This document shows positions 1-64,000 of a stretch of DNA of 64,000 nucleotides, piece after piece. Origin of the DNA: Alphaproteobacteria bacterium (GTDB lineage: Bacteria; Pseudomonadota; Alphaproteobacteria; Rhizobiales; Aestuariivirgaceae); assembly GCA_028868695.1 (NCBI GenBank), contig JAGWTZ010000011.1, forward strand, positions 1 to 64,000, given 5' to 3'. Made by a program: the position numbers and the translations under genes. Positions within the stretch are counted from its first letter, which is position 1. The number at the start of each line of letters is the position of its first letter. The notes under the pieces were generated by a model that saw only the letters and a list, made by a program, of their open reading frames with translations, was not told where the DNA came from and did not search any database.

Positions 1-1295
1 AACTTGCTCAGATCCACATTGCGCGCCAGGGCGCCGATGTGCTGGGTGACATAGGCTTCGTTGATGGTGATGGTTTCGCCGCTGCGGTCTGTGGCGGTGA
101 AGCTCACTTCATCCAGCACGCGCTCCATGATGGTTTGCAGGCGGCGGGCACCGATGTTTTCAACCGAGGCGTTGATTTCCGCCGCCAGCCGGGCGATGGC
201 GGCAACGCCGTCTTCGGTGAACTCCACGGTCACGCCCTCGGTTTCCATCAGCGCCTTGTATTGCTTGGTGAGGGCGGTTTCGGGCTCGGTGAGGATGCGG
301 CGGAATTCTTCCTGGCCCAATGCCTTCAGCTCCACGCGGATGGGCAGGCGGCCCTGCAGCTCGGGGAGCAGGTCTGACGGCTTGGCGACGTGGAAAGCGC
401 CGGAGGCGATGAACAGGATGTGATCGGTTTTCACCGGGCCATGCTTGGTGGAAACCGTGGTGCCTTCAATGAGCGGCAAGAGATCGCGCTGCACGCCCTC
501 GCGGCTGACATCGGCGCCGCCGCGGCCCTCGCGCGAGGCGATCTTGTCCACCTCATCAAGGAAGACGATGCCGTTGTTTTCCACCGCGTCGATGGCTTCG
601 GCAATGATCTTTTCCTGATCAAGCAGCTTTTCGCCCTCTTCATTGAGGAAGATCTTTTGCGCCTGCTCGACGCTGACCTTGCGCGGCTTGGTGCGGCCGC
701 CGAAAGCCTTGCCCATCATCTCGGAAAGGTTGATTACCGAGGCTGAACCACCGGGCATGCCGGGAATGTCAAAACTTGGCACGCCGCCGGTGTCGGCCAC
801 CTGGATTTCAATCTCCTTGGTGGCAAGCTCGCCGCTGCGCAGCTTCTTGCGGAAGGTTTCCTGGGTGGATTCGGAAGCGTTCTTGCCGACGAGGGCCTCC
901 ACCACGCGGGATTCGGCGTTGAGCTCGGCCTGGGCCTCCACCTCCTTGCGGCGGGCGGCCTTGATGAGGCCGATGCCGGCCTCCAGCAGGTCACGCACGA
1001 TCTGGTCAACGTCGCGGCCGACATAGCCGACCTCGGTGAATTTGGTGGCCTCAACCTTGATGAAGGGCGCGTTGGCAAGCTTGGCCAGCCGGCGGGCGAT
1101 TTCGGTTTTGCCGACGCCGGTGGGGCCGATCATCAGGATGTTCTTCGGCACCACGTCTTCGCGCATCTGGCCTTTCAGCTGCTGGCGGCGCCAGCGGTTG
1201 CGCAGCGCGATGGCCACGGCGCGCTTGGCCTCATGCTGGCCGATGATGAAGCGGTCAAGCTCCGAGACGATTTCGCGGGGGGAGAAGTTGGTCAT
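1..1295 (-). CDS. hslU: HslU, ATPase subunit of the HslUV protease (C-terminus cut by window edge)
   Basis: AAA+ unfoldase that recognises, unfolds and feeds proteins into the HslV peptidase in the cytoplasm. Translation of the minus strand from ATG at 1295 gives an uninterrupted 431-residue frame that runs off the window and ends in ARNVDLSK, so only about four residues are missing. Visible motifs are the Walker A GPTGVGKT (residues 57-64), the pore motif GYVG, the Walker B region with FLDEVDKIA, and the sensor-2 region ENIGARRL. It is the last gene of a minus-strand operon hslV / membrane protein / hslU, starting 10 bp after the membrane gene. Length and motifs match the family throughout. 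Confidence 0.97.
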
Positions 1296-1305
1296 GCTCA
1301 CTCAA

Positions 1306-2346
1306 TCACGATACGGGGGGAACGAGGATTTGAAGCTGTGGCGGCGCTGTGGCGAGAAGGGCGCGGCGCAACGGCTTCCAGAAGACTGACAGCAGCAGCA
1401 CAATGGCGCCGACCGCCAGCACGGCAAGGCCCGCGCCTTCGGTGCCAAAGGCCTTCTGGCCGAAAAAGGTGGACAGCGCATAGCCGAGATAGGTGAGCGA
1501 CGAGACCAGAAGGGCCCGCCTGTCCACCAGCAGGGCGACGCCCGCCAGAACCACGAACATGGCGACGATGAGCCCGGCACCCAGCGCCGTCAGGCCTGCC
1601 ACATTGGTCATGTTCCACACCAGGGGATGGACGATCAAGGGTGCGGCCAAGAGGTGCAGCCAGAAGGCGCGGTCCGACATCTGGGTGCGGCGCGCCCTGT
1701 CCTTGCCATCAAAGAACATGGCCAGCGCAAACACGCCAAGCCCCATGGGAAGCGCGATGAGCGAGCCAATGGACTTGAGCAAATCGGGGCTTGCCGCGCC
1801 GAGTGCCGCAACGACCAGCCCCGCAACGCTGGCAGCACCGGCCGCCACGGTGATGGGAACATGGAAGCGCCGCCAATGCAGCGCCGCCGCAAGCGCCGCC
1901 AGGGCGGCCGCAAGCACGGTTCCCCACGGATTTGGATCGCCAAACCATTGCCCGCCTGCCTGCGCTGGCGCGGCAGTCACATGCAGCACGGCGAAAAACA
2001 CTGAGCCGACAAAGACCACCAGCAGGATGATCGACGGCAGGGCCAGCCGCATGCGGCGCGTGAAAAGCTCGGCCAGACCCCAGCAGACGGGCGGCAGCAG
2101 AAACAGCGCGGCGCTTTTGGCGATGGCGAAGAGCGCGCCCAGAAACAGGCCAAGGCCGATGGCCACGAAAATGTCATTGAACCCGGTGACGAGGCGCAAC
2201 TGCTCTTCATCGGCATTGACCGCCACGCTGCCCGCCGCCACGAAGCGCACCAGCCGCGCGGCAGTGGCCTCATCCAGCGCGCCAGCCTTCACGGCGGCAT
2301 CCAGATCGGCATTGCGGATGATGAGGCTGTCGTCGGTGCGGCTCAT
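1306..2346 (-). CDS. Multi-pass membrane protein of unknown function, between hslV and hslU
   Basis: 346-residue protein with a soluble N-terminal segment of about 65 residues followed by roughly ten hydrophobic segments, including runs such as [16 protein letters not shown]. Its ATG overlaps the hslV stop (ATGA), and hslU begins 10 bp downstream, so the three genes are almost certainly co-transcribed. I do not recognise a named family; the general look (charged N-terminus, then paired helices) resembles DUF2157-type membrane proteins, but that is only an impression. Position suggests a link to heat-shock or envelope proteostasis, which is inference. No truncation is visible. Confidence 0.85.
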
Positions 2347-2888
2347 GCATCAAGGCTTTCAACGGTGAGGTTGTTGTTGGTGTAAACGCAGATTTCGGCG
2401 GCAATGGCCATGGCCTTGCGGGCGATGGCTTCGGCGCCCAGTTCCGTATCTGCCAAGGCGCGGGCGGCAGCGAGCGCATAGTTGCCGCCGGAGCCGATGG
2501 CGGTGACGCCATGCTCCGGCTCCAGCACATCGCCTGTGCCTGTCAGCACCAGGGTCACGTTTTTGTCGGCCACGATCATCATGGCCTCAAGGCGGCGCAG
2601 GTAACGGTCGGTGCGCCAATCCTTGGCCATGTCCACGCAGGCGCGCAAAAGCTGGCCGGGGAATTTCTCCAGCTTGCCTTCCAGGCGCTCAAACAGCGTC
2701 ATGGCATCGGCGGTGGCGCCGGCAAAACCGGCGATCACCGAGCCATCGCCCAGCGGGCGCACCTTGCGGGCGTTGCCCTTGATCACCGTCTGGCCGAGGC
2801 TGACCTGGCCATCCCCGGCGATGACCACCTTGCCGCCCTTGCGGACGCTGAGGATCGTTGTGCCATGCCAAGTGGGGATTTCGCTCAT
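2343..2888 (-). CDS. hslV: HslV, peptidase subunit of the HslUV protease
   Basis: Threonine peptidase that forms the proteolytic double ring of HslUV. The chosen start (ATG 2888) gives 181 residues beginning [15 protein letters not shown]. In this family the nucleophile is the threonine after the short propeptide, here the first T of the TTIL motif, exposed after cleavage behind WHG. Other family motifs are [11 protein letters not shown], the GFAGATAD loop and the [12 protein letters not shown] region. An upstream in-frame TTG (2921) would add eleven residues not typical of the family. First gene of the hslV-hslU operon and divergent from hisB, with 107 bp between the starts. Confidence 0.97.
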
Positions 2889-2995
2889 TTTTGTCTCCGT
2901 TACGCCCATGTAGGGCAGCATTAGGCAAATTCAAAGGCAAACTGGCGCTTTATTGCTGCATCTGCTAAACGCGGCCCGCTTTAAGGGCTTTAACC

Positions 2996-3586
2996 ATGCG
3001 CAAGGCTGACATTTCCCGCAAGACCACGGAAACCTCGGTTTCCGCCTCCGTCAATCTGGACGGCACCGGCACCTACAAGGTGAAGACCGGGGTTGGCTTT
3101 TTTGACCACATGATGGAGCAACTGGCGCGGCATTCGCTGATCGACATCAACCTTGAAACCAAGGGCGACCTGCACATCGACGACCACCACACGGTGGAAG
3201 ATTCCGGCATCGCTTTGGGCCAGGCCGTGGCCAAGGCGCTGGGGGACCGCAAGGGCATCCGCCGCTATGGCTCATGTGATTTGCCGATGGATGAGACGCT
3301 GAGCCGCTGCGCGATTGATGTTTCCGGCCGGCCGTTTCTCGTTTTCAAGGTGGCCTTCCCGGCCCCGAAGATCGGCAGCTTCGACACCGAGCTGGTGCGC
3401 GAATGGTTCCAGGCCTTTGCGATGAATGCGGGCATCACGCTGCATATCGAGAATGCCTATGGCGCCAATGCGCACCACATTGCCGAGGCCAGTTTCAAGG
3501 CGCTGGCGCGGGCCCTGCGCGCCGCCATCGAGATTGACCCGCGGCAGGCGGACCGTGTGCCGTCCACGAAAGGCACGCTGGGCTGA
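2996..3586 (+). CDS. hisB: Imidazoleglycerol-phosphate dehydratase
   Basis: Catalyses dehydration of imidazole glycerol phosphate to imidazole acetol phosphate in histidine synthesis. The 196-residue protein is the monofunctional dehydratase without the phosphatase half found in enteric HisB. Metal-binding histidine motifs are present: [11 protein letters not shown] near residue 36, DHHTVED (63-69), and [17 protein letters not shown] toward the C-terminus. First gene of the plus-strand his operon; hisH begins three bases after its stop. Its promoter must lie in the 107-bp gap shared with hslV. Confidence 0.97.
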
Positions 3587-3589
3587 CAC

Positions 3590-4243
3590 GTGGGCAAGAC
3601 TGTCATCATTGATTATGGCTCGGGCAATTTGCACTCGGCCCACAAGGCGTTTGAGCGGGCGGCCCAAGAAGCGCAGCTGAAGGAAACCATTCTGGTTTCT
3701 TCAAAGCCTGAAGATGTGGCCAATGCCGACCGCATCGTGCTGCCGGGGGTTGGTGCCTTCAAGGATTGCCGCAATGGGCTTCGCGCCGTGGACGGCATGG
3801 AACAGGCGCTGCGCGAGCAGGTGATTGGCCGCGGGCGGCCGTTCCTTGGCATTTGCGTGGGCATGCAGCTGATGGCCACGCGCGGGCTGGAACACGAGAC
3901 GACAAGCGGCCTTGGCTGGATTGCCGGCGATGTGAAGGCGATTGCGCCTTCTGACCCTGCGCTCAAAATTCCGCACATGGGGTGGAACACCATCCGCCCT
4001 GTGGTGCAGCATGCGCTGCTCGACGGCATCCGCACCGGGGAAGATGGCTTGCATGCCTATTTCGTGCATTCCTATCACATGGAGTGCATGCTGGAGGACG
4101 ATGTTGTGGCCACCACCGATTACGGCGGGCCGGTGACGGCGATTGTCGGCTATGACAACATGGTGGGCACGCAGTTCCACCCCGAAAAGAGCCAGCAACT
4201 GGGCCTGACGCTGCTGGCCAACTTCCTGCGGTGGAAGCCGTGA
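3590..4243 (+). CDS. hisH: Imidazole glycerol phosphate synthase, glutamine amidotransferase subunit
   Basis: Releases ammonia from glutamine and passes it to HisF. 217 residues from a GTG start at 3590. Class I amidotransferase triad is visible: Cys89 in FLGICVGMQ, and His197/Glu199 in TQFHPEKS. The oxyanion region is LPGVGAFKD. It follows hisB by three bases. The next gene, hisA, is separated by 181 bp that hold a palindromic repeat element, so the operon is physically interrupted but not reoriented. Confidence 0.97.
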
Positions 4244-4260
4244 AGGGTCTACCGTTTTCG

Positions 4261-4412
4261 CCCTTCCCCCACTGGGGGAAGGTGGCCGAAGGCCGGATGA
4301 GGGCCAATGCGCAGCATTGGTCTTTGCCGCAACACATGCTGAACCAAAGCCCATCTGCTGCGCAGATGGCCCCCATCCGTCCTTCGGGCACCTTCTCCCA
4401 GGGGGAGAAGGG
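4261..4412. repeat. Inverted-repeat element (gene-free) between hisH and hisA
   Basis: About 152 bp bounded by two inverted copies of the same palindromic unit. The left copy at 4261-4303 and the right copy at 4371-4412 each contain a CCCTTC.CCC / GGG.GAAGG hairpin followed by GCCGAAGG or GCCCGAAGG and CGGATG(A)GGG. Inside are two further hairpins, one based on CCAATGC/GCATTGG (4304-4320) and one on CCATCTG/CAGATGG (4351-4369). The terminal units match those flanking the DUF559 gene at 10924-11411, but here there is no gene. The hisA ribosome-binding GGAG (4414-4417) lies directly after the right end. Confidence 0.85.
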
Positions 4413-4424
4413 TGGAGTTGGGCA

Positions 4425-5150
4425 ATGATCCTCTTTCCCGCCATTGATCTCAAGGACGGCAAGTGTGTGCGGCTGAAGCTGGGCGACATGGCGCAGGCGA
4501 CTGTCTACAACGAAGACCCTGCCGCACAGGCGCTGGCCTTTGAGGGCCAGGGCTTCAGCTGGCTGCATGTGGTTGACCTCAACGGCGCGTTCGAAGGCCA
4601 ATCGGTGAATGGCGCAGCGGTGGAGGCCATCTTGCGCGCCACCAGGAACCCCGTGCAGCTGGGTGGCGGCATTCGCACGATTGAACACATCGAAAGCTGG
4701 CTGGCCAAGGGACTGGCGCGGGTGATCTTGGGCACGGTGGCAGTGCGCAACCCGGCGCTGGTGATTGAGGCGTGCAAGAAGTTCCCCGGCAAGGTGGCTG
4801 TGGGCATTGACGCCAAGGGCGGCAAGGTGGCGGTTGAAGGCTGGGCCGAGGCTTCTTCACTTGGTGTGATCGAACTGGCGAAGAAGTTCGAAGGCGCTGG
4901 CGTGGCGGCGATCATCTACACCGACATTGACCGCGACGGGATTCTCACCGGCATCAACTGGGATAGCACGCTGGCGCTGGCCGATGCTGTCTCCATCCCC
5001 GTGATTGCATCCGGCGGGCTCGCTTCGCTTGATGACATCCGGCAACTGGCCAGGGCCAAGAAACTGGAAGGCGCCATCACCGGCCGCGCGCTCTATGACG
5101 GGCGCATTGACGCCGGCGAGGCGCTGGCCATCCTGAAGGCGGCGGCATGA
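4425..5150 (+). CDS. hisA: Phosphoribosylformimino-5-aminoimidazole carboxamide ribotide isomerase
   Basis: Amadori isomerase of histidine synthesis, (beta/alpha)8 barrel. ATG 4425 gives 241 residues starting [17 protein letters not shown]; catalytic Asp8 lies in this motif, and the second acidic site is in YTDIDRDG (about 165-172). Phosphate-binding loops are LGGGIR (80-84) and ASGG near residue 195. A longer frame beginning at 4317 would run through the repeat element and is not used. GGAG seven bases upstream supports this start. The stop overlaps the next ATG (ATGA). Confidence 0.97.
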
Positions 5151-5896
5151 GCAAAATTCTGCTGGTCACCGGTGGTTCGCGCGGCATTGGGGCGGCAACT
5201 TGCGTGCTGGCGGCCCGGCAGGGCTATGCCGTCGCCGTGAATTATGTGGGCGACAAGGCGCGGGCCGAAGCCGTGGTGTTTGAAATCGCCAAGGCGGGCG
5301 GAAAGGCGATTGCCGTGCAGGGCGATGTGTCGAAGCCTGAAGACGTGGCCCGCATGTTTGATGAAACGCAGGCGCAATTTGGCCCTGTGAGCCATGTGGT
5401 GAACAGTGCCGGCATCACCGGGAAATCCTCGCGGCTGGTGGATGCGCCGCTTGATGTGATCCGCGAGACGGTGGACATCAACCTGATGGGTGCGATCTAT
5501 GTTTCGCGCGAGGCGGTGAAGCGCATGTCCACAAGGCTGGGCGGCAAGGGTGGCGTGATCGTGCATCTTTCTTCTGCGGCGGCACTGCTGGGCTCTCCCG
5601 GTGAATATGTCTGGTATGCGGCTTCGAAGGGCGGCGTTGAAAGCCTCACCTTCGGGCTGGCCAAGGAGGTGGCGGAAGAAGGCATCCGCGTGAATGCCGT
5701 TGTGCCCGGCATGGTCGACACTGAAATTCATGACCGCTCCACCGGCGACGCCGCGCGGGTGGAACGCATCCGGCCTTCCATCCCCATGAAGCGGATTGGC
5801 AGGGCGGACGAGATTGCGCGCGCCGTGCTGTTCCTGCTGGGCGATGAGTCAACCTACGTGACCGGCACCACCTTGCGCGTTTCAGGAGGGCGATGA
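5147..5896 (+). CDS. SDR-family NAD(P)-dependent oxidoreductase inside the his operon
   Basis: 249-residue classical short-chain dehydrogenase. The cofactor loop TGGSRGIG is at residues 8-15, NSAG near 85, and the catalytic Ser...YAASK (tetrad Tyr/Lys) near residues 142-161; the C-terminal [13 protein letters not shown] is typical. The ATG overlaps the hisA stop (ATGA), so it is translationally coupled to hisA. The [13 protein letters not shown] segment after the second strand suggests NADPH rather than NADH preference, by family rule. Substrate is unknown. SDR enzymes are not part of histidine synthesis, so this looks like an added operon member. Confidence 0.93.
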
Positions 5897-5920
5897 TGGG
5901 GGCCATCTGCACTCCTGGCC

Positions 5921-6022
5921 CATGCTTCGAGGCATTGCTAAGCAATGCACCTCAGCATGAGGTAAAATTCAACTCCCTCACCCTGAGGCGCTCCGCGCAG
6001 CGGAGCCTCGAAGGGTGCACCA
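5921..6022. repeat. Paired inverted-repeat element between the SDR gene and hisF
   Basis: Two inverted copies of a second palindromic family. The left copy (5921-5962) reads CTTCGAGGC, a hairpin made of ATTGC/GCAAT, then CCTCAGCATGAGG. The right copy (5976-6022) is its inverse with CCTGAGGCGC, a hairpin built from CTCCGC/GCGGAG, then CCTCGAAGGGTGCACC. This is unlike the units at 4261 and 10924. It fills most of the 142-bp gap before hisF and leaves the operon direction unchanged. Confidence 0.8.
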
Positions 6023-6038
6023 CATGCGAGGTCTTTTC

Positions 6039-6803
6039 ATGCTGAAAATGCGGGTGATCCCCTGCCTCGATGTGAAGGACGGGCGCGTGGTGAAGGGGGT
6101 GAACTTCGTCAACCTCGTTGATGCGGGCGACCCTGTCGAGGCCGCCAAGGCTTATGACAAGGCGGGGGCGGATGAGCTTTGTTTCCTCGACATCACCGCC
6201 ACACATGAAAACCGCGGCGTGATGTTTGACGTGGTGCGGCGCACGGCAGAGGCCTGCTTCATGCCGCTGACCGTGGGCGGCGGGGTGCGCACGCTGGAGG
6301 ATATCCGCCAGCTTCTGCTTTCGGGCGCTGATAAAGTGTCGATCAATTCCGCCGCCGTGGCCAACCGGCAGTTTGTCAAAGAGGCGGCCGAGAAATTCGG
6401 CTCGCAATGCATTGTGGTGGCGATTGACGCCAAGGAAGTGGCCCCCGGCAAGTTCGAAATCTTCACCCATGGCGGGCGCAAGGAAACAGGCATCGACGCC
6501 GTTGCGTTTGCCCGCGAGGTGGTTTCACTGGGGGCTGGCGAAATCCTGCTCACCTCGATGGACCGCGACGGCACGGGCAAGGGCTTCAACCTGGCGCTCA
6601 CCCGGGCGGTGGCGGATGCCGTCACCGTTCCGGTGATTGCCTCGGGTGGCGTGGGCACGCTCGATCATCTCGTTAAAGGCATTCGCGAGGGCCACGCCAC
6701 GGCCGTGCTGGCGGCCTCGATCTTCCACTTCGGCACCTTTACCATCGGGCAGGCCAAGGACCACATGGCCAAGGCGGGCATTCCCATGAGGCTTGCGACA
6801 TGA
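6039..6803 (+). CDS. hisF: Imidazole glycerol phosphate synthase, cyclase subunit
   Basis: Uses ammonia from HisH to close the imidazole ring, producing IGP and AICAR. Start ATG 6039 gives 254 residues beginning [20 protein letters not shown], with catalytic Asp11; the second catalytic Asp is in [14 protein letters not shown]. Phosphate loops VGGGVR and ASGGVG are present. An upstream in-frame ATG at 6015 lies in the repeat and lacks family similarity; GAGG about eight bases before 6039 supports the choice. The stop overlaps hisE by 4 bp. Confidence 0.97.
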
Positions 6804-7111
6804 GCACGATTGACAAACTGGCAGCCACCATTGCGGCGCGGGCCTCTGCCTCCGGCGAGGTGAGCTATACCGCCAAGCTGCTTTCCGGCGGCATTGAGAA
6901 ATGCGCCAAGAAATTCGGCGAGGAAGCCTTTGAGCTGGCCATGGCCGCCGTTTCCAAGGACAAGGCGCATACGGCCAATGAGGCCGCGGATGTGATCTAT
7001 CACCTGCTGGTGCTGCTGCAGGCTTCGGGTGTTCCGCTGGCCGAAGTTGAAAAGGTTCTGGCGGCGCGCGAGGCGCAAAGCGGGCTGGAAGAGAAGGCAC
7101 GCCGTGGCTGA
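6800..7111 (+). CDS. hisE: Phosphoribosyl-ATP pyrophosphatase
   Basis: Second step of histidine synthesis, hydrolysing PR-ATP to PR-AMP. 103 residues, all-alpha MazG-like fold, with [14 protein letters not shown] (metal-binding glutamates) and [13 protein letters not shown]. Stand-alone HisE, not fused to the HisI cyclohydrolase; hisI is not in this window. ATG overlaps the hisF stop (ATGA) and its 3' end overlaps the coaA GTG by 8 bp. Confidence 0.96.
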
Positions 7112-8078
7112 GCGCCTGCACGACCAGGAAGAGGATTTCGCGCGCGAGGTTTCACCCTTCCAGCGCTTCTCGCGCGAGGAATGGGCGGCCCTGCGCGCCG
7201 ACACGCCGATGACGCTGACGGCGGAAGACATTGACGACGCGCGCAGCCTCAATGACCGCATCGACGTCAATGAGGTTGAGATGATCTATCTGCCGCTGTC
7301 GCGGCTGCTCAACCTGCATGTGCAGGCCAGCCAGAGGCTGTTCAACGCCTCAAACCTGTTCCTGCACCGCACCAACCTGAAGGTGCCCTATGTGATCGGG
7401 GTTGCAGGCAGTGTGGCCTCGGGCAAGAGCACCACGGCGCGGATATTGCGGCGGCTGCTGTCGCGCTGGCCGTCAACACCGAAGGTTGACCTTGTGACGA
7501 CCGATGGCTTCCTGATGCCCAATGCGCGGCTGGAGGCGGAAGGCCTGATGCAGCGCAAGGGCTTCCCCGAATCCTATGACCTGCCCAACCTCTTGCGCTT
7601 CATGTCGGCGATCAAGGCGGGCGAGCGCGATGTGGAGGCGCCGCTCTATTCGCACCTCAGCTATGACGTGCTGCAGGGGCAGACGCAGGTGATCGACCAG
7701 CCGGACATCCTGATCGTCGAGGGCATCAATGTGCTGCTGACGGGCCGGCCGCCGCGTGACGGGCGCGGCATTCCCAATGTTTCGGACTTCTTTGACTATT
7801 CGATCTTCATCGACGCCGAAGAGGCCAGCCTGCGGCGCTGGTATATTGACCGCTTCTTCTCGCTGCGCGACGGCGCCTTCAAGAACCCGCAAAGCTATTT
7901 CCACCGCTATGCCTCGCTGAGCGACGATGAGGCATTCCGCATGGCCAACCGCATCTGGGAGACGATCAACCTCGTCAACCTGAAGGAAAACATCCTGCCG
8001 ACGCGGCCGCGGGCAGACCTTGTGTTGCGCAAGGGCGCGGACCACATGGTGAAGACGGTGTTCCTGCGGAAGATTTGA
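7104..8078 (+). CDS. coaA: Type I pantothenate kinase
   Basis: Phosphorylates pantothenate, the first committed step of CoA synthesis. GTG at 7104 gives 324 residues (family about 310-330) starting [12 protein letters not shown]; the P-loop is [12 protein letters not shown] (99-110), followed by [10 protein letters not shown] and the conserved GFPESYD motif. The GTG lies inside the end of hisE, so translation is coupled. A longer frame from 7029 overlaps hisE fully and is rejected. coaA after hisE is a usual rhizobial arrangement. Confidence 0.96.
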
Positions 8079-8091
8079 GATTGCGGCTTCA

Positions 8092-8119
8092 CGTCATTCC
8101 CGCTTTCGCGGGCATGACG
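8092..8119. repeat. Palindromic hairpin between convergent coaA and the LMW phosphatase gene
   Basis: CGTCAT-T-CCCGC pairs with GCGGG-C-ATGACG around a TTTC loop, a near-perfect 12-bp stem. It sits in the 62-bp convergent gap, so it may act as a transcription barrier for both genes, although no strong T-run follows on either side. Confidence 0.7.
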
Positions 8120-8140
8120 GTGTTTCAAATCACCAAATGC

Positions 8141-8569
8141 TCAAACGTTGAACCTGGCCTTCACGCGCTTCACCAGGTCATCGCGCACGGCGCGGTAGGA
8201 ATCGAGAATCTGCTCACGGCTGCCGGAGGCATGCGAGGGGTCCGGGATATTCCAGTGCTCCACCTCGATGGCCATGGTGCGGGCCATGGAATGGGCGCGC
8301 TTTTCGGCCTCGGGCGAGAGGGTGATCAGCAGGTCAAAGGCTGAATCCTCCAAATCCTCGAAGCTGTGCGGGCGGTGGGTTTTGAGGTCAATGCCGATCT
8401 CATCCATCACCATGCCGACGAAGGGATCGGGATCGCCCGCCGCGATGCCGCATGAGGCGACATAGACCTTGGCGCCGCAATAGCGGTGCAGGATGGCGGC
8501 GGCCATGGGCGAGCGGATGGCGTTCAGCGTGCAGGCAAAAAGAACGGCGCTGGGGTTCTTGATTGTCAT
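8141..8569 (-). CDS. Low-molecular-weight phosphotyrosine phosphatase / ArsC-like protein
   Basis: 142 residues from ATG 8569. The P-loop C-x5-R-S is seen as CTLNAIRS (Cys13, Arg19), and the general-acid region is DPSHASGS near residue 108, placing it in the LMW-PTP / thioredoxin-type arsenate reductase fold. It begins 2 bp after the UPF0262 stop, as in many rhizobial genomes where the same trio follows murA. A general phosphatase role is more likely than arsenate reduction, because there are no arsR or arsB neighbours; this is inference. A TTG 30 bases upstream is possible but would overlap UPF0262. Confidence 0.9.
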   Translation of the reverse strand: MTIKNPSAVLFACTLNAIRSPMAAAILHRYCGAKVYVASCGIAAGDPDPFVGMVMDEIGIDLKTHRPHSFEDLEDSAFDLLITLSPEAEKRAHSMARTMAIEVEHWNIPDPSHASGSREQILDSYRAVRDDLVKRVKARFNV

Positions 8570-8571
8570 GC

Positions 8572-9051
8572 TCAGGCCGCCCGCTGCATCAAGGCGCAAA
8601 CCAATGTGAACAGGCGGCGCGCGGTGTCAAAATCCATCTCCGCCTTGCCCTTCAGGCGCTCCAGCAAAATCTCGCTGCCTTCATTGTGAATGCCGCGGCG
8701 GGCCATGTCGATGGCCTCGATGGCCTGCGGGTTCGAGCCCTTCACCGCCATGACATAGCTGTCGCAAATCTGGAAATAGTCCTTCACCACATGGCGGAAG
8801 GGGGTGAGGGACAGGCCGAAGGAATGCAGGGGCGCGCCCGCCTCATCCGAAAGGGCCAGCACGAGGCGCTGGTCCTGCGAGGTGATGGCCAGCTTGTAGG
8901 GGCCGGGCTTGCCATTGCTCAGGCGGAAATCATTGCCTTCGAGCAGGTCATGGATGGCGAGGGCGCGGTCCTGCAACATTTCCGGCGTGGCATTGCGGGA
9001 AAAAGTGTCGTCAACGGTGATGGCGGTGAGGCGGCCCGGCTTTCGTGACAT
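8572..9051 (-). CDS. UPF0262 family protein
   Basis: 159 residues starting MSRKPGRLTAITVDD at ATG 9051. Conserved alphaproteobacterial family of unknown function; the recognisable core is FRHVVKDYFQICDSYY-like (here YFQICDSYVMAVK) and IEAIDMARRGIHNEGSE. Length agrees with the family (about 158). A much longer frame to 9384 crosses the DUF2948 gene and is a shadow. It lies 10 bp after DUF2948. In typical rhizobia hisD sits between these two genes; here it does not. Confidence 0.92.
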   Translation of the reverse strand: MSRKPGRLTAITVDDTFSRNATPEMLQDRALAIHDLLEGNDFRLSNGKPGPYKLAITSQDQRLVLALSDEAGAPLHSFGLSLTPFRHVVKDYFQICDSYVMAVKGSNPQAIEAIDMARRGIHNEGSEILLERLKGKAEMDFDTARRLFTLVCALMQRAA

Positions 9052-9061
9052 GATGCGCCCC

Positions 9062-9475
9062 TTATACCTGATGATCCGGCACGGCGGCCGCGGCCCAGAC
9101 GCCGCCAAGATCGGCCAGCGTGGCGTTGATGGCATCCACCTCCAGGCGGATCTGGATGCCGGCGGCGAAATGCAAGGTGATGCGGCCGGCGGGCGCTTCG
9201 GCCCCTTCAAAGGTGATGGCCAGCAGCGACAGGATGGCGCCGCCATCGGCACTGCCAAGGCCATGCACCCTGACGGCGCGCACATCATCAAAATGCAGGC
9301 CGGCGCGGCGGCGCTGGCGCTGGGCCGCGTCATCCCAGGCGAAGCGGTTGGCGACGAGGGCAAAACGGCGGCGGCGGGCATCAAAGACCAGTTCGGCGCG
9401 CTTCATCAGCGCGTCCTGCATCTGGGCAGAGATCACGGAGAGATCAGCCTCGTCTGCCGCCGTCAGTCGCAGCAT
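9062..9475 (-). CDS. DUF2948 family protein
   Basis: 137 residues beginning MLRLTAADEADLSVISAQMQ, which matches the N-terminus of the DUF2948 family found directly after murA in rhizobia. The middle holds FALVANRFAWD, and the C-terminus ends with an aromatic-poor helix. Function is unknown. Starts 3 bp after the murA stop, so likely in one operon with murA and UPF0262. Confidence 0.9.
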   Translation of the reverse strand: MLRLTAADEADLSVISAQMQDALMKRAELVFDARRRRFALVANRFAWDDAAQRQRRRAGLHFDDVRAVRVHGLGSADGGAILSLLAITFEGAEAPAGRITLHFAAGIQIRLEVDAINATLADLGGVWAAAAVPDHQV

Positions 9476-9478
9476 GAA

Positions 9479-10771
9479 TCAGGCCCCGGCGATGCGCGTC
9501 ACATCGGCGCCCACGCCGGAGAGCTTGCCTTCAAGGTCTTCAAAGCCACGGTCCAGGTGATAGACACGGTGCAGCATGGTTTCGCCCTCGGCGGCGAGGC
9601 CGGCAATGACCAGCGAGACCGAAGCGCGCAGGTCTGTCGCCATCACGTCCGCGCCGGTGAGCTTGGCCACGCCGCGCACTTCGGCCATGTCGCCATGCAG
9701 GTGGATGTCGGCGCCCAGGCGGGCCAGTTCCTGCACATGCATGAAGCGGTTTTCGAAGATCGTCTCGCGGATGTGGCTCTTGCCCTTGGCCTTGGTCATC
9801 AGGCCCATGAACTGGGCCTGCAGGTCGGTCGGGAAGCCGGGGTAAGGATCGGTCGTCACATCAACGGGCAGGATGTCCGAGCCATTGCGCTTGATGCGCA
9901 TGCCTTCATTGGTGGTGGTGATGTCGATGCCGGCGCGGCGCAGCGTGAGGATCACATCCTCCAGCGTATCGGGCCTGGCGCCCCGCAGGGTGACGTCTCC
10001 GCCAGTCATGCCGGCTACCATGGCATAGGTGCCGGTTTCGATGCGGTCGGCGATTACGGTGTGTTCGGCGCCATGCAGGGACGTGACGCCGGTGATGTGC
10101 AGCGTGCGCGTGCCGATGCCTTCAATTTTGGCGCCCATCTTGACGAGGCATTCAGCGACGTCGGTGATTTCGGGCTCGGTGGCGGCGTTTTCGATGATGG
10201 TTTCGCCATGGGCCAGAACCGCGGCCATGAGGGCCGCATGGGTGGCGCCAACCGAGACCTTGGCGAAGGAGATGTGCCCGCCCTTCAGGCCCTTCTTGGC
10301 CTTGGCGATGACATAGCCCTGGTCAATCACACATTCGGCACCGAGCTTTTCCATGGCCTGCAAATGCATGTCCACCGGCCTGGTGCCGATGGCGCAGCCG
10401 CCGGGCAGAGACACCTTGGCCTCGCCCATGCGGGCAATGAGCGGCCCCAGCACCCAGAAGGAGGCGCGCATTTTTGACACGAGATCATAGGGTGCGGTTG
10501 TGTCGACAATCGTCTTGGCGGAGATGCGCAAGGTTTCGCCTGCCCCGCCCGCCTGGCCGGCGCGCTTTCCTGCCGTGGTGATATCCACGCCATGGTTCTG
10601 CAGGATGCGTTGCAGGCGCAGCGCGTCCACCAGCCGGGGAACATTGTGCAGGGTGACGGTTTCCGGCGTGAGCAGCGGAATGATCATCAGCGGCAAGGCC
10701 GCGTTCTTGGCGCCGGAAATGTCGATCACGCCATTCAGCTTGTTGCCGCCACGGATGCGGATACGGTCCAT
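9479..10771 (-). CDS. murA: UDP-N-acetylglucosamine 1-carboxyvinyltransferase
   Basis: First committed step of peptidoglycan synthesis, adding enolpyruvate to UDP-GlcNAc. ATG 10771 gives 430 residues starting [20 protein letters not shown]. The fosfomycin-target cysteine is present: Cys126 in [17 protein letters not shown]. Other motifs are [10 protein letters not shown] and [10 protein letters not shown]. The upstream AAGGGGAA is a good ribosome-binding site; the longer frame to 10816 is not supported. Heads the operon murA-DUF2948-UPF0262-phosphatase. Confidence 0.97.
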
Positions 10772-10923
10772 CAAATTCCCCTTCTTGGGCGGCCCCGGAC
10801 GGGTCGCCAGCCCCATATTTGCTGCGTTTGGCAGGTTACATAGAGCCTAACCCGCCCAAATCAAAGGCGGTTTTTTGCAGGTGGCAAATGGCGGGAATGA
10901 GGCAGGGGGGAGGCTTTACACTT

Positions 10924-10974
10924 CCCTTCTCCCGCGCATAGCGTGGGAGAAGGTGCCCGAAGGGCGGATGAGGG
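10924..10974. repeat. Left 51-bp inverted palindrome of the DUF559 unit
   Basis: Contains a hairpin (CCTTCTCCC with GGGAGAAGG) followed by a smaller GCCC-GAA-GGGC hairpin and GGATGAGGG. It is the inverse of 11361-11411; the inner 30 bases are identical and the loop differs at only a few positions. The ATG within its GGATGAGGG end (10968) is the likely start codon of the DUF559 gene, and GAAGG just before can serve as ribosome-binding site. Confidence 0.9.
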
Positions 10975-11354
10975 AAAGCAAGAAAAGGCTGGTTGGTATT
11001 TTGGCATATCAAAACAAGAATGCCAGCAGTTTTGCCAGAAGGCTGCGCAAGATGGACACCAATGCTGAGCAGCTTCTTTGGTCAGCCTTGCGGGCACGAA
11101 GATTGGGCGGCCTGAAATTTGTCAGGCAATTGCCACTTGGGCCATTTATCGCAGATTTCGCTTGCAGGGAGCACCGACTAGTCATCGAAGTGGATGGTGA
11201 AACTCATGGAGATGCAGGCGAAGCGGCCTATGACCAGCAACGGACCAATTACTTGAATAGTTTGGGGTGGCGAGTTGTCCGCTGCACCAATCTCGATGTT
11301 TACAAAAACCTTGCCGGAGTCTGCGACACAATTCTCGCCGCTCTCACCAGTTGA
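10968..11354 (+). CDS. DUF559 endonuclease-domain protein (Vsr / PD-(D/E)XK-like)
   Basis: 128 residues from ATG 10968. The family pattern is clear: a basic N-terminal helix with RRLRKMDTNAEQLLW, then LRARRLGGLKFVRQ, GPFIADFACR, LVIEVDGETH and a C-terminal YLNSLGWRVVRCTN. The D...ExD residues resemble the catalytic set of Vsr-like nucleases. Function is not established; cleavage of DNA is inference from fold. Base composition is visibly poorer in GC than flanking murA and pheA, suggesting acquisition. The gene is enclosed by 51-bp inverted palindromes, and its start codon lies in the left one. An alternative start is ATG 11052 (MDTNAEQLL). Confidence 0.88.
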   Translation: MRESKKRLVGILAYQNKNASSFARRLRKMDTNAEQLLWSALRARRLGGLKFVRQLPLGPFIADFACREHRLVIEVDGETHGDAGEAAYDQQRTNYLNSLGWRVVRCTNLDVYKNLAGVCDTILAALTS

Positions 11355-11360
11355 ACCAAG

Positions 11361-11411
11361 CCCTCATCCGCCCTTCGGGCACCTTCTCCCATGCTTCGCA
11401 CGGGAGAAGGG
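11361..11411. repeat. Right 51-bp inverted palindrome of the DUF559 unit
   Basis: Reverse complement of 10924-10974 with the same hairpins. It begins 6 bp after the DUF559 stop and ends 7 bp before the pheA stop, so it may also act as a barrier at the 3' ends of these two convergent genes. No obvious target-site duplication is visible outside the pair. Confidence 0.9.
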
Positions 11412-11418
11412 AAAGCGG

Positions 11419-12279
11419 TCAGCCCTTCCTTCGCTTCGCCAGTTCGGCGCGGAAGGGGCTGGCGGGGTATGTGCCCAGCACGCGGAGGTAGGAGGTGAAG
11501 AAAGCCAGCTCCTCCAGCGCCAGTTCCAGCGGCCTGTCAGCCGGGTGGCCCTCGACATCGGCATAGAACTGGGTGGCGTTGAACTGGCCTTCAAGCTGAT
11601 AGCTTTCCAGCTTCGTCATGTTGATGCCGTTGGTGGCAAAGCCGCCCATGGCCTTGTAGAGTGCTGCCGGCACATTGCGCACGCGGAAGACAAAGCTGGT
11701 CATCACAGGGCCATTGTGCGGCTTTGCGTCAGCGCGCTTCTTCGAGAGGATCAGGAAGCGCGTGGTGTTGTGCTCCTCATCCTCGATGTTGCGCTCGGCG
11801 ATCTTGAGGCCATAGGTTTCTGCGGCCAGCCTGGTGGCGATGGCGGCGCGGGTTTTATCGCCCGATTCCGCCAGCTCACGCGCGGCACCTGCGGTATCAG
11901 CCGCCACCACGGGCTTGAGCTTGTGTTTCTTGATGGCCTTGCGGCACTGGCCCAGGGCATGCACATGGCTGTGCACTTCCTTCACATCCGACAGCTTGGC
12001 GCCGGGCACCAGCAGCAGGTGAAACTCGATGCGCAGGAAATGCTCGCCCACAATCCACAAGCCGCTTTCGGGCATCAGATGGTGCACATCGGCCACGCGG
12101 CCCGCCAGGGTGTTCTCAATGGGGATCATGGCCAATGCGGCCTTGCCGGATTTCACCGCCTGGAAAGCCTCCTCGAAGGTGGCGCAGGGCAGCGGCTCAT
12201 GGTCCGGATAGGTTTGCACGCAGGCGATGTGGGAGTTGGCGCCGGGCTCTCCCTGATAGGCAATCTTGGGCTTGGGCAT
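11419..12279 (-). CDS. pheA: Prephenate dehydratase
   Basis: Converts prephenate to phenylpyruvate for phenylalanine synthesis. 286 residues from ATG 12279 (a GTG one codon earlier is possible). The N-terminal catalytic domain has AYQGEPGANSH, IPIENTLAG and the signature TRF (173-175, in NTTRFLILS). The C-terminal ACT domain has the allosteric LESYQLEG and TQFYADVEG. No chorismate mutase domain is present. It follows the kdsB-like gene by about 4 bp, as in other rhizobia. Confidence 0.96.
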   Translation of the reverse strand: MPKPKIAYQGEPGANSHIACVQTYPDHEPLPCATFEEAFQAVKSGKAALAMIPIENTLAGRVADVHHLMPESGLWIVGEHFLRIEFHLLLVPGAKLSDVKEVHSHVHALGQCRKAIKKHKLKPVVAADTAGAARELAESGDKTRAAIATRLAAETYGLKIAERNIEDEEHNTTRFLILSKKRADAKPHNGPVMTSFVFRVRNVPAALYKAMGGFATNGINMTKLESYQLEGQFNATQFYADVEGHPADRPLELALEELAFFTSYLRVLGTYPASPFRAELAKRRKG

Positions 12280-12283
12280 CACT

Positions 12284-12991
12284 TCAGGCTTTCAACAGGC
12301 GGCGGAGCGCCTCCAATTCCTGTGGCGTATCGACACTTAAGGGTGCCGTGTCAACCTTCACTGCGGCAAGTTTCATGCCGGCATCGAGCGCACGCTGGGC
12401 CTCGGGCGCATCCTTGCGCAGGCCGGGCGGCAGGCTGGCGAAATGCTCCAGCGCGGCGCGGCGGAAGGCATAGATGGGGATCTGGCGGAAGGGCGCATTT
12501 TCCCCCGGCCCGGCAAAGCCGCGCAGATAGGCCACCTCACGCTCCCCCTCCAGCGGGGCGATGATGCGGCCCGCCTCTCCCGGCGCGGCGCGGCAGGCCA
12601 AGGTTGCAATCTCAACCTGCTCATTCATCAGCCCCGCAAGGCAGCGGCGCAGGGAGAGAGCCTCGACCAGCGGAAACTGGCAGGGCAGGCCCATGACATG
12701 GTGAAACTGCCTTTGGCCATCGCGCAGGGCAATGGCGGCGGCGGCCTGATCTGCGACACCTGAAAGGCGCTGCGGCACCACCAGGGCATCGCCACCCGCG
12801 GCGCGCACCGCCTCGGCCACCAGGCTGTCAGCCGTGGCCACCAGCACCGGGCCCAGATTGGCGGCCACGGCATTGGCCCAGGCGCGCAGGACCAGCGGGC
12901 GGCCGTTCACATCCAGCATGGGGCGGCCCGGCAGGCCGGGCGCGGCCATGCGCGCGGTGATCACAATTGCTGTATTTTCAAATTCGATCAT
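12284..12991 (-). CDS. kdsB: Divergent KdsB-like cytidylyltransferase (CMP-Kdo synthetase family), signature residues missing
   Basis: 235 residues from ATG 12991. Position (before pheA, divergent from cycM) and the overall pattern match KdsB: an N-terminal ITARM..GLPGRPM loop, a conserved IATLA strand and the C-terminal LSVDTPQELEALRRLL. Two signatures are altered. The nucleotide loop reads APGLPGRP where family members carry TRLPGKP, and the metal-binding QGDEP is replaced by MGLPCQFP; the YFSRA motif also reads YLRGF. The real enzyme activates Kdo for lipid A core synthesis. Loss of the QGDEP aspartate suggests altered or absent activity. The gene is intact, so it is probably still selected. 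Confidence 0.75.
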   Translation of the reverse strand: MIEFENTAIVITARMAAPGLPGRPMLDVNGRPLVLRAWANAVAANLGPVLVATADSLVAEAVRAAGGDALVVPQRLSGVADQAAAAIALRDGQRQFHHVMGLPCQFPLVEALSLRRCLAGLMNEQVEIATLACRAAPGEAGRIIAPLEGEREVAYLRGFAGPGENAPFRQIPIYAFRRAALEHFASLPPGLRKDAPEAQRALDAGMKLAAVKVDTAPLSVDTPQELEALRRLLKA

Positions 12992-13135
12992 GATGTTAGA
13001 AGGGCGAGGGGCGATTCGGGCGCGGCAAAATGGCGTGTTGCTATATAGGCATTGAGTGGCACTCAAGAAACTACTAGTTTGCCGGACTTACTTGCCGGCT
13101 GCGGCGGCAGAACAATTGCAGGGACTCAGGGATTC

Positions 13136-13684
13136 ATGGACAGTTTTGAATGGAATAAGATTTTCGGCGCGGTGCTGGGCACGGGCCTGTTGGTTTTCGC
13201 GCTGAAGCTGGTGGGCGGCGGGCTGTTCACCACCGAGGCGCCGGAAAAGCCGGGCTTTGCCATTGCCACCGCCGAAGCCCAGACGGCTGACGCCGGCACT
13301 GCCGCTGCCGCAGGCCCTGCCGCCTCGCTGGGCGCGCTGCTGGCCAAGGCCGACAAGGACAAGGGCGCCGCCACCGCCAAGGCTTGTGCTGCCTGCCATG
13401 ACTTCACCAAGGGCGGGCCCAACAAGGTTGGCCCCAACCTCTATGACGTGGTGGGCCGTGGCATCGGCACCGCCGCGGGCTTTGGCTATTCCGATGGCTT
13501 CAAGGCCATGGCCGGCAAGAACTGGGACTATGACGCCCTGAACGCCTGGCTGAAAAAGCCTTCCGATTACATCAAGGGCACCAAGATGGCTTTCGCCGGC
13601 ATCGGCAAGGACGAAGACCGCGCCAATGTGCTGGCCTATCTCGCCTCGCTGTCGGACTCGCCGAAGCCGTTCCCGGCGCCCTGA
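13136..13684 (+). CDS. cycM: Membrane-anchored c-type cytochrome (CycM / c552 type)
   Basis: 182 residues starting MDSFEWNKIFGAVLGTGLLV; an uncleaved N-terminal helix (about 8-30) anchors it in the inner membrane. An Ala-rich linker follows, then one haem domain with CAACH (84-88) and a distal Met region near TKMAFAGI. Known CycM proteins shuttle electrons from the bc1 complex to aa3 oxidase. The longer frame from 13052 is not needed. Divergent from kdsB-pheA with 144 bp between, a conserved rhizobial pairing. Confidence 0.94.
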   Translation: MDSFEWNKIFGAVLGTGLLVFALKLVGGGLFTTEAPEKPGFAIATAEAQTADAGTAAAAGPAASLGALLAKADKDKGAATAKACAACHDFTKGGPNKVGPNLYDVVGRGIGTAAGFGYSDGFKAMAGKNWDYDALNAWLKKPSDYIKGTKMAFAGIGKDEDRANVLAYLASLSDSPKPFPAP

Positions 13685-13711
13685 TTGCGCAAAATTCATT
13701 TGCACCCCACC

Positions 13712-13744
13712 AACACCGGCTGGCCTTCAGCCGGTGTTTTTTTA
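13712..13744 (+). terminator. Intrinsic terminator after cycM
   Basis: Perfect stem AACACCGGCTG / CAGCCGGTGTT with a short loop, followed by a run of T. The following gene starts only 50 bp later, so its promoter must overlap or follow this hairpin. Confidence 0.9.
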
Positions 13745-13793
13745 TGCGCCCATCTCGGTTAGGCTTGGGCGAATCACAGTTGAGGACCCGACC

Positions 13794-15635
13794 ATGGACC
13801 GCCGCCGCCTTCTCCAGTTCGCCGGGCTTCTGCCGCTGCTGCGCGGCCTGCCCGCATGGGCTGATGACGCCAAGTTCTCCCATGCCGTTTCGCTGTTTGA
13901 CGACATCAAATACCCAGCCGGGTTCAAGCAGTTTGACTATGTGAACGCGGCAGCACCGAAGGGCGGCAAGATCCGCCTGCCGGCCTATGGCACCTTTGAC
14001 AGCCTGAACCCCTACACCATCAATGGCGACCCTGCCGCGGTGGGCGTTCTCGACACGCTGATGGTGCGTTCACTCGATGAGCCCAACACCATGTATGGGC
14101 TGATTGCCGAGGCGATTTCCTACCCCGAGGACAAATCCAGCGTGACCTTCCGCCTCAATGCCGCGGCGCGCTTTCATGACGGCAAGCCCATCACGCCTGA
14201 AGACGTGATCTTCAGCCTTGACACACTCAAGGCCAACCTCGCCACCCAGGCCGCCTATTACAAGAATGTGGCCAAGGCCGAACAAACGGCTGAGCGCGAC
14301 GTGACCTTCACCTTCAACGAAAAGAACAACCGCGAGCTGCCGAGCATCCTGGCCGAGCTGCCGGTGCTGCCCAAGCATTGGTGGATGGCGCCGGGTGCCG
14401 ACGGCAAGCCGCGCGACACCAATGCCGTTTCGATGGAAATTCCGCTGGGCTCGGGCCCCTACAGGATCAAGGACGTGAAGGCGGGGGCCAGCATCGTCAT
14501 GGAACGGGTGGCCGACTATTGGGCCAAGGACTTGGCACCCAATGTGGGCCAGAACAATTTTGACGAAATCACCTATCTCTATTTCCAGAATGTGCAGGTG
14601 GCCTTTGAGGGCTTCAAGGGCGACCAATATGATTATCAATATGAAACCAGCTCCAAGCAGTGGGCCACGGGCTATGACTTCCCGGCGGTGAAGGACGGCA
14701 AGGTTGTCAAAGGCCAGGTGACGCTGAAAAAGGTGCAGGGGATGCAGGCCTTTGTGCCCAACATGCGCAAGGCCAAGTTCCAGGACGTGCGGGTGCGCAA
14801 GGCGATGAACCTGGCGTTTGACTTCGAATGGTCCAACACCAATTTGTTCTTCGGGCAATACAAGCGCTCGCGTTCTTACTTCAATAATTCGGAACTGGAG
14901 GCCACTGGCCTGCCCAGCCCGGAAGAGCTGGCGCTGCTCGATCCGCTGAAGGACAAGCTGCCGCCGGAAGTGTTCACCACCGAATACCAGAACCCGACCA
15001 ACCCGGACGCCACAGCGCGGCGCAAGAACCTGCGCGAGGCGGCGGGCCTGCTGGCGGAGGCGGGCTGGAAGCCCGCACAGGCGGGCGGCAAATCGGTTCT
15101 CAAGAACGCCAAGGGCGAGGCGCTGGAAATTGAATTCCTGCTGGACAGCCCGATCTTCGAGCGCATCACCCTTCCCTACAAGGAGCAGCTGGAGCTTCTG
15201 GGCTTTTCCGTCAGTGTACGGACGATTGACGACGCGCAGATGACCAAGCTGAAGGAAACCTTCGACTTCGACGTGATCGTGCACAGCTATGGCCAATCAC
15301 TCTCGCCGGGCAATGAGCAGCGCTTCTTCTGGGGCAGCGCCGAGGCGGGCAAGAACGGCTCGCAGAACTATGCCGGCATCAAGAACGAGGCGATTGACGC
15401 GCTGATCGACAAGCTGATCTTCGCCAAGGACCGCAAGGGCCTGGTGGCGGCCACCCATGCGCTGGACCGGGCGCTGATCTGGAACCACTACATGATTCCG
15501 CAATGGTTCGTGCCCTATGAGCGCATCGCCTATTGGGACAGGTTCGGCAAGCCCGAGAAGAACCCGGACTATGACATCGGCATGCCCGGCACCTGGTGGT
15601 GGGACGAGGCCAAGGCCAAGAAGATCTCGGGCTGA
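13794..15635 (+). CDS. yejA: Periplasmic peptide-binding protein (YejA-like, SBP family 5)
   Basis: 613 residues from ATG 13794. The N-terminus RRRLLQFAGLLPLL...AWADD is a signal peptide, possibly twin-arginine, cleaved after AWA. The mature part shows family 5 features: GTFDSLNPYTINGDPA, the LIAEAISYPEDKSSVTFRL region and YYKNV. It is the substrate-capture part of the YejABEF importer, which in enterobacteria takes up peptides such as microcin C and in Brucella has been linked to peptide resistance. First gene of a five-gene run with overlapping stops and starts. Confidence 0.94.
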   Translation: MDRRRLLQFAGLLPLLRGLPAWADDAKFSHAVSLFDDIKYPAGFKQFDYVNAAAPKGGKIRLPAYGTFDSLNPYTINGDPAAVGVLDTLMVRSLDEPNTMYGLIAEAISYPEDKSSVTFRLNAAARFHDGKPITPEDVIFSLDTLKANLATQAAYYKNVAKAEQTAERDVTFTFNEKNNRELPSILAELPVLPKHWWMAPGADGKPRDTNAVSMEIPLGSGPYRIKDVKAGASIVMERVADYWAKDLAPNVGQNNFDEITYLYFQNVQVAFEGFKGDQYDYQYETSSKQWATGYDFPAVKDGKVVKGQVTLKKVQGMQAFVPNMRKAKFQDVRVRKAMNLAFDFEWSNTNLFFGQYKRSRSYFNNSELEATGLPSPEELALLDPLKDKLPPEVFTTEYQNPTNPDATARRKNLREAAGLLAEAGWKPAQAGGKSVLKNAKGEALEIEFLLDSPIFERITLPYKEQLELLGFSVSVRTIDDAQMTKLKETFDFDVIVHSYGQSLSPGNEQRFFWGSAEAGKNGSQNYAGIKNEAIDALIDKLIFAKDRKGLVAATHALDRALIWNHYMIPQWFVPYERIAYWDRFGKPEKNPDYDIGMPGTWWWDEAKAKKISG

Positions 15636-16714
15636 TGGGCGCCTATATCATCAAGCGGCTGCTGCTGATGATCCCCACGCTGCTGGGGGCGCTGGCCATC
15701 ACCTTCATCATCGCGCAATTCGTGCCCGGCGGGCCGATTGAGCAGCTGATCGCCAAGCTGGAAAGGACCGACCAGACCGACGCCAAGCTGAACGGCGGCA
15801 CGGAAAACATCGCCACCGCCAACACCGCCAGCACCTACCGGGGCGCCCGCGGCATCGACCCTGACACCATCAAGAAATGGGAAAAGCAGTTCGGCTTCGA
15901 CAAGCCGGCGCCACAGCGCTTTGCCGAGATGGCGTGGAACTATGCGCGCTTTGATTTCGGCGACAGCTATTTCCAATCCCGCCCGGTCTCGCGGCTAATC
16001 CTCGAGAAGCTGCCGGTTTCGATTTCGCTGGGGCTTTGGCTGCTGATCATTTCCTACTCGATTTCAATCCCGCTCGGCATCGCCAAGGCGGTGCGCGAAG
16101 GCACGCGCTTTGACATCCTGACCTCGGCGATCGTGAGCTTCGGCTATGCCATTCCGAGCTTCATCTTCGCGATCTTCATGATCATCCTGTTTGCGGGCGG
16201 CAGCTATTGGAACTGGTTTCCGCTGCGCGGCCTGACCTCCGACAATTTCAGCAGCCTGAACCTGGGCGGCAAGATCGCCGACTATGCCTGGCACCTGGTG
16301 CTGCCGCTCACCGCCATGGGGGTTGGCGGCTTTGCCACCACCACGCTGCTCACCAAGAACTCGTTCCTTGATGAAATCCGCAAGCAATATGTGGTGACGG
16401 CGCGGGCCAAGGGCCTTTCCGAGGCCAAGGTGCTTTATGGCCATGTGTTCCGCAACGCAATGATGCTGGTGATCTCGGGCTTTCCCGGGGCCTTCATCGG
16501 TGCGTTCTTCACCGGCTCGCTGCTGATCGAGCAGGTGTTCTCGCTCGATGGGCTTGGCTATCTCACCTACAAGTCGGCGGTGAACCGCGACTATGCCGTG
16601 GTGTTTGCGGCACTTTGGGTGTTCACGCTGATCGGGCTTCTCGTGGCGCTGCTTTCTGACCTGATCTACACGTGGATTGATCCGCGCATTGACTTTGAAT
16701 CGCGGGAGATCTGA
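15635..16714 (+). CDS. yejB: Peptide ABC transporter permease (YejB-like)
   Basis: 359 residues starting MGAYIIKRLLLMIPTLLGAL; the start shares one base with the yejA stop (TGATG). Six membrane helices are predicted by eye with a large periplasmic loop after helix 1 (about 45-125), the usual form for this subunit. The EAA loop is near KQYVVTARAKGLSEAKVLYGHV. Partner of the next permease gene. Operonic with yejA, yejE and yejF. Confidence 0.95.
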   Translation: MGAYIIKRLLLMIPTLLGALAITFIIAQFVPGGPIEQLIAKLERTDQTDAKLNGGTENIATANTASTYRGARGIDPDTIKKWEKQFGFDKPAPQRFAEMAWNYARFDFGDSYFQSRPVSRLILEKLPVSISLGLWLLIISYSISIPLGIAKAVREGTRFDILTSAIVSFGYAIPSFIFAIFMIILFAGGSYWNWFPLRGLTSDNFSSLNLGGKIADYAWHLVLPLTAMGVGGFATTTLLTKNSFLDEIRKQYVVTARAKGLSEAKVLYGHVFRNAMMLVISGFPGAFIGAFFTGSLLIEQVFSLDGLGYLTYKSAVNRDYAVVFAALWVFTLIGLLVALLSDLIYTWIDPRIDFESREI

Positions 16715-16717
16715 GCC

Positions 16718-17812
16718 TTGCGCCTTTCGCCATTGAACCAGAGACGCCTGGTGCTGTTCAAGAAAAACCTGCGCGGCTATTGGTCTTTCTGGATTTTCCT
16801 CACGCTGTTTGCGCTGTCGCTGTTCGCGCCGCTGATCGCCAATGACCGGCCGATCGTCGCTTCCTACAAGGGCGAAATCCTGGTGCCGCTGTTCACCGAT
16901 TATCCCGAAAGCAAGTTCGGCGGCTTTCTGGCCAAGACCAATTTCCGCGACCCGGTGAACATCGACGAGATCAACGCCAATGGCTGGATGATCTGGCCGC
17001 CGGTGCGCTATTCCTACAACACGGTGAATGCCGAATTGCCCGCACCCGCGCCATCGCAGCCCGCCTTCCTGATGAGCCGCGAGCAGGCCTGCGCCAAATA
17101 TCCCCTGCAGGTTCAGGACCCGGCCTGCATGGCGGGCAACATGAACTGGCTGGGCACCGACGACCAGGGCCGCGACGTGATTGCCCGGCTGCTTTACGGC
17201 TACCGCATCTCGGTGGCCTTCGGCTTGCTGCTGACCGTGTTTTCCTCGGTGATCGGCATTGCCGCCGGGGCGGTGCAGGGCTATTTCGGCGGCTGGACGG
17301 ATTTGCTGTTCCAGCGCTTCATCGACATCTGGCAATCGATCCCCGAGCTTTATCTGCTGATCATCCTTTCGGCTTTTATCACACCCAGCTTCTGGCTGCT
17401 TTTGGGCATATTGGTGCTGCTGTCCTGGACGCGGCTGGTGCATCTCATCCGCGCCGAGTTCCTCCGGGCGCGGAATTTTGAATATGTGCGGGCGGCGCGC
17501 GCGCTTGGCCTTTCCGACGCCAAGATCATGTTCCGGCACCTCTTGCCCAATGCGATGATCTCGGCTGTCACCTTCATGCCCTTCATCATCGCCGGTTCCG
17601 TCACCACGCTGACGGCGCTGGATTACCTGGGCTTTGGCCTGCCGCCGGGATCGCCCTCGCTGGGCGAACTTGTGCAGCAGGGCAAGAACAACATCCAGGC
17701 GCCCTGGCTGGGGATGAGCATCTTCGCCGTCAGCTCGCTGATGCTGACGCTGCTGATCTTCATGGGCGAGGCGGCGCGCGATGCGCTGGACCCGCGAAAG
17801 ACCTTCACATGA
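16718..17812 (+). CDS. yejE: Peptide ABC transporter permease (YejE-like)
   Basis: 364 residues from a TTG start at 16718 (LRLSPLNQRRLVLFKKNLRGY), whose first residues fit the family and place the start 3 bp after yejB. One N-terminal helix, a long periplasmic segment (about 45-130), then five helices; EAA loop around FEYVRAARALGLSDAKIMFRHL. No ATG is available near enough to keep the first helix. Stop overlaps yejF (ATGA). Confidence 0.94.
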   Translation: MRLSPLNQRRLVLFKKNLRGYWSFWIFLTLFALSLFAPLIANDRPIVASYKGEILVPLFTDYPESKFGGFLAKTNFRDPVNIDEINANGWMIWPPVRYSYNTVNAELPAPAPSQPAFLMSREQACAKYPLQVQDPACMAGNMNWLGTDDQGRDVIARLLYGYRISVAFGLLLTVFSSVIGIAAGAVQGYFGGWTDLLFQRFIDIWQSIPELYLLIILSAFITPSFWLLLGILVLLSWTRLVHLIRAEFLRARNFEYVRAARALGLSDAKIMFRHLLPNAMISAVTFMPFIIAGSVTTLTALDYLGFGLPPGSPSLGELVQQGKNNIQAPWLGMSIFAVSSLMLTLLIFMGEAARDALDPRKTFT

Positions 17813-19422
17813 GCGCGCCGCTTCTTGAGGTGAAAGAGCTGAGCGTGGCCTTTGGCGCCAGCACGGTGGTGGACAAGGTGAGCTTTGCCATCGCCAAGGG
17901 CGAGACACTGGCGCTGGTGGGCGAAAGCGGGTCAGGCAAATCGGTTTCGGCGCTGTCGATCCTCAAGCTGCTGCCCTATCCGCCGGCCTCGCACCCTTCA
18001 GGGCAAATCCTGTTCAAGGGCCAGGACCTGCTGAAGGCCAATGACGCGGCGCTGAGGCAAGTGCGCGGCCGGGCGATCAGCATGATCTTCCAGGAGCCGA
18101 TGACCTCGCTCAACCCGCTGCACACGGTGGAAAAGCAGATCGGCGAAGTGTTGCTGCTGCACCAGGGCCTTTCAGGCGAGGCGGCGCGGGCGCGCATTGT
18201 CGAGCTTCTCGGCAAGGTGGGCATCCGCGATGCGGCTTCGCGGCTTTCGGATTATCCGCACCAGCTTTCCGGCGGGCAGCGGCAGCGCGTGATGATCGCC
18301 ATGGCGCTGGCCAATGAGCCGGATCTGTTGATTGCCGACGAGCCGACCACGGCGCTGGACGTGACGGTGCAGGCGCAGATCCTGAAACTGCTGAAAGACC
18401 TGCAGGCCGAAATGGGCATGGCGCTGCTGCTGATCACCCATGACCTGGGCATCGTGCGCCATGTGGCAGATTCGGTGTGCGTGATGCAGAAGGGGCACAT
18501 TGTCGAAAGCGGCCCTGCCAAGGCGGTGTTTGCGGCCCCGCAGCATGACTACACGAAGCTGCTGCTGGCGGCGGAGCCCAAGGGGCACCCGCCCGCGCCG
18601 CGGCCTGATGCGGAAGTGATCGTTTCCGCGCGGGATTTGAAGGTGTGGTACCCGGTCAAGCGCGGCTTTTTCAAAGCCACGGTGGGCCATGTCAAAGCCG
18701 TGGACGGGCTGGACCTCACCCTGCGCGAAGGCCAGACGCTGGGCATCGTGGGGGAGAGCGGCTCTGGCAAGACCACCACGGGCCTGGCGCTGCTGCGGCT
18801 CATTGCATCGAAGGGCGAGATTGCATTCCGCGGCCAGCGCATCGAGCACTTCAACTCCAAGGCGATGCGGCCCTTGCGCAAGGACATGCAGGTGGTGTTC
18901 CAGGACCCTTATGGCTCGCTCAGCCCGCGCATGAGCGTGCTGCAGATTGTCGAGGAGGGCTTGGCCATCCAATCACCGCAGCTTTCAGCGGCGGAGCGGC
19001 GCGAGCAGGTGGCAAATGCCTTGCGCGAGGTGGGGCTGGAGCCTGCCAACATGGACCGCTACCCGCATGAGTTTTCCGGCGGGCAGCGGCAGCGCATCGC
19101 CATTGCCCGGGCCTTGGCGCTGGGGCCGAAATTCATCATGCTGGATGAGCCGACCTCGGCGCTCGACATGTCGGTGCAGGCGCAGGTGGTGGATCTGCTG
19201 CGGGCGCTGCAGGAGAAGCACAGGCTGGCCTATCTGTTCATCAGCCATGACCTCAAGGTGGTGCGGGCGCTGGCCAATGAGGTGATTGTGATGCGCAACG
19301 GCAAGGTGGAAGAGCGCGGGCCTTCCGAACAGATTTTCAACGCGCCGCAAACCGAATACACCAAGGCTTTGCTGGCCGCCGCCCTGAACCTGAAAGCCCA
19401 TGAGGGAGTGACCCGGCAATGA
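17809..19422 (+). CDS. yejF: Peptide ABC transporter, double ATPase (YejF-like)
   Basis: 537 residues made of two ABC domains. Each has Walker A GESGSGKS (about residues 38-45 and 317-324), signature LSGGQRQRV / FSGGQRQRI, and Walker [13 protein letters not shown] / [12 protein letters not shown] single fused ATPase for two permeases is the YejABEF layout. ATGA overlap on both sides, so the set yejA-B-E-F-ghrA is one operon. Confidence 0.96.
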
Positions 19423-20366
19423 GCGCGTTTGTTTTTGTCACCCCCACCTGGCCCACCGCGCCCTGGGTGAGCGCCATGCGCAAGGCGGCGCCGAATATGG
19501 ATGTGCGCGCCTGGCCTGAGGTGGGCAAGGTGGAGGACATTGCCTACGCCGCCGCCTGGCTGCCGCCGCCCAATGTGTTGAAAAGCTTTCCCCGCCTGAA
19601 GGCGATCTTTTCCCTTGGGGCGGGCGTGGATGCCATCTTGAAAGACCCCACCCTGCCGCAGGGCCTGCCCATTGTGCGGGTGAATGATGCCGACCTCACC
19701 AACCGGATGAGCGAATACATCGTGCTGCATGTGCTGATGCACCACCGGCAGCAGCGGCGGCTCGATGCCAGCCAGGCCAAGGGCGTGTGGGAAGGTTTTG
19801 CCCAGCATGCCGCCGGGGACTTGTGCGTGGGCATCATGGGGTTGGGTGTTCTGGGGCAGGATGCGGCGCGCAAGCTGGCGATGATGGGCTTCAGGGTGCG
19901 GGGCTGGAGCCGCTCACCCAAGAACGTGGCTGGTGTTGAAAGCTTCGCGGGCGCGGAAGGTCTCGATGCCTTCCTTGCGGGCACGGACATTCTGGTTTGC
20001 CTGCTGCCGGCCACGGCGGAGACTGACGGCATCCTGAACCGCGCGCTGTTTGCAAGGCTTTCGCGCAAGGGGCCGCTGGGCGGGCCGGTGCTGATCAATG
20101 CCGGGCGCGGGCGGCAGCAGAATGAAGATGACATTCTCGCCTGCCTTGAGGATGGCACGCTGCTGGCCGCAACGCTTGATGTGTTCAAGACTGAGCCGCT
20201 GCCTGCTTCCAGCGGGCTGTGGCGGCACCCGCGCGTCACTCTCACCCCGCATGCGGCGGCGGATTCCGAGCCCGGCACGATCTGTGCCTATGTGGCAGGG
20301 CAGATTGCCCGCTTCGAGAAAGGCCTGCCGCTGGAAAACCTTGTGGACCTGAAGCGCGGCTATTGA
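19419..20366 (+). CDS. ghrA: Glyoxylate/hydroxypyruvate reductase A-like D-2-hydroxyacid dehydrogenase
   Basis: 315 residues. NAD(P)-binding loop GIMGLGVLGQDAA lies around residue 142, and the catalytic Arg region is INAGRGRQQNEDD with a downstream HPRVTLTPHAAA (catalytic His). The missing long N-terminal extension and the sequence SLGAGVDAI match the GhrA branch, which reduces glyoxylate and hydroxypyruvate. The ATG overlaps the yejF stop, an odd partner for a peptide importer; the functional link is not obvious. Confidence 0.9.
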   Translation: MSAFVFVTPTWPTAPWVSAMRKAAPNMDVRAWPEVGKVEDIAYAAAWLPPPNVLKSFPRLKAIFSLGAGVDAILKDPTLPQGLPIVRVNDADLTNRMSEYIVLHVLMHHRQQRRLDASQAKGVWEGFAQHAAGDLCVGIMGLGVLGQDAARKLAMMGFRVRGWSRSPKNVAGVESFAGAEGLDAFLAGTDILVCLLPATAETDGILNRALFARLSRKGPLGGPVLINAGRGRQQNEDDILACLEDGTLLAATLDVFKTEPLPASSGLWRHPRVTLTPHAAADSEPGTICAYVAGQIARFEKGLPLENLVDLKRGY

Positions 20367-20515
20367 GGCGCGCCACGCAGCCCGAAGTGACAGCGGGATG
20401 ACGGCGCATGGTTAACCAATTGTAAAAATCTGCTTTGCGCCCCTCATTTGATGGGTTATCACCCGTTGCAGTCCGTGGCGGAGGGCCATGGGCGCAACTT
20501 ATTGGGGGTTTTTTC

Positions 20516-20932
20516 ATGTGGAATGATTTCAAGAATTTCGCTTTCAAGGGCAACGCCTTTGATCTCGCCGTCGGTGTGATCATGGGCGGCGCCTTTGGCG
20601 CCATCGTCACCTCTGTCGTCAATGACATCCTGATGCCTGTCATCTCGCTGATCACCGGCGGCGTGAGCTTCACCAACCGCTTTGCCGTTCTGGCAGGCAA
20701 GACCGATGCGGGCGCCTATGCCGACGCCGCCAAGCAGGCCACGGTTCTGGGCTATGGCTCGCTGATCGACGCCATCATCCATTTCCTGGCGATTGCCGCC
20801 TTCCTGTTCATGCTGGTGCGCATCTCGAACTCGATGAAGAAGGCCGAACCGGCCCCGCCGCCTGCCGGCCCGACGCCGACAGAAGCGCTGCTCGCCGAGA
20901 TCCGCGACAGCCTGAAATCCGGCAAGAAGTAA
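20516..20932 (+). CDS. mscL: Large-conductance mechanosensitive channel
   Basis: 138 residues from ATG 20516. The family start is MWNDFKNFAFKGNAFDLAVGV; TM1 (about 15-45) contains GVIMGGAFGAIVTSVVNDILMP, TM2 lies near residues 80-103, and the C-terminal charged helix ends DSLKSGKK. Opens under membrane tension to release solutes on osmotic downshock. GGGGG upstream is the ribosome-binding site. Single gene, followed by a strong terminator. Confidence 0.96.
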   Translation: MWNDFKNFAFKGNAFDLAVGVIMGGAFGAIVTSVVNDILMPVISLITGGVSFTNRFAVLAGKTDAGAYADAAKQATVLGYGSLIDAIIHFLAIAAFLFMLVRISNSMKKAEPAPPPAGPTPTEALLAEIRDSLKSGKK

Positions 20933-20953
20933 TTCCGGCTTTCAATTCAACAG

Positions 20954-20984
20954 AGGCCCGGCTGCAAGCAGCCGGGCCTTTTTG
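20954..20984 (+). terminator. Intrinsic terminator after mscL
   Basis: Stem GGCCCGGCTGC / GCAGCCGGGCC (20955-20978) followed directly by TTTTT. It ends 9 bp before the convergent marC stop. Confidence 0.92.
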
Positions 20985-20992
20985 TTTGCGCC

Positions 20993-21616
20993 TCAGGCCA
21001 GCAGCAGCTTCACGCCATCAATGACGAACTGCACCGCCAGCGCCGCAAGGATGATGCCGAGCAGTCGGCTGATGACGGCCCGGCCGGTGACACCGAGCAG
21101 GGCCGCGATGCGCTCAGCCATCAGGAAAGCGATATAGCAGGCGAACATCACAAGGGCCGCCAAGCCGTAAAGTGCCGAAAGCTTCATCACATCGCCATCG
21201 GCGCGGCCAGCGAGAAGGATCATGGCAGTAATGGCGCCGGGGCCTGCCAGAAGCGGGATGGCCAGCGGGAATGCGGCGATGTTCTTGACATGATCCACAC
21301 TCACGGCCCTTGAAGCCAGATCCTGCTGGCGCTGGCCGCGGCGGTCAAAGACCATTTCAGCGGCGGAAGAAAGCAGAAGCAGGCCGCCCGCAATGCGGAA
21401 GGCCGCCAATGAGATGCCGAGCAGCGTGAGCAGCTTGGCGCCGCCAAGGCCCGCGCAGAGCAGAATGAAAAACGCGATGGTGACGCCGCGTCTGGCCACT
21501 TCGGCGCGCTGGGCGCGGTTCAAATCATGGGTGAGGCCGAGGAAAAGCGCGCTCATGAAAATGGGATCAGCGATCACCAGCAAGGTGGCCAGGGCGGAAG
21601 AGATGTAGTCCTGCAT
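20993..21616 (-). CDS. MarC-family integral membrane protein
   Basis: 207 residues from ATG 21616 (MQDYISSALATLLVIADPI). Six hydrophobic segments and the family motifs LVIADPI and FPLAIPLLAGPGAITAMILL identify MarC (UPF0056). Function is not established; the family name reflects an old, disproved link to antibiotic resistance. Upstream in-frame codons to 21757 would add a hydrophilic segment not seen in the family. Confidence 0.93.
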   Translation of the reverse strand: MQDYISSALATLLVIADPIFMSALFLGLTHDLNRAQRAEVARRGVTIAFFILLCAGLGGAKLLTLLGISLAAFRIAGGLLLLSSAAEMVFDRRGQRQQDLASRAVSVDHVKNIAAFPLAIPLLAGPGAITAMILLAGRADGDVMKLSALYGLAALVMFACYIAFLMAERIAALLGVTGRAVISRLLGIILAALAVQFVIDGVKLLLA

Positions 21617-21928
21617 CAAGGGCCTCAATTCTGGCGCGGCGTTGTGCGCTTGCGCTGGCGCATGCCGCCATTTGCTGCAAGCGCGAATGCGCTGCATCAT
21701 GGTTGTGCAGTATTGCTGAATTTCAGGGCGCAGATGCAAGCGCAAACAGCCGCACACGCATAAAGCGTTGCGCGTGGCGCAACGCCCGCCCCCGTTGACG
21801 GCATGGCGATGCTTGAGTCATCATGTCCACAAGGGGAAATTCCTGGTGAAGAAAGCGGGCAGTCTTTCGGCTTGGGAAACGCAACACAACAACGCCGTTC
21901 GCCCTGGAACGCGCTTGGAGGGGCCGAA
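21617..21928. promoter_or_regulatory. Divergent regulatory region between marC and the amino-acid permease, with two related palindromes
   Basis: 312 bp without a gene. A perfect 9+3+9 palindrome at 21765-21785 (core TTGCGC-GTG-GCGCAA) lies just upstream of a possible -35 TTGACG (21795-21800). A shorter related palindrome, TTGCGC-TG-GCGCA, lies at 21650-21662. These could be operators of one regulator. A strong ribosome-binding GGAGGGG is at 21917-21923. No T-run follows the palindrome, so a terminator is unlikely. Confidence 0.5.
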
Positions 21929-23608
21929 ATGGCTGAACATCATCACTTGACCGAGGACGAAAAGGTCCTCCACGGAATGGGCTATGCGCAGGAACTATCC
22001 CGGCGCATGGGAACGTTCCAGAACTTCGCGATTTCTTTCTCGATCATCTGCATTCTTTCGGGCGGGCTGGCCTCGTTCCCGATCGCCCTTTCCACGGCTG
22101 GCCCGTGGATGGCGACCATTGGCTGGATCATCGGTGGCGTGTTCGCGCTGATCGTTGCCGCGTCGATGGGCCAGATTGCCTCGGCCTATCCGACCGCAGG
22201 CGGCCTCTATCACTGGTCTTCAATCCTTGGCGGCAAGTTCTGGGGCTGGCTGACAGCCTGGACCAACCTGCTTGGCCTGCTGTTCGTGATTCCGGCCGTG
22301 AACGTCATTCTCTATGGCTTCATCCGTGACCTGTTCTTTGCAGGCATGCTGGGCTGGGACACCTCGACCTGGACGAACACGACGATGTATCTCTGGGTTG
22401 GCGGCATCACCATTGCGCAGTGCCTGCTCAACCACTTCGGCATCAAGCTCACCACGCTGCTGACGGATATTTCGGGTTATCTGATCTTCGTGATCTCGAT
22501 CATCCTCACCGTTCTGCTGTTCATGCATGTGAAGAGCTTTGACCTTGCCAAGGCCTTTGCCTTCGCCAACACCACCGGCGATGCCGGCGGCGGCGTGGCC
22601 ACGGCTTATGGCCCGATCATGGCCATCCTGATGGGCATGCTCTATCCGCTGTTCACCATCACGGGCTTTGACGCTTCGGCCCACACCTCTGAAGAAACCC
22701 ATGATGCGCAGGGCACTGTGCACAAGGGCATGATGCAGTCGGTGTTCTGGTCGCTGGTGTTCGGCTTCCTGCTGGCGCTGGGCATGACGATGGCCCTGCC
22801 TTCCGTCTATGACGCGCTGGCCGCTGATCCGAAGCAGACCACGCTTTCGGCTGATGCGATGAAGGCGCTGGCCGGCATTGCAGGCGGGCCCGCCCCGGCT
22901 GACATGGCCGTTCTGGGCTGGAACTCGTTCTCGGTGCTGTTCAACACGCTGATCATGCCGAGCTTCCTTGGCAAGATCTGCGCCATCGGCATCATCATCT
23001 CCAACTTCTTCTGCGCCCTCTCGGCGGTGACTTCCACGTCGCGCATGATCTATGCCTTCGCGCGCGACCGCGGCATCCCCGGCGTGCTGGCCAGCGTGAG
23101 CGCTGACCACCGCACCCCGACTGCCGCGATCTGGTTCACGGGTGTTGTGACGTTCCTGCTCGTGGTCATCACCACGCCGCTGAACGCCTTCGCCGCGCTG
23201 TCCACCGGCTGCGCCATGTATCTCTACATGTCCTACGGCATGCCGGTTCTGGCTGGCATCTTTGCGGAAGGCAGCACCTGGACAACCTATGGCAAGTTCC
23301 GCCTTGGCGGCCTTTCCAAGCTGTTCGGCGCCATCGTGGTGCTCGGCGTGATTGCCATCGTCATCGGCGGCCATGCCTTCGTGCCTTCGGTGGCCGCGGT
23401 TGCGGCTGATGCAAATGCCAACCCGCCAGTGGCTGCCTCGGCCTTCGTGCCGGGCCTTTGGTATTACACCGTGGGCTTCTATGCGCTGCTGATCGTCGTC
23501 TGGTTCGCCTATGAAAGCCGCCGCTTCCAGGGCCCGCCGATTGGCGATGAGATCAAGAAGCGCCAGGCTGCCATCGCGGCTGCCGAAGCGGCTCTCGAAA
23601 GGGGCTGA
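21929..23608 (+). CDS. APC-superfamily amino-acid permease
   Basis: 559 residues from ATG 21929, preceded by GGAGGGG. About twelve hydrophobic helices; the family's helix-1 motif is seen in FAISFSIICILSGG, and SAYPTAGGLYHWSSILGGK in helix 3 is typical of the GABA/choline-type (AAT/ACT) permeases. A C-terminal cytoplasmic tail ends EAALERG. Likely proton-coupled uptake of an amino acid, amine or polyamine-like compound; the substrate cannot be read from sequence. Its stop and the next ATG share one base (TGATG), so it forms a two-gene operon with the SDR gene. Confidence 0.93.
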   Translation: MAEHHHLTEDEKVLHGMGYAQELSRRMGTFQNFAISFSIICILSGGLASFPIALSTAGPWMATIGWIIGGVFALIVAASMGQIASAYPTAGGLYHWSSILGGKFWGWLTAWTNLLGLLFVIPAVNVILYGFIRDLFFAGMLGWDTSTWTNTTMYLWVGGITIAQCLLNHFGIKLTTLLTDISGYLIFVISIILTVLLFMHVKSFDLAKAFAFANTTGDAGGGVATAYGPIMAILMGMLYPLFTITGFDASAHTSEETHDAQGTVHKGMMQSVFWSLVFGFLLALGMTMALPSVYDALAADPKQTTLSADAMKALAGIAGGPAPADMAVLGWNSFSVLFNTLIMPSFLGKICAIGIIISNFFCALSAVTSTSRMIYAFARDRGIPGVLASVSADHRTPTAAIWFTGVVTFLLVVITTPLNAFAALSTGCAMYLYMSYGMPVLAGIFAEGSTWTTYGKFRLGGLSKLFGAIVVLGVIAIVIGGHAFVPSVAAVAADANANPPVAASAFVPGLWYYTVGFYALLIVVWFAYESRRFQGPPIGDEIKKRQAAIAAAEAALERG

Positions 23609-24375
23609 TGGCAAACCGGCTCAACAACAAGGTGGCCCTGATTTCAGGCGGGGCCACCGGCATGGGCGGGGCTTCGTCCCGCCTGTTTGCTGCTGAAGGC
23701 GCTGCTGTCGCCATTGTCGACATCAATGCCGAGACGGGCAATGCGCTTGCCGCCGAGATCACCAAATCCGGCGGCAACGCCATTTTCGTCAAGTGTGACG
23801 TTTCCAAGGCCTCTGACGTGGAGGCCGCCGTGGCCGCCGTACAGAAGCAGCTGGGCGCCATCACCGTGCTGTTCAATCACGCAGGCACGATCATCATCAA
23901 GCCGTTTCTCGAAACCTCGGAGGCGGAGTGGGACAGGCTGACCGACATCAATGTCAAAAGCATGTATCTGATGACGCGGGCCGTGCTGCCGCAGATGATC
24001 GCGGCGGGAGGCGGCTCAATCGTGTGCACGTCTTCGATCTCGGCCGTGGCGGCCACGCCCATGGAGGTGGCCTACAACACCACCAAGGGTGCCTGCCACA
24101 TGTTTGCGCGCGCCATAGCCGTGGAGTTCCGTGACAGGAACATCCGCTGCAACGCCGTGTGCCCCGGCTTTGTGAAGACGCCGCACGGCCTTCGCGAAGT
24201 GAAAGAGCTGCAGGCGCATGGGGTGGATGTTTCCGAAGCCGCGCTTGCGGCACAGCAGGGCCGCATTTGCGAGCCGGAGGAAGTGGCCCGCGCGGCGCTT
24301 TTCCTGGCCAGCGATGAGGCCAGCTTTGTCAACGGCACGCATCTCTTCGTGGACAACGGCTTCACGGCGATCTGA
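23608..24375 (+). CDS. SDR-family oxidoreductase, partner of the permease
   Basis: 255 residues. Cofactor loop SGGATGMGGA (13-22), acidic VDIN after the second strand (suggesting NAD), NHAG near 88, catalytic YNTTK near residue 155, and a C-terminal VNGTHLFVDNGFTAI. Translationally coupled to the permease, so it probably oxidises the imported compound or a product of it; substrate unknown. Followed by a clear terminator. Confidence 0.93.
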   Translation: MANRLNNKVALISGGATGMGGASSRLFAAEGAAVAIVDINAETGNALAAEITKSGGNAIFVKCDVSKASDVEAAVAAVQKQLGAITVLFNHAGTIIIKPFLETSEAEWDRLTDINVKSMYLMTRAVLPQMIAAGGGSIVCTSSISAVAATPMEVAYNTTKGACHMFARAIAVEFRDRNIRCNAVCPGFVKTPHGLREVKELQAHGVDVSEAALAAQQGRICEPEEVARAALFLASDEASFVNGTHLFVDNGFTAI

Positions 24376-24408
24376 CCTTTCTCAAGCGAAAGTGATGGCG
24401 AATTCATC

Positions 24409-24434
24409 AGGCGGGCCTTGGGCCCGCCTTTTGC
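24409..24434 (+). terminator. Intrinsic terminator after the permease/SDR operon
   Basis: Stem AGGCGGGCC / GGCCCGCCT with loop TTG followed by TTTT. Confidence 0.9.
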
Positions 24435-24472
24435 TTGTTGACGCGGCGCCAGCCTGCGGACCAAATGGCGGC

Positions 24473-26098
24473 GTGATTTCAACCCGTTCCATCGCTGGCG
24501 CCCTGCCCCTGCTGTTGCTGTTTGTGGCACCGCTTGTGGCCAGCCTTGCATTCATGGGGGAAGATGCGTTGTCCGGGCCGGCCTGGGTGGCGCTGCTGGC
24601 GCACCCGCAGCTGGCGGGCGGATTGGCGCTTTCGTTTTTCACGGCCACGGTTTCCAGCCTGCTGGCGCTGGTGCTGGCCCTGCTGATCGCCGCCGCGCAT
24701 CATGAGCGGGGCGCATTGCCCCGCGGCCTCAGCGCCATGCTGGCCGTGCCGCATCTGGCCTTTGCGCTGGGGCTTGGCTTCCTGATCATGCCCAGCGGGC
24801 TTGTGGCGCGGGTGATTGCCGTTCTGTTCACCGGCTGGGCCAGCCCGCCGGAGTGGCGCAGCAGCCATGACCCTTACGGCCTGGCGCTGATTGTGGCGCT
24901 GGTGGCCAAGGAGACCGTGTTCCTGGTGTTCACGCTGGCCGGCGCGCTGGCGCGGGCTGATCTGCGCAGCAGCTTTGCCGCGCAAGGCGCTGCGGCGGCG
25001 GCACTGGGCCATGGCGGGTTTTCCATCTGGCTGCGGCTGTTCCTGCCGCAGCTTTACCTGCACCTCCGCTGGCCCGTGGTGGTGGTCTTTGTCTATGCCG
25101 CCACGGTGGTGGACATGAGCCTGGTGATCGGCCCCACCCAGCCGCCCACCTTCGCCGTTGTGGTGTGGAGCGACATCAACAGCCCGCATGTGGCCGATGC
25201 GGCGCGCGGCGGGGCAGGAGCTGTCTTTCTGGCGCTGCTGTGTGGCACGGCGCTGGCCGCCTTTTGGGCGGGCTTGCGGGCCTTGGCGCCGGCCTTGAAG
25301 CGCTTTGCCACGCGCGGCCCCTCGGCGCGGGCCTTTCCACGCTGGATTGGCCTTGCCAAATGGGCGGCGCTGCGGCTGTTGTTCCTTGTGGTGATCGTGA
25401 CACTTGTTCTGCTTTCACTGGCGGCGCTGTGGCCGTTTCCGCAGCTGTGGCCCGACCAGCTTGACACAACCGCCTGGGGCGCGGTGGCGCGGCAGCCGGG
25501 GCCACTGCTCACCAGCCTTGGCCTGGCGCTGGGCACAAGCGTGTTGGGCTTGATCGCCCTGGTGCTGTGGCTGGAACTCACACCGCGGCAGGCGGACAGG
25601 CTGGTGGTGGCGTTGAGCGTGGCGATGCTGGGCCTGCCTGCGCTGCTGGTGGGGCTTGGGCAATACCGCCTGTTCCTGCGGCTGGGCCTGACGGGAACCG
25701 GGCTTGGGCTGTTTCTTGCCCATCTCATGCCGGTGACGGCCTATATGGCGATCATGCTGATTGGCCCCTACCGCGCGGTGGACCCGCGCTGGCATGAGGT
25801 TTCCGCAAGCCTTGGCGCGGGGGAAAGGCGGTTCCTCGCGCGCGTGAAATGGCCGCTGCTGCGCGCACCGCTGGCATCAGCCGCGGCGGTGGGCTTTGCG
25901 GTGAGCTTTGCCCAATTCATTTCCGCACAATTGGTGGCGGCGGGGCGCTTCTCCACCTTGCCGATGGAGGCCGTCACGCTGGCTTCCGGCGTGAACCGGC
26001 CACTCACCGCTGCCTTCGGCCTGTTGCTGATGGCGCCGCCGCTCCTGGTGTTCCTGCTGGCGGGACTTGCCGCGCGGCCACGCTGGAGCGGCGCATGA
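24473..26098 (+). CDS. ynjC: Fused ABC permease (YnjC / ThiP-like)
   Basis: 541 residues from a GTG at 24473. Two permease modules joined in one chain, about twelve helices, each with an EAA-like loop (AAQGAAAAALGHGGFSIW and EVSASLGAGERRFLARVKWPLL). This duplicated form is shared by ThiP, FbpB and YnjC. The following ATPase and CDP-alcohol transferase match the E. coli ynjC-ynjD-ynjF neighbourhood. No start ATG is available without crossing the terminator; GTG is preferred. No periplasmic binding protein gene is nearby. Confidence 0.88.
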   Translation: MISTRSIAGALPLLLLFVAPLVASLAFMGEDALSGPAWVALLAHPQLAGGLALSFFTATVSSLLALVLALLIAAAHHERGALPRGLSAMLAVPHLAFALGLGFLIMPSGLVARVIAVLFTGWASPPEWRSSHDPYGLALIVALVAKETVFLVFTLAGALARADLRSSFAAQGAAAAALGHGGFSIWLRLFLPQLYLHLRWPVVVVFVYAATVVDMSLVIGPTQPPTFAVVVWSDINSPHVADAARGGAGAVFLALLCGTALAAFWAGLRALAPALKRFATRGPSARAFPRWIGLAKWAALRLLFLVVIVTLVLLSLAALWPFPQLWPDQLDTTAWGAVARQPGPLLTSLGLALGTSVLGLIALVLWLELTPRQADRLVVALSVAMLGLPALLVGLGQYRLFLRLGLTGTGLGLFLAHLMPVTAYMAIMLIGPYRAVDPRWHEVSASLGAGERRFLARVKWPLLRAPLASAAAVGFAVSFAQFISAQLVAAGRFSTLPMEAVTLASGVNRPLTAAFGLLLMAPPLLVFLLAGLAARPRWSGA

Positions 26099-26739
26099 GC
26101 CTGGTTCTTGAGCAAGTGGGCATCACACTGGAAGGCGACGCGCTGATTGCGCCCTTCTCGCTCAGCATTGCGCCGGGCGAGATCGTGACGCTGATGGGGC
26201 CGTCAGGCTCGGGCAAATCCTCGCTTTTATCCGGCCTGGCCGGACTGCTTGCCCCGCCGCTGGCCTGGCAGGGACGGGTTCTCCTCAATGGCGAGGACCT
26301 GGGCCTTGTTGCCCCCGCGCGGCGGCGGCTGGGGCGGCTGTTCCAGGATGACCTGTTGTTCCCGCATTTGAGCGTGGGCGAAAACCTGCTGTTTGGCATG
26401 GCGCGGGGCGGGCGGGCGTTGCGGCTGGCGCGGATGCGCGAAGCGCTTGCAGAAACCGGGCTGGCGGGATTTGAGAACCGGCCGCCGCACACGCTTTCCG
26501 GCGGGCAGCGGCAGCGCGTGGCCCTGATGCGCAGCCTGCTGGCCCAGCCCCTGGCCATGCTGCTGGATGAGCCTTTCAACAAGCTGGACGCGGCGCTGCG
26601 TTCACAGATCCGCTCAAGCACATTTGATTTGCTGCAGGCGCGGGGCACGCCCAGTCTGCTTGTCACACATGATCTGGCGGATGTGCCGCCCGGGGGCCGC
26701 GTGCTGAAGATCGAGAATGGCAAAGTGAAAGATGCTTGA
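26095..26739 (+). CDS. ynjD: ABC transporter ATPase (YnjD-like)
   Basis: 214 residues. Walker A GPSGSGKSS (about 37-45), Q-loop LFQDDLLFPHLSV, signature [13 protein letters not shown], Walker B AMLLDEPFNKLD, H-loop VTHD. A short, single-domain ATPase of the spermidine/iron/thiamine type. Overlaps the permease by 4 bp and the next gene by 8 bp. ThiQ is the nearest alternative name; the neighbour YnjF-like gene argues for YnjD. Confidence 0.92.
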   Translation: MSLVLEQVGITLEGDALIAPFSLSIAPGEIVTLMGPSGSGKSSLLSGLAGLLAPPLAWQGRVLLNGEDLGLVAPARRRLGRLFQDDLLFPHLSVGENLLFGMARGGRALRLARMREALAETGLAGFENRPPHTLSGGQRQRVALMRSLLAQPLAMLLDEPFNKLDAALRSQIRSSTFDLLQARGTPSLLVTHDLADVPPGGRVLKIENGKVKDA

Positions 26740-27343
26740 CCGCGCGCTGCTGAAACTCACCAAGCCGGCGGTGGACGGCCTGGCGCGGCAGGCGCTGGCG
26801 CTGGGCTGGCATGCCGACCAGGTGACGCTGGCCAGCCTTGGCCTTGGGTGCCTTGCCTCGGCTTTCATCATCTTTGGCCATGCAGGCCTGGCGCTGGCGC
26901 CACTGCTGCTGAGCCGGCTGGCCGATGGCATGGATGGCGCCATGGCACGCATGGCCGGAAAGCAGACCGACCGCGGCGCCTTTCTCGACATCTCCCTGGA
27001 TTTTGTTTTCTACGCCTGCGTTCCGCTGGGCTTTGCCGTGGGCAACCCAGCCTCTAACGCCCTGCCCGCGGCGATGATGCTGGCGGCCTTCGTCACCACC
27101 GGCACCAGCTTTCTGGCCTATGCCACGCTGGCGGCCAAGCGCGGCGAGACGAGCACCGCCTATCCCTCCAAGGGCATTTACTATCTGGGTGGGCTAACCG
27201 AAGGCAGCGAGACCATCGGTGTGTTCTGCCTCATGTGCCTGTGGCCGGGCTGGTTTGGGGCGCTTGCCTATGCCTATGCGGCGCTGTGCGCGCTGACCAC
27301 GGCGACCCGCATCAAGGCCGGCTGGGACGCCTTCGGGCGTTAA
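26732..27343 (+). CDS. ynjF: CDP-alcohol phosphatidyltransferase (YnjF-like)
   Basis: 203 residues with five or six helices. The family signature D-G-x2-A-R-x8-G-x3-D-x3-D is exact here in DGMDGAMARMAGKQTDRG...LDISLD (about residues 66-91). Such enzymes join a CDP-linked alcohol to a second alcohol to form phospholipids. The substrate is unknown. It overlaps ynjD by 8 bp, so lipid synthesis and the transporter are coupled in one operon. Confidence 0.92.
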   Translation: MLDRALLKLTKPAVDGLARQALALGWHADQVTLASLGLGCLASAFIIFGHAGLALAPLLLSRLADGMDGAMARMAGKQTDRGAFLDISLDFVFYACVPLGFAVGNPASNALPAAMMLAAFVTTGTSFLAYATLAAKRGETSTAYPSKGIYYLGGLTEGSETIGVFCLMCLWPGWFGALAYAYAALCALTTATRIKAGWDAFGR

Positions 27344-27385
27344 CCGCGCATTAGCGAAAAATCCTGCCCGCGCCGAAATTAAGTC

Positions 27386-27667
27386 TTGAAAATGACATCA
27401 GACTCAATCATATGCGCGCTTGTCCAAAGTCGCACGTGCCGCAAGGTCTCCCCAAAGCAACGACGGTGATGGTTTTTTGGTCTTCGTCTGGTGTCCAAAG
27501 CCGGGATTTCTGAGAGACAACACTTTCCTTGCCCCAAACGCGATTGGGCCCACCCCGATCAAGAGAAGGCGAAAACAGTCAGTCTGCTGACGTCATGCGT
27601 GTTTCCATCGCGCGCTGGTGTCTGCCGAGAGGCTGAGGCTTCACATCTTTTTCCGGGACATACTCCA
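27386..27667 (+). ncRNA. Long structured leader of the ornithine decarboxylase gene (candidate speF RNA motif)
   Basis: The gap from 27344 to the decarboxylase ATG is 324 bp with no convincing gene. A possible promoter is TTGAAA (27386-27391), 17 bp, CATATG (27409-27414), giving a leader of about 240 nt. The stretch with GCAACGACGG, GGTCTTCGTCTGG and GTGTCCAAAG (27457-27500) resembles my memory of the alphaproteobacterial speF leader motif found before ornithine decarboxylase genes. An open frame in phase with the gene begins at 27491 but lacks family similarity. Match to the covariance model was not tested. Confidence 0.55.
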
Positions 27668-28804
27668 ATGGCCGCCACGCAACGCATCCAAGATTTCCTC
27701 CGACGCGAGAAGCCGGAAGGCCCCTGCCTTGTTGTCGATCTCAAGGTGGTGGAAGACAACTACCGCGCCTTTGACCGCGCCATGCCCGACACGCGCATTT
27801 TCTATGCCGTGAAGGCCAACCCCGCGCCGGAAATCCTGAAGCTGCTGGCCAACCTGGGCTCGTGCTTCGATGTGGCCTCGGTTGAGGAAATCAAGCTGGC
27901 CCTGCAGGCCGGCGCCACGCCCGACCGCATCTCCTTCGGCAACACCATCAAGAAGGCCCGCGACATCGCCACCGCGCATGCGCTTGGCATTTCGCTCTAT
28001 GCCGTCGATTCCGTCGAAGAAGTTGAAAAGGTGGCTGCCGCGGCACCCGGTGCGCGCGTGTTCTGCCGCATCCTGACCGATGGCGCAGGCGCCGAATGGC
28101 CGCTTTCGCGCAAGTTCGGCTGTGACCCGGCGATGGCCGAAGACGTGCTCTTGAAGGCGCATCAGCTGGGCCTGAAGGCCTATGGCATCTCCTTCCATGT
28201 GGGCAGCCAGCAGACGCGCCTTGGCGCCTGGGACACCGCACTGGGCGAAGCCAAGGCGGTGTTTGACGCCATGGCCCGCCACGGCATCAACCTGCAGATG
28301 GTGAACCTGGGCGGCGGCTTCCCGACCAAGTATCTCAAGGCCGTGCCGGGCACGGGCTCCTATGCCAACGCCATTCATGACGGGCTGGCCAAGCATTTCG
28401 GCAATGCGCTGCCGGAAACCATCATTGAGCCCGGCCGCGGCATGGTGGGCAATGCCGGCGTCATCAAGTCTGAGGTGGTGCTGATCTCGAAGAAGCACGC
28501 CAATGATGACATCCGCTGGGTTTATCTCGACATCGGCAAGTTCGGCGGCCTCGCCGAAACGATGGATGAAGCCATCCGCTATCCGATCGTGACGGAGAAG
28601 GACGGCGACGAGAAGGGCCTGTGCGTGATCGCCGGGCCGACCTGCGACTCGGCTGACGTGCTTTATGAAAAGACGCCTTATCCGCTGCCGCTGACTTTGT
28701 CGGTGGGCGATGAGGTGCTGATCGAAGCCTGCGGCGCCTACACGACAACCTACAGCGCCGTGGCCTTCAATGGCTTCCCGCCGCTGAAGGCCTATGTGAT
28801 CTAA
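27668..28804 (+). CDS. odc: Ornithine decarboxylase, alanine-racemase-fold type (polyamine synthesis)
   Basis: 378 residues from ATG 27668. PLP-binding Lys49 is in FYAVKANPAPEIL, the SFHVGSQ motif is near residue 177, the phosphate loop is NLGGGFP, EPGRGMVGNAG is near 260, and the catalytic Cys326 is in GPTCDSADVLY. It decarboxylates ornithine, and in some relatives lysine, to putrescine or cadaverine. The long leader suggests RNA-level control, likely by polyamine status. The upstream in-frame extension to 27491 is leader sequence. Confidence 0.95.
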   Translation: MAATQRIQDFLRREKPEGPCLVVDLKVVEDNYRAFDRAMPDTRIFYAVKANPAPEILKLLANLGSCFDVASVEEIKLALQAGATPDRISFGNTIKKARDIATAHALGISLYAVDSVEEVEKVAAAAPGARVFCRILTDGAGAEWPLSRKFGCDPAMAEDVLLKAHQLGLKAYGISFHVGSQQTRLGAWDTALGEAKAVFDAMARHGINLQMVNLGGGFPTKYLKAVPGTGSYANAIHDGLAKHFGNALPETIIEPGRGMVGNAGVIKSEVVLISKKHANDDIRWVYLDIGKFGGLAETMDEAIRYPIVTEKDGDEKGLCVIAGPTCDSADVLYEKTPYPLPLTLSVGDEVLIEACGAYTTTYSAVAFNGFPPLKAYVI

Positions 28805-28850
28805 GGCTCTTCCACCACTTTTCCTTTTCACACCCCAACCGCCACCCCGG

Positions 28851-28869
28851 CCAAGCCGGGGCGGGCGGA
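28851..28869. repeat. Short GC-rich hairpin after the ornithine decarboxylase gene
   Basis: ACCCCGGC-CAA-GCCGGGGC-type hairpin, part of the common intergenic palindromes of this genome. No T-run follows. Confidence 0.55.
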
Positions 28870-28893
28870 GCAATATGGTTTGGAGACATTGTC

Positions 28894-29418
28894 ATGGTCA
28901 CCATTCGTGCTGAAATCCCGTCTGACTTTGCCGCGCGTGAGGCCTTGCTGAACAAGGCCTTTGGCGTGAAGCGCATGCGCAAGACCTCTGAAAAGCTGCG
29001 CAAGGGCCGCCTGCCCGCCCAGGGCCTCGCCTTCTCGGCCATCAACGAAAAAGGCAAGCTGGTTGGCACCGTGCGGCTGTGGAACATCATCGCCGGTTCG
29101 GCAGGCCCTGCCCTGTTGCTGGGGCCGCTGGCGGTGGATGAAAAGGCACGCGGCGCGGGCCTTGGCTCCGCATTGATGCGCCATGCGCTGGCCGAGGCCG
29201 CAAGGCTTGGCCATGGCGCCGTGCTGCTGGTGGGCGATGCGCCTTATTATGCGCGCTTTGGCTTTGCGGCGGGCGTGACACAGAGCCTGCACCTGCCGGG
29301 CCCGGTGGAACGGGCGCGCTTCCTCGGCCTGGAGCTTTCGCCCGGCGCGCTGGATGGCGCCGAGGGCCTTGTGGCGGCTTCCGGGCGGCTGGCAGAGGCG
29401 GAGAAGGCGGCGGCCTAG
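28894..29418 (+). CDS. GNAT-family N-acetyltransferase (YhbS-like)
   Basis: 174 residues. Acetyl-CoA-binding motif A is LGPLAVDEKARGAGLGSALM (R/Q-x-x-G-x-G/A pattern), followed by the DAPYYARFGFAAG signature typical of YhbS-type acetyltransferases. Acts in the cytoplasm on an unknown amine. Single gene with its own gaps on both sides (89 and 129 bp). Ala- and Lys-rich C-terminus. Confidence 0.9.
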   Translation: MVTIRAEIPSDFAAREALLNKAFGVKRMRKTSEKLRKGRLPAQGLAFSAINEKGKLVGTVRLWNIIAGSAGPALLLGPLAVDEKARGAGLGSALMRHALAEAARLGHGAVLLVGDAPYYARFGFAAGVTQSLHLPGPVERARFLGLELSPGALDGAEGLVAASGRLAEAEKAAA

Positions 29419-29437
29419 GCCCGCCCCGCGCATCATC

Positions 29438-29464
29438 CACCCTTCTCCCGGCGGGAGAAGGGTG
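29438..29464. repeat. Solo palindrome before argB
   Basis: Perfect palindrome CACCCTTCTCCC-GGC-GGGAGAAGGGTG, the hairpin part of the unit that ends the DUF559 element, here as a single copy without the GGGCGGATGAGGG extension. Confidence 0.75.
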
Positions 29465-29547
29465 TTGATCCAGCGGGGGCAAATCCATTCTTCCCCTTGT
29501 CACATTTTCCCCTATAACGTCTCACCGAACAAGGAACCGCGTATCCC

Positions 29548-30444
29548 ATGTCCAGCGCTGATATTGCCGAAACCGCCCGCATCCTCTCCGAGGCGCTGCC
29601 GTTCCTGCAGCTCTATGATGACCAGGTGGTTGTGGTGAAGTTCGGCGGCCATGCCATGGTGGACGCCAAGCTGGCCCAGCAATTCGCGCGCGACATGGTG
29701 ATGCTGAAGGTGTGCGGCCTCAACCCGGTGGTGGTGCATGGCGGCGGCCCGCAGATCAACCGCATGCTGGACAAGCTGGACGTGAAGGCCGAATTCCGCG
29801 AGGGCCTGCGCGTCACGGACCCCGCCACCATGGAAGTGGTGGAGATGGTGCTTTCCGGCTCGATCAACAAATCCATCGTCGCCTCCATCCAGCAGGCAGG
29901 CGGGCGCGCGGTTGGCATTTCCGGCAAGGACGGCAACCTGCTGGTGGCCGAGCGCTTCGTGAAAGAGAAGGTGGACCCGGCCACAGGTGCCGTGACGCGG
30001 GTGGATTTCGGCCAGGTGGGCGAGCCTTCGCGCGTCAATGCCGAGATCATCCACACTATCATGAAGAGCGACGCCATTCCGGTGATCGCGCCAGTGGGGG
30101 TGGGCCGGGACGGCGAGACCTACAATGTGAACGCCGACACTGCGGCAGGCGCCATTGCCACCGCCCTGCAGGCCAAGCGCCTCCTCATGCTCACCGATGT
30201 GGCGGGCGTTCTCGACAAGGCCAAGCAGCTGATCCGCGAATTGCGCATCGCCGATGTGCAAGGGTTGATTGACGATGGCACGATCACCGCCGGCATGATC
30301 CCCAAGATCGAGAGCGCGGCTGACGTGGTGAAAAGCGGCGTTGAGGGCGTGATCATTCTCGATGGCCGGGTGCCGCATTCGGTGCTGCTGGAGCTGCTCA
30401 CCCCGCATGGCGTGGGCACCCGCGTTTCACGCGATGGCGCATGA
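29548..30444 (+). CDS. argB: N-acetylglutamate kinase
   Basis: Second step of arginine synthesis. 298 residues; [12 protein letters not shown] is near residue 25, [14 protein letters not shown] near residue 63, and the C-terminal [12 protein letters not shown] and VGTRVSRDG complete the fold. The N-terminal helix [21 protein letters not shown] is typical of arginine-sensitive hexameric enzymes. Stop overlaps the HAD gene by 4 bp. Confidence 0.96.
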
Positions 30445-31088
30445 GCCGCCTTTCACACATCGACACCTGGATCTTTGATCTCGACAACACGCTGTATCCG
30501 CCGTCCATCAAGCTGTTTGACCAGATTGCGGCGCGCATGAATGACATGATCATGGCGCGCATGGGGGTTTCGCTGGCCGAGGCGACGCGCCTGCGCCAGG
30601 GCTATTTCCGCAAATATGGCACCACGCTGCGCGGGCTGATGATGGAGCATGGCTGGGAGCCCACCGCCTTCCTCGACTATGTGCATGAGATTGACTATGG
30701 CCCGGTGGAACATCACCCGGCCCTGGGCGAGGCGATTGCCGCCCTGCCGGGGCGCAAGCTGATCTTCACGGCGGGCACGAGGCCGCATGCGCGCAATGTG
30801 CTGGCGCGGCTGGGCTGCGAAAGCGTGTTTGAAGAAATTTTCGACATCACCGACTGCCACTTCATCCCCAAGCCGGACGCACGGCCCTATGAGATCTTCC
30901 TCAAGCGGCATGCGGTGAAGCCGGAGACGGCGGCGTTTTTCGAGGACATTCCTGACAACCTCATCGTGCCGCGGGCGCTTGGCATGGTGACAGTTTTGGT
31001 GGGGAACGAGGACGCAGCCTTGTTGCCCGCGCATGTGGACTATGTTACGGCGGATTTGGCCGGATTTTTGGACGGAGTTTTGAAATGA
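30441..31088 (+). CDS. HAD-family hydrolase, pyrimidine 5'-nucleotidase type
   Basis: 215 residues. HAD motif I is [10 protein letters not shown] (Asp13 and Asp15), motif [11 protein letters not shown], and motif [11 protein letters not shown]. The Sdt1-like cap domain [13 protein letters not shown] points to the pyrimidine 5'-nucleotidase branch. ATGA overlaps with argB and with dapD show one operon. Its link to arginine and lysine synthesis is positional only, but conserved in rhizobia. Confidence 0.92.
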
Positions 31089-31921
31089 AGAATGCACAAG
31101 CCATCATCGAGCAAGCCTGGGAAAACCGGGCCAATGTGACGCTGAAAACCAAGGGCGACATCCGCAAGGCGGTTGAATTTGCGCTTGGCCAGCTGGACTC
31201 AGGCAAGCTGCGCGTGGCCTCCAAGGAGGGCGGCGAATGGCATGTGCACCAGTGGCTGAAGAAGGCGGTTCTCCTCTCCTTCAGGCTCAATGACATGGAG
31301 CTGATCAAGGGCGGGCCGGGAACCTCCAAGTGGTGGGACAAGGTGCCCTCCAAGTTCGAGGGCTGGACCGCCAAGAAATTCCGCGATGCCGGCTTCCGCG
31401 CCGTGCCCAATTGCGTGGTGCGCAAATCGGCCTATGTGGCGCCGGGCGCCATCCTGATGCCGTCCTTCGTGAACCTGGGCGCCTATGTGGACACCGGCAC
31501 GATGGTGGACACCTGGGTGACGGTGGGTTCCTGCGCGCAGATCGGCAAGAACGTGCATCTCTCCGGCGGCGTCGGCATTGGCGGCGTTTTGGAGCCGATG
31601 CAGGCGGGCCCCACCATCATTGAAGACAATTGCTTCATCGGCGCGCGCTCGGAAGTGGTCGAGGGCGTGGTGGTGGGCGAAGGCTCGGTCATTTCCATGG
31701 GCGTGTTCATCGGCCAATCGACCAAGATCATCGACCGCACCACCGGCGAAGTGCACATGGGCAAGGTGCCACCCTATTCGGTGGTGGTCTCGGGCTCTCT
31801 GCCGCAGAAGCCCTTCGGCGATGGCTCACCCGCGCCGTCGCTTTACTGCGCCGTGATCGTGAAGCGTGTGGATGAAAAGACCCGCGCCAAGACCTCGATC
31901 AACGAGCTGCTGCGGGATTGA
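31085..31921 (+). CDS. dapD: 2,3,4,5-tetrahydropyridine-2,6-dicarboxylate N-succinyltransferase
   Basis: Succinylase branch of diaminopimelate and lysine synthesis. 278 residues with a left-handed beta-helix of hexapeptide repeats from about residue 105 to 225 ([33 protein letters not shown]). N-terminal helical domain and [20 protein letters not shown] are family marks. Works with dapE, three genes downstream. Confidence 0.96.
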
Positions 31922-31933
31922 GCGCGGCCTGGA

Positions 31934-32461
31934 ATGCTTAGAAGCGTTGCCCGGTTTTTCACCGACTTCGATGGCCGGTCAGGCCGGCGGCAATACATCC
32001 TGCCGATGCTTGGGTTCGTAGGTTCGGCAATCGCCATGCGCTATCTGGCTGGATTGGCATTTGGCGGTCCAATCTTGATGCCAAAGGACGCCACAGATCT
32101 GGTTGCATTCTCGGAGGTCTATCACAAAAGAGCTGCAATCACGGCCATATGCTCTTTGCTTCTAACTCCGCTGATGCTTGCGCTGCATGCGCGCCGATTT
32201 CATGACCGCAACATGTCCGGCTGGTGGAATGCAATTTTGTTACTGCTTGGTTGGCTCCCCATCTTACTTCAGATTATGGGTGTGGCTGAGAACCTGGAAT
32301 TGGACGCAAGCGGATTTTGCAGGGCCGTGCCAACGCCGATCAAGACTTTGCAGGTTTGGCTTACGATGGTCCCCGTATTGTGGTTGTCCATTGAATTGTA
32401 CCTTCGCCGCGGCACCCAGGGCCCCAACCGTTTCGGCCCTGATCCGCTGGCCGAAAGTTAA
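31934..32461 (+). CDS. DUF805 membrane protein (first of two)
   Basis: 175 residues. Starts with RFFTDFDGRSGRRQY and includes RRFHDRNMSGWW and RGTQGPNRFGPDPL, the three DUF805 marks, around four hydrophobic segments. Function unknown. Base composition is lower in GC than its neighbours, and the middle segment is longer than usual. Start is 12 bp after dapD. Next to a second, more typical DUF805 gene. Confidence 0.88.
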   Translation: MLRSVARFFTDFDGRSGRRQYILPMLGFVGSAIAMRYLAGLAFGGPILMPKDATDLVAFSEVYHKRAAITAICSLLLTPLMLALHARRFHDRNMSGWWNAILLLLGWLPILLQIMGVAENLELDASGFCRAVPTPIKTLQVWLTMVPVLWLSIELYLRRGTQGPNRFGPDPLAES

Positions 32462-32529
32462 CCCCCTGTCATGTTTCCGGGTTTGGCTGTAGGTTCAAAC
32501 CGGGGGTTGTGATTCACGAGGAGACGACA

Positions 32530-32919
32530 ATGGATTGGAAGTATCTTTTGACCAGCTTTGAGGGGCGCATCAACCGCAAGCCCTACTGGATTGCGGCGTT
32601 GGCCGTGGGCATTGTTTCGACGGTGGTGTTCTACGTTGTCGGCATGCTGTTCGGCACGTTTACGCCAACTGACGTGCCGGGAAACTATGACATGCATTTC
32701 TCGCCGATCGGCTGGGTGCTGATGGCGATCATGTATATCGCTCTCATCTGGTTTGGCCTGGCGCTGGCGATCAAGCGGCTGCATGACCGCAACCGGTCTG
32801 GCTGGTTCTACCTGTTGATGCTGGTGCCGCTGGTGAACATCTGGGTGGCGATTGAAATCCTGTTCCTGCGCGGCACGGAAGGCGCCAACACCTATGGGCC
32901 GGACCCGCTGGCGGAGTAA
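32530..32919 (+). CDS. DUF805 membrane protein (second of two)
   Basis: 129 residues from ATG 32530 with GAGGAG upstream. Marks are TSFEGRINRKPYW, IKRLHDRNRSGWFY and RGTEGANTYGPDPLAE, around three or four helices. Same family as the gene before it but closer to standard length and composition. Function unknown; often beside dap genes in this group. Confidence 0.92.
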   Translation: MDWKYLLTSFEGRINRKPYWIAALAVGIVSTVVFYVVGMLFGTFTPTDVPGNYDMHFSPIGWVLMAIMYIALIWFGLALAIKRLHDRNRSGWFYLLMLVPLVNIWVAIEILFLRGTEGANTYGPDPLAE

Positions 32920-32930
32920 GCTTTCAAGAT

Positions 32931-32956
32931 CGCCCTTCCCCTGCCGGGGGAAGGGC
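32931..32956. repeat. Solo palindrome before dapE
   Basis: GCCCTTCCCC / GGGGAAGGGC hairpin, hairpin half of the same repeat family as at 4261 and 10924. It lies between the DUF805 stop and dapE. Confidence 0.7.
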
Positions 32957-32970
32957 GGTAGGCAAGAGCC

Positions 32971-34134
32971 ATGCCCACGTCCAAGCCTGTCACCATCCTG
33001 CAAGATTTGATCCGCTGCCGTTCAGTCACGCCGCTTGAGGGCGGGGCGCTGGACTATCTTGAAACGCTGCTTTCCGGCGCGGGCTTCCAGTGCCAGCGGC
33101 TGAAGTTCTCAGAGCCGGACACGCCGGATGTGGACAACCTGTTTGCCCGCTGGGGCACAGGTGCTCCGCATCTCTGCTTTGCCGGCCACACCGATGTGGT
33201 GCCGCCGGGGGATGAAGTTAGCTGGAAATACCCGCCTTTTGCCGCCGAAATCCATGGCGGGCGGATTTATGGCCGCGGCGCCACGGACATGAAGGGCTCG
33301 GTTGCCGCCTTTGCGGCGGCGGCACTGGATTATGTGGCGGCCCCCGGCGCGAAGCCGGGCAGCATTTCCTTCCTCATCACGGGCGATGAGGAAGGCCCGG
33401 CCATCAACGGCACGGTGAAGGTGCTGCAATGGATGAAGGACAATGGCCAGGTGCCGGACCATTGCCTGGTGGGCGAGCCTTCCTGCGTGGAGAAGCTGGG
33501 CGACACCATCAAGATCGGGCGGCGCGGCTCGCTCAGCTTTACGATCACCGTGGACGGGCGGCAGGGCCATGCCGCCTATCCGCACAAGGCCGACAACCCG
33601 GTGCCGAAACTGGCGCGCTTCATTGACCGCATTGCCAATGCCAAGCTGGATGACGGCAACGCGCATTTCGGCCCTTCCACCCTCGCCGTCACCAGCTTTG
33701 ACGTGGGCAACCCGGCGACCAATGTGATCCCGGCGCGGGCCGTGGCGAAATTCAACATCCGCTTTTCCACCGAACACACGCCGGCCAGCCTGAAAGAGCT
33801 GGTGCAGCGGCAGGTGGACATCGTGCATCAGGAAGTGGGCGGCAAGTGGAGCATTCTGGCCAATGAGGGGGCGGATGCCTTCATCACCGAGCCGGGCGCC
33901 TTTGTCGGGCTGGTGCAGGACGCGGTGGCCGAGGAGACGGGGCTTGTGCCCGTTCTTTCAACCTCGGGCGGCACATCGGATGCGCGCTTTGTGAAGGACT
34001 ATTGCCCGGTTCTGGAATTCGGGCCGACCAATGCCACCATTCACCAGACCGATGAGCACATCGCCATGGATGAACTCAAAGCCACTGCGCGGATCTATGG
34101 GCGCATCATCGCGCGCTATTTCGCCGGAGGCTGA
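32971..34134 (+). CDS. dapE: Succinyl-diaminopimelate desuccinylase
   Basis: 387 residues, M20 metallopeptidase. First metal site is FAGHTDVVPPGD, bridging Asp in YGRGATDMKGS, catalytic Glu in TGDEEGPAINGT, and a late SGGTSDARF. Removes succinate from N-succinyl-LL-diaminopimelate, giving lysine and peptidoglycan precursors. Its last 19 bases overlap the end of the opposing membrane gene. Confidence 0.96.
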   Translation: MPTSKPVTILQDLIRCRSVTPLEGGALDYLETLLSGAGFQCQRLKFSEPDTPDVDNLFARWGTGAPHLCFAGHTDVVPPGDEVSWKYPPFAAEIHGGRIYGRGATDMKGSVAAFAAAALDYVAAPGAKPGSISFLITGDEEGPAINGTVKVLQWMKDNGQVPDHCLVGEPSCVEKLGDTIKIGRRGSLSFTITVDGRQGHAAYPHKADNPVPKLARFIDRIANAKLDDGNAHFGPSTLAVTSFDVGNPATNVIPARAVAKFNIRFSTEHTPASLKELVQRQVDIVHQEVGGKWSILANEGADAFITEPGAFVGLVQDAVAEETGLVPVLSTSGGTSDARFVKDYCPVLEFGPTNATIHQTDEHIAMDELKATARIYGRIIARYFAGG

Positions 34135-35027
34135 GGGCGGGCGGCGCGGGCGCGCTGATAGACTTCGGCCACAAACACGGTGATCACCCAGTTGAGGGCA
34201 ATGCCCACCGGCAGATAGGCCAGCTGCAGCGGCCACAGGGCCTGCAGCCATTCGATCTGCGCCTTCGCCACTTCCACGGCACTGGACTCCTTGGTCAGCG
34301 CCAGCACGCTGGCCGGGGTGCGGGCGGCGGTGAGCGGAGTGAACACCACCGACACAATCACCAGCATCAAGAGCGCCAACCCAAACAGCCGCCAGGGCAA
34401 GCCTGCGCCGATGTTTTCCGTGAGGTGCCAGATGCCACGGTAGATGCGCGGGCGCGCACCCAGGCCCACATCGACCAGCGCCACCGAAAAGCGCGCCGAC
34501 AAGGCAAAGAAGATCACGAAGCCCGACACGAAGAAAAGCAGCAGCACGGCAAGCGCCGGGCCGGAGAGGTTCTTGAGGCTTTCGGGGTCTTCCGTCAGGC
34601 CAAGCACCAGCGCTGTCAGCACCAGCATGCCGCCAATCACCAGCACGATGGGCAGATAGATCGCCAGCGCATAAAGCGCGCTCATGCCGGCATTCTTCGC
34701 CTCGCCGCGCGCAAGCCCCAGGCCCGGATTGGCGCGGCCGGCATGCACCTGCACGATGCGCACGAAAAGCCAGAAGGAAACCAGCGTGACAGCCAGCTCC
34801 AGCACCAGCCCGGCGAGAGACCAGGCATCCGTGCCAAAGTTGAAGGCGGCGGCGTTGGTGTCGATCACCGCCTGGAACTGGTGCTGCTCCACCTGCATCT
34901 GCAGAAAGGTGAGGGCGAGCATGGCCACAAAGGGCCAGAGGCTGGCCTTGATGAGGCCCGGCACATGCCCGGCCACGAATGAAAGCGCGGCACGCACGCT
35001 GCCTTGCAGGTTGATCTGTTCCATCAT
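34116..35027 (-). CDS. Multi-pass membrane protein of unknown function, after truA
   Basis: 303 residues with about six hydrophobic segments (for example YLPIVLVIGGMLVLTALVLGL and GPALAVLLLFFVSGFVIFFAL). Two adjacent ATG codons (35027, 35025 frame and 35024) allow a one-residue uncertainty. The start overlaps the truA stop, so it is the last gene of def-fmt-truA. No named family recognised; such a gene after truA is common in rhizobia. Its 3' end overlaps dapE by 19 bp in convergent orientation. Confidence 0.85.
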   Translation of the reverse strand: MMEQINLQGSVRAALSFVAGHVPGLIKASLWPFVAMLALTFLQMQVEQHQFQAVIDTNAAAFNFGTDAWSLAGLVLELAVTLVSFWLFVRIVQVHAGRANPGLGLARGEAKNAGMSALYALAIYLPIVLVIGGMLVLTALVLGLTEDPESLKNLSGPALAVLLLFFVSGFVIFFALSARFSVALVDVGLGARPRIYRGIWHLTENIGAGLPWRLFGLALLMLVIVSVVFTPLTAARTPASVLALTKESSAVEVAKAQIEWLQALWPLQLAYLPVGIALNWVITVFVAEVYQRARAARPQPPAK

Positions 35028-35797
35028 TCTTCCTTGCCGTCTTCTTTGACGTCACTGGCGCCATAGACCACTTCGACGAGATAAAGGCCGTCAGGCGGGC
35101 AGACGGGGCCGCAGCGCGAACGGTCCCTCGCCTCAAGGGCGCGGCGCATTTCAAGCGGGTGCCATTTGCCGATGCCCACCTGCACCAGGCTGCCCACCAT
35201 GGAGCGCACCTGATGATGCAGGAAGGAGCGGGCCTCGGCCCTGATCTCGACCATCTCGTCAAAGCGCATGACATCAAGGCGGCTCAGGGTTTTCACCGGG
35301 CTCTTGGCCTGGCATTCGGCGGCGCGGAAGGTGGTGAAATCATGCTTGCCGACGAGATGCTGGGCGGCCTCGTGCATGGCGTCCACATCCAGCGGGATGG
35401 GCACATGCCAGACCTTCTGGCGGTCGATGGTGGGCGGGGCGCGGCGGTTGAGGATGCGGTAAAGATAGCGGCGGCCCGTTGCTGAAAAGCGGGCCTGAAA
35501 CTCCTCCCCCACCACTTCGGCCGCCAGCACGCTGACGGCATGGGGGCGGACATTGCCATTGATGGCATTGCACAGGACAAAAGTGTCCCAGACCTTCGGG
35601 CTGTCGAAATGCGCCACCTGGGCGAGGGCGTGCACGCCGGTATCCGTGCGGCCCGCGGCCTGCAAGGTGAGGTGCTGGCCGTGCAGAATCTTCAGGGCAT
35701 TTTCCAGAACCGCTTGCACGGTGATGCCTTCGCCCTGGGCCTGCCAGCCGAGGAAGCCTGCGCCATCATATTCTATGGTGAGCCTGTAGCGGGGCAT
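35024..35797 (-). CDS. truA: tRNA pseudouridine(38-40) synthase TruA
   Basis: 257 residues. Catalytic Asp52 is in AAGRTDTGVHALAQVAHFD; LNRRAPPTIDR and FLHHQVRSMVG are further family motifs. Modifies uridines in the anticodon stem-loop. Start shares a base with the fmt stop; a lysine- and glutamate-rich tail (DVKEDGKEE) ends the protein. Confidence 0.96.
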   Translation of the reverse strand: MPRYRLTIEYDGAGFLGWQAQGEGITVQAVLENALKILHGQHLTLQAAGRTDTGVHALAQVAHFDSPKVWDTFVLCNAINGNVRPHAVSVLAAEVVGEEFQARFSATGRRYLYRILNRRAPPTIDRQKVWHVPIPLDVDAMHEAAQHLVGKHDFTTFRAAECQAKSPVKTLSRLDVMRFDEMVEIRAEARSFLHHQVRSMVGSLVQVGIGKWHPLEMRRALEARDRSRCGPVCPPDGLYLVEVVYGASDVKEDGKEE

Positions 35798-36702
35798 CAG
35801 GAGGCCTTGGTTCCGGAAGGCACGGCAAAGCCGCGCAGGAATGTCCCGGCATCCATTGGGCCCTTGCCCTCGCGCTGAAGCTTATGCACACGGATGGCGC
35901 CGCTGGCGCAGGCGAAAGTGAGGGCCTCATCCAGCGCCGTGCCGGGGGCGCCATGGCCGGCCACGGCCTCCACCTGCAGCAGCTTCACGCGCGTTTCGCC
36001 GAGCAGGCACCATGCGCCAGGAAAAGGTGAAAGGCCGTGGATGTGGTTACGCACGGCTTCAGCAGGCTGGTTGAAGTTGATGTGGGCCTCGGCCTTGTCA
36101 ATCTTCCTTGCATAAGTGACACCTTCGGCGGGCTGTGGCGTCGCCGGGGCGGCGGGGTTTGCCAGCACCTCGGCCATCAGCTTCGCACCCAAGGCCGCCA
36201 GTTCGTCATGCAGGCTGGCCGCCGTGGTGTTGGGGGTGATGGGCAGGCTTTGCATCTTCACCACCGGGCCGGTATCCAGCCCCTCCTCCATCTTCATGAT
36301 GGAAACGCCGCTTTCATGATCCCCCGCCATGATGGCGCGCTGGATGGGGGCGGCCCCGCGCCAGCGCGGCAGCAGCGAGGCATGGATGTTGAAGCAGCCA
36401 AAGTGCGGCGCCTCGAGAATGGGCCGGGGCAAGAGCAGGCCATAAGCCACCACAACCGCGGCATCCGCCTTCAGGGCGGCAAAGCGCTGCTGCTCTTCTG
36501 CTGCTTTCAGGCTGGCGGGGGTTCTGACCTCAAGGCCATGGGCGGCGGCCCATTCGTGAACCGGAGTTGGCTTCAGGGCCATGCCGCGCCCGGCGGGCTT
36601 GGGCGGCTGCGAATAGACGCAAGCCACCTCATGGCCGGCGGCCACCAGGGCCTTCAGGCTGGCCACCGCGAAATCCGGCGTGCCCATGAAAATCAGGCGC
36701 AT
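35797..36702 (-). CDS. fmt: Methionyl-tRNA formyltransferase
   Basis: 301 residues. N-terminal formyl-transfer domain with MRLIFMGTPDFAVASL, the catalytic Asn-His in FNIHASLLPRWRGAAPIQ, and GVSIMKMEEGLDTGP; C-terminal OB domain after residue 205. Formylates initiator Met-tRNA. Next to def, which later removes the formyl group. Confidence 0.97.
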   Translation of the reverse strand: MRLIFMGTPDFAVASLKALVAAGHEVACVYSQPPKPAGRGMALKPTPVHEWAAAHGLEVRTPASLKAAEEQQRFAALKADAAVVVAYGLLLPRPILEAPHFGCFNIHASLLPRWRGAAPIQRAIMAGDHESGVSIMKMEEGLDTGPVVKMQSLPITPNTTAASLHDELAALGAKLMAEVLANPAAPATPQPAEGVTYARKIDKAEAHINFNQPAEAVRNHIHGLSPFPGAWCLLGETRVKLLQVEAVAGHGAPGTALDEALTFACASGAIRVHKLQREGKGPMDAGTFLRGFAVPSGTKAS

Positions 36703-36705
36703 GGC

Positions 36706-37224
36706 CTAAAGCCTTCCCAGCTTGCCGGCCTTCTGGAACTTCTTGACGACGCGGTCGCGCTTCAGCTTGGAAATATAGTCAATGAACAGCACGCCGTTGA
36801 GGTGGTCAATCTCGTGCTGCAGGCAGGTGGCCATGACGCCATTGGCATGGATTTCCATGGCCTCGCCATGGCGGTCGAGATAGCGCACCTTCACCTCGGC
36901 GGGGCGCTCCACCATTTCATAGAAATCGGGGATGGAGAGGCAGCCTTCCTCATAGTCGCTGCGGGCGTCGGAAGCCCAGACAATCTCCGGGTTGGCGAGG
37001 AACAGCGGCTTGGGGGCCTCGCCCTCGCGGGAAATGTCGATGACGATCTGGCGCAGGGGAACCCCCACCTGGATCGCGGCCAGGCCGATGCCCGGCGCGT
37101 CATACATGGTTTCCAGCATGTCATCGAACAGCTTGCGGGCGGCCTCATCCACGGCTTTCAGGGGCGTGGAGTGCTGGCGCAGGATTTTCTCATCCGGCAA
37201 GGTGATGATGGGCTTGATCGTCAT
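36706..37224 (-). CDS. def: Peptide deformylase
   Basis: 172 residues from ATG 37224. Three family motifs are intact: [17 protein letters not shown] and QHEIDHLNG (Cys and two His bind iron or zinc). Removes the N-formyl group from nascent proteins. The upstream in-frame part to 37296 is rejected. Divergent from the SRP RNA gene, with about 80 bp between. Confidence 0.97.
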
Positions 37225-37304
37225 GGGGCTGAAATAGGCGAGGCGGGGCCAAGGGTCAACGGGCCGGGGCTTGCCTTTTGGCCCCTGCCAGCCCATATAG
37301 CGCC

Positions 37305-37405
37305 CCGGGAGGTTGGCCTGCGGACGTGACGCTCGCCAACCGGGTCAGGGCCGGAAGGCAGCAGCCCCAACGAGCCTGTTATGGGTTGCTCGTCCAGCCT
37401 CCCAC
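37305..37405 (+). ncRNA. ffs: Signal recognition particle RNA (small bacterial SRP / 4.5S type)
   Basis: About 100 nt. Terminal stem GGGAGG (37307-37312) pairs with CCTCCC (37398-37403). The conserved apical domain is intact: GGTCAGG, GCCGGAAGGCAGCAGCCC (37345-37365 area), with the GGAA tetraloop and the asymmetric AGCAGCC loop that bind Ffh. Immediately upstream of dnaX, its normal place in rhizobia. Exact ends are inferred from the stem. Confidence 0.93.
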
Positions 37406-37470
37406 TTTATCCCTTCAAACCTATCTTTTCTTTCCCCTTGGCCCTGCCATGGGCTAAACCCGCTTGCGAC

Positions 37471-39153
37471 ATGACTGAGCAACCCGCCTATCGCGTTCTG
37501 GCCCGGAAATACCGGCCGAAGGAGTTTTCTGACCTCATCGGCCAGGAAGCGATGGTGCGCACCCTGCAGAACGCCTTCGCCACCGGGCGCATCGCCCAGG
37601 CCTATATGCTCACTGGCCTGCGCGGCATTGGCAAGACGACGACGGCGCGGCTGATTGCCCGGGCGCTGAACTACCCCGCCGGCCCCTCCATGGAGATGCC
37701 GGAGCTGACGGCGCAATGCGAGGCCATTCTCGAATCCCGGCACATGGACGTGATTGAGATGGACGCCGCCTCCAACACGGGCGTTGATAACATGCGCGAG
37801 ATCATCGACTCGGTGCGCTATGCGCCGGTTCAGGCGCGCTACAAGGTTTACATCATCGACGAAGTGCACATGCTTTCGAAAAGCGCGTTCAACGCGCTGC
37901 TCAAGACGCTGGAAGAGCCGCCGCCGCATGTGAAATTCATTTTCGCGACCACTGAAATCCGCAAGGTTCCCGTCACCATCCTGTCGCGCTGCCAGCGCTT
38001 TGACCTGCGGCGCATGGATGCCGCCACGCTGGTTTCGCATTATGGCAAGATCTGCCGGCTTGAGGCTGTGGACGCCGAGGAAGAGGCGCTGCGGCTGATT
38101 TCCCGCGCCGCCGAAGGCAGCGTGCGCGACGGGCTTTCGCTGCTCGACCAGGCGATTGCCTATGGCGACGGCAAAGTGAAGACAGCCGATGTGATGGCCA
38201 TGCTGGGCCTCATGGACAAGGGCCAGGTGGTGGCGCTGTTCGACGCCGTGATGGCGGGCGATGTGGCGCGCGCGCTGGGCGAGGTGGACAAGCAATACCA
38301 GGCGGGCGGCGACCCTGAAACCATCCTCACCGATCTGGCTGATTTCGTGCACTGGGTGACGCGCCTCAAGGTGGTGCCAAGCTCGGCTGCGGCGGATGGC
38401 TCGCGCACCGAGGATGAGAAGACGCGCGGCAGCGATTTCGCCAAGCGGCTTTCCATGGCGCATCTCACGCGCGCCTGGCAGATGCTGCTCAAGGGCATTT
38501 CCGAAACCGTGCTGGCCGCGCAGCCGATCAAGGCGGTGGAGATGGTGGTGATCCGGCTTGCCCATGCCGCCAACCTTCCTTCCGGCGATGAGCTGATGAA
38601 GCAGGTGCAGGAAGGCCGTGCAAATGCGCCGCGGGTTGCACCTTCGCTGGTGCCGCCGGTGACGCATGCGCCAGTGATGGAGGCGCGGGCGGTTTCGCAA
38701 GTGCAGCCGCAAGGCAATGGCGCAACAGCCGAGGCCAATGGCGGCGCGCCGCGCGCCTTCAAGAGCTTTGCGGATGTGATCGCGCTGGCGGCGGAGCGGC
38801 GCGACATCAAGTTCAAATCCGATCTTGAGCGCCATGTGCGCCCGGTGAGCGTGGCCGATGGCAAGATCGAGATTGCGCTGGAAGCCGGGGCGGAACCCGG
38901 CCTTGCCAATGAGATGGCGCGCAAGCTGGATCAGTGGACCGGCCGGCGATGGATCGTGGCCGTGGCCAAGACCGGCGGCGAGGCCACCGTGGCCCAGCTG
39001 CGCAAGGAGGCCAAGGATTCAGCCTTCAAATGGGCCAAGGCGCAGAAGGATGTTCAGGCCGTTCTGAAGGCCTTTCCGGGCGCGGAAATCCTGAACGTGA
39101 CCGACGTTGAAACTTTGGGAAGTGTGGAAGAGACGGATGAAGAATCTCGCTGA
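37471..39153 (+). CDS. dnaX: DNA polymerase III subunit tau (and gamma)
   Basis: 560 residues from ATG 37471. Clamp-loader ATPase with Walker A GLRGIGKTT (49-57), Walker B YIIDEVHMLS, and the SRC arginine-finger motif ILSRCQRFD. The region that carries zinc cysteines in E. coli has only one Cys here (LTAQCEAIL), common in alphaproteobacteria. A Pro/Ala linker (about 395-435) leads to the tau C-terminal domain. The frame to 37381 would run into SRP RNA and is rejected. Overlaps the ybaB start by 17 bp. Confidence 0.96.
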   Translation: MTEQPAYRVLARKYRPKEFSDLIGQEAMVRTLQNAFATGRIAQAYMLTGLRGIGKTTTARLIARALNYPAGPSMEMPELTAQCEAILESRHMDVIEMDAASNTGVDNMREIIDSVRYAPVQARYKVYIIDEVHMLSKSAFNALLKTLEEPPPHVKFIFATTEIRKVPVTILSRCQRFDLRRMDAATLVSHYGKICRLEAVDAEEEALRLISRAAEGSVRDGLSLLDQAIAYGDGKVKTADVMAMLGLMDKGQVVALFDAVMAGDVARALGEVDKQYQAGGDPETILTDLADFVHWVTRLKVVPSSAAADGSRTEDEKTRGSDFAKRLSMAHLTRAWQMLLKGISETVLAAQPIKAVEMVVIRLAHAANLPSGDELMKQVQEGRANAPRVAPSLVPPVTHAPVMEARAVSQVQPQGNGATAEANGGAPRAFKSFADVIALAAERRDIKFKSDLERHVRPVSVADGKIEIALEAGAEPGLANEMARKLDQWTGRRWIVAVAKTGGEATVAQLRKEAKDSAFKWAKAQKDVQAVLKAFPGAEILNVTDVETLGSVEETDEESR

Positions 39154-39460
39154 CATCATGAAGCAGGCCGGGCAGATGCAGGCCAAGATGGCCGACATGC
39201 AGGCGCGGCTGGAGCAGGTTTTCGTGGAAGGCCAATCCGGCGGCGGGCTTGTGAAGGTGAGGATGTCGGCCAAGTTCGCGGTGAGCGGAGTGGTGATCGA
39301 CGCCTCGCTGCTGAAGCCCGAGGAAAAGGAAATCCTTGAGGACCTGCTGATGGCCGCGCTCAACGACGCCAAGGGCAAGGCGGAGGCGGCTGCCGCTGAC
39401 GAGATGAAATCGCTCACGGCGGGCCTGCCGCTGCCGCCCGGCTTCAAGCTGCCGTTCTAG
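39137..39460 (+). CDS. ybaB: YbaB/EbfC nucleoid-associated protein
   Basis: 107 residues from ATG 39137. Starts MKNLADIMKQAGQMQAKMADMQ (coiled helix) and has GGLVKVRMSAKFAVSGVVID, the DNA-binding dimer core. C-terminal GLPLPPGFKLPF is typical. Overlaps dnaX by 17 bp and is followed by recR after 3 bp. Confidence 0.96.
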   Translation: MKNLADIMKQAGQMQAKMADMQARLEQVFVEGQSGGGLVKVRMSAKFAVSGVVIDASLLKPEEKEILEDLLMAALNDAKGKAEAAAADEMKSLTAGLPLPPGFKLPF

Positions 39461-39463
39461 TTC

Positions 39464-40066
39464 ATGAAGCGCCAGGCCGGGCCGGAGATTGAACGGTTGA
39501 TCCAGCTTCTGGCCAAGGTGCCGGGGCTGGGGCCGCGTTCGGCGCGGCGCGCCGTGCTGCATCTTGTCAAGAACCGCGACAAGCTTCTGGCGCCGCTGGC
39601 CGCCGCGCTGGCGGACGCGCATGACAAGGTTTCGGCCTGTTCGGTGTGCGGCAATGTCGACACGCTGGACCCCTGCACCATTTGTTCTGACCCAAGGCGG
39701 GACAAATCCACGCTTTGCGTGGTGGAAGAAGTGGGCGATCTCTGGGCGCTGGAGCGGGCCGGGGCGTGGAACGGGCAATATCATGTGCTGGGCGGGACGC
39801 TTTCGGCGCTGGCCGGGGTGCGGCCCGAGGACCTGGACATCGACAAGCTGGTTTCGCGCTGCGCCTCGGGCGAAATCAAGGAAGTGGTGCTGGCCAACAA
39901 CGCCACCGTGGAGGGCCAGACCACGGCGCATTACATCACCGACCGGCTGAAGAAGCTTGGGGTTTCCACCTCACGGCTTGCCCATGGCGTGCCGGTGGGT
40001 GGCGAGCTGGACTACCTTGATGAAGGCACGCTGACGCAAGCCATGCGGGCCAGGCGGCCGTTCTAG
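39464..40066 (+). CDS. recR: Recombination protein RecR
   Basis: 200 residues. Helix-hairpin-helix region [13 protein letters not shown], zinc finger with cysteines 59, 62, 71 and 74 (CSVCG...CTIC), and Toprim motif [13 protein letters not shown]. Works with RecO and RecF to load RecA at gaps. Last gene of dnaX-ybaB-recR. Confidence 0.97.
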
Positions 40067-40207
40067 CCCCAGCCTGGGACAGGCTGTTAACTTCTCCTAA
40101 ACCTTAAACTGTGCCCGCGCCCGCGCCTCGCCCCGGCTGGAGCGGCGCTTGCTCCCCTCATCCTCAAACAGCCGGCCCTGTGCCGGAATGGAGCAAGGGT
40201 CGCGAGC

Positions 40208-41467
40208 ATGGTTAAATTTCTGGATCAGGCCAAGGGTTTTGCGGGCAACGCCAGGGGCAATGTGGCGGTGCTGTTTGCACTTTCTGCCATTCCGGTTTTT
40301 GCGGCAGTGGGGGCGGGCGTGGATTTCTCGCGCTATGTGGCCATTGAAACCCAGCTGAATGCGGCGCTGGATGCCGCCAGCCTTGCTGCTGCAACAGCCC
40401 CCGCCGCCAGCAGCGATGTGCAGCGTCAGGACATTGCCAAGAAGGCCTTTGACGCCAACATGGCAGGCGGCGCTGCCACCGATCTGTCGACGACATCCAG
40501 CTTCACCATCAAGAATGGCGTTGTGACCGGCGAGGCCCATGCCGACATGGCGACGATGCTGCTCAACATTGTTGGCCTCACCAATTTTGATGTGGTGGCG
40601 CGCAATGAAGTGGCCCTGCCTTCAGCCAAGAAGGCGGAAGTGGCCTTTGTGCTCGACTATTCCGGCTCGATGGCGGACCCTGCCGGCGGCCAGATCAAGT
40701 ATCAGGCCATGGGCCAGGCGGCCACCAAGCTGATCCACACGCTTTCCACGCAGGCGCCGGGGAAAGTGAAATACGCGCTCGTGCCATTTTCACAGGCTGT
40801 CTATGTGACGCTGCCTTCAGGCTATGTGAAGGGGGCCAGCGGCACAAGCTGGACCGGCTGCACGCAGGACCGGCAATATCCTTATAACCTCACCGACACA
40901 GCACCTGATGTGGGCAATGACGCCAGCAAGTGGGGCCAGCCGATGGTGGCGCATCCGTGGAAATCCTCCTGCAGCGATTACGCCAACCAGCACCTTGTGG
41001 TGCGGCCGCTGACCACTGACTATGCTGGGCTGAAGGCGCAGATCGCCAGCATGACGCCCTATCAGAACACCCACATCGCGCTGGGCGCCGAATTTGGCTA
41101 TCAGATCCTCTCGCCCAATGGCGCCTTCACCGGGGCCACGGCCTATGGCGACAAAACCACGAGCAAGTTCATGGTGATCCTGACCGATGGCATGCAGACG
41201 GAGCCGGCCTTCGGCCCGGGCGGCAGCCGCACGGTTGCGCAAGGCGACAGCAACCTCGAAAGCATCTGCGCCAATGCCAAGGCCTCGGGCATCACCATCG
41301 TGACACTGGCCTATGACCTCTATGACACCTCGCAGCGCAAGCGCCTGCAGAATTGCGCTTCCGACCCCAATGCCGATTTCTTCGTAGTGAACAGCGGCAA
41401 GGACGTGGCGGCGGCCTTTGAGGCGATCACCGCGGCGATCAACCAGACCGTTTATCTGAGCAAGTAA
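40208..41467 (+). CDS. TadG-like pilus-associated protein with VWA domain
   Basis: 419 residues. N-terminal TadE/TadG-like membrane segment (NARGNVAVLFALSAIPVFAAVGAGVDFSR), an Ala-rich helix, then a von Willebrand A domain with MIDAS motif D-x-S-x-S at Asp150-Ser154 (LDYSGSM) and a later ILTDGMQ. Two Cys pairs may form disulphides in the periplasm. Such proteins accompany Flp/Tad pili, but no other tad gene is in the window. Alone between recR and selO, with 141 bp upstream. Confidence 0.88.
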   Translation: MVKFLDQAKGFAGNARGNVAVLFALSAIPVFAAVGAGVDFSRYVAIETQLNAALDAASLAAATAPAASSDVQRQDIAKKAFDANMAGGAATDLSTTSSFTIKNGVVTGEAHADMATMLLNIVGLTNFDVVARNEVALPSAKKAEVAFVLDYSGSMADPAGGQIKYQAMGQAATKLIHTLSTQAPGKVKYALVPFSQAVYVTLPSGYVKGASGTSWTGCTQDRQYPYNLTDTAPDVGNDASKWGQPMVAHPWKSSCSDYANQHLVVRPLTTDYAGLKAQIASMTPYQNTHIALGAEFGYQILSPNGAFTGATAYGDKTTSKFMVILTDGMQTEPAFGPGGSRTVAQGDSNLESICANAKASGITIVTLAYDLYDTSQRKRLQNCASDPNADFFVVNSGKDVAAAFEAITAAINQTVYLSK

Positions 41468-41507
41468 AACCCCTTCACAGGCGGGCCGCCGCGCCTATAT
41501 TCGGCGC

Positions 41508-42938
41508 ATGCCCGCACCGCACATCACCCAAAGCTATGCCGCCCTGCCCGGCATCCTGCATGCGCCGGCCGCCTTGCTGCCGGTGGCATCGGCCCAGCTG
41601 ATTATCGCCAATGACGCGCTGGCAGCGGAATTGGGCATTGCCCGCGACTGGCTGCACGGGCCGGAGGCTCTGGCGCTTCTCTCTGGCAATGCCGCAGCGG
41701 CGCATGGCCAGCCCCTGGCCATGGCCTATGCTGGCCACCAGTTCGGCGGCTTCAACCCAAGCCTCGGCGATGGCCGCGCCATGCTGCTTGGCGATGTGGC
41801 GGCGGCAGACGGCACGCGGCGGGAGCTGCATCTCAAGGGCACGGGGCGCACGGTGTTCTCACGCGGGGCCGATGGCCGCGCCACGCTTTCAGCCATGTTG
41901 CGCGAATATGTGGTGAGCGAGGCGATGGCCGCACTTGGCGTGCCCACCACGCGCTCACTGGCGGTGGTGGCCACGGGCGAGCAAGTGTGGCGGCAGCGGC
42001 CAGAGCCGGGCGCGGTTCTCACCCGGGTGGCCACCAGCCATGTGCGGGTGGGCACGTTCCAATATCTGGCGGCGCGCGGCGATGTGGCGGCGGTGCAAAG
42101 CCTGATGGAGCATGAGATTGCCCGGCACATGCCCGGCGTTTCCGGGCCGCGAGCCTTTCTGGCGCAGGTGATTGCACGGCAGGCGCGGCTGATTGCACAG
42201 TGGATGAGCTTCGGCTTCATCCATGGCGTGATGAACACCGACAACATGCAGATCGCCGGCGAAACGATTGACTATGGCCCTTGCGCCTTCATGGACGGGT
42301 TTGACCCGCAGAAGGTGTTCTCCTCGATCGATGATTATGGCCGCTATGCCTATGACAAGCAGCCGGTTGTGGCGCTGTGGAATTTGACGCGGCTGGCTGA
42401 ATGCCTGCTGCCGCTGCTGGCGGAGGACAAGGACGCGGCAGTGAAGATCGCTGAGGCCAAGCTTGCGCTGTTCATGCCGCAGTTTGAGGCGGCGTTTGAG
42501 CGGCGCATGCTGGCCAAGCTGGGCATTGCCGATGTGGCGCAGGCCGCCTTCATCACCAAGACCCTGCAACAGATGGCCAATGCGCGGGCGGATTTCACGC
42601 GCTTCTTCACAGCGCTGACGCGGCATGTGGCAGGCGAGGGTGTGGACCTCGCTGCCCACTTCACCTCGCCACAGGCCTTGGCGGAATGGCAGGCGGAGTG
42701 GGAAAGCTTGCGCAGCGCAAATGCGCTGGCGCTGATGCGGGCGCACAACCCGGTTTACATCGCACGCAACCACCGCGTGGAAGCAGCCCTGCGCGCCGCG
42801 GAAGACGGCAACCTGCTGCCGTTGCACCAATTGCTGCTGGCGGTGCAAAAGCCATTTGAGGCGCGCGCAGAACTTGAGGCTTTTGAAGCCGCGCCGGGGC
42901 CGCAGGAAGAAGTGCTGCAAACCTTTTGCGGAACGTGA
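41508..42938 (+). CDS. selO: Protein adenylyltransferase SelO (YdiU)
   Basis: 476 residues; pseudokinase that transfers AMP to proteins. Family motifs are YAGHQFGGFNPSLGDGRAM, LKGTGRTVFSRGADGRA, the active-site HGVMNTDNM and the DYGPCAFMD (DFG-equivalent), and the terminal TFCGT. The penultimate-Cys end CGT is a family mark where some bacteria use selenocysteine-like redox chemistry. Starts 40 bp after the TadG-like gene, but function seems unrelated. Confidence 0.95.
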   Translation: MPAPHITQSYAALPGILHAPAALLPVASAQLIIANDALAAELGIARDWLHGPEALALLSGNAAAAHGQPLAMAYAGHQFGGFNPSLGDGRAMLLGDVAAADGTRRELHLKGTGRTVFSRGADGRATLSAMLREYVVSEAMAALGVPTTRSLAVVATGEQVWRQRPEPGAVLTRVATSHVRVGTFQYLAARGDVAAVQSLMEHEIARHMPGVSGPRAFLAQVIARQARLIAQWMSFGFIHGVMNTDNMQIAGETIDYGPCAFMDGFDPQKVFSSIDDYGRYAYDKQPVVALWNLTRLAECLLPLLAEDKDAAVKIAEAKLALFMPQFEAAFERRMLAKLGIADVAQAAFITKTLQQMANARADFTRFFTALTRHVAGEGVDLAAHFTSPQALAEWQAEWESLRSANALALMRAHNPVYIARNHRVEAALRAAEDGNLLPLHQLLLAVQKPFEARAELEAFEAAPGPQEEVLQTFCGT

Positions 42939-42941
42939 TGC

Positions 42942-44087
42942 CTACTTGATCAGCCGCGGGCGCGGAGCCACGGACTGGGCCTCTTCCAATTCCAGGCTTT
43001 CGATCTTTTCGGCGCGGCGCACGATCTTGTCCGCCGATGTGCCAAGCTGGTCGAGATCGCCGCTGGTCTGGGCAAAGTGCTTCTTGAGGTTGCCGATGCG
43101 CTCGTTCATGCGGTTCACATCTTCGAGCAGCTTCACCACCTCGGCCTGAATGACGCCTGCCTGCTCGCGCATGGCCGCATCGCGCACGATGGCCTGCATG
43201 GTCTGGATCAGCAGCATCAGCACATTGGGCGAAGCGAGGATGACGCGGGAGCGGTGGGCGCGCTGCACCACATCTTCGAAGCGCTCATTGATCTCGACAT
43301 AGACCGACTCCGACGGCACAAACATGATGGCCGTTTCGTGGGTTTCGCCATTGATCAGGTATTTCTCGGAAATGTCCTTCACATGCTTCATGACATCGCT
43401 CTTGAGGCGGGCCTCGGCCTCGCGGCGCGAGGTTTCGTCCACCGCCTCGCGCATGTCGTTATAGGCCTCGAGCGGGAACTTGGCGTCGATCACCAGCTTG
43501 AGGTTTGAATCCGGCAGGCTGATCAGGCAATCAGGCCGCGTGCCGTTCGAAAGTGTGCCCTGAAAGGCATAGGCCCTGGCATGCAGGCCATCGGAAATGA
43601 TCGCCTCCATGCGGCCCTGGCCGAATGCGCCACGGGTTTGCTTGTTGGCGAGAATGTCCTTGAGCGTGAGCATTTCGCCGGACAGCGTGGCAAGGTTGCT
43701 TTGCGCGGCATCAATCACCGCAAGGCGCTCATTCAACTGGCTCAGGGATTGCGCGGTGCGCTGCGATTGGTCGGCAAGGCCTTGGCCCACACGGTGGCTC
43801 ACCGCCTCCAGCCGTTCATCCAGCGCCATCTGCAAATGCACCTGGTTGTTCTGGGTTTGCGCGGAAAACTGGTTGAGCATGCCGGAAAGCTCGGCGAGAC
43901 GGTATTCCAAATCAGCGTTGCGGGCCTGGGCTTCCTGGCGCTCGGCCGTGCGGCCGCTTTGCGCGCGCCAAGCAAGAACCAGCACAATGAGCAACAGGAT
44001 GAACAGCGCGGCGGCGCCATATTCAACAACATCAAGCAGGCCGAAACTGTGCGTGCCGATTTGAATGACAGTGGGATTGAACAGCAT
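42942..44087 (-). CDS. rmuC: DNA recombination protein RmuC
   Basis: 381 residues. One N-terminal membrane helix (about 20-40, ALFILLLIVLVLAW), a long coiled-coil (50-120), then the RmuC nuclease-like domain with PDCLISLPDSNLKLVIDAKFPLE and AIMFVPSESVYVE. Role: limits inversions at short repeats. Convergent with selO, 3 bp between stops. A hairpin with T-run sits 32 bp upstream of the start. Confidence 0.94.
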   Translation of the reverse strand: MLFNPTVIQIGTHSFGLLDVVEYGAAALFILLLIVLVLAWRAQSGRTAERQEAQARNADLEYRLAELSGMLNQFSAQTQNNQVHLQMALDERLEAVSHRVGQGLADQSQRTAQSLSQLNERLAVIDAAQSNLATLSGEMLTLKDILANKQTRGAFGQGRMEAIISDGLHARAYAFQGTLSNGTRPDCLISLPDSNLKLVIDAKFPLEAYNDMREAVDETSRREAEARLKSDVMKHVKDISEKYLINGETHETAIMFVPSESVYVEINERFEDVVQRAHRSRVILASPNVLMLLIQTMQAIVRDAAMREQAGVIQAEVVKLLEDVNRMNERIGNLKKHFAQTSGDLDQLGTSADKIVRRAEKIESLELEEAQSVAPRPRLIK

Positions 44088-44118
44088 GGCCCAAGCCTAG
44101 CAGATTCGGGCGCTGGGG

Positions 44119-44174
44119 AAAAACGCCCCGCCAAATGAAGCGGGGCCCGGCCACCGACTGGGTGACTGGGCCCC
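44119..44174 (-). terminator. Terminator or attenuator hairpins upstream of rmuC
   Basis: On the minus strand an intrinsic terminator is formed by GCCCCGC / GCGGGGC (44125-44146) followed by TTTTT. A second stem, GGGGCCC / GGGCCCC (44142-44174), uses part of the same bases, so the two folds exclude each other. It could end the upstream pepA-marR-nlpC transcript, end a small RNA from 44150-44342, or act as attenuator for rmuC. The rest of the 255-bp gap (44088-44342) has no convincing gene. Confidence 0.6.
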
Positions 44175-44342
44175 TGATCCATGACAACTCGGGACGGCGA
44201 CAGGAGCTGACACGGACCGTCTTTGGGGATCAACCTTGGGAAAGCGAAACTTGTTTGATCTGCTTTCACCGGTTGTTCCGATGAGGTGCAGAGTGGCTTT
44301 GAATCGCGGCGTCAAAGCAGCGCGAAACTGGCGCGTGCAAGG

Positions 44343-45209
44343 TTATTTTGCGGCAGGATTGGGGCTTTTCGCTGACAGGCGCCTGACAGCGGAAACAGGC
44401 TTCTCACTGCGGGCCACGGCCGCGGCCAAGGGCTCGGATGTCACCATCATGAAATGTCCATTGGCATGAAGGAGTTGCGTTGCCGATTGCATGATGCCGA
44501 CATGGCCGGGCCAGAAAATGAGATCACCACGGCGCAAGTTTGAATCAATAGCAATGGCTTCGCCCAATTGTTTTTCCTGCATGTCCGAATCACGCGGGCA
44601 AATGATTCCCGAGGCGTGCAGCGCGCTTTGCACGAGGCCTGAGCAATCGGTGCCCGCGCAAGTCTTGCCGCCCCAGAGGTAAGGCACATGCAAGAACTTT
44701 TCCGCGACGGTGACGAAATCACTTTCGGGCTTTTCAACCGCGCTGAGATGGCCGGCGAAGACCGCGCCACCGCTTTCAAGAAGCGCGTAGTTGCCTTGCA
44801 CTTCTTTCACGGCCACTTCGCTGTTCATGTAAAGCGCAGTTGCGGGCTGGGATTTCAAATCTGGCTTGGGAAACCGCCAAGTGGAAACATTGCTCACGCG
44901 GTGCGTTGCCGTTGCGTGAGATGGCGCGGCCAGCGCGGCCTCGCGCACATAACCGACATAGCCATCGCGCGAGAGCTGCACCCAGGCCCAGCCCGTCTTG
45001 CGCTCAAACACATGGCATGTTTCACCCTGCAGCGCCTGGGTGAGTTGCATGGCGGTTTCGTCCGGGCGCTTGTGCACCGGGGCAACGCCCACGCACACTT
45101 GCGCTGGCGTGGCTTTCACCCAATGGCTGGCTTCAACCTTGCCCCGCAAGCTCTCATCGGCAAGGTCTTCGCGGCAGGCATGCAGGCGGGCATCAAGCGT
45201 GGACATCAT
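44343..45209 (-). CDS. NlpC/P60-family peptidoglycan peptidase (C40)
   Basis: 288 residues from ATG 45209. Two SH3-like segments (about 36-90 and 112-155) are followed by the C40 domain: Cys189 in GTDCSGLVQ, His236 in WPGHVGIM, and a third polar residue His248 or His252 in LLHANGHFMMV. Family members cut gamma-D-Glu-mDAP bonds in cell-wall peptides. No signal peptide is visible, so it may act on imported muropeptides. Start shares a base with the marR stop, so translation is coupled. Confidence 0.92.
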   Translation of the reverse strand: MMSTLDARLHACREDLADESLRGKVEASHWVKATPAQVCVGVAPVHKRPDETAMQLTQALQGETCHVFERKTGWAWVQLSRDGYVGYVREAALAAPSHATATHRVSNVSTWRFPKPDLKSQPATALYMNSEVAVKEVQGNYALLESGGAVFAGHLSAVEKPESDFVTVAEKFLHVPYLWGGKTCAGTDCSGLVQSALHASGIICPRDSDMQEKQLGEAIAIDSNLRRGDLIFWPGHVGIMQSATQLLHANGHFMMVTSEPLAAAVARSEKPVSAVRRLSAKSPNPAAK

Positions 45210-45553
45210 CAAATGGCTTTCGATACGGAGGAGACAGTGTCTCCCAGGCGTTCAAGATAGAGCGCACCCTTTACCGTTCTCTGAATGAGCACGTTGCGCA
45301 GATCCTTGTCATCGCGGCGGCGGGTGACGAGACCGAGCTTGCCCATGGCATCAAGGGCGCGGGTGATCACCGGCTTCGAGACATTGAGCTTGGCGGCAAG
45401 GCCGCGCACGGTGTGGGGCGGCGGCTCAAGATAAATCGAGAGTAGAATGGTCATCTGGCGCACGGAAAGATCGGCCTCTTCGTCCTTCACCTGGGCGAGG
45501 CCAACATCATGCCACAGGCGCAAGGCCTGCGAGGTGGAAAGCGGATGCAACAC
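45209..45553 (-). CDS. MarR-family winged-helix regulator
   Basis: 114 residues from GTG 45553 (a TTG one codon later is also possible). Winged-helix region HTVRGLAAKLNVSKPVITRALDAMGKLGLVTRRRDDKD is a clear MarR DNA-binding core; the dimer helices at both ends are short. Located between an M17 aminopeptidase gene and the NlpC/P60 gene on the same strand; this trio is frequent in rhizobia. Ligand unknown. Confidence 0.9.
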   Translation of the reverse strand: MLHPLSTSQALRLWHDVGLAQVKDEEADLSVRQMTILLSIYLEPPPHTVRGLAAKLNVSKPVITRALDAMGKLGLVTRRRDDKDLRNVLIQRTVKGALYLERLGDTVSSVSKAI

Positions 45554-45628
45554 GGGCGTTCCCCTGATTGTTACGGCTCCGTTCCAGTTATCGGCAAATG
45601 CGCCGGCTTGGCAAGCGGATTCATCACC

Positions 45629-46996
45629 TCACTTGGCATAGCGTTGTCGGATCACCTCAAACAGGGCGCGCGGCCCTTGCGCCTCACCGCCCTTGGGGCG
45701 GCCGGGCTTGGCGCCTGGCGTCCAGCCGAAAATGTCGAAATGGGCATAGGCCCCAGCCTTCTCGACAAAGCGGCGGAGGAACAAGGCGGCGGTGATGGAG
45801 CCGGCAAAGCCGCCAACCCCGGCGTTGTTGATGTCGGCCACCGGGCTTTCGATCATCGCGTCATAGGGCCGCCAGAGGGGCAGGCGCCAGAGTGGATCAT
45901 TCTGCGCCGTGGCGGCAGCAGCAATGGCGGCGGCCAGCTGCTCGTCATCAGTATAGAAGGGCGGCAAGTCCGGCCCCAGCGCCACGCGGGCCGCACCTGT
46001 CAGGGTTGCCATGTCAACAAGCAGGTCCGGCGCTTCCTCATCGGCATAGGCCAGCGCATCGGCGAGGATCAGGCGGCCCTCGGCATCGGTGTTGCCGATT
46101 TCCACGGTGAGGCCCTTGCGCGATTTGAACACATCGCTGGGGCGGAAGGCATCGCCCGCGATGGCGTTTTCCACCGCCGGAAGCAGCACGCGCAGGCGCA
46201 CCGGCAATTTGGCGCGCATGATGAGATCGGCGAGGCCCAGCACATTGGCTGCGCCGCCCATGTCCTTCTTCATCAGGATCATGGAGGAGGATGGCTTGAT
46301 GTCGAGGCCGCCGGTGTCAAACACCACGCCCTTGCCCACCAGCGTCACCTTCGGGTGCCTGGCCTGGCCCCATTGCATGTCGATGAGGCGCGGGCGGCGG
46401 GGCGAGGCCTGGCCCACCGCATGAATGAGCGGGAAGCCCTTTTCCAGCGCGCTGCCCTTGATCACCGACACTTTTGCCTTGTGGCGGCTCGCCAAGGCGC
46501 GGGCCGATGCCTCCAGCTCATCCGGGCCAAACAGGTTGGCGGGCGTGTTGATCATATCGCGCACCGCGAAGCTGGCGTTGGCCTCGGCATGAAGCTTCGC
46601 CGCATCCACGCCCTTGGGCAGCACCAGCTTCACCGCCTTGGCGGGGGCGGGGCGGAAGGGGTCATAGCGGTAAAGCTCCAGCGCCCAGCCCAAGGCCACG
46701 AGATGCGGCGCGGCGGGCGGAGTGCCAAAGGCATAGGTGCCGGGTGGCAGCCGTGATGAATTGGCACCAAGGGCAAAAGGGTCGGCGTTGCCGGCCGGGG
46801 CGCCCACCAGAACTTCTGCGAGCGCGCCGCCTTCGCCCGTCACCGGCAAAAGGGCAAGCGGTGCCGCCTCAAAGCCCAGGCTTTGGGCCTGCCGGCGCAA
46901 GGCGGCCGGTTCCCTGGCCAGCGCTGCCTTGTCCAGCACCCGCAAAGCTGTTGCGGGCTGGCTCTTGGTGAGCAGAATTTCCGAAGCGTTAAGCAT
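45629..46996 (-). CDS. M17-family leucyl aminopeptidase
   Basis: 455 residues. The metal and catalytic core is present: VGKGVVFDTGGLDIKPSS, MKKDMGGAANVLG, and the signature NTDAEGRLILADAL. The N-terminal domain is shorter than in PepA. Cytosolic exopeptidase; with the downstream NlpC/P60 enzyme it could process wall-derived peptides (inference). 75 bp to marR, so likely one operon. Confidence 0.94.
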   Translation of the reverse strand: MLNASEILLTKSQPATALRVLDKAALAREPAALRRQAQSLGFEAAPLALLPVTGEGGALAEVLVGAPAGNADPFALGANSSRLPPGTYAFGTPPAAPHLVALGWALELYRYDPFRPAPAKAVKLVLPKGVDAAKLHAEANASFAVRDMINTPANLFGPDELEASARALASRHKAKVSVIKGSALEKGFPLIHAVGQASPRRPRLIDMQWGQARHPKVTLVGKGVVFDTGGLDIKPSSSMILMKKDMGGAANVLGLADLIMRAKLPVRLRVLLPAVENAIAGDAFRPSDVFKSRKGLTVEIGNTDAEGRLILADALAYADEEAPDLLVDMATLTGAARVALGPDLPPFYTDDEQLAAAIAAAATAQNDPLWRLPLWRPYDAMIESPVADINNAGVGGFAGSITAALFLRRFVEKAGAYAHFDIFGWTPGAKPGRPKGGEAQGPRALFEVIRQRYAK

Positions 46997-47091
46997 GGTG
47001 GTCCCCGTGATTCTCCAGTTCCCTCATGGTTAATGTTTTATTGAGGAAAAAGCAGCATGCTCTGGCCTTGCCTTGTGTGGAGTGCCTGATC

Positions 47092-47931
47092 TTGTCCAAG
47101 TTCAAACCCCTGTCTGCCGTGTGGTTCGCGCCGCTTGTGGCTTTGGCCGTGCTGGCTGGGGGATGCACCAACACGCAATCCAAGCTGGATGGCGACCCGA
47201 TGGCCACTGGCAGCACATCGCCCGCCGCAGCCCCCGGCACTGCCCAAGGCAACGCGGCAGGCCCGGCCCCCTCCTATCTCAAGACACGTGAATTGGCCCA
47301 GGCCTGGAGCCTGCACCCCGGCGATTCCACCATTGGCCTGCAATATGCCGATGCGCTGGGCAAGCTTGGCCAGCCCGGCCCGCAGGCTGATGTGCTGAAG
47401 GCCGTTTCGGTGGCGCATCCCGGCGACACGCAGTTGCAGGCGCGCATTGGCAAGGAACTGCTTGCGGCCAACCGGGCGGGCGAAGCCGCCACGGTTCTGG
47501 AGCGCGCCGTGGCCAGCCCCGGCGCCGATTGGAAAACCTATTCCGCCCTCGGCTCGGCCTATGACCAGCAGGGGCAATATGAGATGGCGCGCAGCCAATA
47601 CAACAAGGCGCTGGGTCTGCAGCCGGGCGCGCTTTCGGTTCAGAACAACCTCGCCATGTCCTTTGCGCTGCAAGGCAAGCTGCCGGAAGCGGAGAAGATC
47701 CTGCGCTCGGCCATGGCCCAGCCTGATGCCCCGAAGCAGCCGCGCATCCGCCAGAACCTGGCACTTGTGGTGGGGCTGGAAGGACGCTTTGACGAAGCCC
47801 GCCAGATTGCCAGCGCCGATTTGCCGCCCGACCAGGTGGAGGCCAATCTCGCCTATCTGCAGCAGATGCTGGCCAAGCCCAACACCTGGGCGCAAATCTC
47901 AAATCAGGACGCCAGCACCGCCCCGAACTGA
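47092..47931 (+). CDS. TPR-repeat lipoprotein (TadD-like)
   Basis: 279 residues from a TTG at 47092, supported by GGAG about 10 bases upstream. This start gives an N-terminus KFKPLSAVWFAPLVALAVLAGG followed by Cys25, an approximate lipobox. After a Pro/Ala linker come four or five tetratricopeptide repeats (about 95-240; for example YSALGSAYDQQGQYEMARSQ). An ATG at 47026 would place charged residues before the signal. Resembles TadD of Flp pili, which fits the TadG-like gene at 40208, but the two are 6 kb apart. Confidence 0.85.
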   Translation: MSKFKPLSAVWFAPLVALAVLAGGCTNTQSKLDGDPMATGSTSPAAAPGTAQGNAAGPAPSYLKTRELAQAWSLHPGDSTIGLQYADALGKLGQPGPQADVLKAVSVAHPGDTQLQARIGKELLAANRAGEAATVLERAVASPGADWKTYSALGSAYDQQGQYEMARSQYNKALGLQPGALSVQNNLAMSFALQGKLPEAEKILRSAMAQPDAPKQPRIRQNLALVVGLEGRFDEARQIASADLPPDQVEANLAYLQQMLAKPNTWAQISNQDASTAPN

Positions 47932-48037
47932 GGCCGTTGGAGCGCTTCAAAAGCGCCATAAAAAACTTCAAATTCAACCAATTAGGCTGTTCGATTCACA
48001 GGCGGAACGAAATTGTTCCGGCGCTGTGTGAAGCACT

Positions 48038-49438
48038 TCAACCAGCTATACCCTTGATGGATTGGAAGGCTGCCATGGCGCGGGCCCGGGCCTTGGCATG
48101 GTCCACCATGGGCGCGGGGTAGGCTGCGGGCGGAACCGGCATTTCCCAAGGCGTGTGAATGTGTTCCGCGGCAATGCTGCGCAGCTCTGGCACCCAGCGC
48201 TTCACATAAGCCCCTTCAGGATCAAACTTCACGCCCTGCAGAATGGGGTTGAAGATGCGGTAGTAAGGCGCTGCGTCTGCGCCACATCCCGCCACCCATT
48301 GCCAGGAGGCGGAATTGGCGGCGAGGTCGGCATCCACCAGCGTGTCCCAGAACCAGTGCTGGCCCTCGCGCCAATCAAGCTGCAGGTGCTTGATGAGGAA
48401 GGAGGCCACGATCATGCGCACACGGTTGTGCATGGTGCCGGTGGCCCAAAGCTCGCGCAGCCCGGCATCAACGATGGGATAGCCGGTCTTGCCTTGCTGC
48501 CAGCGGCGAAGCGCCGCCTCATCGTTGGCCCATGGGAAGGCCTCGAATTCCGGGCGGAAGGATTTCGCGGGAAACTCCGGCCAGTGATGCAGCAGGTGAT
48601 AGGAGAATTCGCGCCACAGGATTTCCTTGAGGAACTTCTCGGCCCCGCCATCCAGCCGGCCTCCGGCATGGGCAGCGGCGGCGCGGGTGGCGGCCCAGAT
48701 CTGGTGCGGCGAGATTTCGCCCCAATGCAAATGCGGTGAGAGGCGCGAGGTGAAGGGCTTGTCCGGCCGGTCGCGGCCTTCGGCATAATCAGCAAGGCCC
48801 GCTTCGAGAAAGCGCTGCAAGGCCGCTTGCGCGCCCTGCTCGCCCGGCTGCCAGGCGGCTTCAAAGCCGGTGGCCCAGTTGGGGCGGGTGGGCAACAGGC
48901 GCCAGCTTTCGAGCTTATCCGAGGCAAGGCCGGGCGTGGCCCATTCCACCTTGGGCGCGGGCTTTGGCAGGCGCGGCTCACCCGAGGCAAAGCAGGCGCG
49001 GGAGAAAGGCGTGTAAACCTTGTAGGGCTCACCCTGCCCGTTGCGGATGGCCTCCGGTTCATGCAGCAGGAAGCCGCCATGGCGGTGGCAGTCAATGCCC
49101 AACTCATCGCAAAGGACTTTGATGCGCTGTTCAAGCGGGCCGGACCAGGGCGTATAATCCCTTGTGAAATGCAAGGCAGAGGCGCCAGATTGTTTCAGCA
49201 CATCGCGCAGCACGGCATCGGCCCGGCCCCGGCGCAGCACCAGCGGCAGCTTCTTGCCCAGTGAGACAAGCGAGTGGTGCAGCCACCAGCGCGAAGCCCC
49301 GCCCCAGCGCCATGGCCCCGGCGTTTCATCATCAAGAATGAACAGGGGGATCACCGCGCCCCTGGCGGCGGCGGCATTGAGGGCCGGGTGATCGGACAGG
49401 CGCAAATCCTGGCGGAACCAGAGGATGACGGGGCTCAT
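48038..49438 (-). CDS. phrB: Deoxyribodipyrimidine photolyase (class I CPD)
   Basis: 466 residues. N-terminal antenna-binding alpha/beta domain begins SPVILWFRQDLRLSDHPAL; the FAD domain has LSPHLHWGEISPHQIW, LKEILWREFSYHLLHHWPEF, the tryptophan-chain region and MHNRVRMIVASFLIKHL with NSASWQWVAGCG. Light-driven repair of cyclobutane dimers. Convergent with the TPR gene with a 106-bp gap. Confidence 0.96.
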   Translation of the reverse strand: MSPVILWFRQDLRLSDHPALNAAAARGAVIPLFILDDETPGPWRWGGASRWWLHHSLVSLGKKLPLVLRRGRADAVLRDVLKQSGASALHFTRDYTPWSGPLEQRIKVLCDELGIDCHRHGGFLLHEPEAIRNGQGEPYKVYTPFSRACFASGEPRLPKPAPKVEWATPGLASDKLESWRLLPTRPNWATGFEAAWQPGEQGAQAALQRFLEAGLADYAEGRDRPDKPFTSRLSPHLHWGEISPHQIWAATRAAAAHAGGRLDGGAEKFLKEILWREFSYHLLHHWPEFPAKSFRPEFEAFPWANDEAALRRWQQGKTGYPIVDAGLRELWATGTMHNRVRMIVASFLIKHLQLDWREGQHWFWDTLVDADLAANSASWQWVAGCGADAAPYYRIFNPILQGVKFDPEGAYVKRWVPELRSIAAEHIHTPWEMPVPPAAYPAPMVDHAKARARAMAAFQSIKGIAG

Positions 49439-49511
49439 GATTCACACCATACGGGCCGGGCGAGAGAAAGTTCACCGTAACCTTTGAAGGCCGCAGGAAT
49501 TTCCACACAAC

Positions 49512-49541
49512 AAAAAAGGCCCCGCCAGAGTGGCGGGGCCC
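49512..49541 (-). terminator. Intrinsic terminator after wrbA
   Basis: Minus-strand stem GGCCCCGCCA / TGGCGGGGCC with loop CTC followed by six T (A-run at 49512-49517 on plus). Confidence 0.92.
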
Positions 49542-49557
49542 CAGAAATCTGTTGCGA

Positions 49558-50160
49558 TTACTTCGCTGCCAGCTTGGCAGCGATCTTGGCGACATGGGCG
49601 CCCTGATAGTGGGCGGCCTCAAGGTCCTGCTTCGAAGGCATGCGGCTGCCGTCGCCGCCGGTGGTGGTGGAGGCGCCATAGGGCGAGCCACCCTTGATTT
49701 CGTCATGGCCCATCTGGCCGGCATAGGCGTAAGGCAGGCCAACAATCACCATGCCATGGTGCATCAGGACGGTGTGGAAGTTGAGGATGGTCGATTCCTG
49801 GCCGCCGTGCTGGTTGGCGGCACCGGACATCACCGAGCCAGCCTTGCCGACGAGAGCACCCTTGGCCCAGAGGCCACCGGTCTGGTCGATGAAGTTCTTC
49901 ATCTGCGCGGCCATCATGCCATAGCGTGTTGGCGTGGCGAAGATGATGCCATCATAGTTGGCCAGATCTTCCGGGCTGGCGATGGGGGCCTTCTGGTCCA
50001 GCTTGTAGTGGAACTGCTTGGCCACCGCTTCCGGCACCAGTTCTGCCACACGCTTCACATCAACCTGCGCACCAGCGGATTTGGCACCTTCCGCCGCAGC
50101 ATTGGCCATGGCTTCCATGTGGCCCCAGGAAGAGTAATAAAGAACAAGAATCTTCGTCAT
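49558..50160 (-). CDS. wrbA: NAD(P)H:quinone oxidoreductase, WrbA type IV
   Basis: 200 residues from ATG 50160. Flavodoxin-like FMN loop [12 protein letters not shown], second FMN region [23 protein letters not shown], and late [21 protein letters not shown]. Two-electron quinone reduction that avoids radical formation. Its promoter region carries a short inverted repeat in an unusually AT-rich stretch, hinting at repression by a quinone-sensing regulator. Confidence 0.95.
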
Positions 50161-50212
50161 GGTTTTTCCTTTCAAGTGACGTGACGTGCCGCGGCGCAGG
50201 TTTTGCACCGCT

Positions 50213-50250
50213 GAACTTTTTTAAATGTAACTTTTGTAGTTCCCAATAGT
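50213..50250 (-). promoter_or_regulatory. Putative wrbA promoter with internal inverted repeat
   Basis: Minus-strand reading gives -35 TTGGGA (50241-50246), then AACTACAAAAGTT as a short inverted repeat in the spacer, then a TTTAAA-like -10 (50220-50225). AT-richness stands out from the surroundings. A repressor of the HxlR or MarR type would fit, but no such gene is adjacent. Confidence 0.4.
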
Positions 50251-50364
50251 GTCACCTCTGCTGCAATGCAATAGGCCGCCGCAAAAAAGGTGGATAGTTT
50301 CACGGCGCTATGGGCAAGCCCGGGAAAATGGCGCAATGTGCCGCAAAAGCATGGAGTTAAGCCC

Positions 50365-51009
50365 GTGGAGTACAAGGCCCCGCACAACCTCACCATCGTC
50401 AGCCATCCGCTGGTGCTGCACAAGCTTTCGCTGATGCGCGACAAGAACACGCCAACCGCCGTGTTCCGGCAGCTTTTGCGCGAGATCAGCCTGCTGCTCG
50501 CCTATGAAGTGTGCCGCGACCTGCCGATCACCACGACGCGCATCGAAACGCCGCTGGCGCCGATGGATGCTCCGGTGCTGAAGGGCAAGAAGCTGGTGAT
50601 TGTGTCGGTGCTGCGGGCGGGCAATGGCCTTCTCGAAGGCATGCTGGAACTGCTGCCGTCAGCGCGGGTTGGCCACATCGGCCTTTACCGTGACCCCAAG
50701 ACTCTGCAGCCAGTGCAATATTACATGAAGGTGCCGGAAGACATTGCCGACCGCCTGACCATTGTGGTGGATCCGATGCTGGCCACCGGCAATTCGGTGG
50801 CGGCCGCGGTGAGCCGCCTCAAAGAGCGCGGCGCCAAGGATTTGCGACTGGTGACGCTGCTTTCCGCACCCGAAGGCATCATGCGCTTCCATCAGGCGCA
50901 CCCGGATGTGCCGATTTTCACTGCGGCGCTGGACAGCCACCTCAATGACCACGGCTATATCGTGCCGGGCCTGGGCGATGCCGGCGACCGGATGTTCGGC
51001 ACGAAATAA
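50365..51009 (+). CDS. upp: Uracil phosphoribosyltransferase
   Basis: 214 residues from GTG 50365, supported by GGAG about 10 bases upstream; begins [25 protein letters not shown] loop [15 protein letters not shown] and uracil-binding [18 protein letters not shown] are complete. Salvages uracil to UMP. An upstream in-frame start at 50290 would add 25 residues unlike the family. Confidence 0.96.
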
Positions 51010-51088
51010 CGCCACGTTAAGCATGCGCCGGATTTAGCGCGGCGTTAAAACTTGCAGCAAGGATTGGCCCGCTAGGCTGGCGCTTGTG

Positions 51089-51811
51089 ATGAGTGCTGCC
51101 CCTTCCCCCCTGGCCCAAAAGTTCCAACGCGCCGACGGTTCTCCCCGGCGCGTGCTTTATGCCGAAGACCAGATCACCTCGCGGGTGGTGACCAAGGCCA
51201 TGCTGGAGCGCATGGGCTTTCTGGTTGATGCGGTGGAAGATGGCGAGCTGGCGCTGAACGCGGCGCGCAATGACAATTATGACGTGATCCTGCTCGACAT
51301 CGAAATGCCGGTAATGGACGGCGTCACGGCCGCGCGCTCGATCCGGGCCGAGCTTTCGCATTGCGCGGATACGCCCATTCTGGCGCTGTCGGCCTTCTTG
51401 GCTGATTCCACCGAACATTCAGAATGGCGCGATGCCTTTGACAGCGCCCTGCCCAAGCCCGCCAACAGCAACGAGCTGCTGAAGGCGATGACCTCGGCCG
51501 TGGCCTTCAAGACGGCGCGGGCCAAGCCCATTCCGGCCATGCCCGCGGCCTCTGACATTGTGGCAGCGCTGCGCGGCAATCTTTCACCTTCCATCTGGGG
51601 CCGGCTGATGGGCATGGCGCAGGATGAGATGAGCCACCAGATCAACACGCTTGGGGCGGCCGAAGAGGCGCGGGACCAGGCGATGGCTGATCATGTGCGC
51701 GCCAGCATCCGGGGCCTCGCCGCCAGCTTTGGCGCGCAGGAGATCATGGTTCTGGCCGCCACCGCGGCACCCGGCCGCCTGCGCGAAGCGCTGCACAGTT
51801 TCGGGCGTTAA
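51089..51811 (+). CDS. Response regulator receiver protein with C-terminal HPt-like domain
   Basis: 240 residues from ATG 51089. Receiver domain (about 20-140): acidic pair in YAEDQ, phospho-acceptor Asp70 in ILLDIEMPVMDG, LSA and Lys in LPKP. The C-terminal helical part (160-235) has DHVRASIRGLAASFGA, which fits the HPt pattern H-x3-S-x-R/K-G...G with His202 as the candidate. A REC-HPt fusion would pass phosphate within one protein or from a hybrid kinase. No kinase gene is near. Could instead be a degenerate output domain. Confidence 0.8.
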   Translation: MSAAPSPLAQKFQRADGSPRRVLYAEDQITSRVVTKAMLERMGFLVDAVEDGELALNAARNDNYDVILLDIEMPVMDGVTAARSIRAELSHCADTPILALSAFLADSTEHSEWRDAFDSALPKPANSNELLKAMTSAVAFKTARAKPIPAMPAASDIVAALRGNLSPSIWGRLMGMAQDEMSHQINTLGAAEEARDQAMADHVRASIRGLAASFGAQEIMVLAATAAPGRLREALHSFGR

Positions 51812-51831
51812 GTTCAATTACAAACAAAAAT

Positions 51832-51872
51832 GCCGTGATGCGCCAGGTTTGCGGCGCTGCTCACGGCTTTTG
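51832..51872. terminator. Bidirectional terminator between the REC-HPt gene and the small protein gene
   Basis: Stem GCCGTGA...GCGCC / GGCGC...TCACGGC with TTTT on the plus side and an A-run (T-run for minus) on the left, serving both converging genes. Confidence 0.8.
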
Positions 51873-51895
51873 GCATTTCCTGCCCGTTGCGGGCT

Positions 51896-52021
51896 TTAGT
51901 CCTGCTTGGTGTCCATCGCCTCGAGGGATTTCAGGACCTTCAATTCTTCCAGCAATTCCGGGCTCAAGGCCTTGGATTGGCGGAAATTGCGGTATTGGCT
52001 GGCGATCTGCGGCTTTTTCAT
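51896..52021 (-). CDS. Small conserved-looking protein, 41 residues
   Basis: ATG 52021 on the minus strand with AAGGAA about 9 bases upstream gives 41 residues, MKKPQIASQYRNFRQSKALS then a helical ELLEELKVLKSLEAMDTKQD. It is charged, has no membrane segment, and ends 24 bp before a terminator in the right orientation. These three facts (ribosome site, helix-forming composition, terminator) support a real gene. I recall similar short KKP...SQYRNFR proteins in rhizobia but cannot verify it. Function unknown. Confidence 0.65.
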   Translation of the reverse strand: MKKPQIASQYRNFRQSKALSPELLEELKVLKSLEAMDTKQD

Positions 52022-52057
52022 TTTCAAATTCCTTGGGTTGCGGGTGGTGATACAGCA

Positions 52058-52207
52058 ATGAAGCTAAGGAAGACTAAAACCCGGCCGCTGAATGAACCCG
52101 GAAGATGCGGTTCATGGGGCATTCATGTGGCGCAAGCGCGGCGCGTCAAAAAAGATGGGGGCAAGCCCGGCAGTTCACATGAATTTGAATGGCAGGCCGG
52201 GGAATAA
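52058..52207 (+). CDS. Doubtful 49-residue basic ORF
   Basis: ATG 52058 to TAA 52207 encodes 49 residues starting MKLRKTKTRPLNEPGRCG, lysine- and arginine-rich. GGTGGTGA lies about 8 bases upstream. It lies in the 244-bp gap between the small minus-strand gene and the cytochrome gene and overlaps inverted repeats (ATTCATGTG / CACATGAAT). No family recognised; could be non-coding regulatory DNA. Confidence 0.25.
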   Translation: MKLRKTKTRPLNEPGRCGSWGIHVAQARRVKKDGGKPGSSHEFEWQAGE

Positions 52208-52265
52208 GCGTTAGGGTTTAAGTGTAACGGCTTTGGTGGCAAATGCCCGTAAATTGGAGAATGAG

Positions 52266-52733
52266 ATGTTTTCAAGGTTTCAATTTGGCTTGATGGCTGG
52301 TGTTCTGGCGCTTTCGTTGGGGGCTGGCGTGGCGCTGGCGGCGATGAGCGCCGATGATGCGATCAAGGCCCGCAAGGCTTGCATGAAGGACGGCCATGGC
52401 GGTGTCCTCAAGGTTGCCATTCCCATCATGAAGGGCGAGAAGCCGTTTGATGGCGCGGCCCTGAAGGCTGCTTTCGACGCTGAAGACGCCGCGTGCAAGG
52501 ATTGGTCGATGTGGTGGGGTGCCGACACCCAGAAGGGCGACAAGGAACAGACTCACGCCCTTCCCGCCATCTGGACTGACGCCAAGGGCTTCGAGGCCGC
52601 CGGTACGGCCTGGTACAATGCTGACCAGAACCTCCGCAAGGCCGCTGATCTGGCCAGTTTCAAGGCCGCCTTCCCGGCCGTTGGCGATGGTTGCAAGGGC
52701 TGCCACGAAAAGTTCCGCGCGCCGCTGCAATAA
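52266..52733 (+). CDS. Cytochrome c-prime family protein
   Basis: 155 residues from ATG 52266. Signal peptide MFSRFQFGLMAGVLALSLGAGVALA, four-helix cytochrome c-prime fold, and the haem site CKGCH (Cys143-His147) near the C-terminus, as expected. Periplasmic; family members bind NO or CO or carry electrons. The next gene, another cytochrome, starts 9 bp after the stop, so they form one operon. Confidence 0.93.
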   Translation: MFSRFQFGLMAGVLALSLGAGVALAAMSADDAIKARKACMKDGHGGVLKVAIPIMKGEKPFDGAALKAAFDAEDAACKDWSMWWGADTQKGDKEQTHALPAIWTDAKGFEAAGTAWYNADQNLRKAADLASFKAAFPAVGDGCKGCHEKFRAPLQ

Positions 52734-52741
52734 GGCAGAAG

Positions 52742-53626
52742 ATGAAACGCTTTCTCCAGGCCCTGGTGCTGCTCGCAGCGCTGGGGCTTGGGCTTTTCTG
52801 GGTGATGACGGCGCCGGTTCCAGTGCCGCAGGCTGATTTCAAGGTGGCGGATGCCAACCTTGAGAATGGCAAGCTGCTGTTCAATGCCGGCGGCTGCATT
52901 TCCTGCCATGCCGCGCCGGATGCGCGCGATGTGCCTTCCGGCGGCACACCGCTGAAAACGCCGATCGGCACGCTTTATCCGCCCAACCTGACGCCTGATG
53001 AGGAAACCGGGCTGGGCCGCTGGCAGTTCTATCAATTCCAGGCCGCCATGCAGAAGGGCCTGTCACCGGATGGCAGCAACCTCATTCCGGCCTTCCCCTA
53101 TGGCTCCTACCGCAGCATGAAGCTGCAGGATGTGGCCGACCTGTGGGGCTATCTGCGCTCGCTGCCGCCTGTCAAAAACGCTGTGCCGCCGCATGAGGTG
53201 GTGGGCCTTGGTCTGGTGCGGCGCGGTCTGACCTTCTGGAAAATGCTGGCGCTGCAGGATGGGCTTTGGGTGCCGGATGCCACGCAAAGTGCAGCGTGGA
53301 ACCGCGGCGCCTATCTCGTCAACGGGCCCGGCCATTGCCAGGAATGCCACACGCCGCGCACGCTGTTCATGGCGCTGGATGGCGCGCGCGCCTTCCGCGG
53401 CGGGCCGCACCCCGAGGGCAAGGGCACAGTGCCCAGCCTGCATGGGCTGGTGGAGCGGCAGCGCTACAAGGATGCCGCCGACCTGGTGCTGGCCTTCCAG
53501 AACGGCGAAGCTTACGGCTATGAGCACATGAGCAGCGGCGGCATGGGAGAAGTGCAGAGCAATCTTTCCAAGCTGCCGGAAGACGACCTCAAGGCGATTG
53601 CCGAGTATCTATTGAGTTTGAAGTAG
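52742..53626 (+). CDS. Di-haem c-type cytochrome
   Basis: 294 residues from ATG 52742. N-terminal membrane helix (about 5-22) then two cytochrome c domains with haem sites CISCH (52-56) and CQECH (199-203). LTPDEETGLGRWQ and FPYGSYRSMKLQDVADLW resemble the cytochrome subunits of membrane-bound alcohol/gluconate dehydrogenases, though without the catalytic subunit here. Probably takes electrons from the preceding cytochrome. Overlaps the opposing hydrolase gene by 18 bp. Confidence 0.92.
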   Translation: MKRFLQALVLLAALGLGLFWVMTAPVPVPQADFKVADANLENGKLLFNAGGCISCHAAPDARDVPSGGTPLKTPIGTLYPPNLTPDEETGLGRWQFYQFQAAMQKGLSPDGSNLIPAFPYGSYRSMKLQDVADLWGYLRSLPPVKNAVPPHEVVGLGLVRRGLTFWKMLALQDGLWVPDATQSAAWNRGAYLVNGPGHCQECHTPRTLFMALDGARAFRGGPHPEGKGTVPSLHGLVERQRYKDAADLVLAFQNGEAYGYEHMSSGGMGEVQSNLSKLPEDDLKAIAEYLLSLK

Positions 53627-54292
53627 CCAGGCCTTGACGGCGGCGGCAGATGCTTCCGGATATTCCAGCGTAGGGAAATGGCCGCAATCCGGCAGCAACA
53701 CGCTTTGGCCATGAGGCACGGCGCTGGCGATTTTCGCGGCGGTTTCCGGCGGGGAGAACTGGTCATGATCGCCCCACAGGCACAGCACCGGGCAGGTGAT
53801 TTCGCCCATGCGGGGCCAAAGATCAGCGCGATGCGCCAGTGCATCGGATTGGCGCGCGAAAGGTTCCGGGCCCATGGCGCGGGACATGGCGCGAAATGCC
53901 TCCATGGTTGCCACGCCGCGGGGGCCGGGCAGATGTGAGATGATCTTTCCCATCTCTTGCAGCACATTCTCGAATTCGCCGCCGCGCACGCGCTCTGAGC
54001 GCTTGAGGCCAGCGGCCTGATCGGCCACTGGGCCGGGGCCGGAGCCAATGAGGACGAGGCCTTTCACCCGCCCCGGTGCCGCCAGCGCAACCTCCATCGC
54101 CACGCGCGCGCCGAAGGACGTGCCCATCAGGATGAATGCGGCAGGCGCCCGCGCAAGCACTTGCGCCACGCAGCCTTCCAGACGGTCAGCAGTGGCGATG
54201 ATGGCTTGGCCGGGCGTGCCCAGCGCCGCATTGAACGGCGCATAGAGGCCAGCATCACAGCCAAGGGCGGGGATTTGGACGAGGGGGAGCAT
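53609..54292 (-). CDS. Alpha/beta-hydrolase fold protein
   Basis: 227 residues from ATG 54292 (MLPLVQIPALGCDAGLY). Nucleophile elbow GTSFGA, catalytic Asp in LCLWGDHDQFS and His in PDCGHFPTLEYP. Esterase or related hydrolase; substrate unknown. A longer frame to 54361 adds a polar N-terminus unlike the family. Convergent with the di-haem cytochrome, 18-bp overlap at the 3' ends. Confidence 0.9.
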   Translation of the reverse strand: MLPLVQIPALGCDAGLYAPFNAALGTPGQAIIATADRLEGCVAQVLARAPAAFILMGTSFGARVAMEVALAAPGRVKGLVLIGSGPGPVADQAAGLKRSERVRGGEFENVLQEMGKIISHLPGPRGVATMEAFRAMSRAMGPEPFARQSDALAHRADLWPRMGEITCPVLCLWGDHDQFSPPETAAKIASAVPHGQSVLLPDCGHFPTLEYPEASAAAVKAWLLQTQ

Positions 54293-54449
54293 GGCATCTG
54301 GCTTAGCATGGGCCGCGCCATTGCTCCATTGGTCATTGCCAGAAGCCAGACGGGTAACCAAAAACTGCAGCGCGAGTTGATGCGCCGCCGCGCTTCGCCC
54401 ATATTGCTGTCATCCAAAGAGCGCCAAGGGGCAGTGGAGCTTTTGCACA

Positions 54450-54809
54450 ATGGACAAATCGCGGCCAAAACCACTTCCTCTCATTCCATGGGATACATGG
54501 CAGGAGAAGCTGGGCATCAGTGTGCTGGCCTTGGCGCTTGCGGGCGTTTTCATTGGCGTGACCTTCTGGACAAGTTTCGACACGCCCTTGTCACGCCGGG
54601 AAGCAACCTGCCGTCTGCAAAGCTGGGGCTATTGGCAGCCTTCCACCAAAGGCGATACCGCGCGCATGGTGGCAAGATGCACCTTGCCTGACAACACACT
54701 CATCAGCCTGTCCCAGCCCATTGGCTGGACGCCGCCGGAAATCGGTGCGGACATCAACATTGTGATTATTGATTACCGGCTTTCAGGCCGGGCCTATTTC
54801 GCCAAATGA
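54450..54809 (+). CDS. Small single-pass membrane protein of unknown function
   Basis: 119 residues from ATG 54450 with GTGGAG upstream. Cytoplasmic N-terminus, one helix LGISVLALALAGVFIGVTFW (about 22-41), then a periplasmic domain with two cysteines (Cys54, Cys77) and the ending YRLSGRAYFAK. No family recognised. It sits alone between a divergent hydrolase gene and the convergent pnp gene. Confidence 0.75.
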   Translation: MDKSRPKPLPLIPWDTWQEKLGISVLALALAGVFIGVTFWTSFDTPLSRREATCRLQSWGYWQPSTKGDTARMVARCTLPDNTLISLSQPIGWTPPEIGADINIVIIDYRLSGRAYFAK

Positions 54810-54810
54810 A

Positions 54811-54837
54811 AACGCGGCACCTTCCGGCACCGCGTTT
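54811..54837. terminator. Hairpin between the small membrane gene and pnp
   Basis: AACGCGG / CCGCGTT stem with flanking A and T runs, between converging stops; a weak bidirectional terminator. Confidence 0.45.
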
Positions 54838-54862
54838 GCCATTTCATCCGTGAACGGATGAA

Positions 54863-57013
54863 TTATTCGTTGGCCGCTTCGGGGGCGGCTTCACCGCCCT
54901 GTTTCTTGGTGAGGTCTTCGCCGGTGGTTTGATCAACAGCCTTCATCGACAGCTTGATCTTGCCGCGGTTGTCGAAGCCCATGAGCTTCACCTTGACCAC
55001 GTCGCCTTCCTTGACCACGTCCGACGTCTTCTGCACGCGCTTGTCGGCGAGTTCGGAAATGTGCACGAGGCCGTCCTTGGCGCCGAAGAAGTTCACGAAA
55101 GCGCCGAAGTCCATGATCTTGACGATCTTGCCTTCGTAGATTTCGCCCACTTCGGGTTCCGACACGATGCCCTTGATCCACTTCAGCGCGGCGGTGATCG
55201 AAGCGCCCGAGGAAGAAGCCACCTTCACGGTGCCGTCGTCCTGGATGTCGATCTTGGCGCCGGTCTTTTCCACGATTTCGCGGATGACCTTGCCGCCGGT
55301 GCCGATCACTTCACGGATCTTGTCGGCGGGGATCTTGATGGTTTCGATGCGCGGGGCATGCTCACCCAGGCTGGAGCGCGCATTGGTGAGCGCTTCGGCC
55401 ATCTTGGAGAGGATGTGCATGCGGCCATCCTTGGCCTGCCAGAGGGCCACCTTCATGATCTCCTCGGTGATGCCGGTGATCTTGATGTCCATCTGCAGCG
55501 AGGTGACGCCATTCGACGTGCCGGCCACCTTGAAGTCCATGTCGCCCAAGTGATCTTCATCGCCCAGGATGTCGGAGAGAACGGCAAAGCGCTCGCCCTC
55601 CTTGATCAAGCCCATGGCGATGCCGGCCACGGGGGCCTTCAGCGGAACGCCCGCATCCATCAGCGACAGCGAAGCGCCGCAGACGGAAGCCATGGAGGAA
55701 GAGCCGTTGCTCTCGGTGATCTCGGAGACCACGCGGATCGTGTAGGGGAACTCATCCGCCTTCGGCAGCATCGGGTGGATGGCGCGCCAGGCGAGCTTGC
55801 CATGGCCGATTTCGCGGCGGCCGGTGGCGCCCATGCGGCCCACTTCACCCACCGAGAAGGGGGGGAAGTTGTAGTGCAGCATGAAGGTTTCCTTGTACAT
55901 GCCGTCCAGGCTGTCGACGTATTGCTCGTCTTCGCCCGTGCCCAGCGTGGTGACAACCAGCGCCTGGGTTTCACCGCGGGTGAACAGCGCCGAGCCGTGG
56001 GTGCGCGGCAACACGGAAGCTTCGGCGATGATCGGGCGCACCGTCTTGGTGTCGCGGCCGTCAATGCGGTGGCCGGTGTCGAGGATGTTGTTGCGGACGA
56101 TGTCCTTTTCCAGATGCTTGAAGGCTTCGCCGACCTTCTGCTCGGAAGGGGCGGCCGGGTCTTCCTTGTTGACCAGGGCAGCCTTCACCGCATCCTTCAC
56201 CTTGGCGACGGCGTTCTGCCGGTCTTCCTTCTTGGCGATGGCATAGGCGGCGCGCAGGTCCTTCTCGGCCTGCTTCTTCACGGCCTTGAAGAGTGTTTCT
56301 TCGTCGGAGGGGTTGAACGCGCGCGGCTCACGGGCGGAACGCTCTGCCAGGCGGATGATCGCCTCGATCACCGGCTGGAAGCCCTGGTGGCCAAAGGTGA
56401 CGGCGCCGAGCATCACTTCCTCGCTCAGCTCCTTGGCTTCGGATTCGACCATGAGCACGGCATCGCCGGTGCCGGCGACGACGAGATCAAGGGTTGATTC
56501 CTTCATCTGCTCGACAGTGGGGTTCAGCACATATTCGCCGTTCACCACGCCCACGCGGGCAGCGCCCACCGGGCCCATGAAGGGAATGCCCGAAAGGGTG
56601 AGTGCGGCAGAGGCGGCCACCATGGCCACGATGTCGCTGTCATTCTCAAGGTCATAGGAAACCGTGGTGGCGATCACCTGGGTTTCGATCTTGAAGCCTT
56701 CGGGGAAGAGCGGGCGGATGGGGCGGTCGATCAGGCGCGAGATCAGGGTCTCGCGTTCCGTCGGGCGGCCTTCACGCTTGAAGTAGCCACCAGGGATCTT
56801 GCCGGCGGCATAGGTCTTTTCCTGGTAGTTCACGGTCAGGGGGAAGAAGTCGATGCCGGGCTTTTCAGCGCGGGCGGCCACGGCGGTGGCGAGAACGGTG
56901 GTTTCACCGTAGGTGGCGAGCACAGCGCCATCGGCCTGCCTGGCCATGCGGCCAGTTTCGAGGCGGAGCGTCTTGCCGCCCCATTGGATTTCCTCAACGT
57001 CAATGTTGAACAT
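54863..57013 (-). CDS. pnp: Polyribonucleotide nucleotidyltransferase (PNPase)
   Basis: 716 residues. Two RNase PH domains (second active core has [15 protein letters not shown] and the Asp-rich [11 protein letters not shown]), a KH domain with [19 protein letters not shown], and an S1 domain [17 protein letters not shown]. 3'-5' phosphorolytic RNA decay. Follows rpsO in the usual order, with 286 bp between them that hold a repeat pair. Ends in an acidic Ala/Glu tail. Confidence 0.98.
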
Positions 57014-57166
57014 TACTGTTATTCCTTATTGGTTCTTCGCTGTCGCTTGAAGCACCGACCCTATGGACAGCATCCCCTTTGAACCTTGCGCGCCCGGCCC
57101 TATTGCCAAACGCCCTGTCGGGGACGCAGGCAGCAATCCGGTGTCTGCCCGCTCGTATCTTTCTTC

Positions 57167-57290
57167 TCCCTCCCCCTTGTGGGGAGGGCCGGGGTGGGGG
57201 TCGCTCTGAACTTTCCGCTTTTGACTAGGAGCCAAAGCTGAAAATGCGGAGCGACCCCCACCCTTAATCCCTCCCCACAAGGGGGAGGGA
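57167..57290. repeat. Paired inverted-repeat element between rpsO and pnp
   Basis: Third repeat family. The left part (57167-57206) and right part (57249-57290) are inverted copies: each holds a CCCTCCCC / GGGGAGGG hairpin with TTGT loop, then GGGGTGGGGGTCGCTC. The 42-bp centre contains TTTCCGC / GCGGA-like arms. It fills most of the gap between rpsO (stop 57300) and pnp (start 57013) and could form a strong transcript stem in the rpsO-pnp mRNA, where RNase III cuts in E. coli. Confidence 0.85.
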
Positions 57291-57299
57291 AATTTCACT

Positions 57300-57569
57300 T
57301 TAGCGGCGGATGTCCAGGCGCTTGATCAGCGACTGATAGCGCGCGTCATCCTTGCTCTTGAGATAGTCGAGCAGCGAACGGCGGGCGGCCACCATCTTCA
57401 GCAGGCCACGGCGGGAATGGTTGTCCTTCTTGTGGCTCTTGAAGTGTTCGGTGAGATAGTTGATGCGCTCGGTGAGCAGGGCGACCTGCACTTCGGGCGA
57501 GCCGGTGTCACCGGCCTTGGTTGCATATTCCTTCACAAGCGCGTTCTTGCGCTCAGCAGTCATCGTCAT
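57300..57569 (-). CDS. rpsO: 30S ribosomal protein S15
   Basis: 89 residues from ATG 57569 ([15 protein letters not shown]). Family motifs are [31 protein letters not shown] and RRSLLDYLK. Binds 16S rRNA. The long frame to 57791 is out of context. Starts 16 bp after truB. Confidence 0.98.
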
Positions 57570-57585
57570 GGTTCGTCTCCGGACA

Positions 57586-58497
57586 TCAAAGGTTGAACAA
57601 ACGCCTGATCTTGAGGCTGCCCTGGCTGACTTCGCCGATGCCGACGAGATCCGTGCCATGCCGCACCAAAACCGCCGCCTCGCTGATGGGTGCACTTGCA
57701 CCCCGCAGCAGAACCTTCTGGCCCTGCCGGAGTTTGGCGGCATCGTTCCCCACAACGGCCAGTGCCGGGATGCCGTCCAGCACGGTCTCAATGGGTAAAA
57801 GGGCCTCTTGGAGGCCCTCGATGCCGCCCCTATGGCCCATTTCCTCCAGCTTTTCCAGCGAAATCATGTGGACTTCGGCAAGCCCGCCCACCTGAACGCG
57901 GCGCAAGGCCGAGACATGGGCAAGGCAGCCAAGCTTGCGGCCCATGTCGCGCGCCAGCGAGCGGATATAGGTGCCCTTGCCGCAGACCACCTCGAATTCA
58001 GCGTGATCCGCGCTGGCGGCTCCGAGCAGCCGCAGGGCCTCGATGGTGACAGGGCGTTCGGCCATTTCGGGCGCTTCACCGGCCCGGGCAAGGTCATAGG
58101 CGCGTTCGCCATCAATCTTGATTGCCGAAAAGGCCGGCGGGGCCTGCAGGATTTCGCCGGTGAAGGAAGAAAGTATCGCCTCGATATCGTTCCGGCTGGG
58201 GCGCGTTGCCGATTGTGCCGTAACCTGGCCTTCAAGGTCATCGGTGCTGGTTTCAGCACCCCAGGCGGCCGTGAAGCGATAGGTCTTGCGGCCATCCATG
58301 GCCCATTGCACGGTCTTGGTGGCCTCGCCCAGTGCGATGGGCAGCAGGCCGGAGGCCAGCGGGTCCAGCGTGCCGCCATGGCCAGCCTTTTCGGCGTTGA
58401 ACAGCCAGCGGACCTTGCCCACGGCCTGGGTGGAGGACATGCCATAGGGCTTGTCCAGCGCTATCCAGCCATTGATTTTGTTACGGATTTTCTTCAA
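57586..58497 (-). CDS. truB: tRNA pseudouridine(55) synthase TruB
   Basis: 303 residues from TTG 58497. Catalytic Asp45 is in [27 protein letters not shown] and [12 protein letters not shown] are further motifs. TTG is chosen because the in-frame codon three positions upstream is TGA (58504-58506) and the first later ATG is codon 20. Beyond that TGA the same frame extends back to an ATG (58554) that overlaps the rbfA stop. Length from TTG matches the family. Confidence 0.92.
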
Positions 58498-58553
58498 TCG
58501 GGCTCACAAAATGGCAAAGTTTGCCAAAACCTGCTCGGCAATCGCTGCGCTCA

Positions 58554-58940
58554 TCACTCGCCCTTTTTCAGGTCGCGCGCCACTTCCGGGCGGTGCAGCA
58601 GGTCATCGATCTTGTTGGCGTAATCCAGCGCAGTATCGATGCGAAACCGGATTTCGGGCATGTATTTCATGTCCAGCCTCGGGGCCAACAGGCCGCGGAT
58701 GAATTTGCGGTTCCGGTTCAAGGCCTCCAGCGCTTGCTGTTCCTTGCCCAGGATCAGGCTGCGCATATAGGCCGTGGCGATCTTGAGATCGGGCGACACC
58801 TGCACCTCGGTAATGGACGGGGCCAGCCGGTCAATCTCTGGATCTCCCACATCGCCGCGCTGGATGACTTCGGCCAAGGCATGGCGGATCAGTTCTCCGG
58901 CGCGGAGCATGCGTTGCGAAGGGGCGGAAGAATGGCTCAT
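58554..58940 (-). CDS. rbfA: Ribosome-binding factor A
   Basis: 128 residues from ATG 58940 (MSHSSAPSQRMLRAGELIRH). KH-like fold with ITEVQVSPDLKIATAYMRS and RLDMKYMPEIRFRIDTALDYANKID. Assists 30S maturation. Normally follows infB directly; here 1.8 kb with two opposite-strand genes lies between. Confidence 0.96.
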   Translation of the reverse strand: MSHSSAPSQRMLRAGELIRHALAEVIQRGDVGDPEIDRLAPSITEVQVSPDLKIATAYMRSLILGKEQQALEALNRNRKFIRGLLAPRLDMKYMPEIRFRIDTALDYANKIDDLLHRPEVARDLKKGE

Positions 58941-59027
58941 GATTGTTCCATACTCCCCCGGACGCAGGTTGCAAGGGGCTTGGGCCGGTGCCAAAGGGGC
59001 TCTTGGCCCTGACGCGAAAGCGAGTCG

Positions 59028-60203
59028 ATGAACACCACCTCCTACCCCACGCCGATGCGGCGCGGCCTGCTCACCTGGTATTGCTATCTGCTGGTCGGCT
59101 TTTTCACCTATCTGCTCAACATCCAGGGCAACATCCTGCCTTTCCTGCAATCCGAGCTGAAATTGAGCTACCGGGACGCCAGCCTGCATTTCAGCGCCAT
59201 TGCGCTGGGCATGATCGTGGTCGGGCTGTTTGGCGATGGCATCACCGGGCGCCTCGGGCGGCGCAACGCCTTGTGGCTGGCTTCGGCCAGCGTGATGGCG
59301 GGTGCTGTTCTGCAATGCCTGGCGCCCAATGCCGCCACCAGCATTGCCAGCTGCTTTCTCATCGGCTGCCCGGGCAGCCTGATCCCCGCCATTGCGTTTG
59401 GCCTTATCGGCGACATTCAGAAAGAGCACAGCGATGTGGCCTTTGGCGAGGCCAGCGCCATCACCTATGTGTTTGGCATCTTGGGGCCTTTGGCCATTTC
59501 GCTGAGCCTGATGCTGGGGGCCGGCTGGCGCAATGCGCTGCTGCTGGGCGCGGCTTTGGGCGTGATCATCGTGTTTTCCTTCCGCCGGGTGGTGATTGCC
59601 GATGTGGCGCAGGGGCCTGAGGGCAGGCATGGGCGGCTTCCCCCCGCCTATTGGGCCTTCTGGTGCCTCCTCGCCTCGGTTGTGGCGCTGGAATTTTCCG
59701 TGCTTTTCTGGGCGCCGGCCTATCTTGAACGCGTGGCCGGGCTTTCCACCGCCACGGCGGCGGCCAGCGCTGCCGCCTTCTCGGTGGCGATGATTGTGGG
59801 CCGGGCGGCGGGCTCATTCCTGGTGCGCCGGATTTCCGCGCCCAAGCTTCTGGTGGCCGCCCTGCTGGTCTCGGCTGGGGGCTTTCTGGTCTACTGGGGT
59901 GTGGCACAATCCACTGCCGCCGTGGCGGGCCTGTTCATGCTGGGGCTTGGCATTGCGCCGCTTTACCCGCTCACCGTCGGGCTGGCGATTGCCGCGGCGG
60001 GGCCGCAGACCGCCAGCGCCTCAGCGCGGTTCATGCTGGCGGTGGGGATTTCCATCCTGTCGATGCCTGCCCTGCTTGGCGCGCTGGCTGATGCCTTTGG
60101 TCTGCATGCGGCGCATCTGGTGCTGCCGGGGCTGGTGCTGGCGGGGCTGGCGTTCCTGGGCATTGGCCTCGCCGTCCGCAAGAGAGAACCTGCGCTGGGC
60201 TGA
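59028..60203 (+). CDS. MFS transporter
   Basis: 391 residues, twelve helices in two halves. The loop between helices 2 and 3 reads GDGITGRLGRRNALW, matching the MFS G-x3-D/N-R-x-G-R/K-R pattern. Drug, sugar or metabolite exporter cannot be decided. It lies on the strand opposite to the infB-rbfA-truB block and starts 87 bp from the rbfA start, so the gap holds divergent promoters. Confidence 0.92.
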   Translation: MNTTSYPTPMRRGLLTWYCYLLVGFFTYLLNIQGNILPFLQSELKLSYRDASLHFSAIALGMIVVGLFGDGITGRLGRRNALWLASASVMAGAVLQCLAPNAATSIASCFLIGCPGSLIPAIAFGLIGDIQKEHSDVAFGEASAITYVFGILGPLAISLSLMLGAGWRNALLLGAALGVIIVFSFRRVVIADVAQGPEGRHGRLPPAYWAFWCLLASVVALEFSVLFWAPAYLERVAGLSTATAAASAAAFSVAMIVGRAAGSFLVRRISAPKLLVAALLVSAGGFLVYWGVAQSTAAVAGLFMLGLGIAPLYPLTVGLAIAAAGPQTASASARFMLAVGISILSMPALLGALADAFGLHAAHLVLPGLVLAGLAFLGIGLAVRKREPALG

Positions 60204-60257
60204 CCCAAGGGGATGGTCTGGACAGGGCGGCCTGAACAGGGCCTAGCACCATCGTAT

Positions 60258-60272
60258 GTTCATGAAATGTTC
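60258..60272. promoter_or_regulatory. Candidate LexA (SOS) box
   Basis: GTTCATGAAATGTTC is an exact GTTC-N7-GTTC direct repeat, the published alphaproteobacterial SOS box. It lies 61 bp before the HExxH gene and 54 bp after the MFS stop. A possible promoter (TTGTCT 60299-60304, 17 bp, TAGCCT 60322-60327) follows, ending six bases before the ATG, which would make the transcript leaderless. Confidence 0.6.
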
Positions 60273-60333
60273 GAAAATCTGCCATGCAAATCGCATGTTT
60301 GTCTCCCGCCCGTGATGCTGCTAGCCTCGGCCC

Positions 60334-60627
60334 ATGTTTTTTGTTGATCTGCGTAAAATGCCCAAGGTGACCTTCAGGAAGCTGGGGCGCCACAAAGCAA
60401 CCGGCATGGCCCATATCCCCATGGACCGGCGATTGGACAGCCATATCGAAATCGACAGCCGCCTGAAGGGCCGCGAGAAGTTTGAAACTTATCTTCACGA
60501 GGCACTGCACCTCGCGCTGCCGGACCTGCCCGAAGAAGACGTGCTGAAAGCGGCGCGCTTCCAGGCCCTTGTGGCCTGGGCGGAGGGCTACAGGCACCGC
60601 GGCAAGCCCAATTCTTCTTCGCAATAA
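60334..60627 (+). CDS. Small HExxH-motif protein, unknown function
   Basis: 97 residues from ATG 60334. Short N-terminal beta segment, the IEIDSRLKGREKFETYLHEALHLA region with HEALH (55-59), then ALPDLPEEDVLKAARF and a basic tail. HExxH with acidic residues 8-10 positions later suggests a zinc-metallopeptidase-like minifold. I recall similar short HEALH proteins in phages and plasmids without known role. No ribosome-binding site is evident; a downstream ATG at 60358 is possible. Upstream is an SOS-box match. Confidence 0.75.
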   Translation: MFFVDLRKMPKVTFRKLGRHKATGMAHIPMDRRLDSHIEIDSRLKGREKFETYLHEALHLALPDLPEEDVLKAARFQALVAWAEGYRHRGKPNSSSQ

Positions 60628-60653
60628 ATCAGTCGCGGCTCCACGCATCCGCA

Positions 60654-60757
60654 ATGGCCCGCCTCAAGCGGGCCATCAATCTGCGGCATCAAGCATTGGC
60701 GATGCAGGCAGGTTCGAGATGGCCTGGTTCATGGGTGGCCCGCCTCAAGCGGGCCAT
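60654..60757. repeat. Twin copies of a GGCCCGC / GCGGGCC hairpin before the infB stop
   Basis: The same 20-bp unit, TGGCCCGCCTCAAGCGGGCC, appears at 60655-60675 and 60736-60756 in direct orientation. Each is a strong stem-loop. Together they occupy the 159-bp convergent gap between the HExxH gene and infB; no gene was seen there. Confidence 0.8.
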
Positions 60758-60786
60758 GACGTGACCGGAGTGAGCGTTGTTGGCCG

Positions 60787-63351
60787 TCACTCCAGCGTTC
60801 TTGCCACCTTCTCCACGCGGAAGCATTCGATGACGTCGCCGGCGCGCATGTCCTGATAGTTTTCGAAGGCCATGCCGCATTCCTGGCCCACTTGCACTTC
60901 CTTCACTTCATCCTTGAAGCGCTTGAGCGTGGAAAGCGTGCCTTCGTGGATGACCACGTTGTCGCGGATCAGGCGCACCTTGTTGCCGCGCTGCACCGAG
61001 CCTTCGGTGACCTGGCAACCGGCAACCTTGCCCACCTTGGTGATGTTGAACACCTCGAGGATCTTGGCGTTGCCCATGAAGGTTTCGCGCAGTTCCGGCG
61101 AAAGCTTGCCGGCCATGGCGGCCTTGATGTCGTCCACCAGATCGTAAATGATGTTGTAGTAGCGGATCTCGATGCCCTGCTGCTGGGCCGCGTCGCGCGC
61201 CTGCACATTGGCACGCACGTTGAAGCCCAGAACCACGGCACCAGAGGCGGAAGCCAGGGAGATGTCGCTCTCGGTGATGCCGCCCACGGCGTAATGCACC
61301 ACGCGGGCCTTGATCTCGTCGTTGCCCAGCTTTTCCAGCGCCTGCACGATGGCTTCGGCAGAACCCTGCACGTCGGCCTTGACCAGGATGGGGAATTCCT
61401 TGCGGCCGGACTGGCCGATCTGGCTCATCATCTGCTCAAGGGTGTTGCGCGCACCGCTGGCGCCGCGCTTGTCGCGCTTCTGGCGCTCACGGAAATCGGT
61501 GATCTCGCGGGCGCGGGCCTCGGTGGGCACCACGTCAAACTTGTCGCCGGCTTCCGGCGCAGAGTTGAGGCCAAGAACCTCAACCGGGAAGGAGGGCGGA
61601 GCATCCTTCACCTGCTGGCCCTTGTCGTCCACCAGGGCGCGCACGCGGCCCCAGGCCGAGCCGGCCACGAAGATGTCGCCCTGCTTCAGCGTGCCGCGCT
61701 GCACGAGCACGGTGGCCACCGGGCCGCGGCCCTTGTCGAGCTGGGCTTCGACCACAAGGCCGGAGGCTTCACGGTTCGGATTGGCGCGCAGGTTCAAGAC
61801 TTCAGCCTGCAGCAGGATGGTTTCCAGCAGCTTGTCGAGGTTGGTGCCCTTGAGGGCGGAGACTTCCACATCCAGCGTGTCGCCGCCCATGCTTTCCACG
61901 ACGATCTCGTGTTGCAGCAGGTCCGTGCGCACCCGGTTCGGGTTGGCGGATTGCTTGTCCATCTTGTTGATGGCAACGATGATCGGCACCCCCGCCGCCT
62001 TGGCGTGGTTGATGGATTCAATCGTCTGGGGCATCACGCCGTCATCAGCAGCCACCACGAGGATGGCGATGTCGGTGGCCTTGGCGCCGCGGGCGCGCAT
62101 CGAGGTGAAAGCCTCGTGGCCGGGCGTGTCGATGAAGGTGACAAGGCCGTTGGGCGTTTTCACCTGATAGGCGCCGATGTGCTGGGTGATGCCGCCGGCT
62201 TCACCGGAGACCACATTGGTCTTGCGGATGGCATCGAGCAGCGAGGTCTTGCCATGGTCGACGTGGCCCATGATGGTGACCACGGGCGGGCGCGGCATGA
62301 GGGTTTCCTCGGCGTCGGCGCCGGTGTCGAGGCTGTCGACCACGTCGGTTTCCGACACGCGCTTGACCTTGTGGCCCATTTCCTCGGCGATGAGCTGGGC
62401 AGTGTCGGCATCGATCGTGTCGTTGATCGTGTGCATCTGGCCCTGGCGCATCAGGAACTTGATGATATCCACCGCACGCTCGGCCATGCGGTTGGACAGT
62501 TCCTGGATGGTGATCACTTCCGGAATGGTGATTTCACGGCTGACCTTTTCGGTGGGCTTCTGGAAGCCCTGGGCCTGCTTCTTCAAACGCTCGGTGCGGC
62601 GGCGGAAGGCAGCGACTGAACGTCCGCGTTCGCCCTCGTCATCCGACATGGCGTTTTCAACGGTGAGCTTGCCGCGGCGCTTGTCGGCATCGGCCTTGGT
62701 GCGGGTGGGCACCGGGGCCGGGATCACGCGCTTGACGGCGGGGGCGGCGGTGCGGCCGGCGCCTGCGGTCTTGGCGCGCGGGCGCTCATCTTCATCTTCA
62801 TCACGGGCAGCAGCAGGCGCAGCCTTGGGGGCCAGCTTGCGGGCGGCCTCTTCGGCCTTGCGGCGGCCTTCTTCCTCGGCGCGGTGGCGGGCGTCATCCT
62901 CGGCCTTGCGCTTGGCAGCGGCCTCACGCTCCACCCGGTCATGCTCTTCCTGGATCTTGCGGCGGGCGGCTTCTTCTTCCTGGCGCTTGCGGTCTTCGGC
63001 CTCGCGCACCTTGGCGCCGGCCAGCGCGCGCTCACGCGCCTCGCGTTCCTCAGGCGAAAGGGTGCGCAGCACCACGCCGGGGCGCGGCGGGGGCGGAGCC
63101 ACAGGGCGCGGCGGCGGCGGGGCCTGCTCTGCCACGCGGGCCTGGGGCTGGAATTTCGGCTTGTCTTCCACGGGCGCGGCAGGGCCTTCACCAAAACGCT
63201 TGCGCTTGGTTTCCACCACCACGGTCTTGGTGCGGCCATGGGCAAAATTCTGCTTCACCCGCGACTGTTCGACAGCCGGGCGCTTCAGGCTCAGCGTATG
63301 GCCGCCCGGGCGGTTGCCTGACTTGTCGTTGGTGTCGTTCGTATCGCTCAT
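60787..63351 (-). CDS. infB: Translation initiation factor IF-2
   Basis: 854 residues. A long charged N-terminus with Lys/Glu/Ala-rich coiled segment (about 100-190), then IF2_N, G domain with [23 protein letters not shown] and NKMD, and domains II-IV ending [10 protein letters not shown]. GTPase that places initiator tRNA on the 30S subunit. Eight bases after the ylxR gene stop. Confidence 0.98.
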
Positions 63352-63358
63352 ACCCTGC

Positions 63359-63958
63359 CTAATCCAAAACCTTCGTGTCTACGCTGTCGTACTGCGCCAT
63401 GTCTTGCGCCAAAGCCAGCAGCTTCTGGCTTTGCCCGCCTGCCTTGAGCGCGGCATGTACCACATTTTCACGGCCAAATGCCAAGCTCATTTCACTGGCC
63501 GAAAACAAATCCAAAACTGCGGCATTTGCGGCACATTTCCGGTTCAGCTTGGCCTTGCCATCGGCCGCCGCCTCGCTCGCATGCAGCAGCACCAGAACCT
63601 GGCCTTTTTCAAGCGCCTCTTCCACCTTCATGAAGCCGGAAACCGCCAGCCCCGCCTTGCGGCAAAAGGCCAGCGCGGCCAGTGCATCGGCCCGGAGCAG
63701 CCGCGCCACCAGACCGGCAAGATCGGGGTCAACCTTCGCCTCCGCCCCCAGCGCGCGGGCAAAGGCGCCGCGCTTCACGGCCTCGGCCACCATGGCGTGG
63801 CTTCTGGTTACCCAGCAGCCCCGGCCCGGCAGCTTGCGCCGCAGGTCCGGCACCACGGCGCCATCGGGCGCCAGCACAAAGCGGATCAGTTCGCTGTCAG
63901 GCTTTTGCTGCCTGGTGACGATGCATGTCCGCTCTGGCAAGGTTTCCTCAGGCTCCAA
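63359..63958 (-). CDS. YlxR/DUF448 RNA-binding protein with L7Ae-like C-terminal domain
   Basis: 199 residues from TTG 63958. N-terminal YlxR domain with [20 protein letters not shown] and [10 protein letters not shown]-terminal part (about 95-199) with RKAGLAVSG and an L7Ae-like fold, a fusion typical of alphaproteobacteria. Start overlaps the nusA stop (TGATTG), and no ATG is available nearby. Between nusA and infB as in other bacteria. Confidence 0.93.
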
Positions 63959-64000
63959 TCAGTTGGCGGCCTCCTCAGCCGGGGCCGCCTCGGCGGGCGC
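63959..64000 (-). CDS. nusA: C-terminal end of NusA (partial)
   Basis: Minus-strand frame from the window edge reads [13 protein letters not shown] then TGA (63959-63961), overlapping the ylxR start. Thirteen residues are too few for identity by sequence. The call rests on the acidic Ala/Glu tail seen in alphaproteobacterial NusA and on the fixed nusA-ylxR-infB gene order. Confidence 0.65.

Follow-up and report, generated by a model that had tools for sequence, protein, structure and literature searches.

A DUF559 nuclease gene between inverted palindromes: a probable small mobile element and a candidate disperser of short palindromic repeats

In the window, that is, the whole stretch of 64,000 nucleotides of alphaproteobacterial DNA analysed here, a short gene of the DUF559 family lies between two inverted palindromic arms (Table 1). 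The arms are 53 nt each, are 92% complementary and are separated by 386 nt, which confirms an earlier sequence-only reading that had described a DUF559 gene between near-identical inverted palindromes. The same reading had remarked that the GC content of the gene is lower than that of its surroundings, and this also holds (0.509 for the gene versus 0.629 for the window). When followed from the inside to the outside, each arm consists of CCCTCATCC, a small hairpin and the stem CCTTCTCCC..GGGAGAAGG. DNA folding gave z values of -5.3 and -4.0 for the two arms, each of which forms the long hairpin and the small one. The open reading frame between the arms was identified as DUF559 by a match to the PF04480 profile (E 2.6e-34). 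It is the sole gene there, and no transposase fold of the DDE, HUH, serine or tyrosine type was found between the arms.

Table 1. Positions of the unit, of its neighbours and of related repeats in the window.
Feature	Position	Strand	Remarks
Left inverted palindromic arm	10922..10974		Hairpin at 10925-10953 plus small hairpin; GGATGAGGG toward the gene at 10966-10974
DUF559 gene, 128 aa	10968..11354	+	Vsr/EDxHD-type nuclease fold, conserved residues intact
Right inverted palindromic arm	11361..11413		CCCTCATCC toward the gene; hairpin at 11382-11410 outermost
pheA-like gene	11419..12282	-	Stop codon a few bases from where the unit begins
murA-like gene	9479..10816	-	Opposite side of the unit; start codon is a candidate, with an MDRIRIRG start further in
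Related repeat as an inverted pair without the gene	4261..4412		About 150 bp, non-autonomous type; hairpins outside, CCCTCATCC-type ends inside
Hairpin CCTTCTCCC..GGGAGAAGG alone, without the CCCTCATCC half	29441..29461		Partial copy or plain terminator
Hairpin CCTTCCCCC..GGGGAAGG alone, without the CCCTCATCC half	32934..32954		Partial copy or plain terminator

The strict pattern of this repeat was found in 20 copies in the source genome (3.09 Mb in 101 contigs) and the reversed control in none, so that the repeat of the window is not a product of chance. Four of the 20 copies adjoin DUF559 genes, namely three of the six that the genome carries. Related repeats devoid of the gene had been proposed at three places of the window: the one at 4261-4412 was confirmed and is laid out like the unit, but those at 29438 and 32931 are hairpins that lack the CCCTCATCC half. 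Palindromes of other sequence at 57162 and 5975 (CTCCCCCTTGTGGGGAGGG type; CCCTGAGGCGC..) may represent further families. The window also contains a bacterial small SRP RNA at 37309-37404.

When the DUF559 protein was compared with its homologues, twelve positions (E, W, Q, D, F, E, D, G, H, D, R and R) were found to be conserved at 99-100% in 212 proteins. Among them, the residues E, D, E, D, H and D can be read as the EDxHD motif. The predicted model of the window protein (pLDDT 85.7) matched first 3hrl, the protein NGO0050 of N. gonorrhoeae, then 3r3p (E 1.7e-4), which is the catalytic domain of the homing endonuclease I-Bth0305I, and then Vsr; 3hrl was also matched by sequence (E 1.6e-19). 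In N. gonorrhoeae, a DUF559 gene, presumably that of NGO0050, has the same repeat on either side, in direct and not inverted orientation (locus L247). YcjD of E. coli K-12 (L253) is likewise a DUF559 protein; its gene is located between sapF and fabI, with CCCTC-type repeats downstream only. YcjD was earlier known as a PD-(D/E)XK protein, according to an excerpt of PMC1189080. In a section of PMC9403480 devoted to inteins, a DUF559 gene is assigned to the EDxHD homing endonucleases, and this assignment, as it stands in that section, agrees with a homing-like reading of DUF559. In Caulobacter, the DUF559 protein VsrA triggers a DNA damage response when ScmA cytosine methylation is lost, which the relevant passages of PMC12907096 interpret as mismatch repair; the response could also fit an active nuclease of a mobile element.

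PF04480 matches were present in 32 of 37 genomes of the genus, 122 of 249 of the order and 145 of 398 of the phylum. For each locus, the best inverted match between the 5' and 3' flanks was scored, and the gene was considered as flanked at a score of at least 16. In a first set, from which four of 129 loci were dropped for short flanks, 67 of 125 genes were flanked: 40/73 in the genus (counting the window's own unit and genome), 17/28 in the order and 10/24 in the phylum, the order and phylum loci being the best-scoring ones (L163-L216). At the other 58 genes of this set, a flanking inverted pair was not detectable. Displaced controls of the same set gave 0/99, with a maximum score of 15.5. 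In a second set of 80 further loci, drawn mostly from genomes with several DUF559 genes, 44 were flanked (displaced control 0/78), and in a third set of 80 named loci, which repeats at least eight loci of the first, the figure was 47 (displaced control 0/68). Five of 80 genus matches, weak or fragmentary, were left out. The sequence-only reading had staked its case on whether homologues carry palindromes at both ends and whether unrelated genes do so just as often. The three sets indicate that just over half of the examined DUF559 genes carry inverted arms; among ParE genes of the same order, 0/29 were flanked (one of 30 having been dropped).

The palindromes differ in sequence type between sites and follow a common plan. 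The nearest CCCTCA-type end points to the gene in a ratio of 77:11 upstream and 49:15 downstream (n=208), and the motif occurred in 5 of 399 displaced 150-bp windows. The 107 units with strong arms consist of terminal inverted repeats round one gene, with a median length of 559 bp. Among the strict copies listed for genomes G000-G015, 34 of 36 neighbouring pairs within 200 bp are inverted, all five pairs in -+ orientation at 200-1500 bp hold a DUF559 gene, and the sole +- pair at such a distance consists of nested palindromes with no gene noted. At locus L483 (G004:C137), palindromes of two types are nested, their inverted arms are long and no gene was noted, so that the locus is possibly a gene-free composite.

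It had further been claimed that gene and repeat are physically linked because the left repeat supplies the start codon. In the window, the left repeat does contain ATG 10968. However, this is no general rule: the 86 units with this motif upstream are distributed over the three frames as 20/24/42, and the motif is in frame and open in only 12 of them. A start codon supplied by the repeat was thus rejected as a general design.

Another comparison named by the sequence-only reading was that of gene-free copy number with gene presence, and across 249 genomes copy number does follow DUF559. Hairpins of the pattern TCTCCCN{3,16}GGGAGARRG were counted in these genomes of the order, a DUF559 match being taken as strong at E up to 1e-20. 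The reversed pattern gave 0-5 matches per genome, save 10 and 19 in the genome with 426 copies. Genomes with a strong DUF559 match had a median of 26.5 hairpins, and 79 of the 102 had at least five (the other 23 had fewer), whereas the median was 0 in genomes without any DUF559, at least five hairpins being present in 10/127. Genomes with weak matches were intermediate (median 1.5, n=20). In the 20 families that include both kinds of genome, hairpins were more numerous with DUF559 in 18, less numerous in none and tied in two. This link is no echo of the units' own hairpins, since at least five hairpins occur in 19 of the 37 genomes with a single strong match versus 10/127 of those without DUF559 (at least nine in 14/37 and 6/127, respectively); two of the single-match genomes hold 184 and 426 copies. 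In the genus, a stricter pattern gave 0, 0, 0, 0 and 8 copies in the five DUF559-less genomes and was present in 29 of the 32 with DUF559. The ParE control for copy number also showed a trend, with at least five hairpins in 15/35 genomes with ParE versus 4/26 without; when DUF559 was held fixed, the values were 11/16 versus 2/4 and 4/19 versus 2/22, which are small numbers.

These counts bear on the idea that the palindromes belong to a RAYT-driven REP system beside which DUF559 is incidental. Such a system would account for REP-like palindromes and for their frequent arrangement as close inverted pairs. Nevertheless, the source genome contains no Y1_Tnp (PF01797) match, and only 7 of the 37 genomes of the genus have one. 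In the order, RAYT is present in 39/249 genomes; those with RAYT but no strong DUF559 had a median of 0 hairpins (n=21), whereas those with strong DUF559 and no RAYT had a median of 18.5 (n=84). As copy number follows DUF559 and not RAYT, RAYT was rejected as the driver of the palindromes, and we regard this explanation as very improbable.

Palindrome type is also related to the protein. Over 204 units, the similarity of the palindromes increased with the identity of the DUF559 proteins, and the observed correlation was reached in 0 of 300 permutations; 75 pairs in shared contexts were left out, and the statistic ignores repeats shared by related genomes. The proportion of pairs with a flank score of at least 20 was 0.01 below 35% protein identity, 0.04 at 35-45%, 0.08 at 45-55%, 0.26 at 55-65%, 0.71 at 65-75% (n=34) and 0.94 above 75% (n=16). 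Several of the closest relatives of the window protein are flanked by the window's own palindrome type.

In five genomes, similar units were found in different surroundings, the flanks of one site showing no alignment with those of another. In L304/L305 (499 bp, 93.6% identical), homology ends at the palindromes, with seven extra shared bases on one side, and in L204/L319 (572 bp, 87%) it ends within about 15 bases of them; in no other case does homology stop this close to the palindromes at both ends. One end coincides with the palindrome in L074/L077 (675 bp, 87%), the other lying about 25 bases further; in L259/L260/L261 (92-94%) the homologous stretch goes on into a terminal repeat of greater length; and the ends of L310/L311 (619 bp, 97%) do not coincide with palindromes. 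The members of L204/L319 and of L074/L077 are 6-8 kb apart on one contig. Similar units in one genome may be separate acquisitions. Judging from dN/dS values of 0.04-0.10 in six of seven copy pairs (0.41 in L310/L311), most of the copied DUF559 proteins are under purifying selection. Target-site duplications did not exceed chance (3 of 107 units versus 1.5 expected); an 8-bp direct repeat at L204 was not counted as evidence of one.

The duplicated units are hard to square with the view that the palindromes are ordinary terminators or RNA hairpins which happen to lie beside a small horizontally acquired gene. Hairpins are indeed often situated just past stop codons, as at pheA, but the absence of any flanked locus in the flanking controls, the occurrence of similar units within different flanks and the orientation bias of the asymmetric repeat make this view scarcely credible.

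Sites without the unit, for which the sequence-only reading had suggested a search, were found at the pheA-murA junction and at the L204 site. In three distant relatives (G002, G017 and G021; pheA identity 75-80%), pheA is directly followed by murA, with neither unit nor palindrome between; in the 30 loci fetched, murA adjoins pheA only in these three and in the window itself. In the relatives with the highest pheA identity, G019 (92%) and G016 (82%), a palindrome of another family occupies the position of the window's unit, just past the pheA stop (L097 and L098). It is as if the site after pheA had been used repeatedly.

When the two flanks of the L204 unit were joined, the resulting sequence was matched without interruption in 69 of the 119 genomes from the genus that carries this unit (a count from the listing), with spacers of 23-82 bp in the 30 read. 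The match is broken in 47 further genomes. Of the 30 of these that were read, most carry other material, one (G752) carries a DUF559 unit, and six carry gene-free palindrome pairs recognised by eye (L457, L460, L467, L468, L473 and L477); at L452, two hairpins of the type are present at this site with no DUF559 gene. A palindrome similar to the gene-free one of L467 occurs in the DUF559 units L266 and L269, which belong to two other species of the same genus. The pairs in L467, L468, L473 and L477 may be one inherited insertion. At the intergenic site which in G451 holds a DUF559 unit, G650 has a short tandem repeat array (L470).

Gene-free palindromes could alternatively be decayed units, so that copy number would follow the gene trivially, and the units would move by their nuclease with no active REP population. 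The gene-free pairs do have the layout of the unit. However, such decay would have to produce the 184 and 426 copies of the two single-match genomes, and in L467, L468, L473 and L477 the gene-free pairs occupy a site that is unbroken in the 69 other genomes, the units with related palindromes being elsewhere (L266, L269). We therefore consider decay an improbable explanation.

Some units were inherited at one site, as seen for Mesorhizobium loci and for Azospirillum, in which DUF559 occupies a single site in the seven records matched. The E. coli ycjD query was covered to at least 80% in 3362 of 5426 genomes. In the three strains without ycjD that were read, an efflux operon, named eefRABCD in the extract available from PMC12817139, takes its place, so that this site cannot be called cleanly empty. 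For the S. meliloti query, four records reached 80% cover or more, and none of them offered a usable empty site.

At the level of sequence, the mobility of the units is well supported by similar units at several sites with palindromes at or near their ends, by related palindromes for related proteins, by the genome-wide dependence of the copies on the gene, by the gene-free pairs dispersed alongside and by selection on the protein. We infer that the DUF559 nuclease is the enzyme which spreads them. The unit is thus probably a mobile element of about 500-600 bp that encloses a single gene between inverted palindromic ends and is spread, together with its gene-free derivatives, by the nuclease which this gene encodes. 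In such an element, the nuclease's own palindrome would serve as its recognition site, possibly after extrusion as a hairpin or cruciform, and cleavage would take place at the palindrome or at the target. The repair machinery of the host would then fill the break with a copy of the unit or of a gene-free pair, much as in homing or in REP systems, and no recombinase of the DDE, HUH, serine or tyrosine type would be needed. This route is favoured by the lack of target duplications, by the homing-endonuclease fold and by the lack of a second gene in the window's unit.

The leading alternative is that an unlinked factor mobilises the units in trans: DUF559 and its palindromes would be passengers of an unlinked transposase, or would be moved by replication slippage and gene conversion between dispersed repeats, and DUF559 would serve in defence or repair. 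The activity ascribed to DUF559 here is only inferred, the damage response of VsrA, as given in those passages of PMC12907096, fits a repair or restriction role, target duplications are absent and inverted repeats can recombine by themselves. Against this, within families copy number follows DUF559 (18:0, with two ties) and not RAYT, the palindrome type co-varies with the protein, and all five -+ pairs at 200-1500 bp among the copies listed hold DUF559. A passenger role is accordingly judged unlikely.

The wider reading is one that we favour by a little: an undescribed class of mobile elements, extending across the proteobacteria, whose single nuclease of the Vsr/EDxHD fold (DUF559, with YcjD and NGO0050 as relatives) spreads its own unit and gene-free intergenic palindromes, and which would form a second, independent, nuclease-based system for making REPs. 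Genomes of the order hold up to several hundred TCTCCC..GGGAGA-type repeats, for which DUF559 is a candidate enzyme and no described one was found; the DUF559 unit is the best candidate so far for the disperser of a common family of short palindromic repeats. The old question of what spreads REPs in RAYT-less genomes becomes directly testable, and a function can be proposed for DUF559, a largely uncharacterised family present in nearly half of the order's genomes and in E. coli K-12. Should no enzyme other than the nuclease be required, the unit would amount to a self-spreading element of very small size and to a mobile class without a known transposase. In the open-access papers searched, no text was found that links DUF559 to palindromes or mobility in such a way.

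The sequence-only reading had likened the unit to RAYT transposases and their REP palindromes. The comparative tests that it named came out in its favour, but the relation to RAYT stands by analogy only, because the DUF559 enzyme is unrelated to RAYT, and linkage through the start codon is not general. As in REP/RAYT systems (REPtrons, REPINs), a single gene lies between inverted palindromes, gene-free copies are dispersed as inverted pairs, and gene and repeats co-occur genome-wide. In contrast, the DUF559 enzyme is a nuclease of the Vsr/EDxHD fold (PF04480) and RAYT an HUH Y1 transposase (PF01797), the DUF559 gene itself is often multi-copy, and its units end in a CCCTCA(C/T)(C/T)C-type sequence with a G+C-rich hairpin whereas REPs are GTAG-tagged; the arms of the window, with their CCCTCATCC end and CCTTCTCCC stem, have no such tag.

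With the EDxHD homing endonuclease I-Bth0305I, the next-best fold match after NGO0050, the protein shares a Vsr-like fold and conserved acidic and histidine residues. Unlike the genes of homing endonucleases, the DUF559 frame stands alone, occurs at several intergenic sites and has palindromic ends; an Rfam search of the window revealed no intron around it. Vsr, Caulobacter VsrA and E. coli YcjD have the same fold, the last two being DUF559 proteins themselves, but the role described for VsrA is repair and not mobility, and the window protein scored 17.5 bits with the Vsr model TIGR00632, versus a cut-off of 97.85. A classical insertion sequence likewise has terminal inverted repeats round one gene, but DUF559 units show neither target-site duplication nor a known transposase fold.

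Two further repeat classes were considered. The CGTC REPs are an orphan class common in Alphaproteobacteria, with a palindrome of different sequence (CGTCAT(C/T)CC type). As this palindrome was found beside only 2 of 122 DUF559 genes, DUF559 was rejected as their missing partner. Rhizobial RIME repeats have been described without a gene. A DUF559 gene of S. meliloti has CCCCTCACCCTAACCCTCTCCCC..GGGGAGAGGGGACG-type repeats on both sides, which may resemble RIME repeats.
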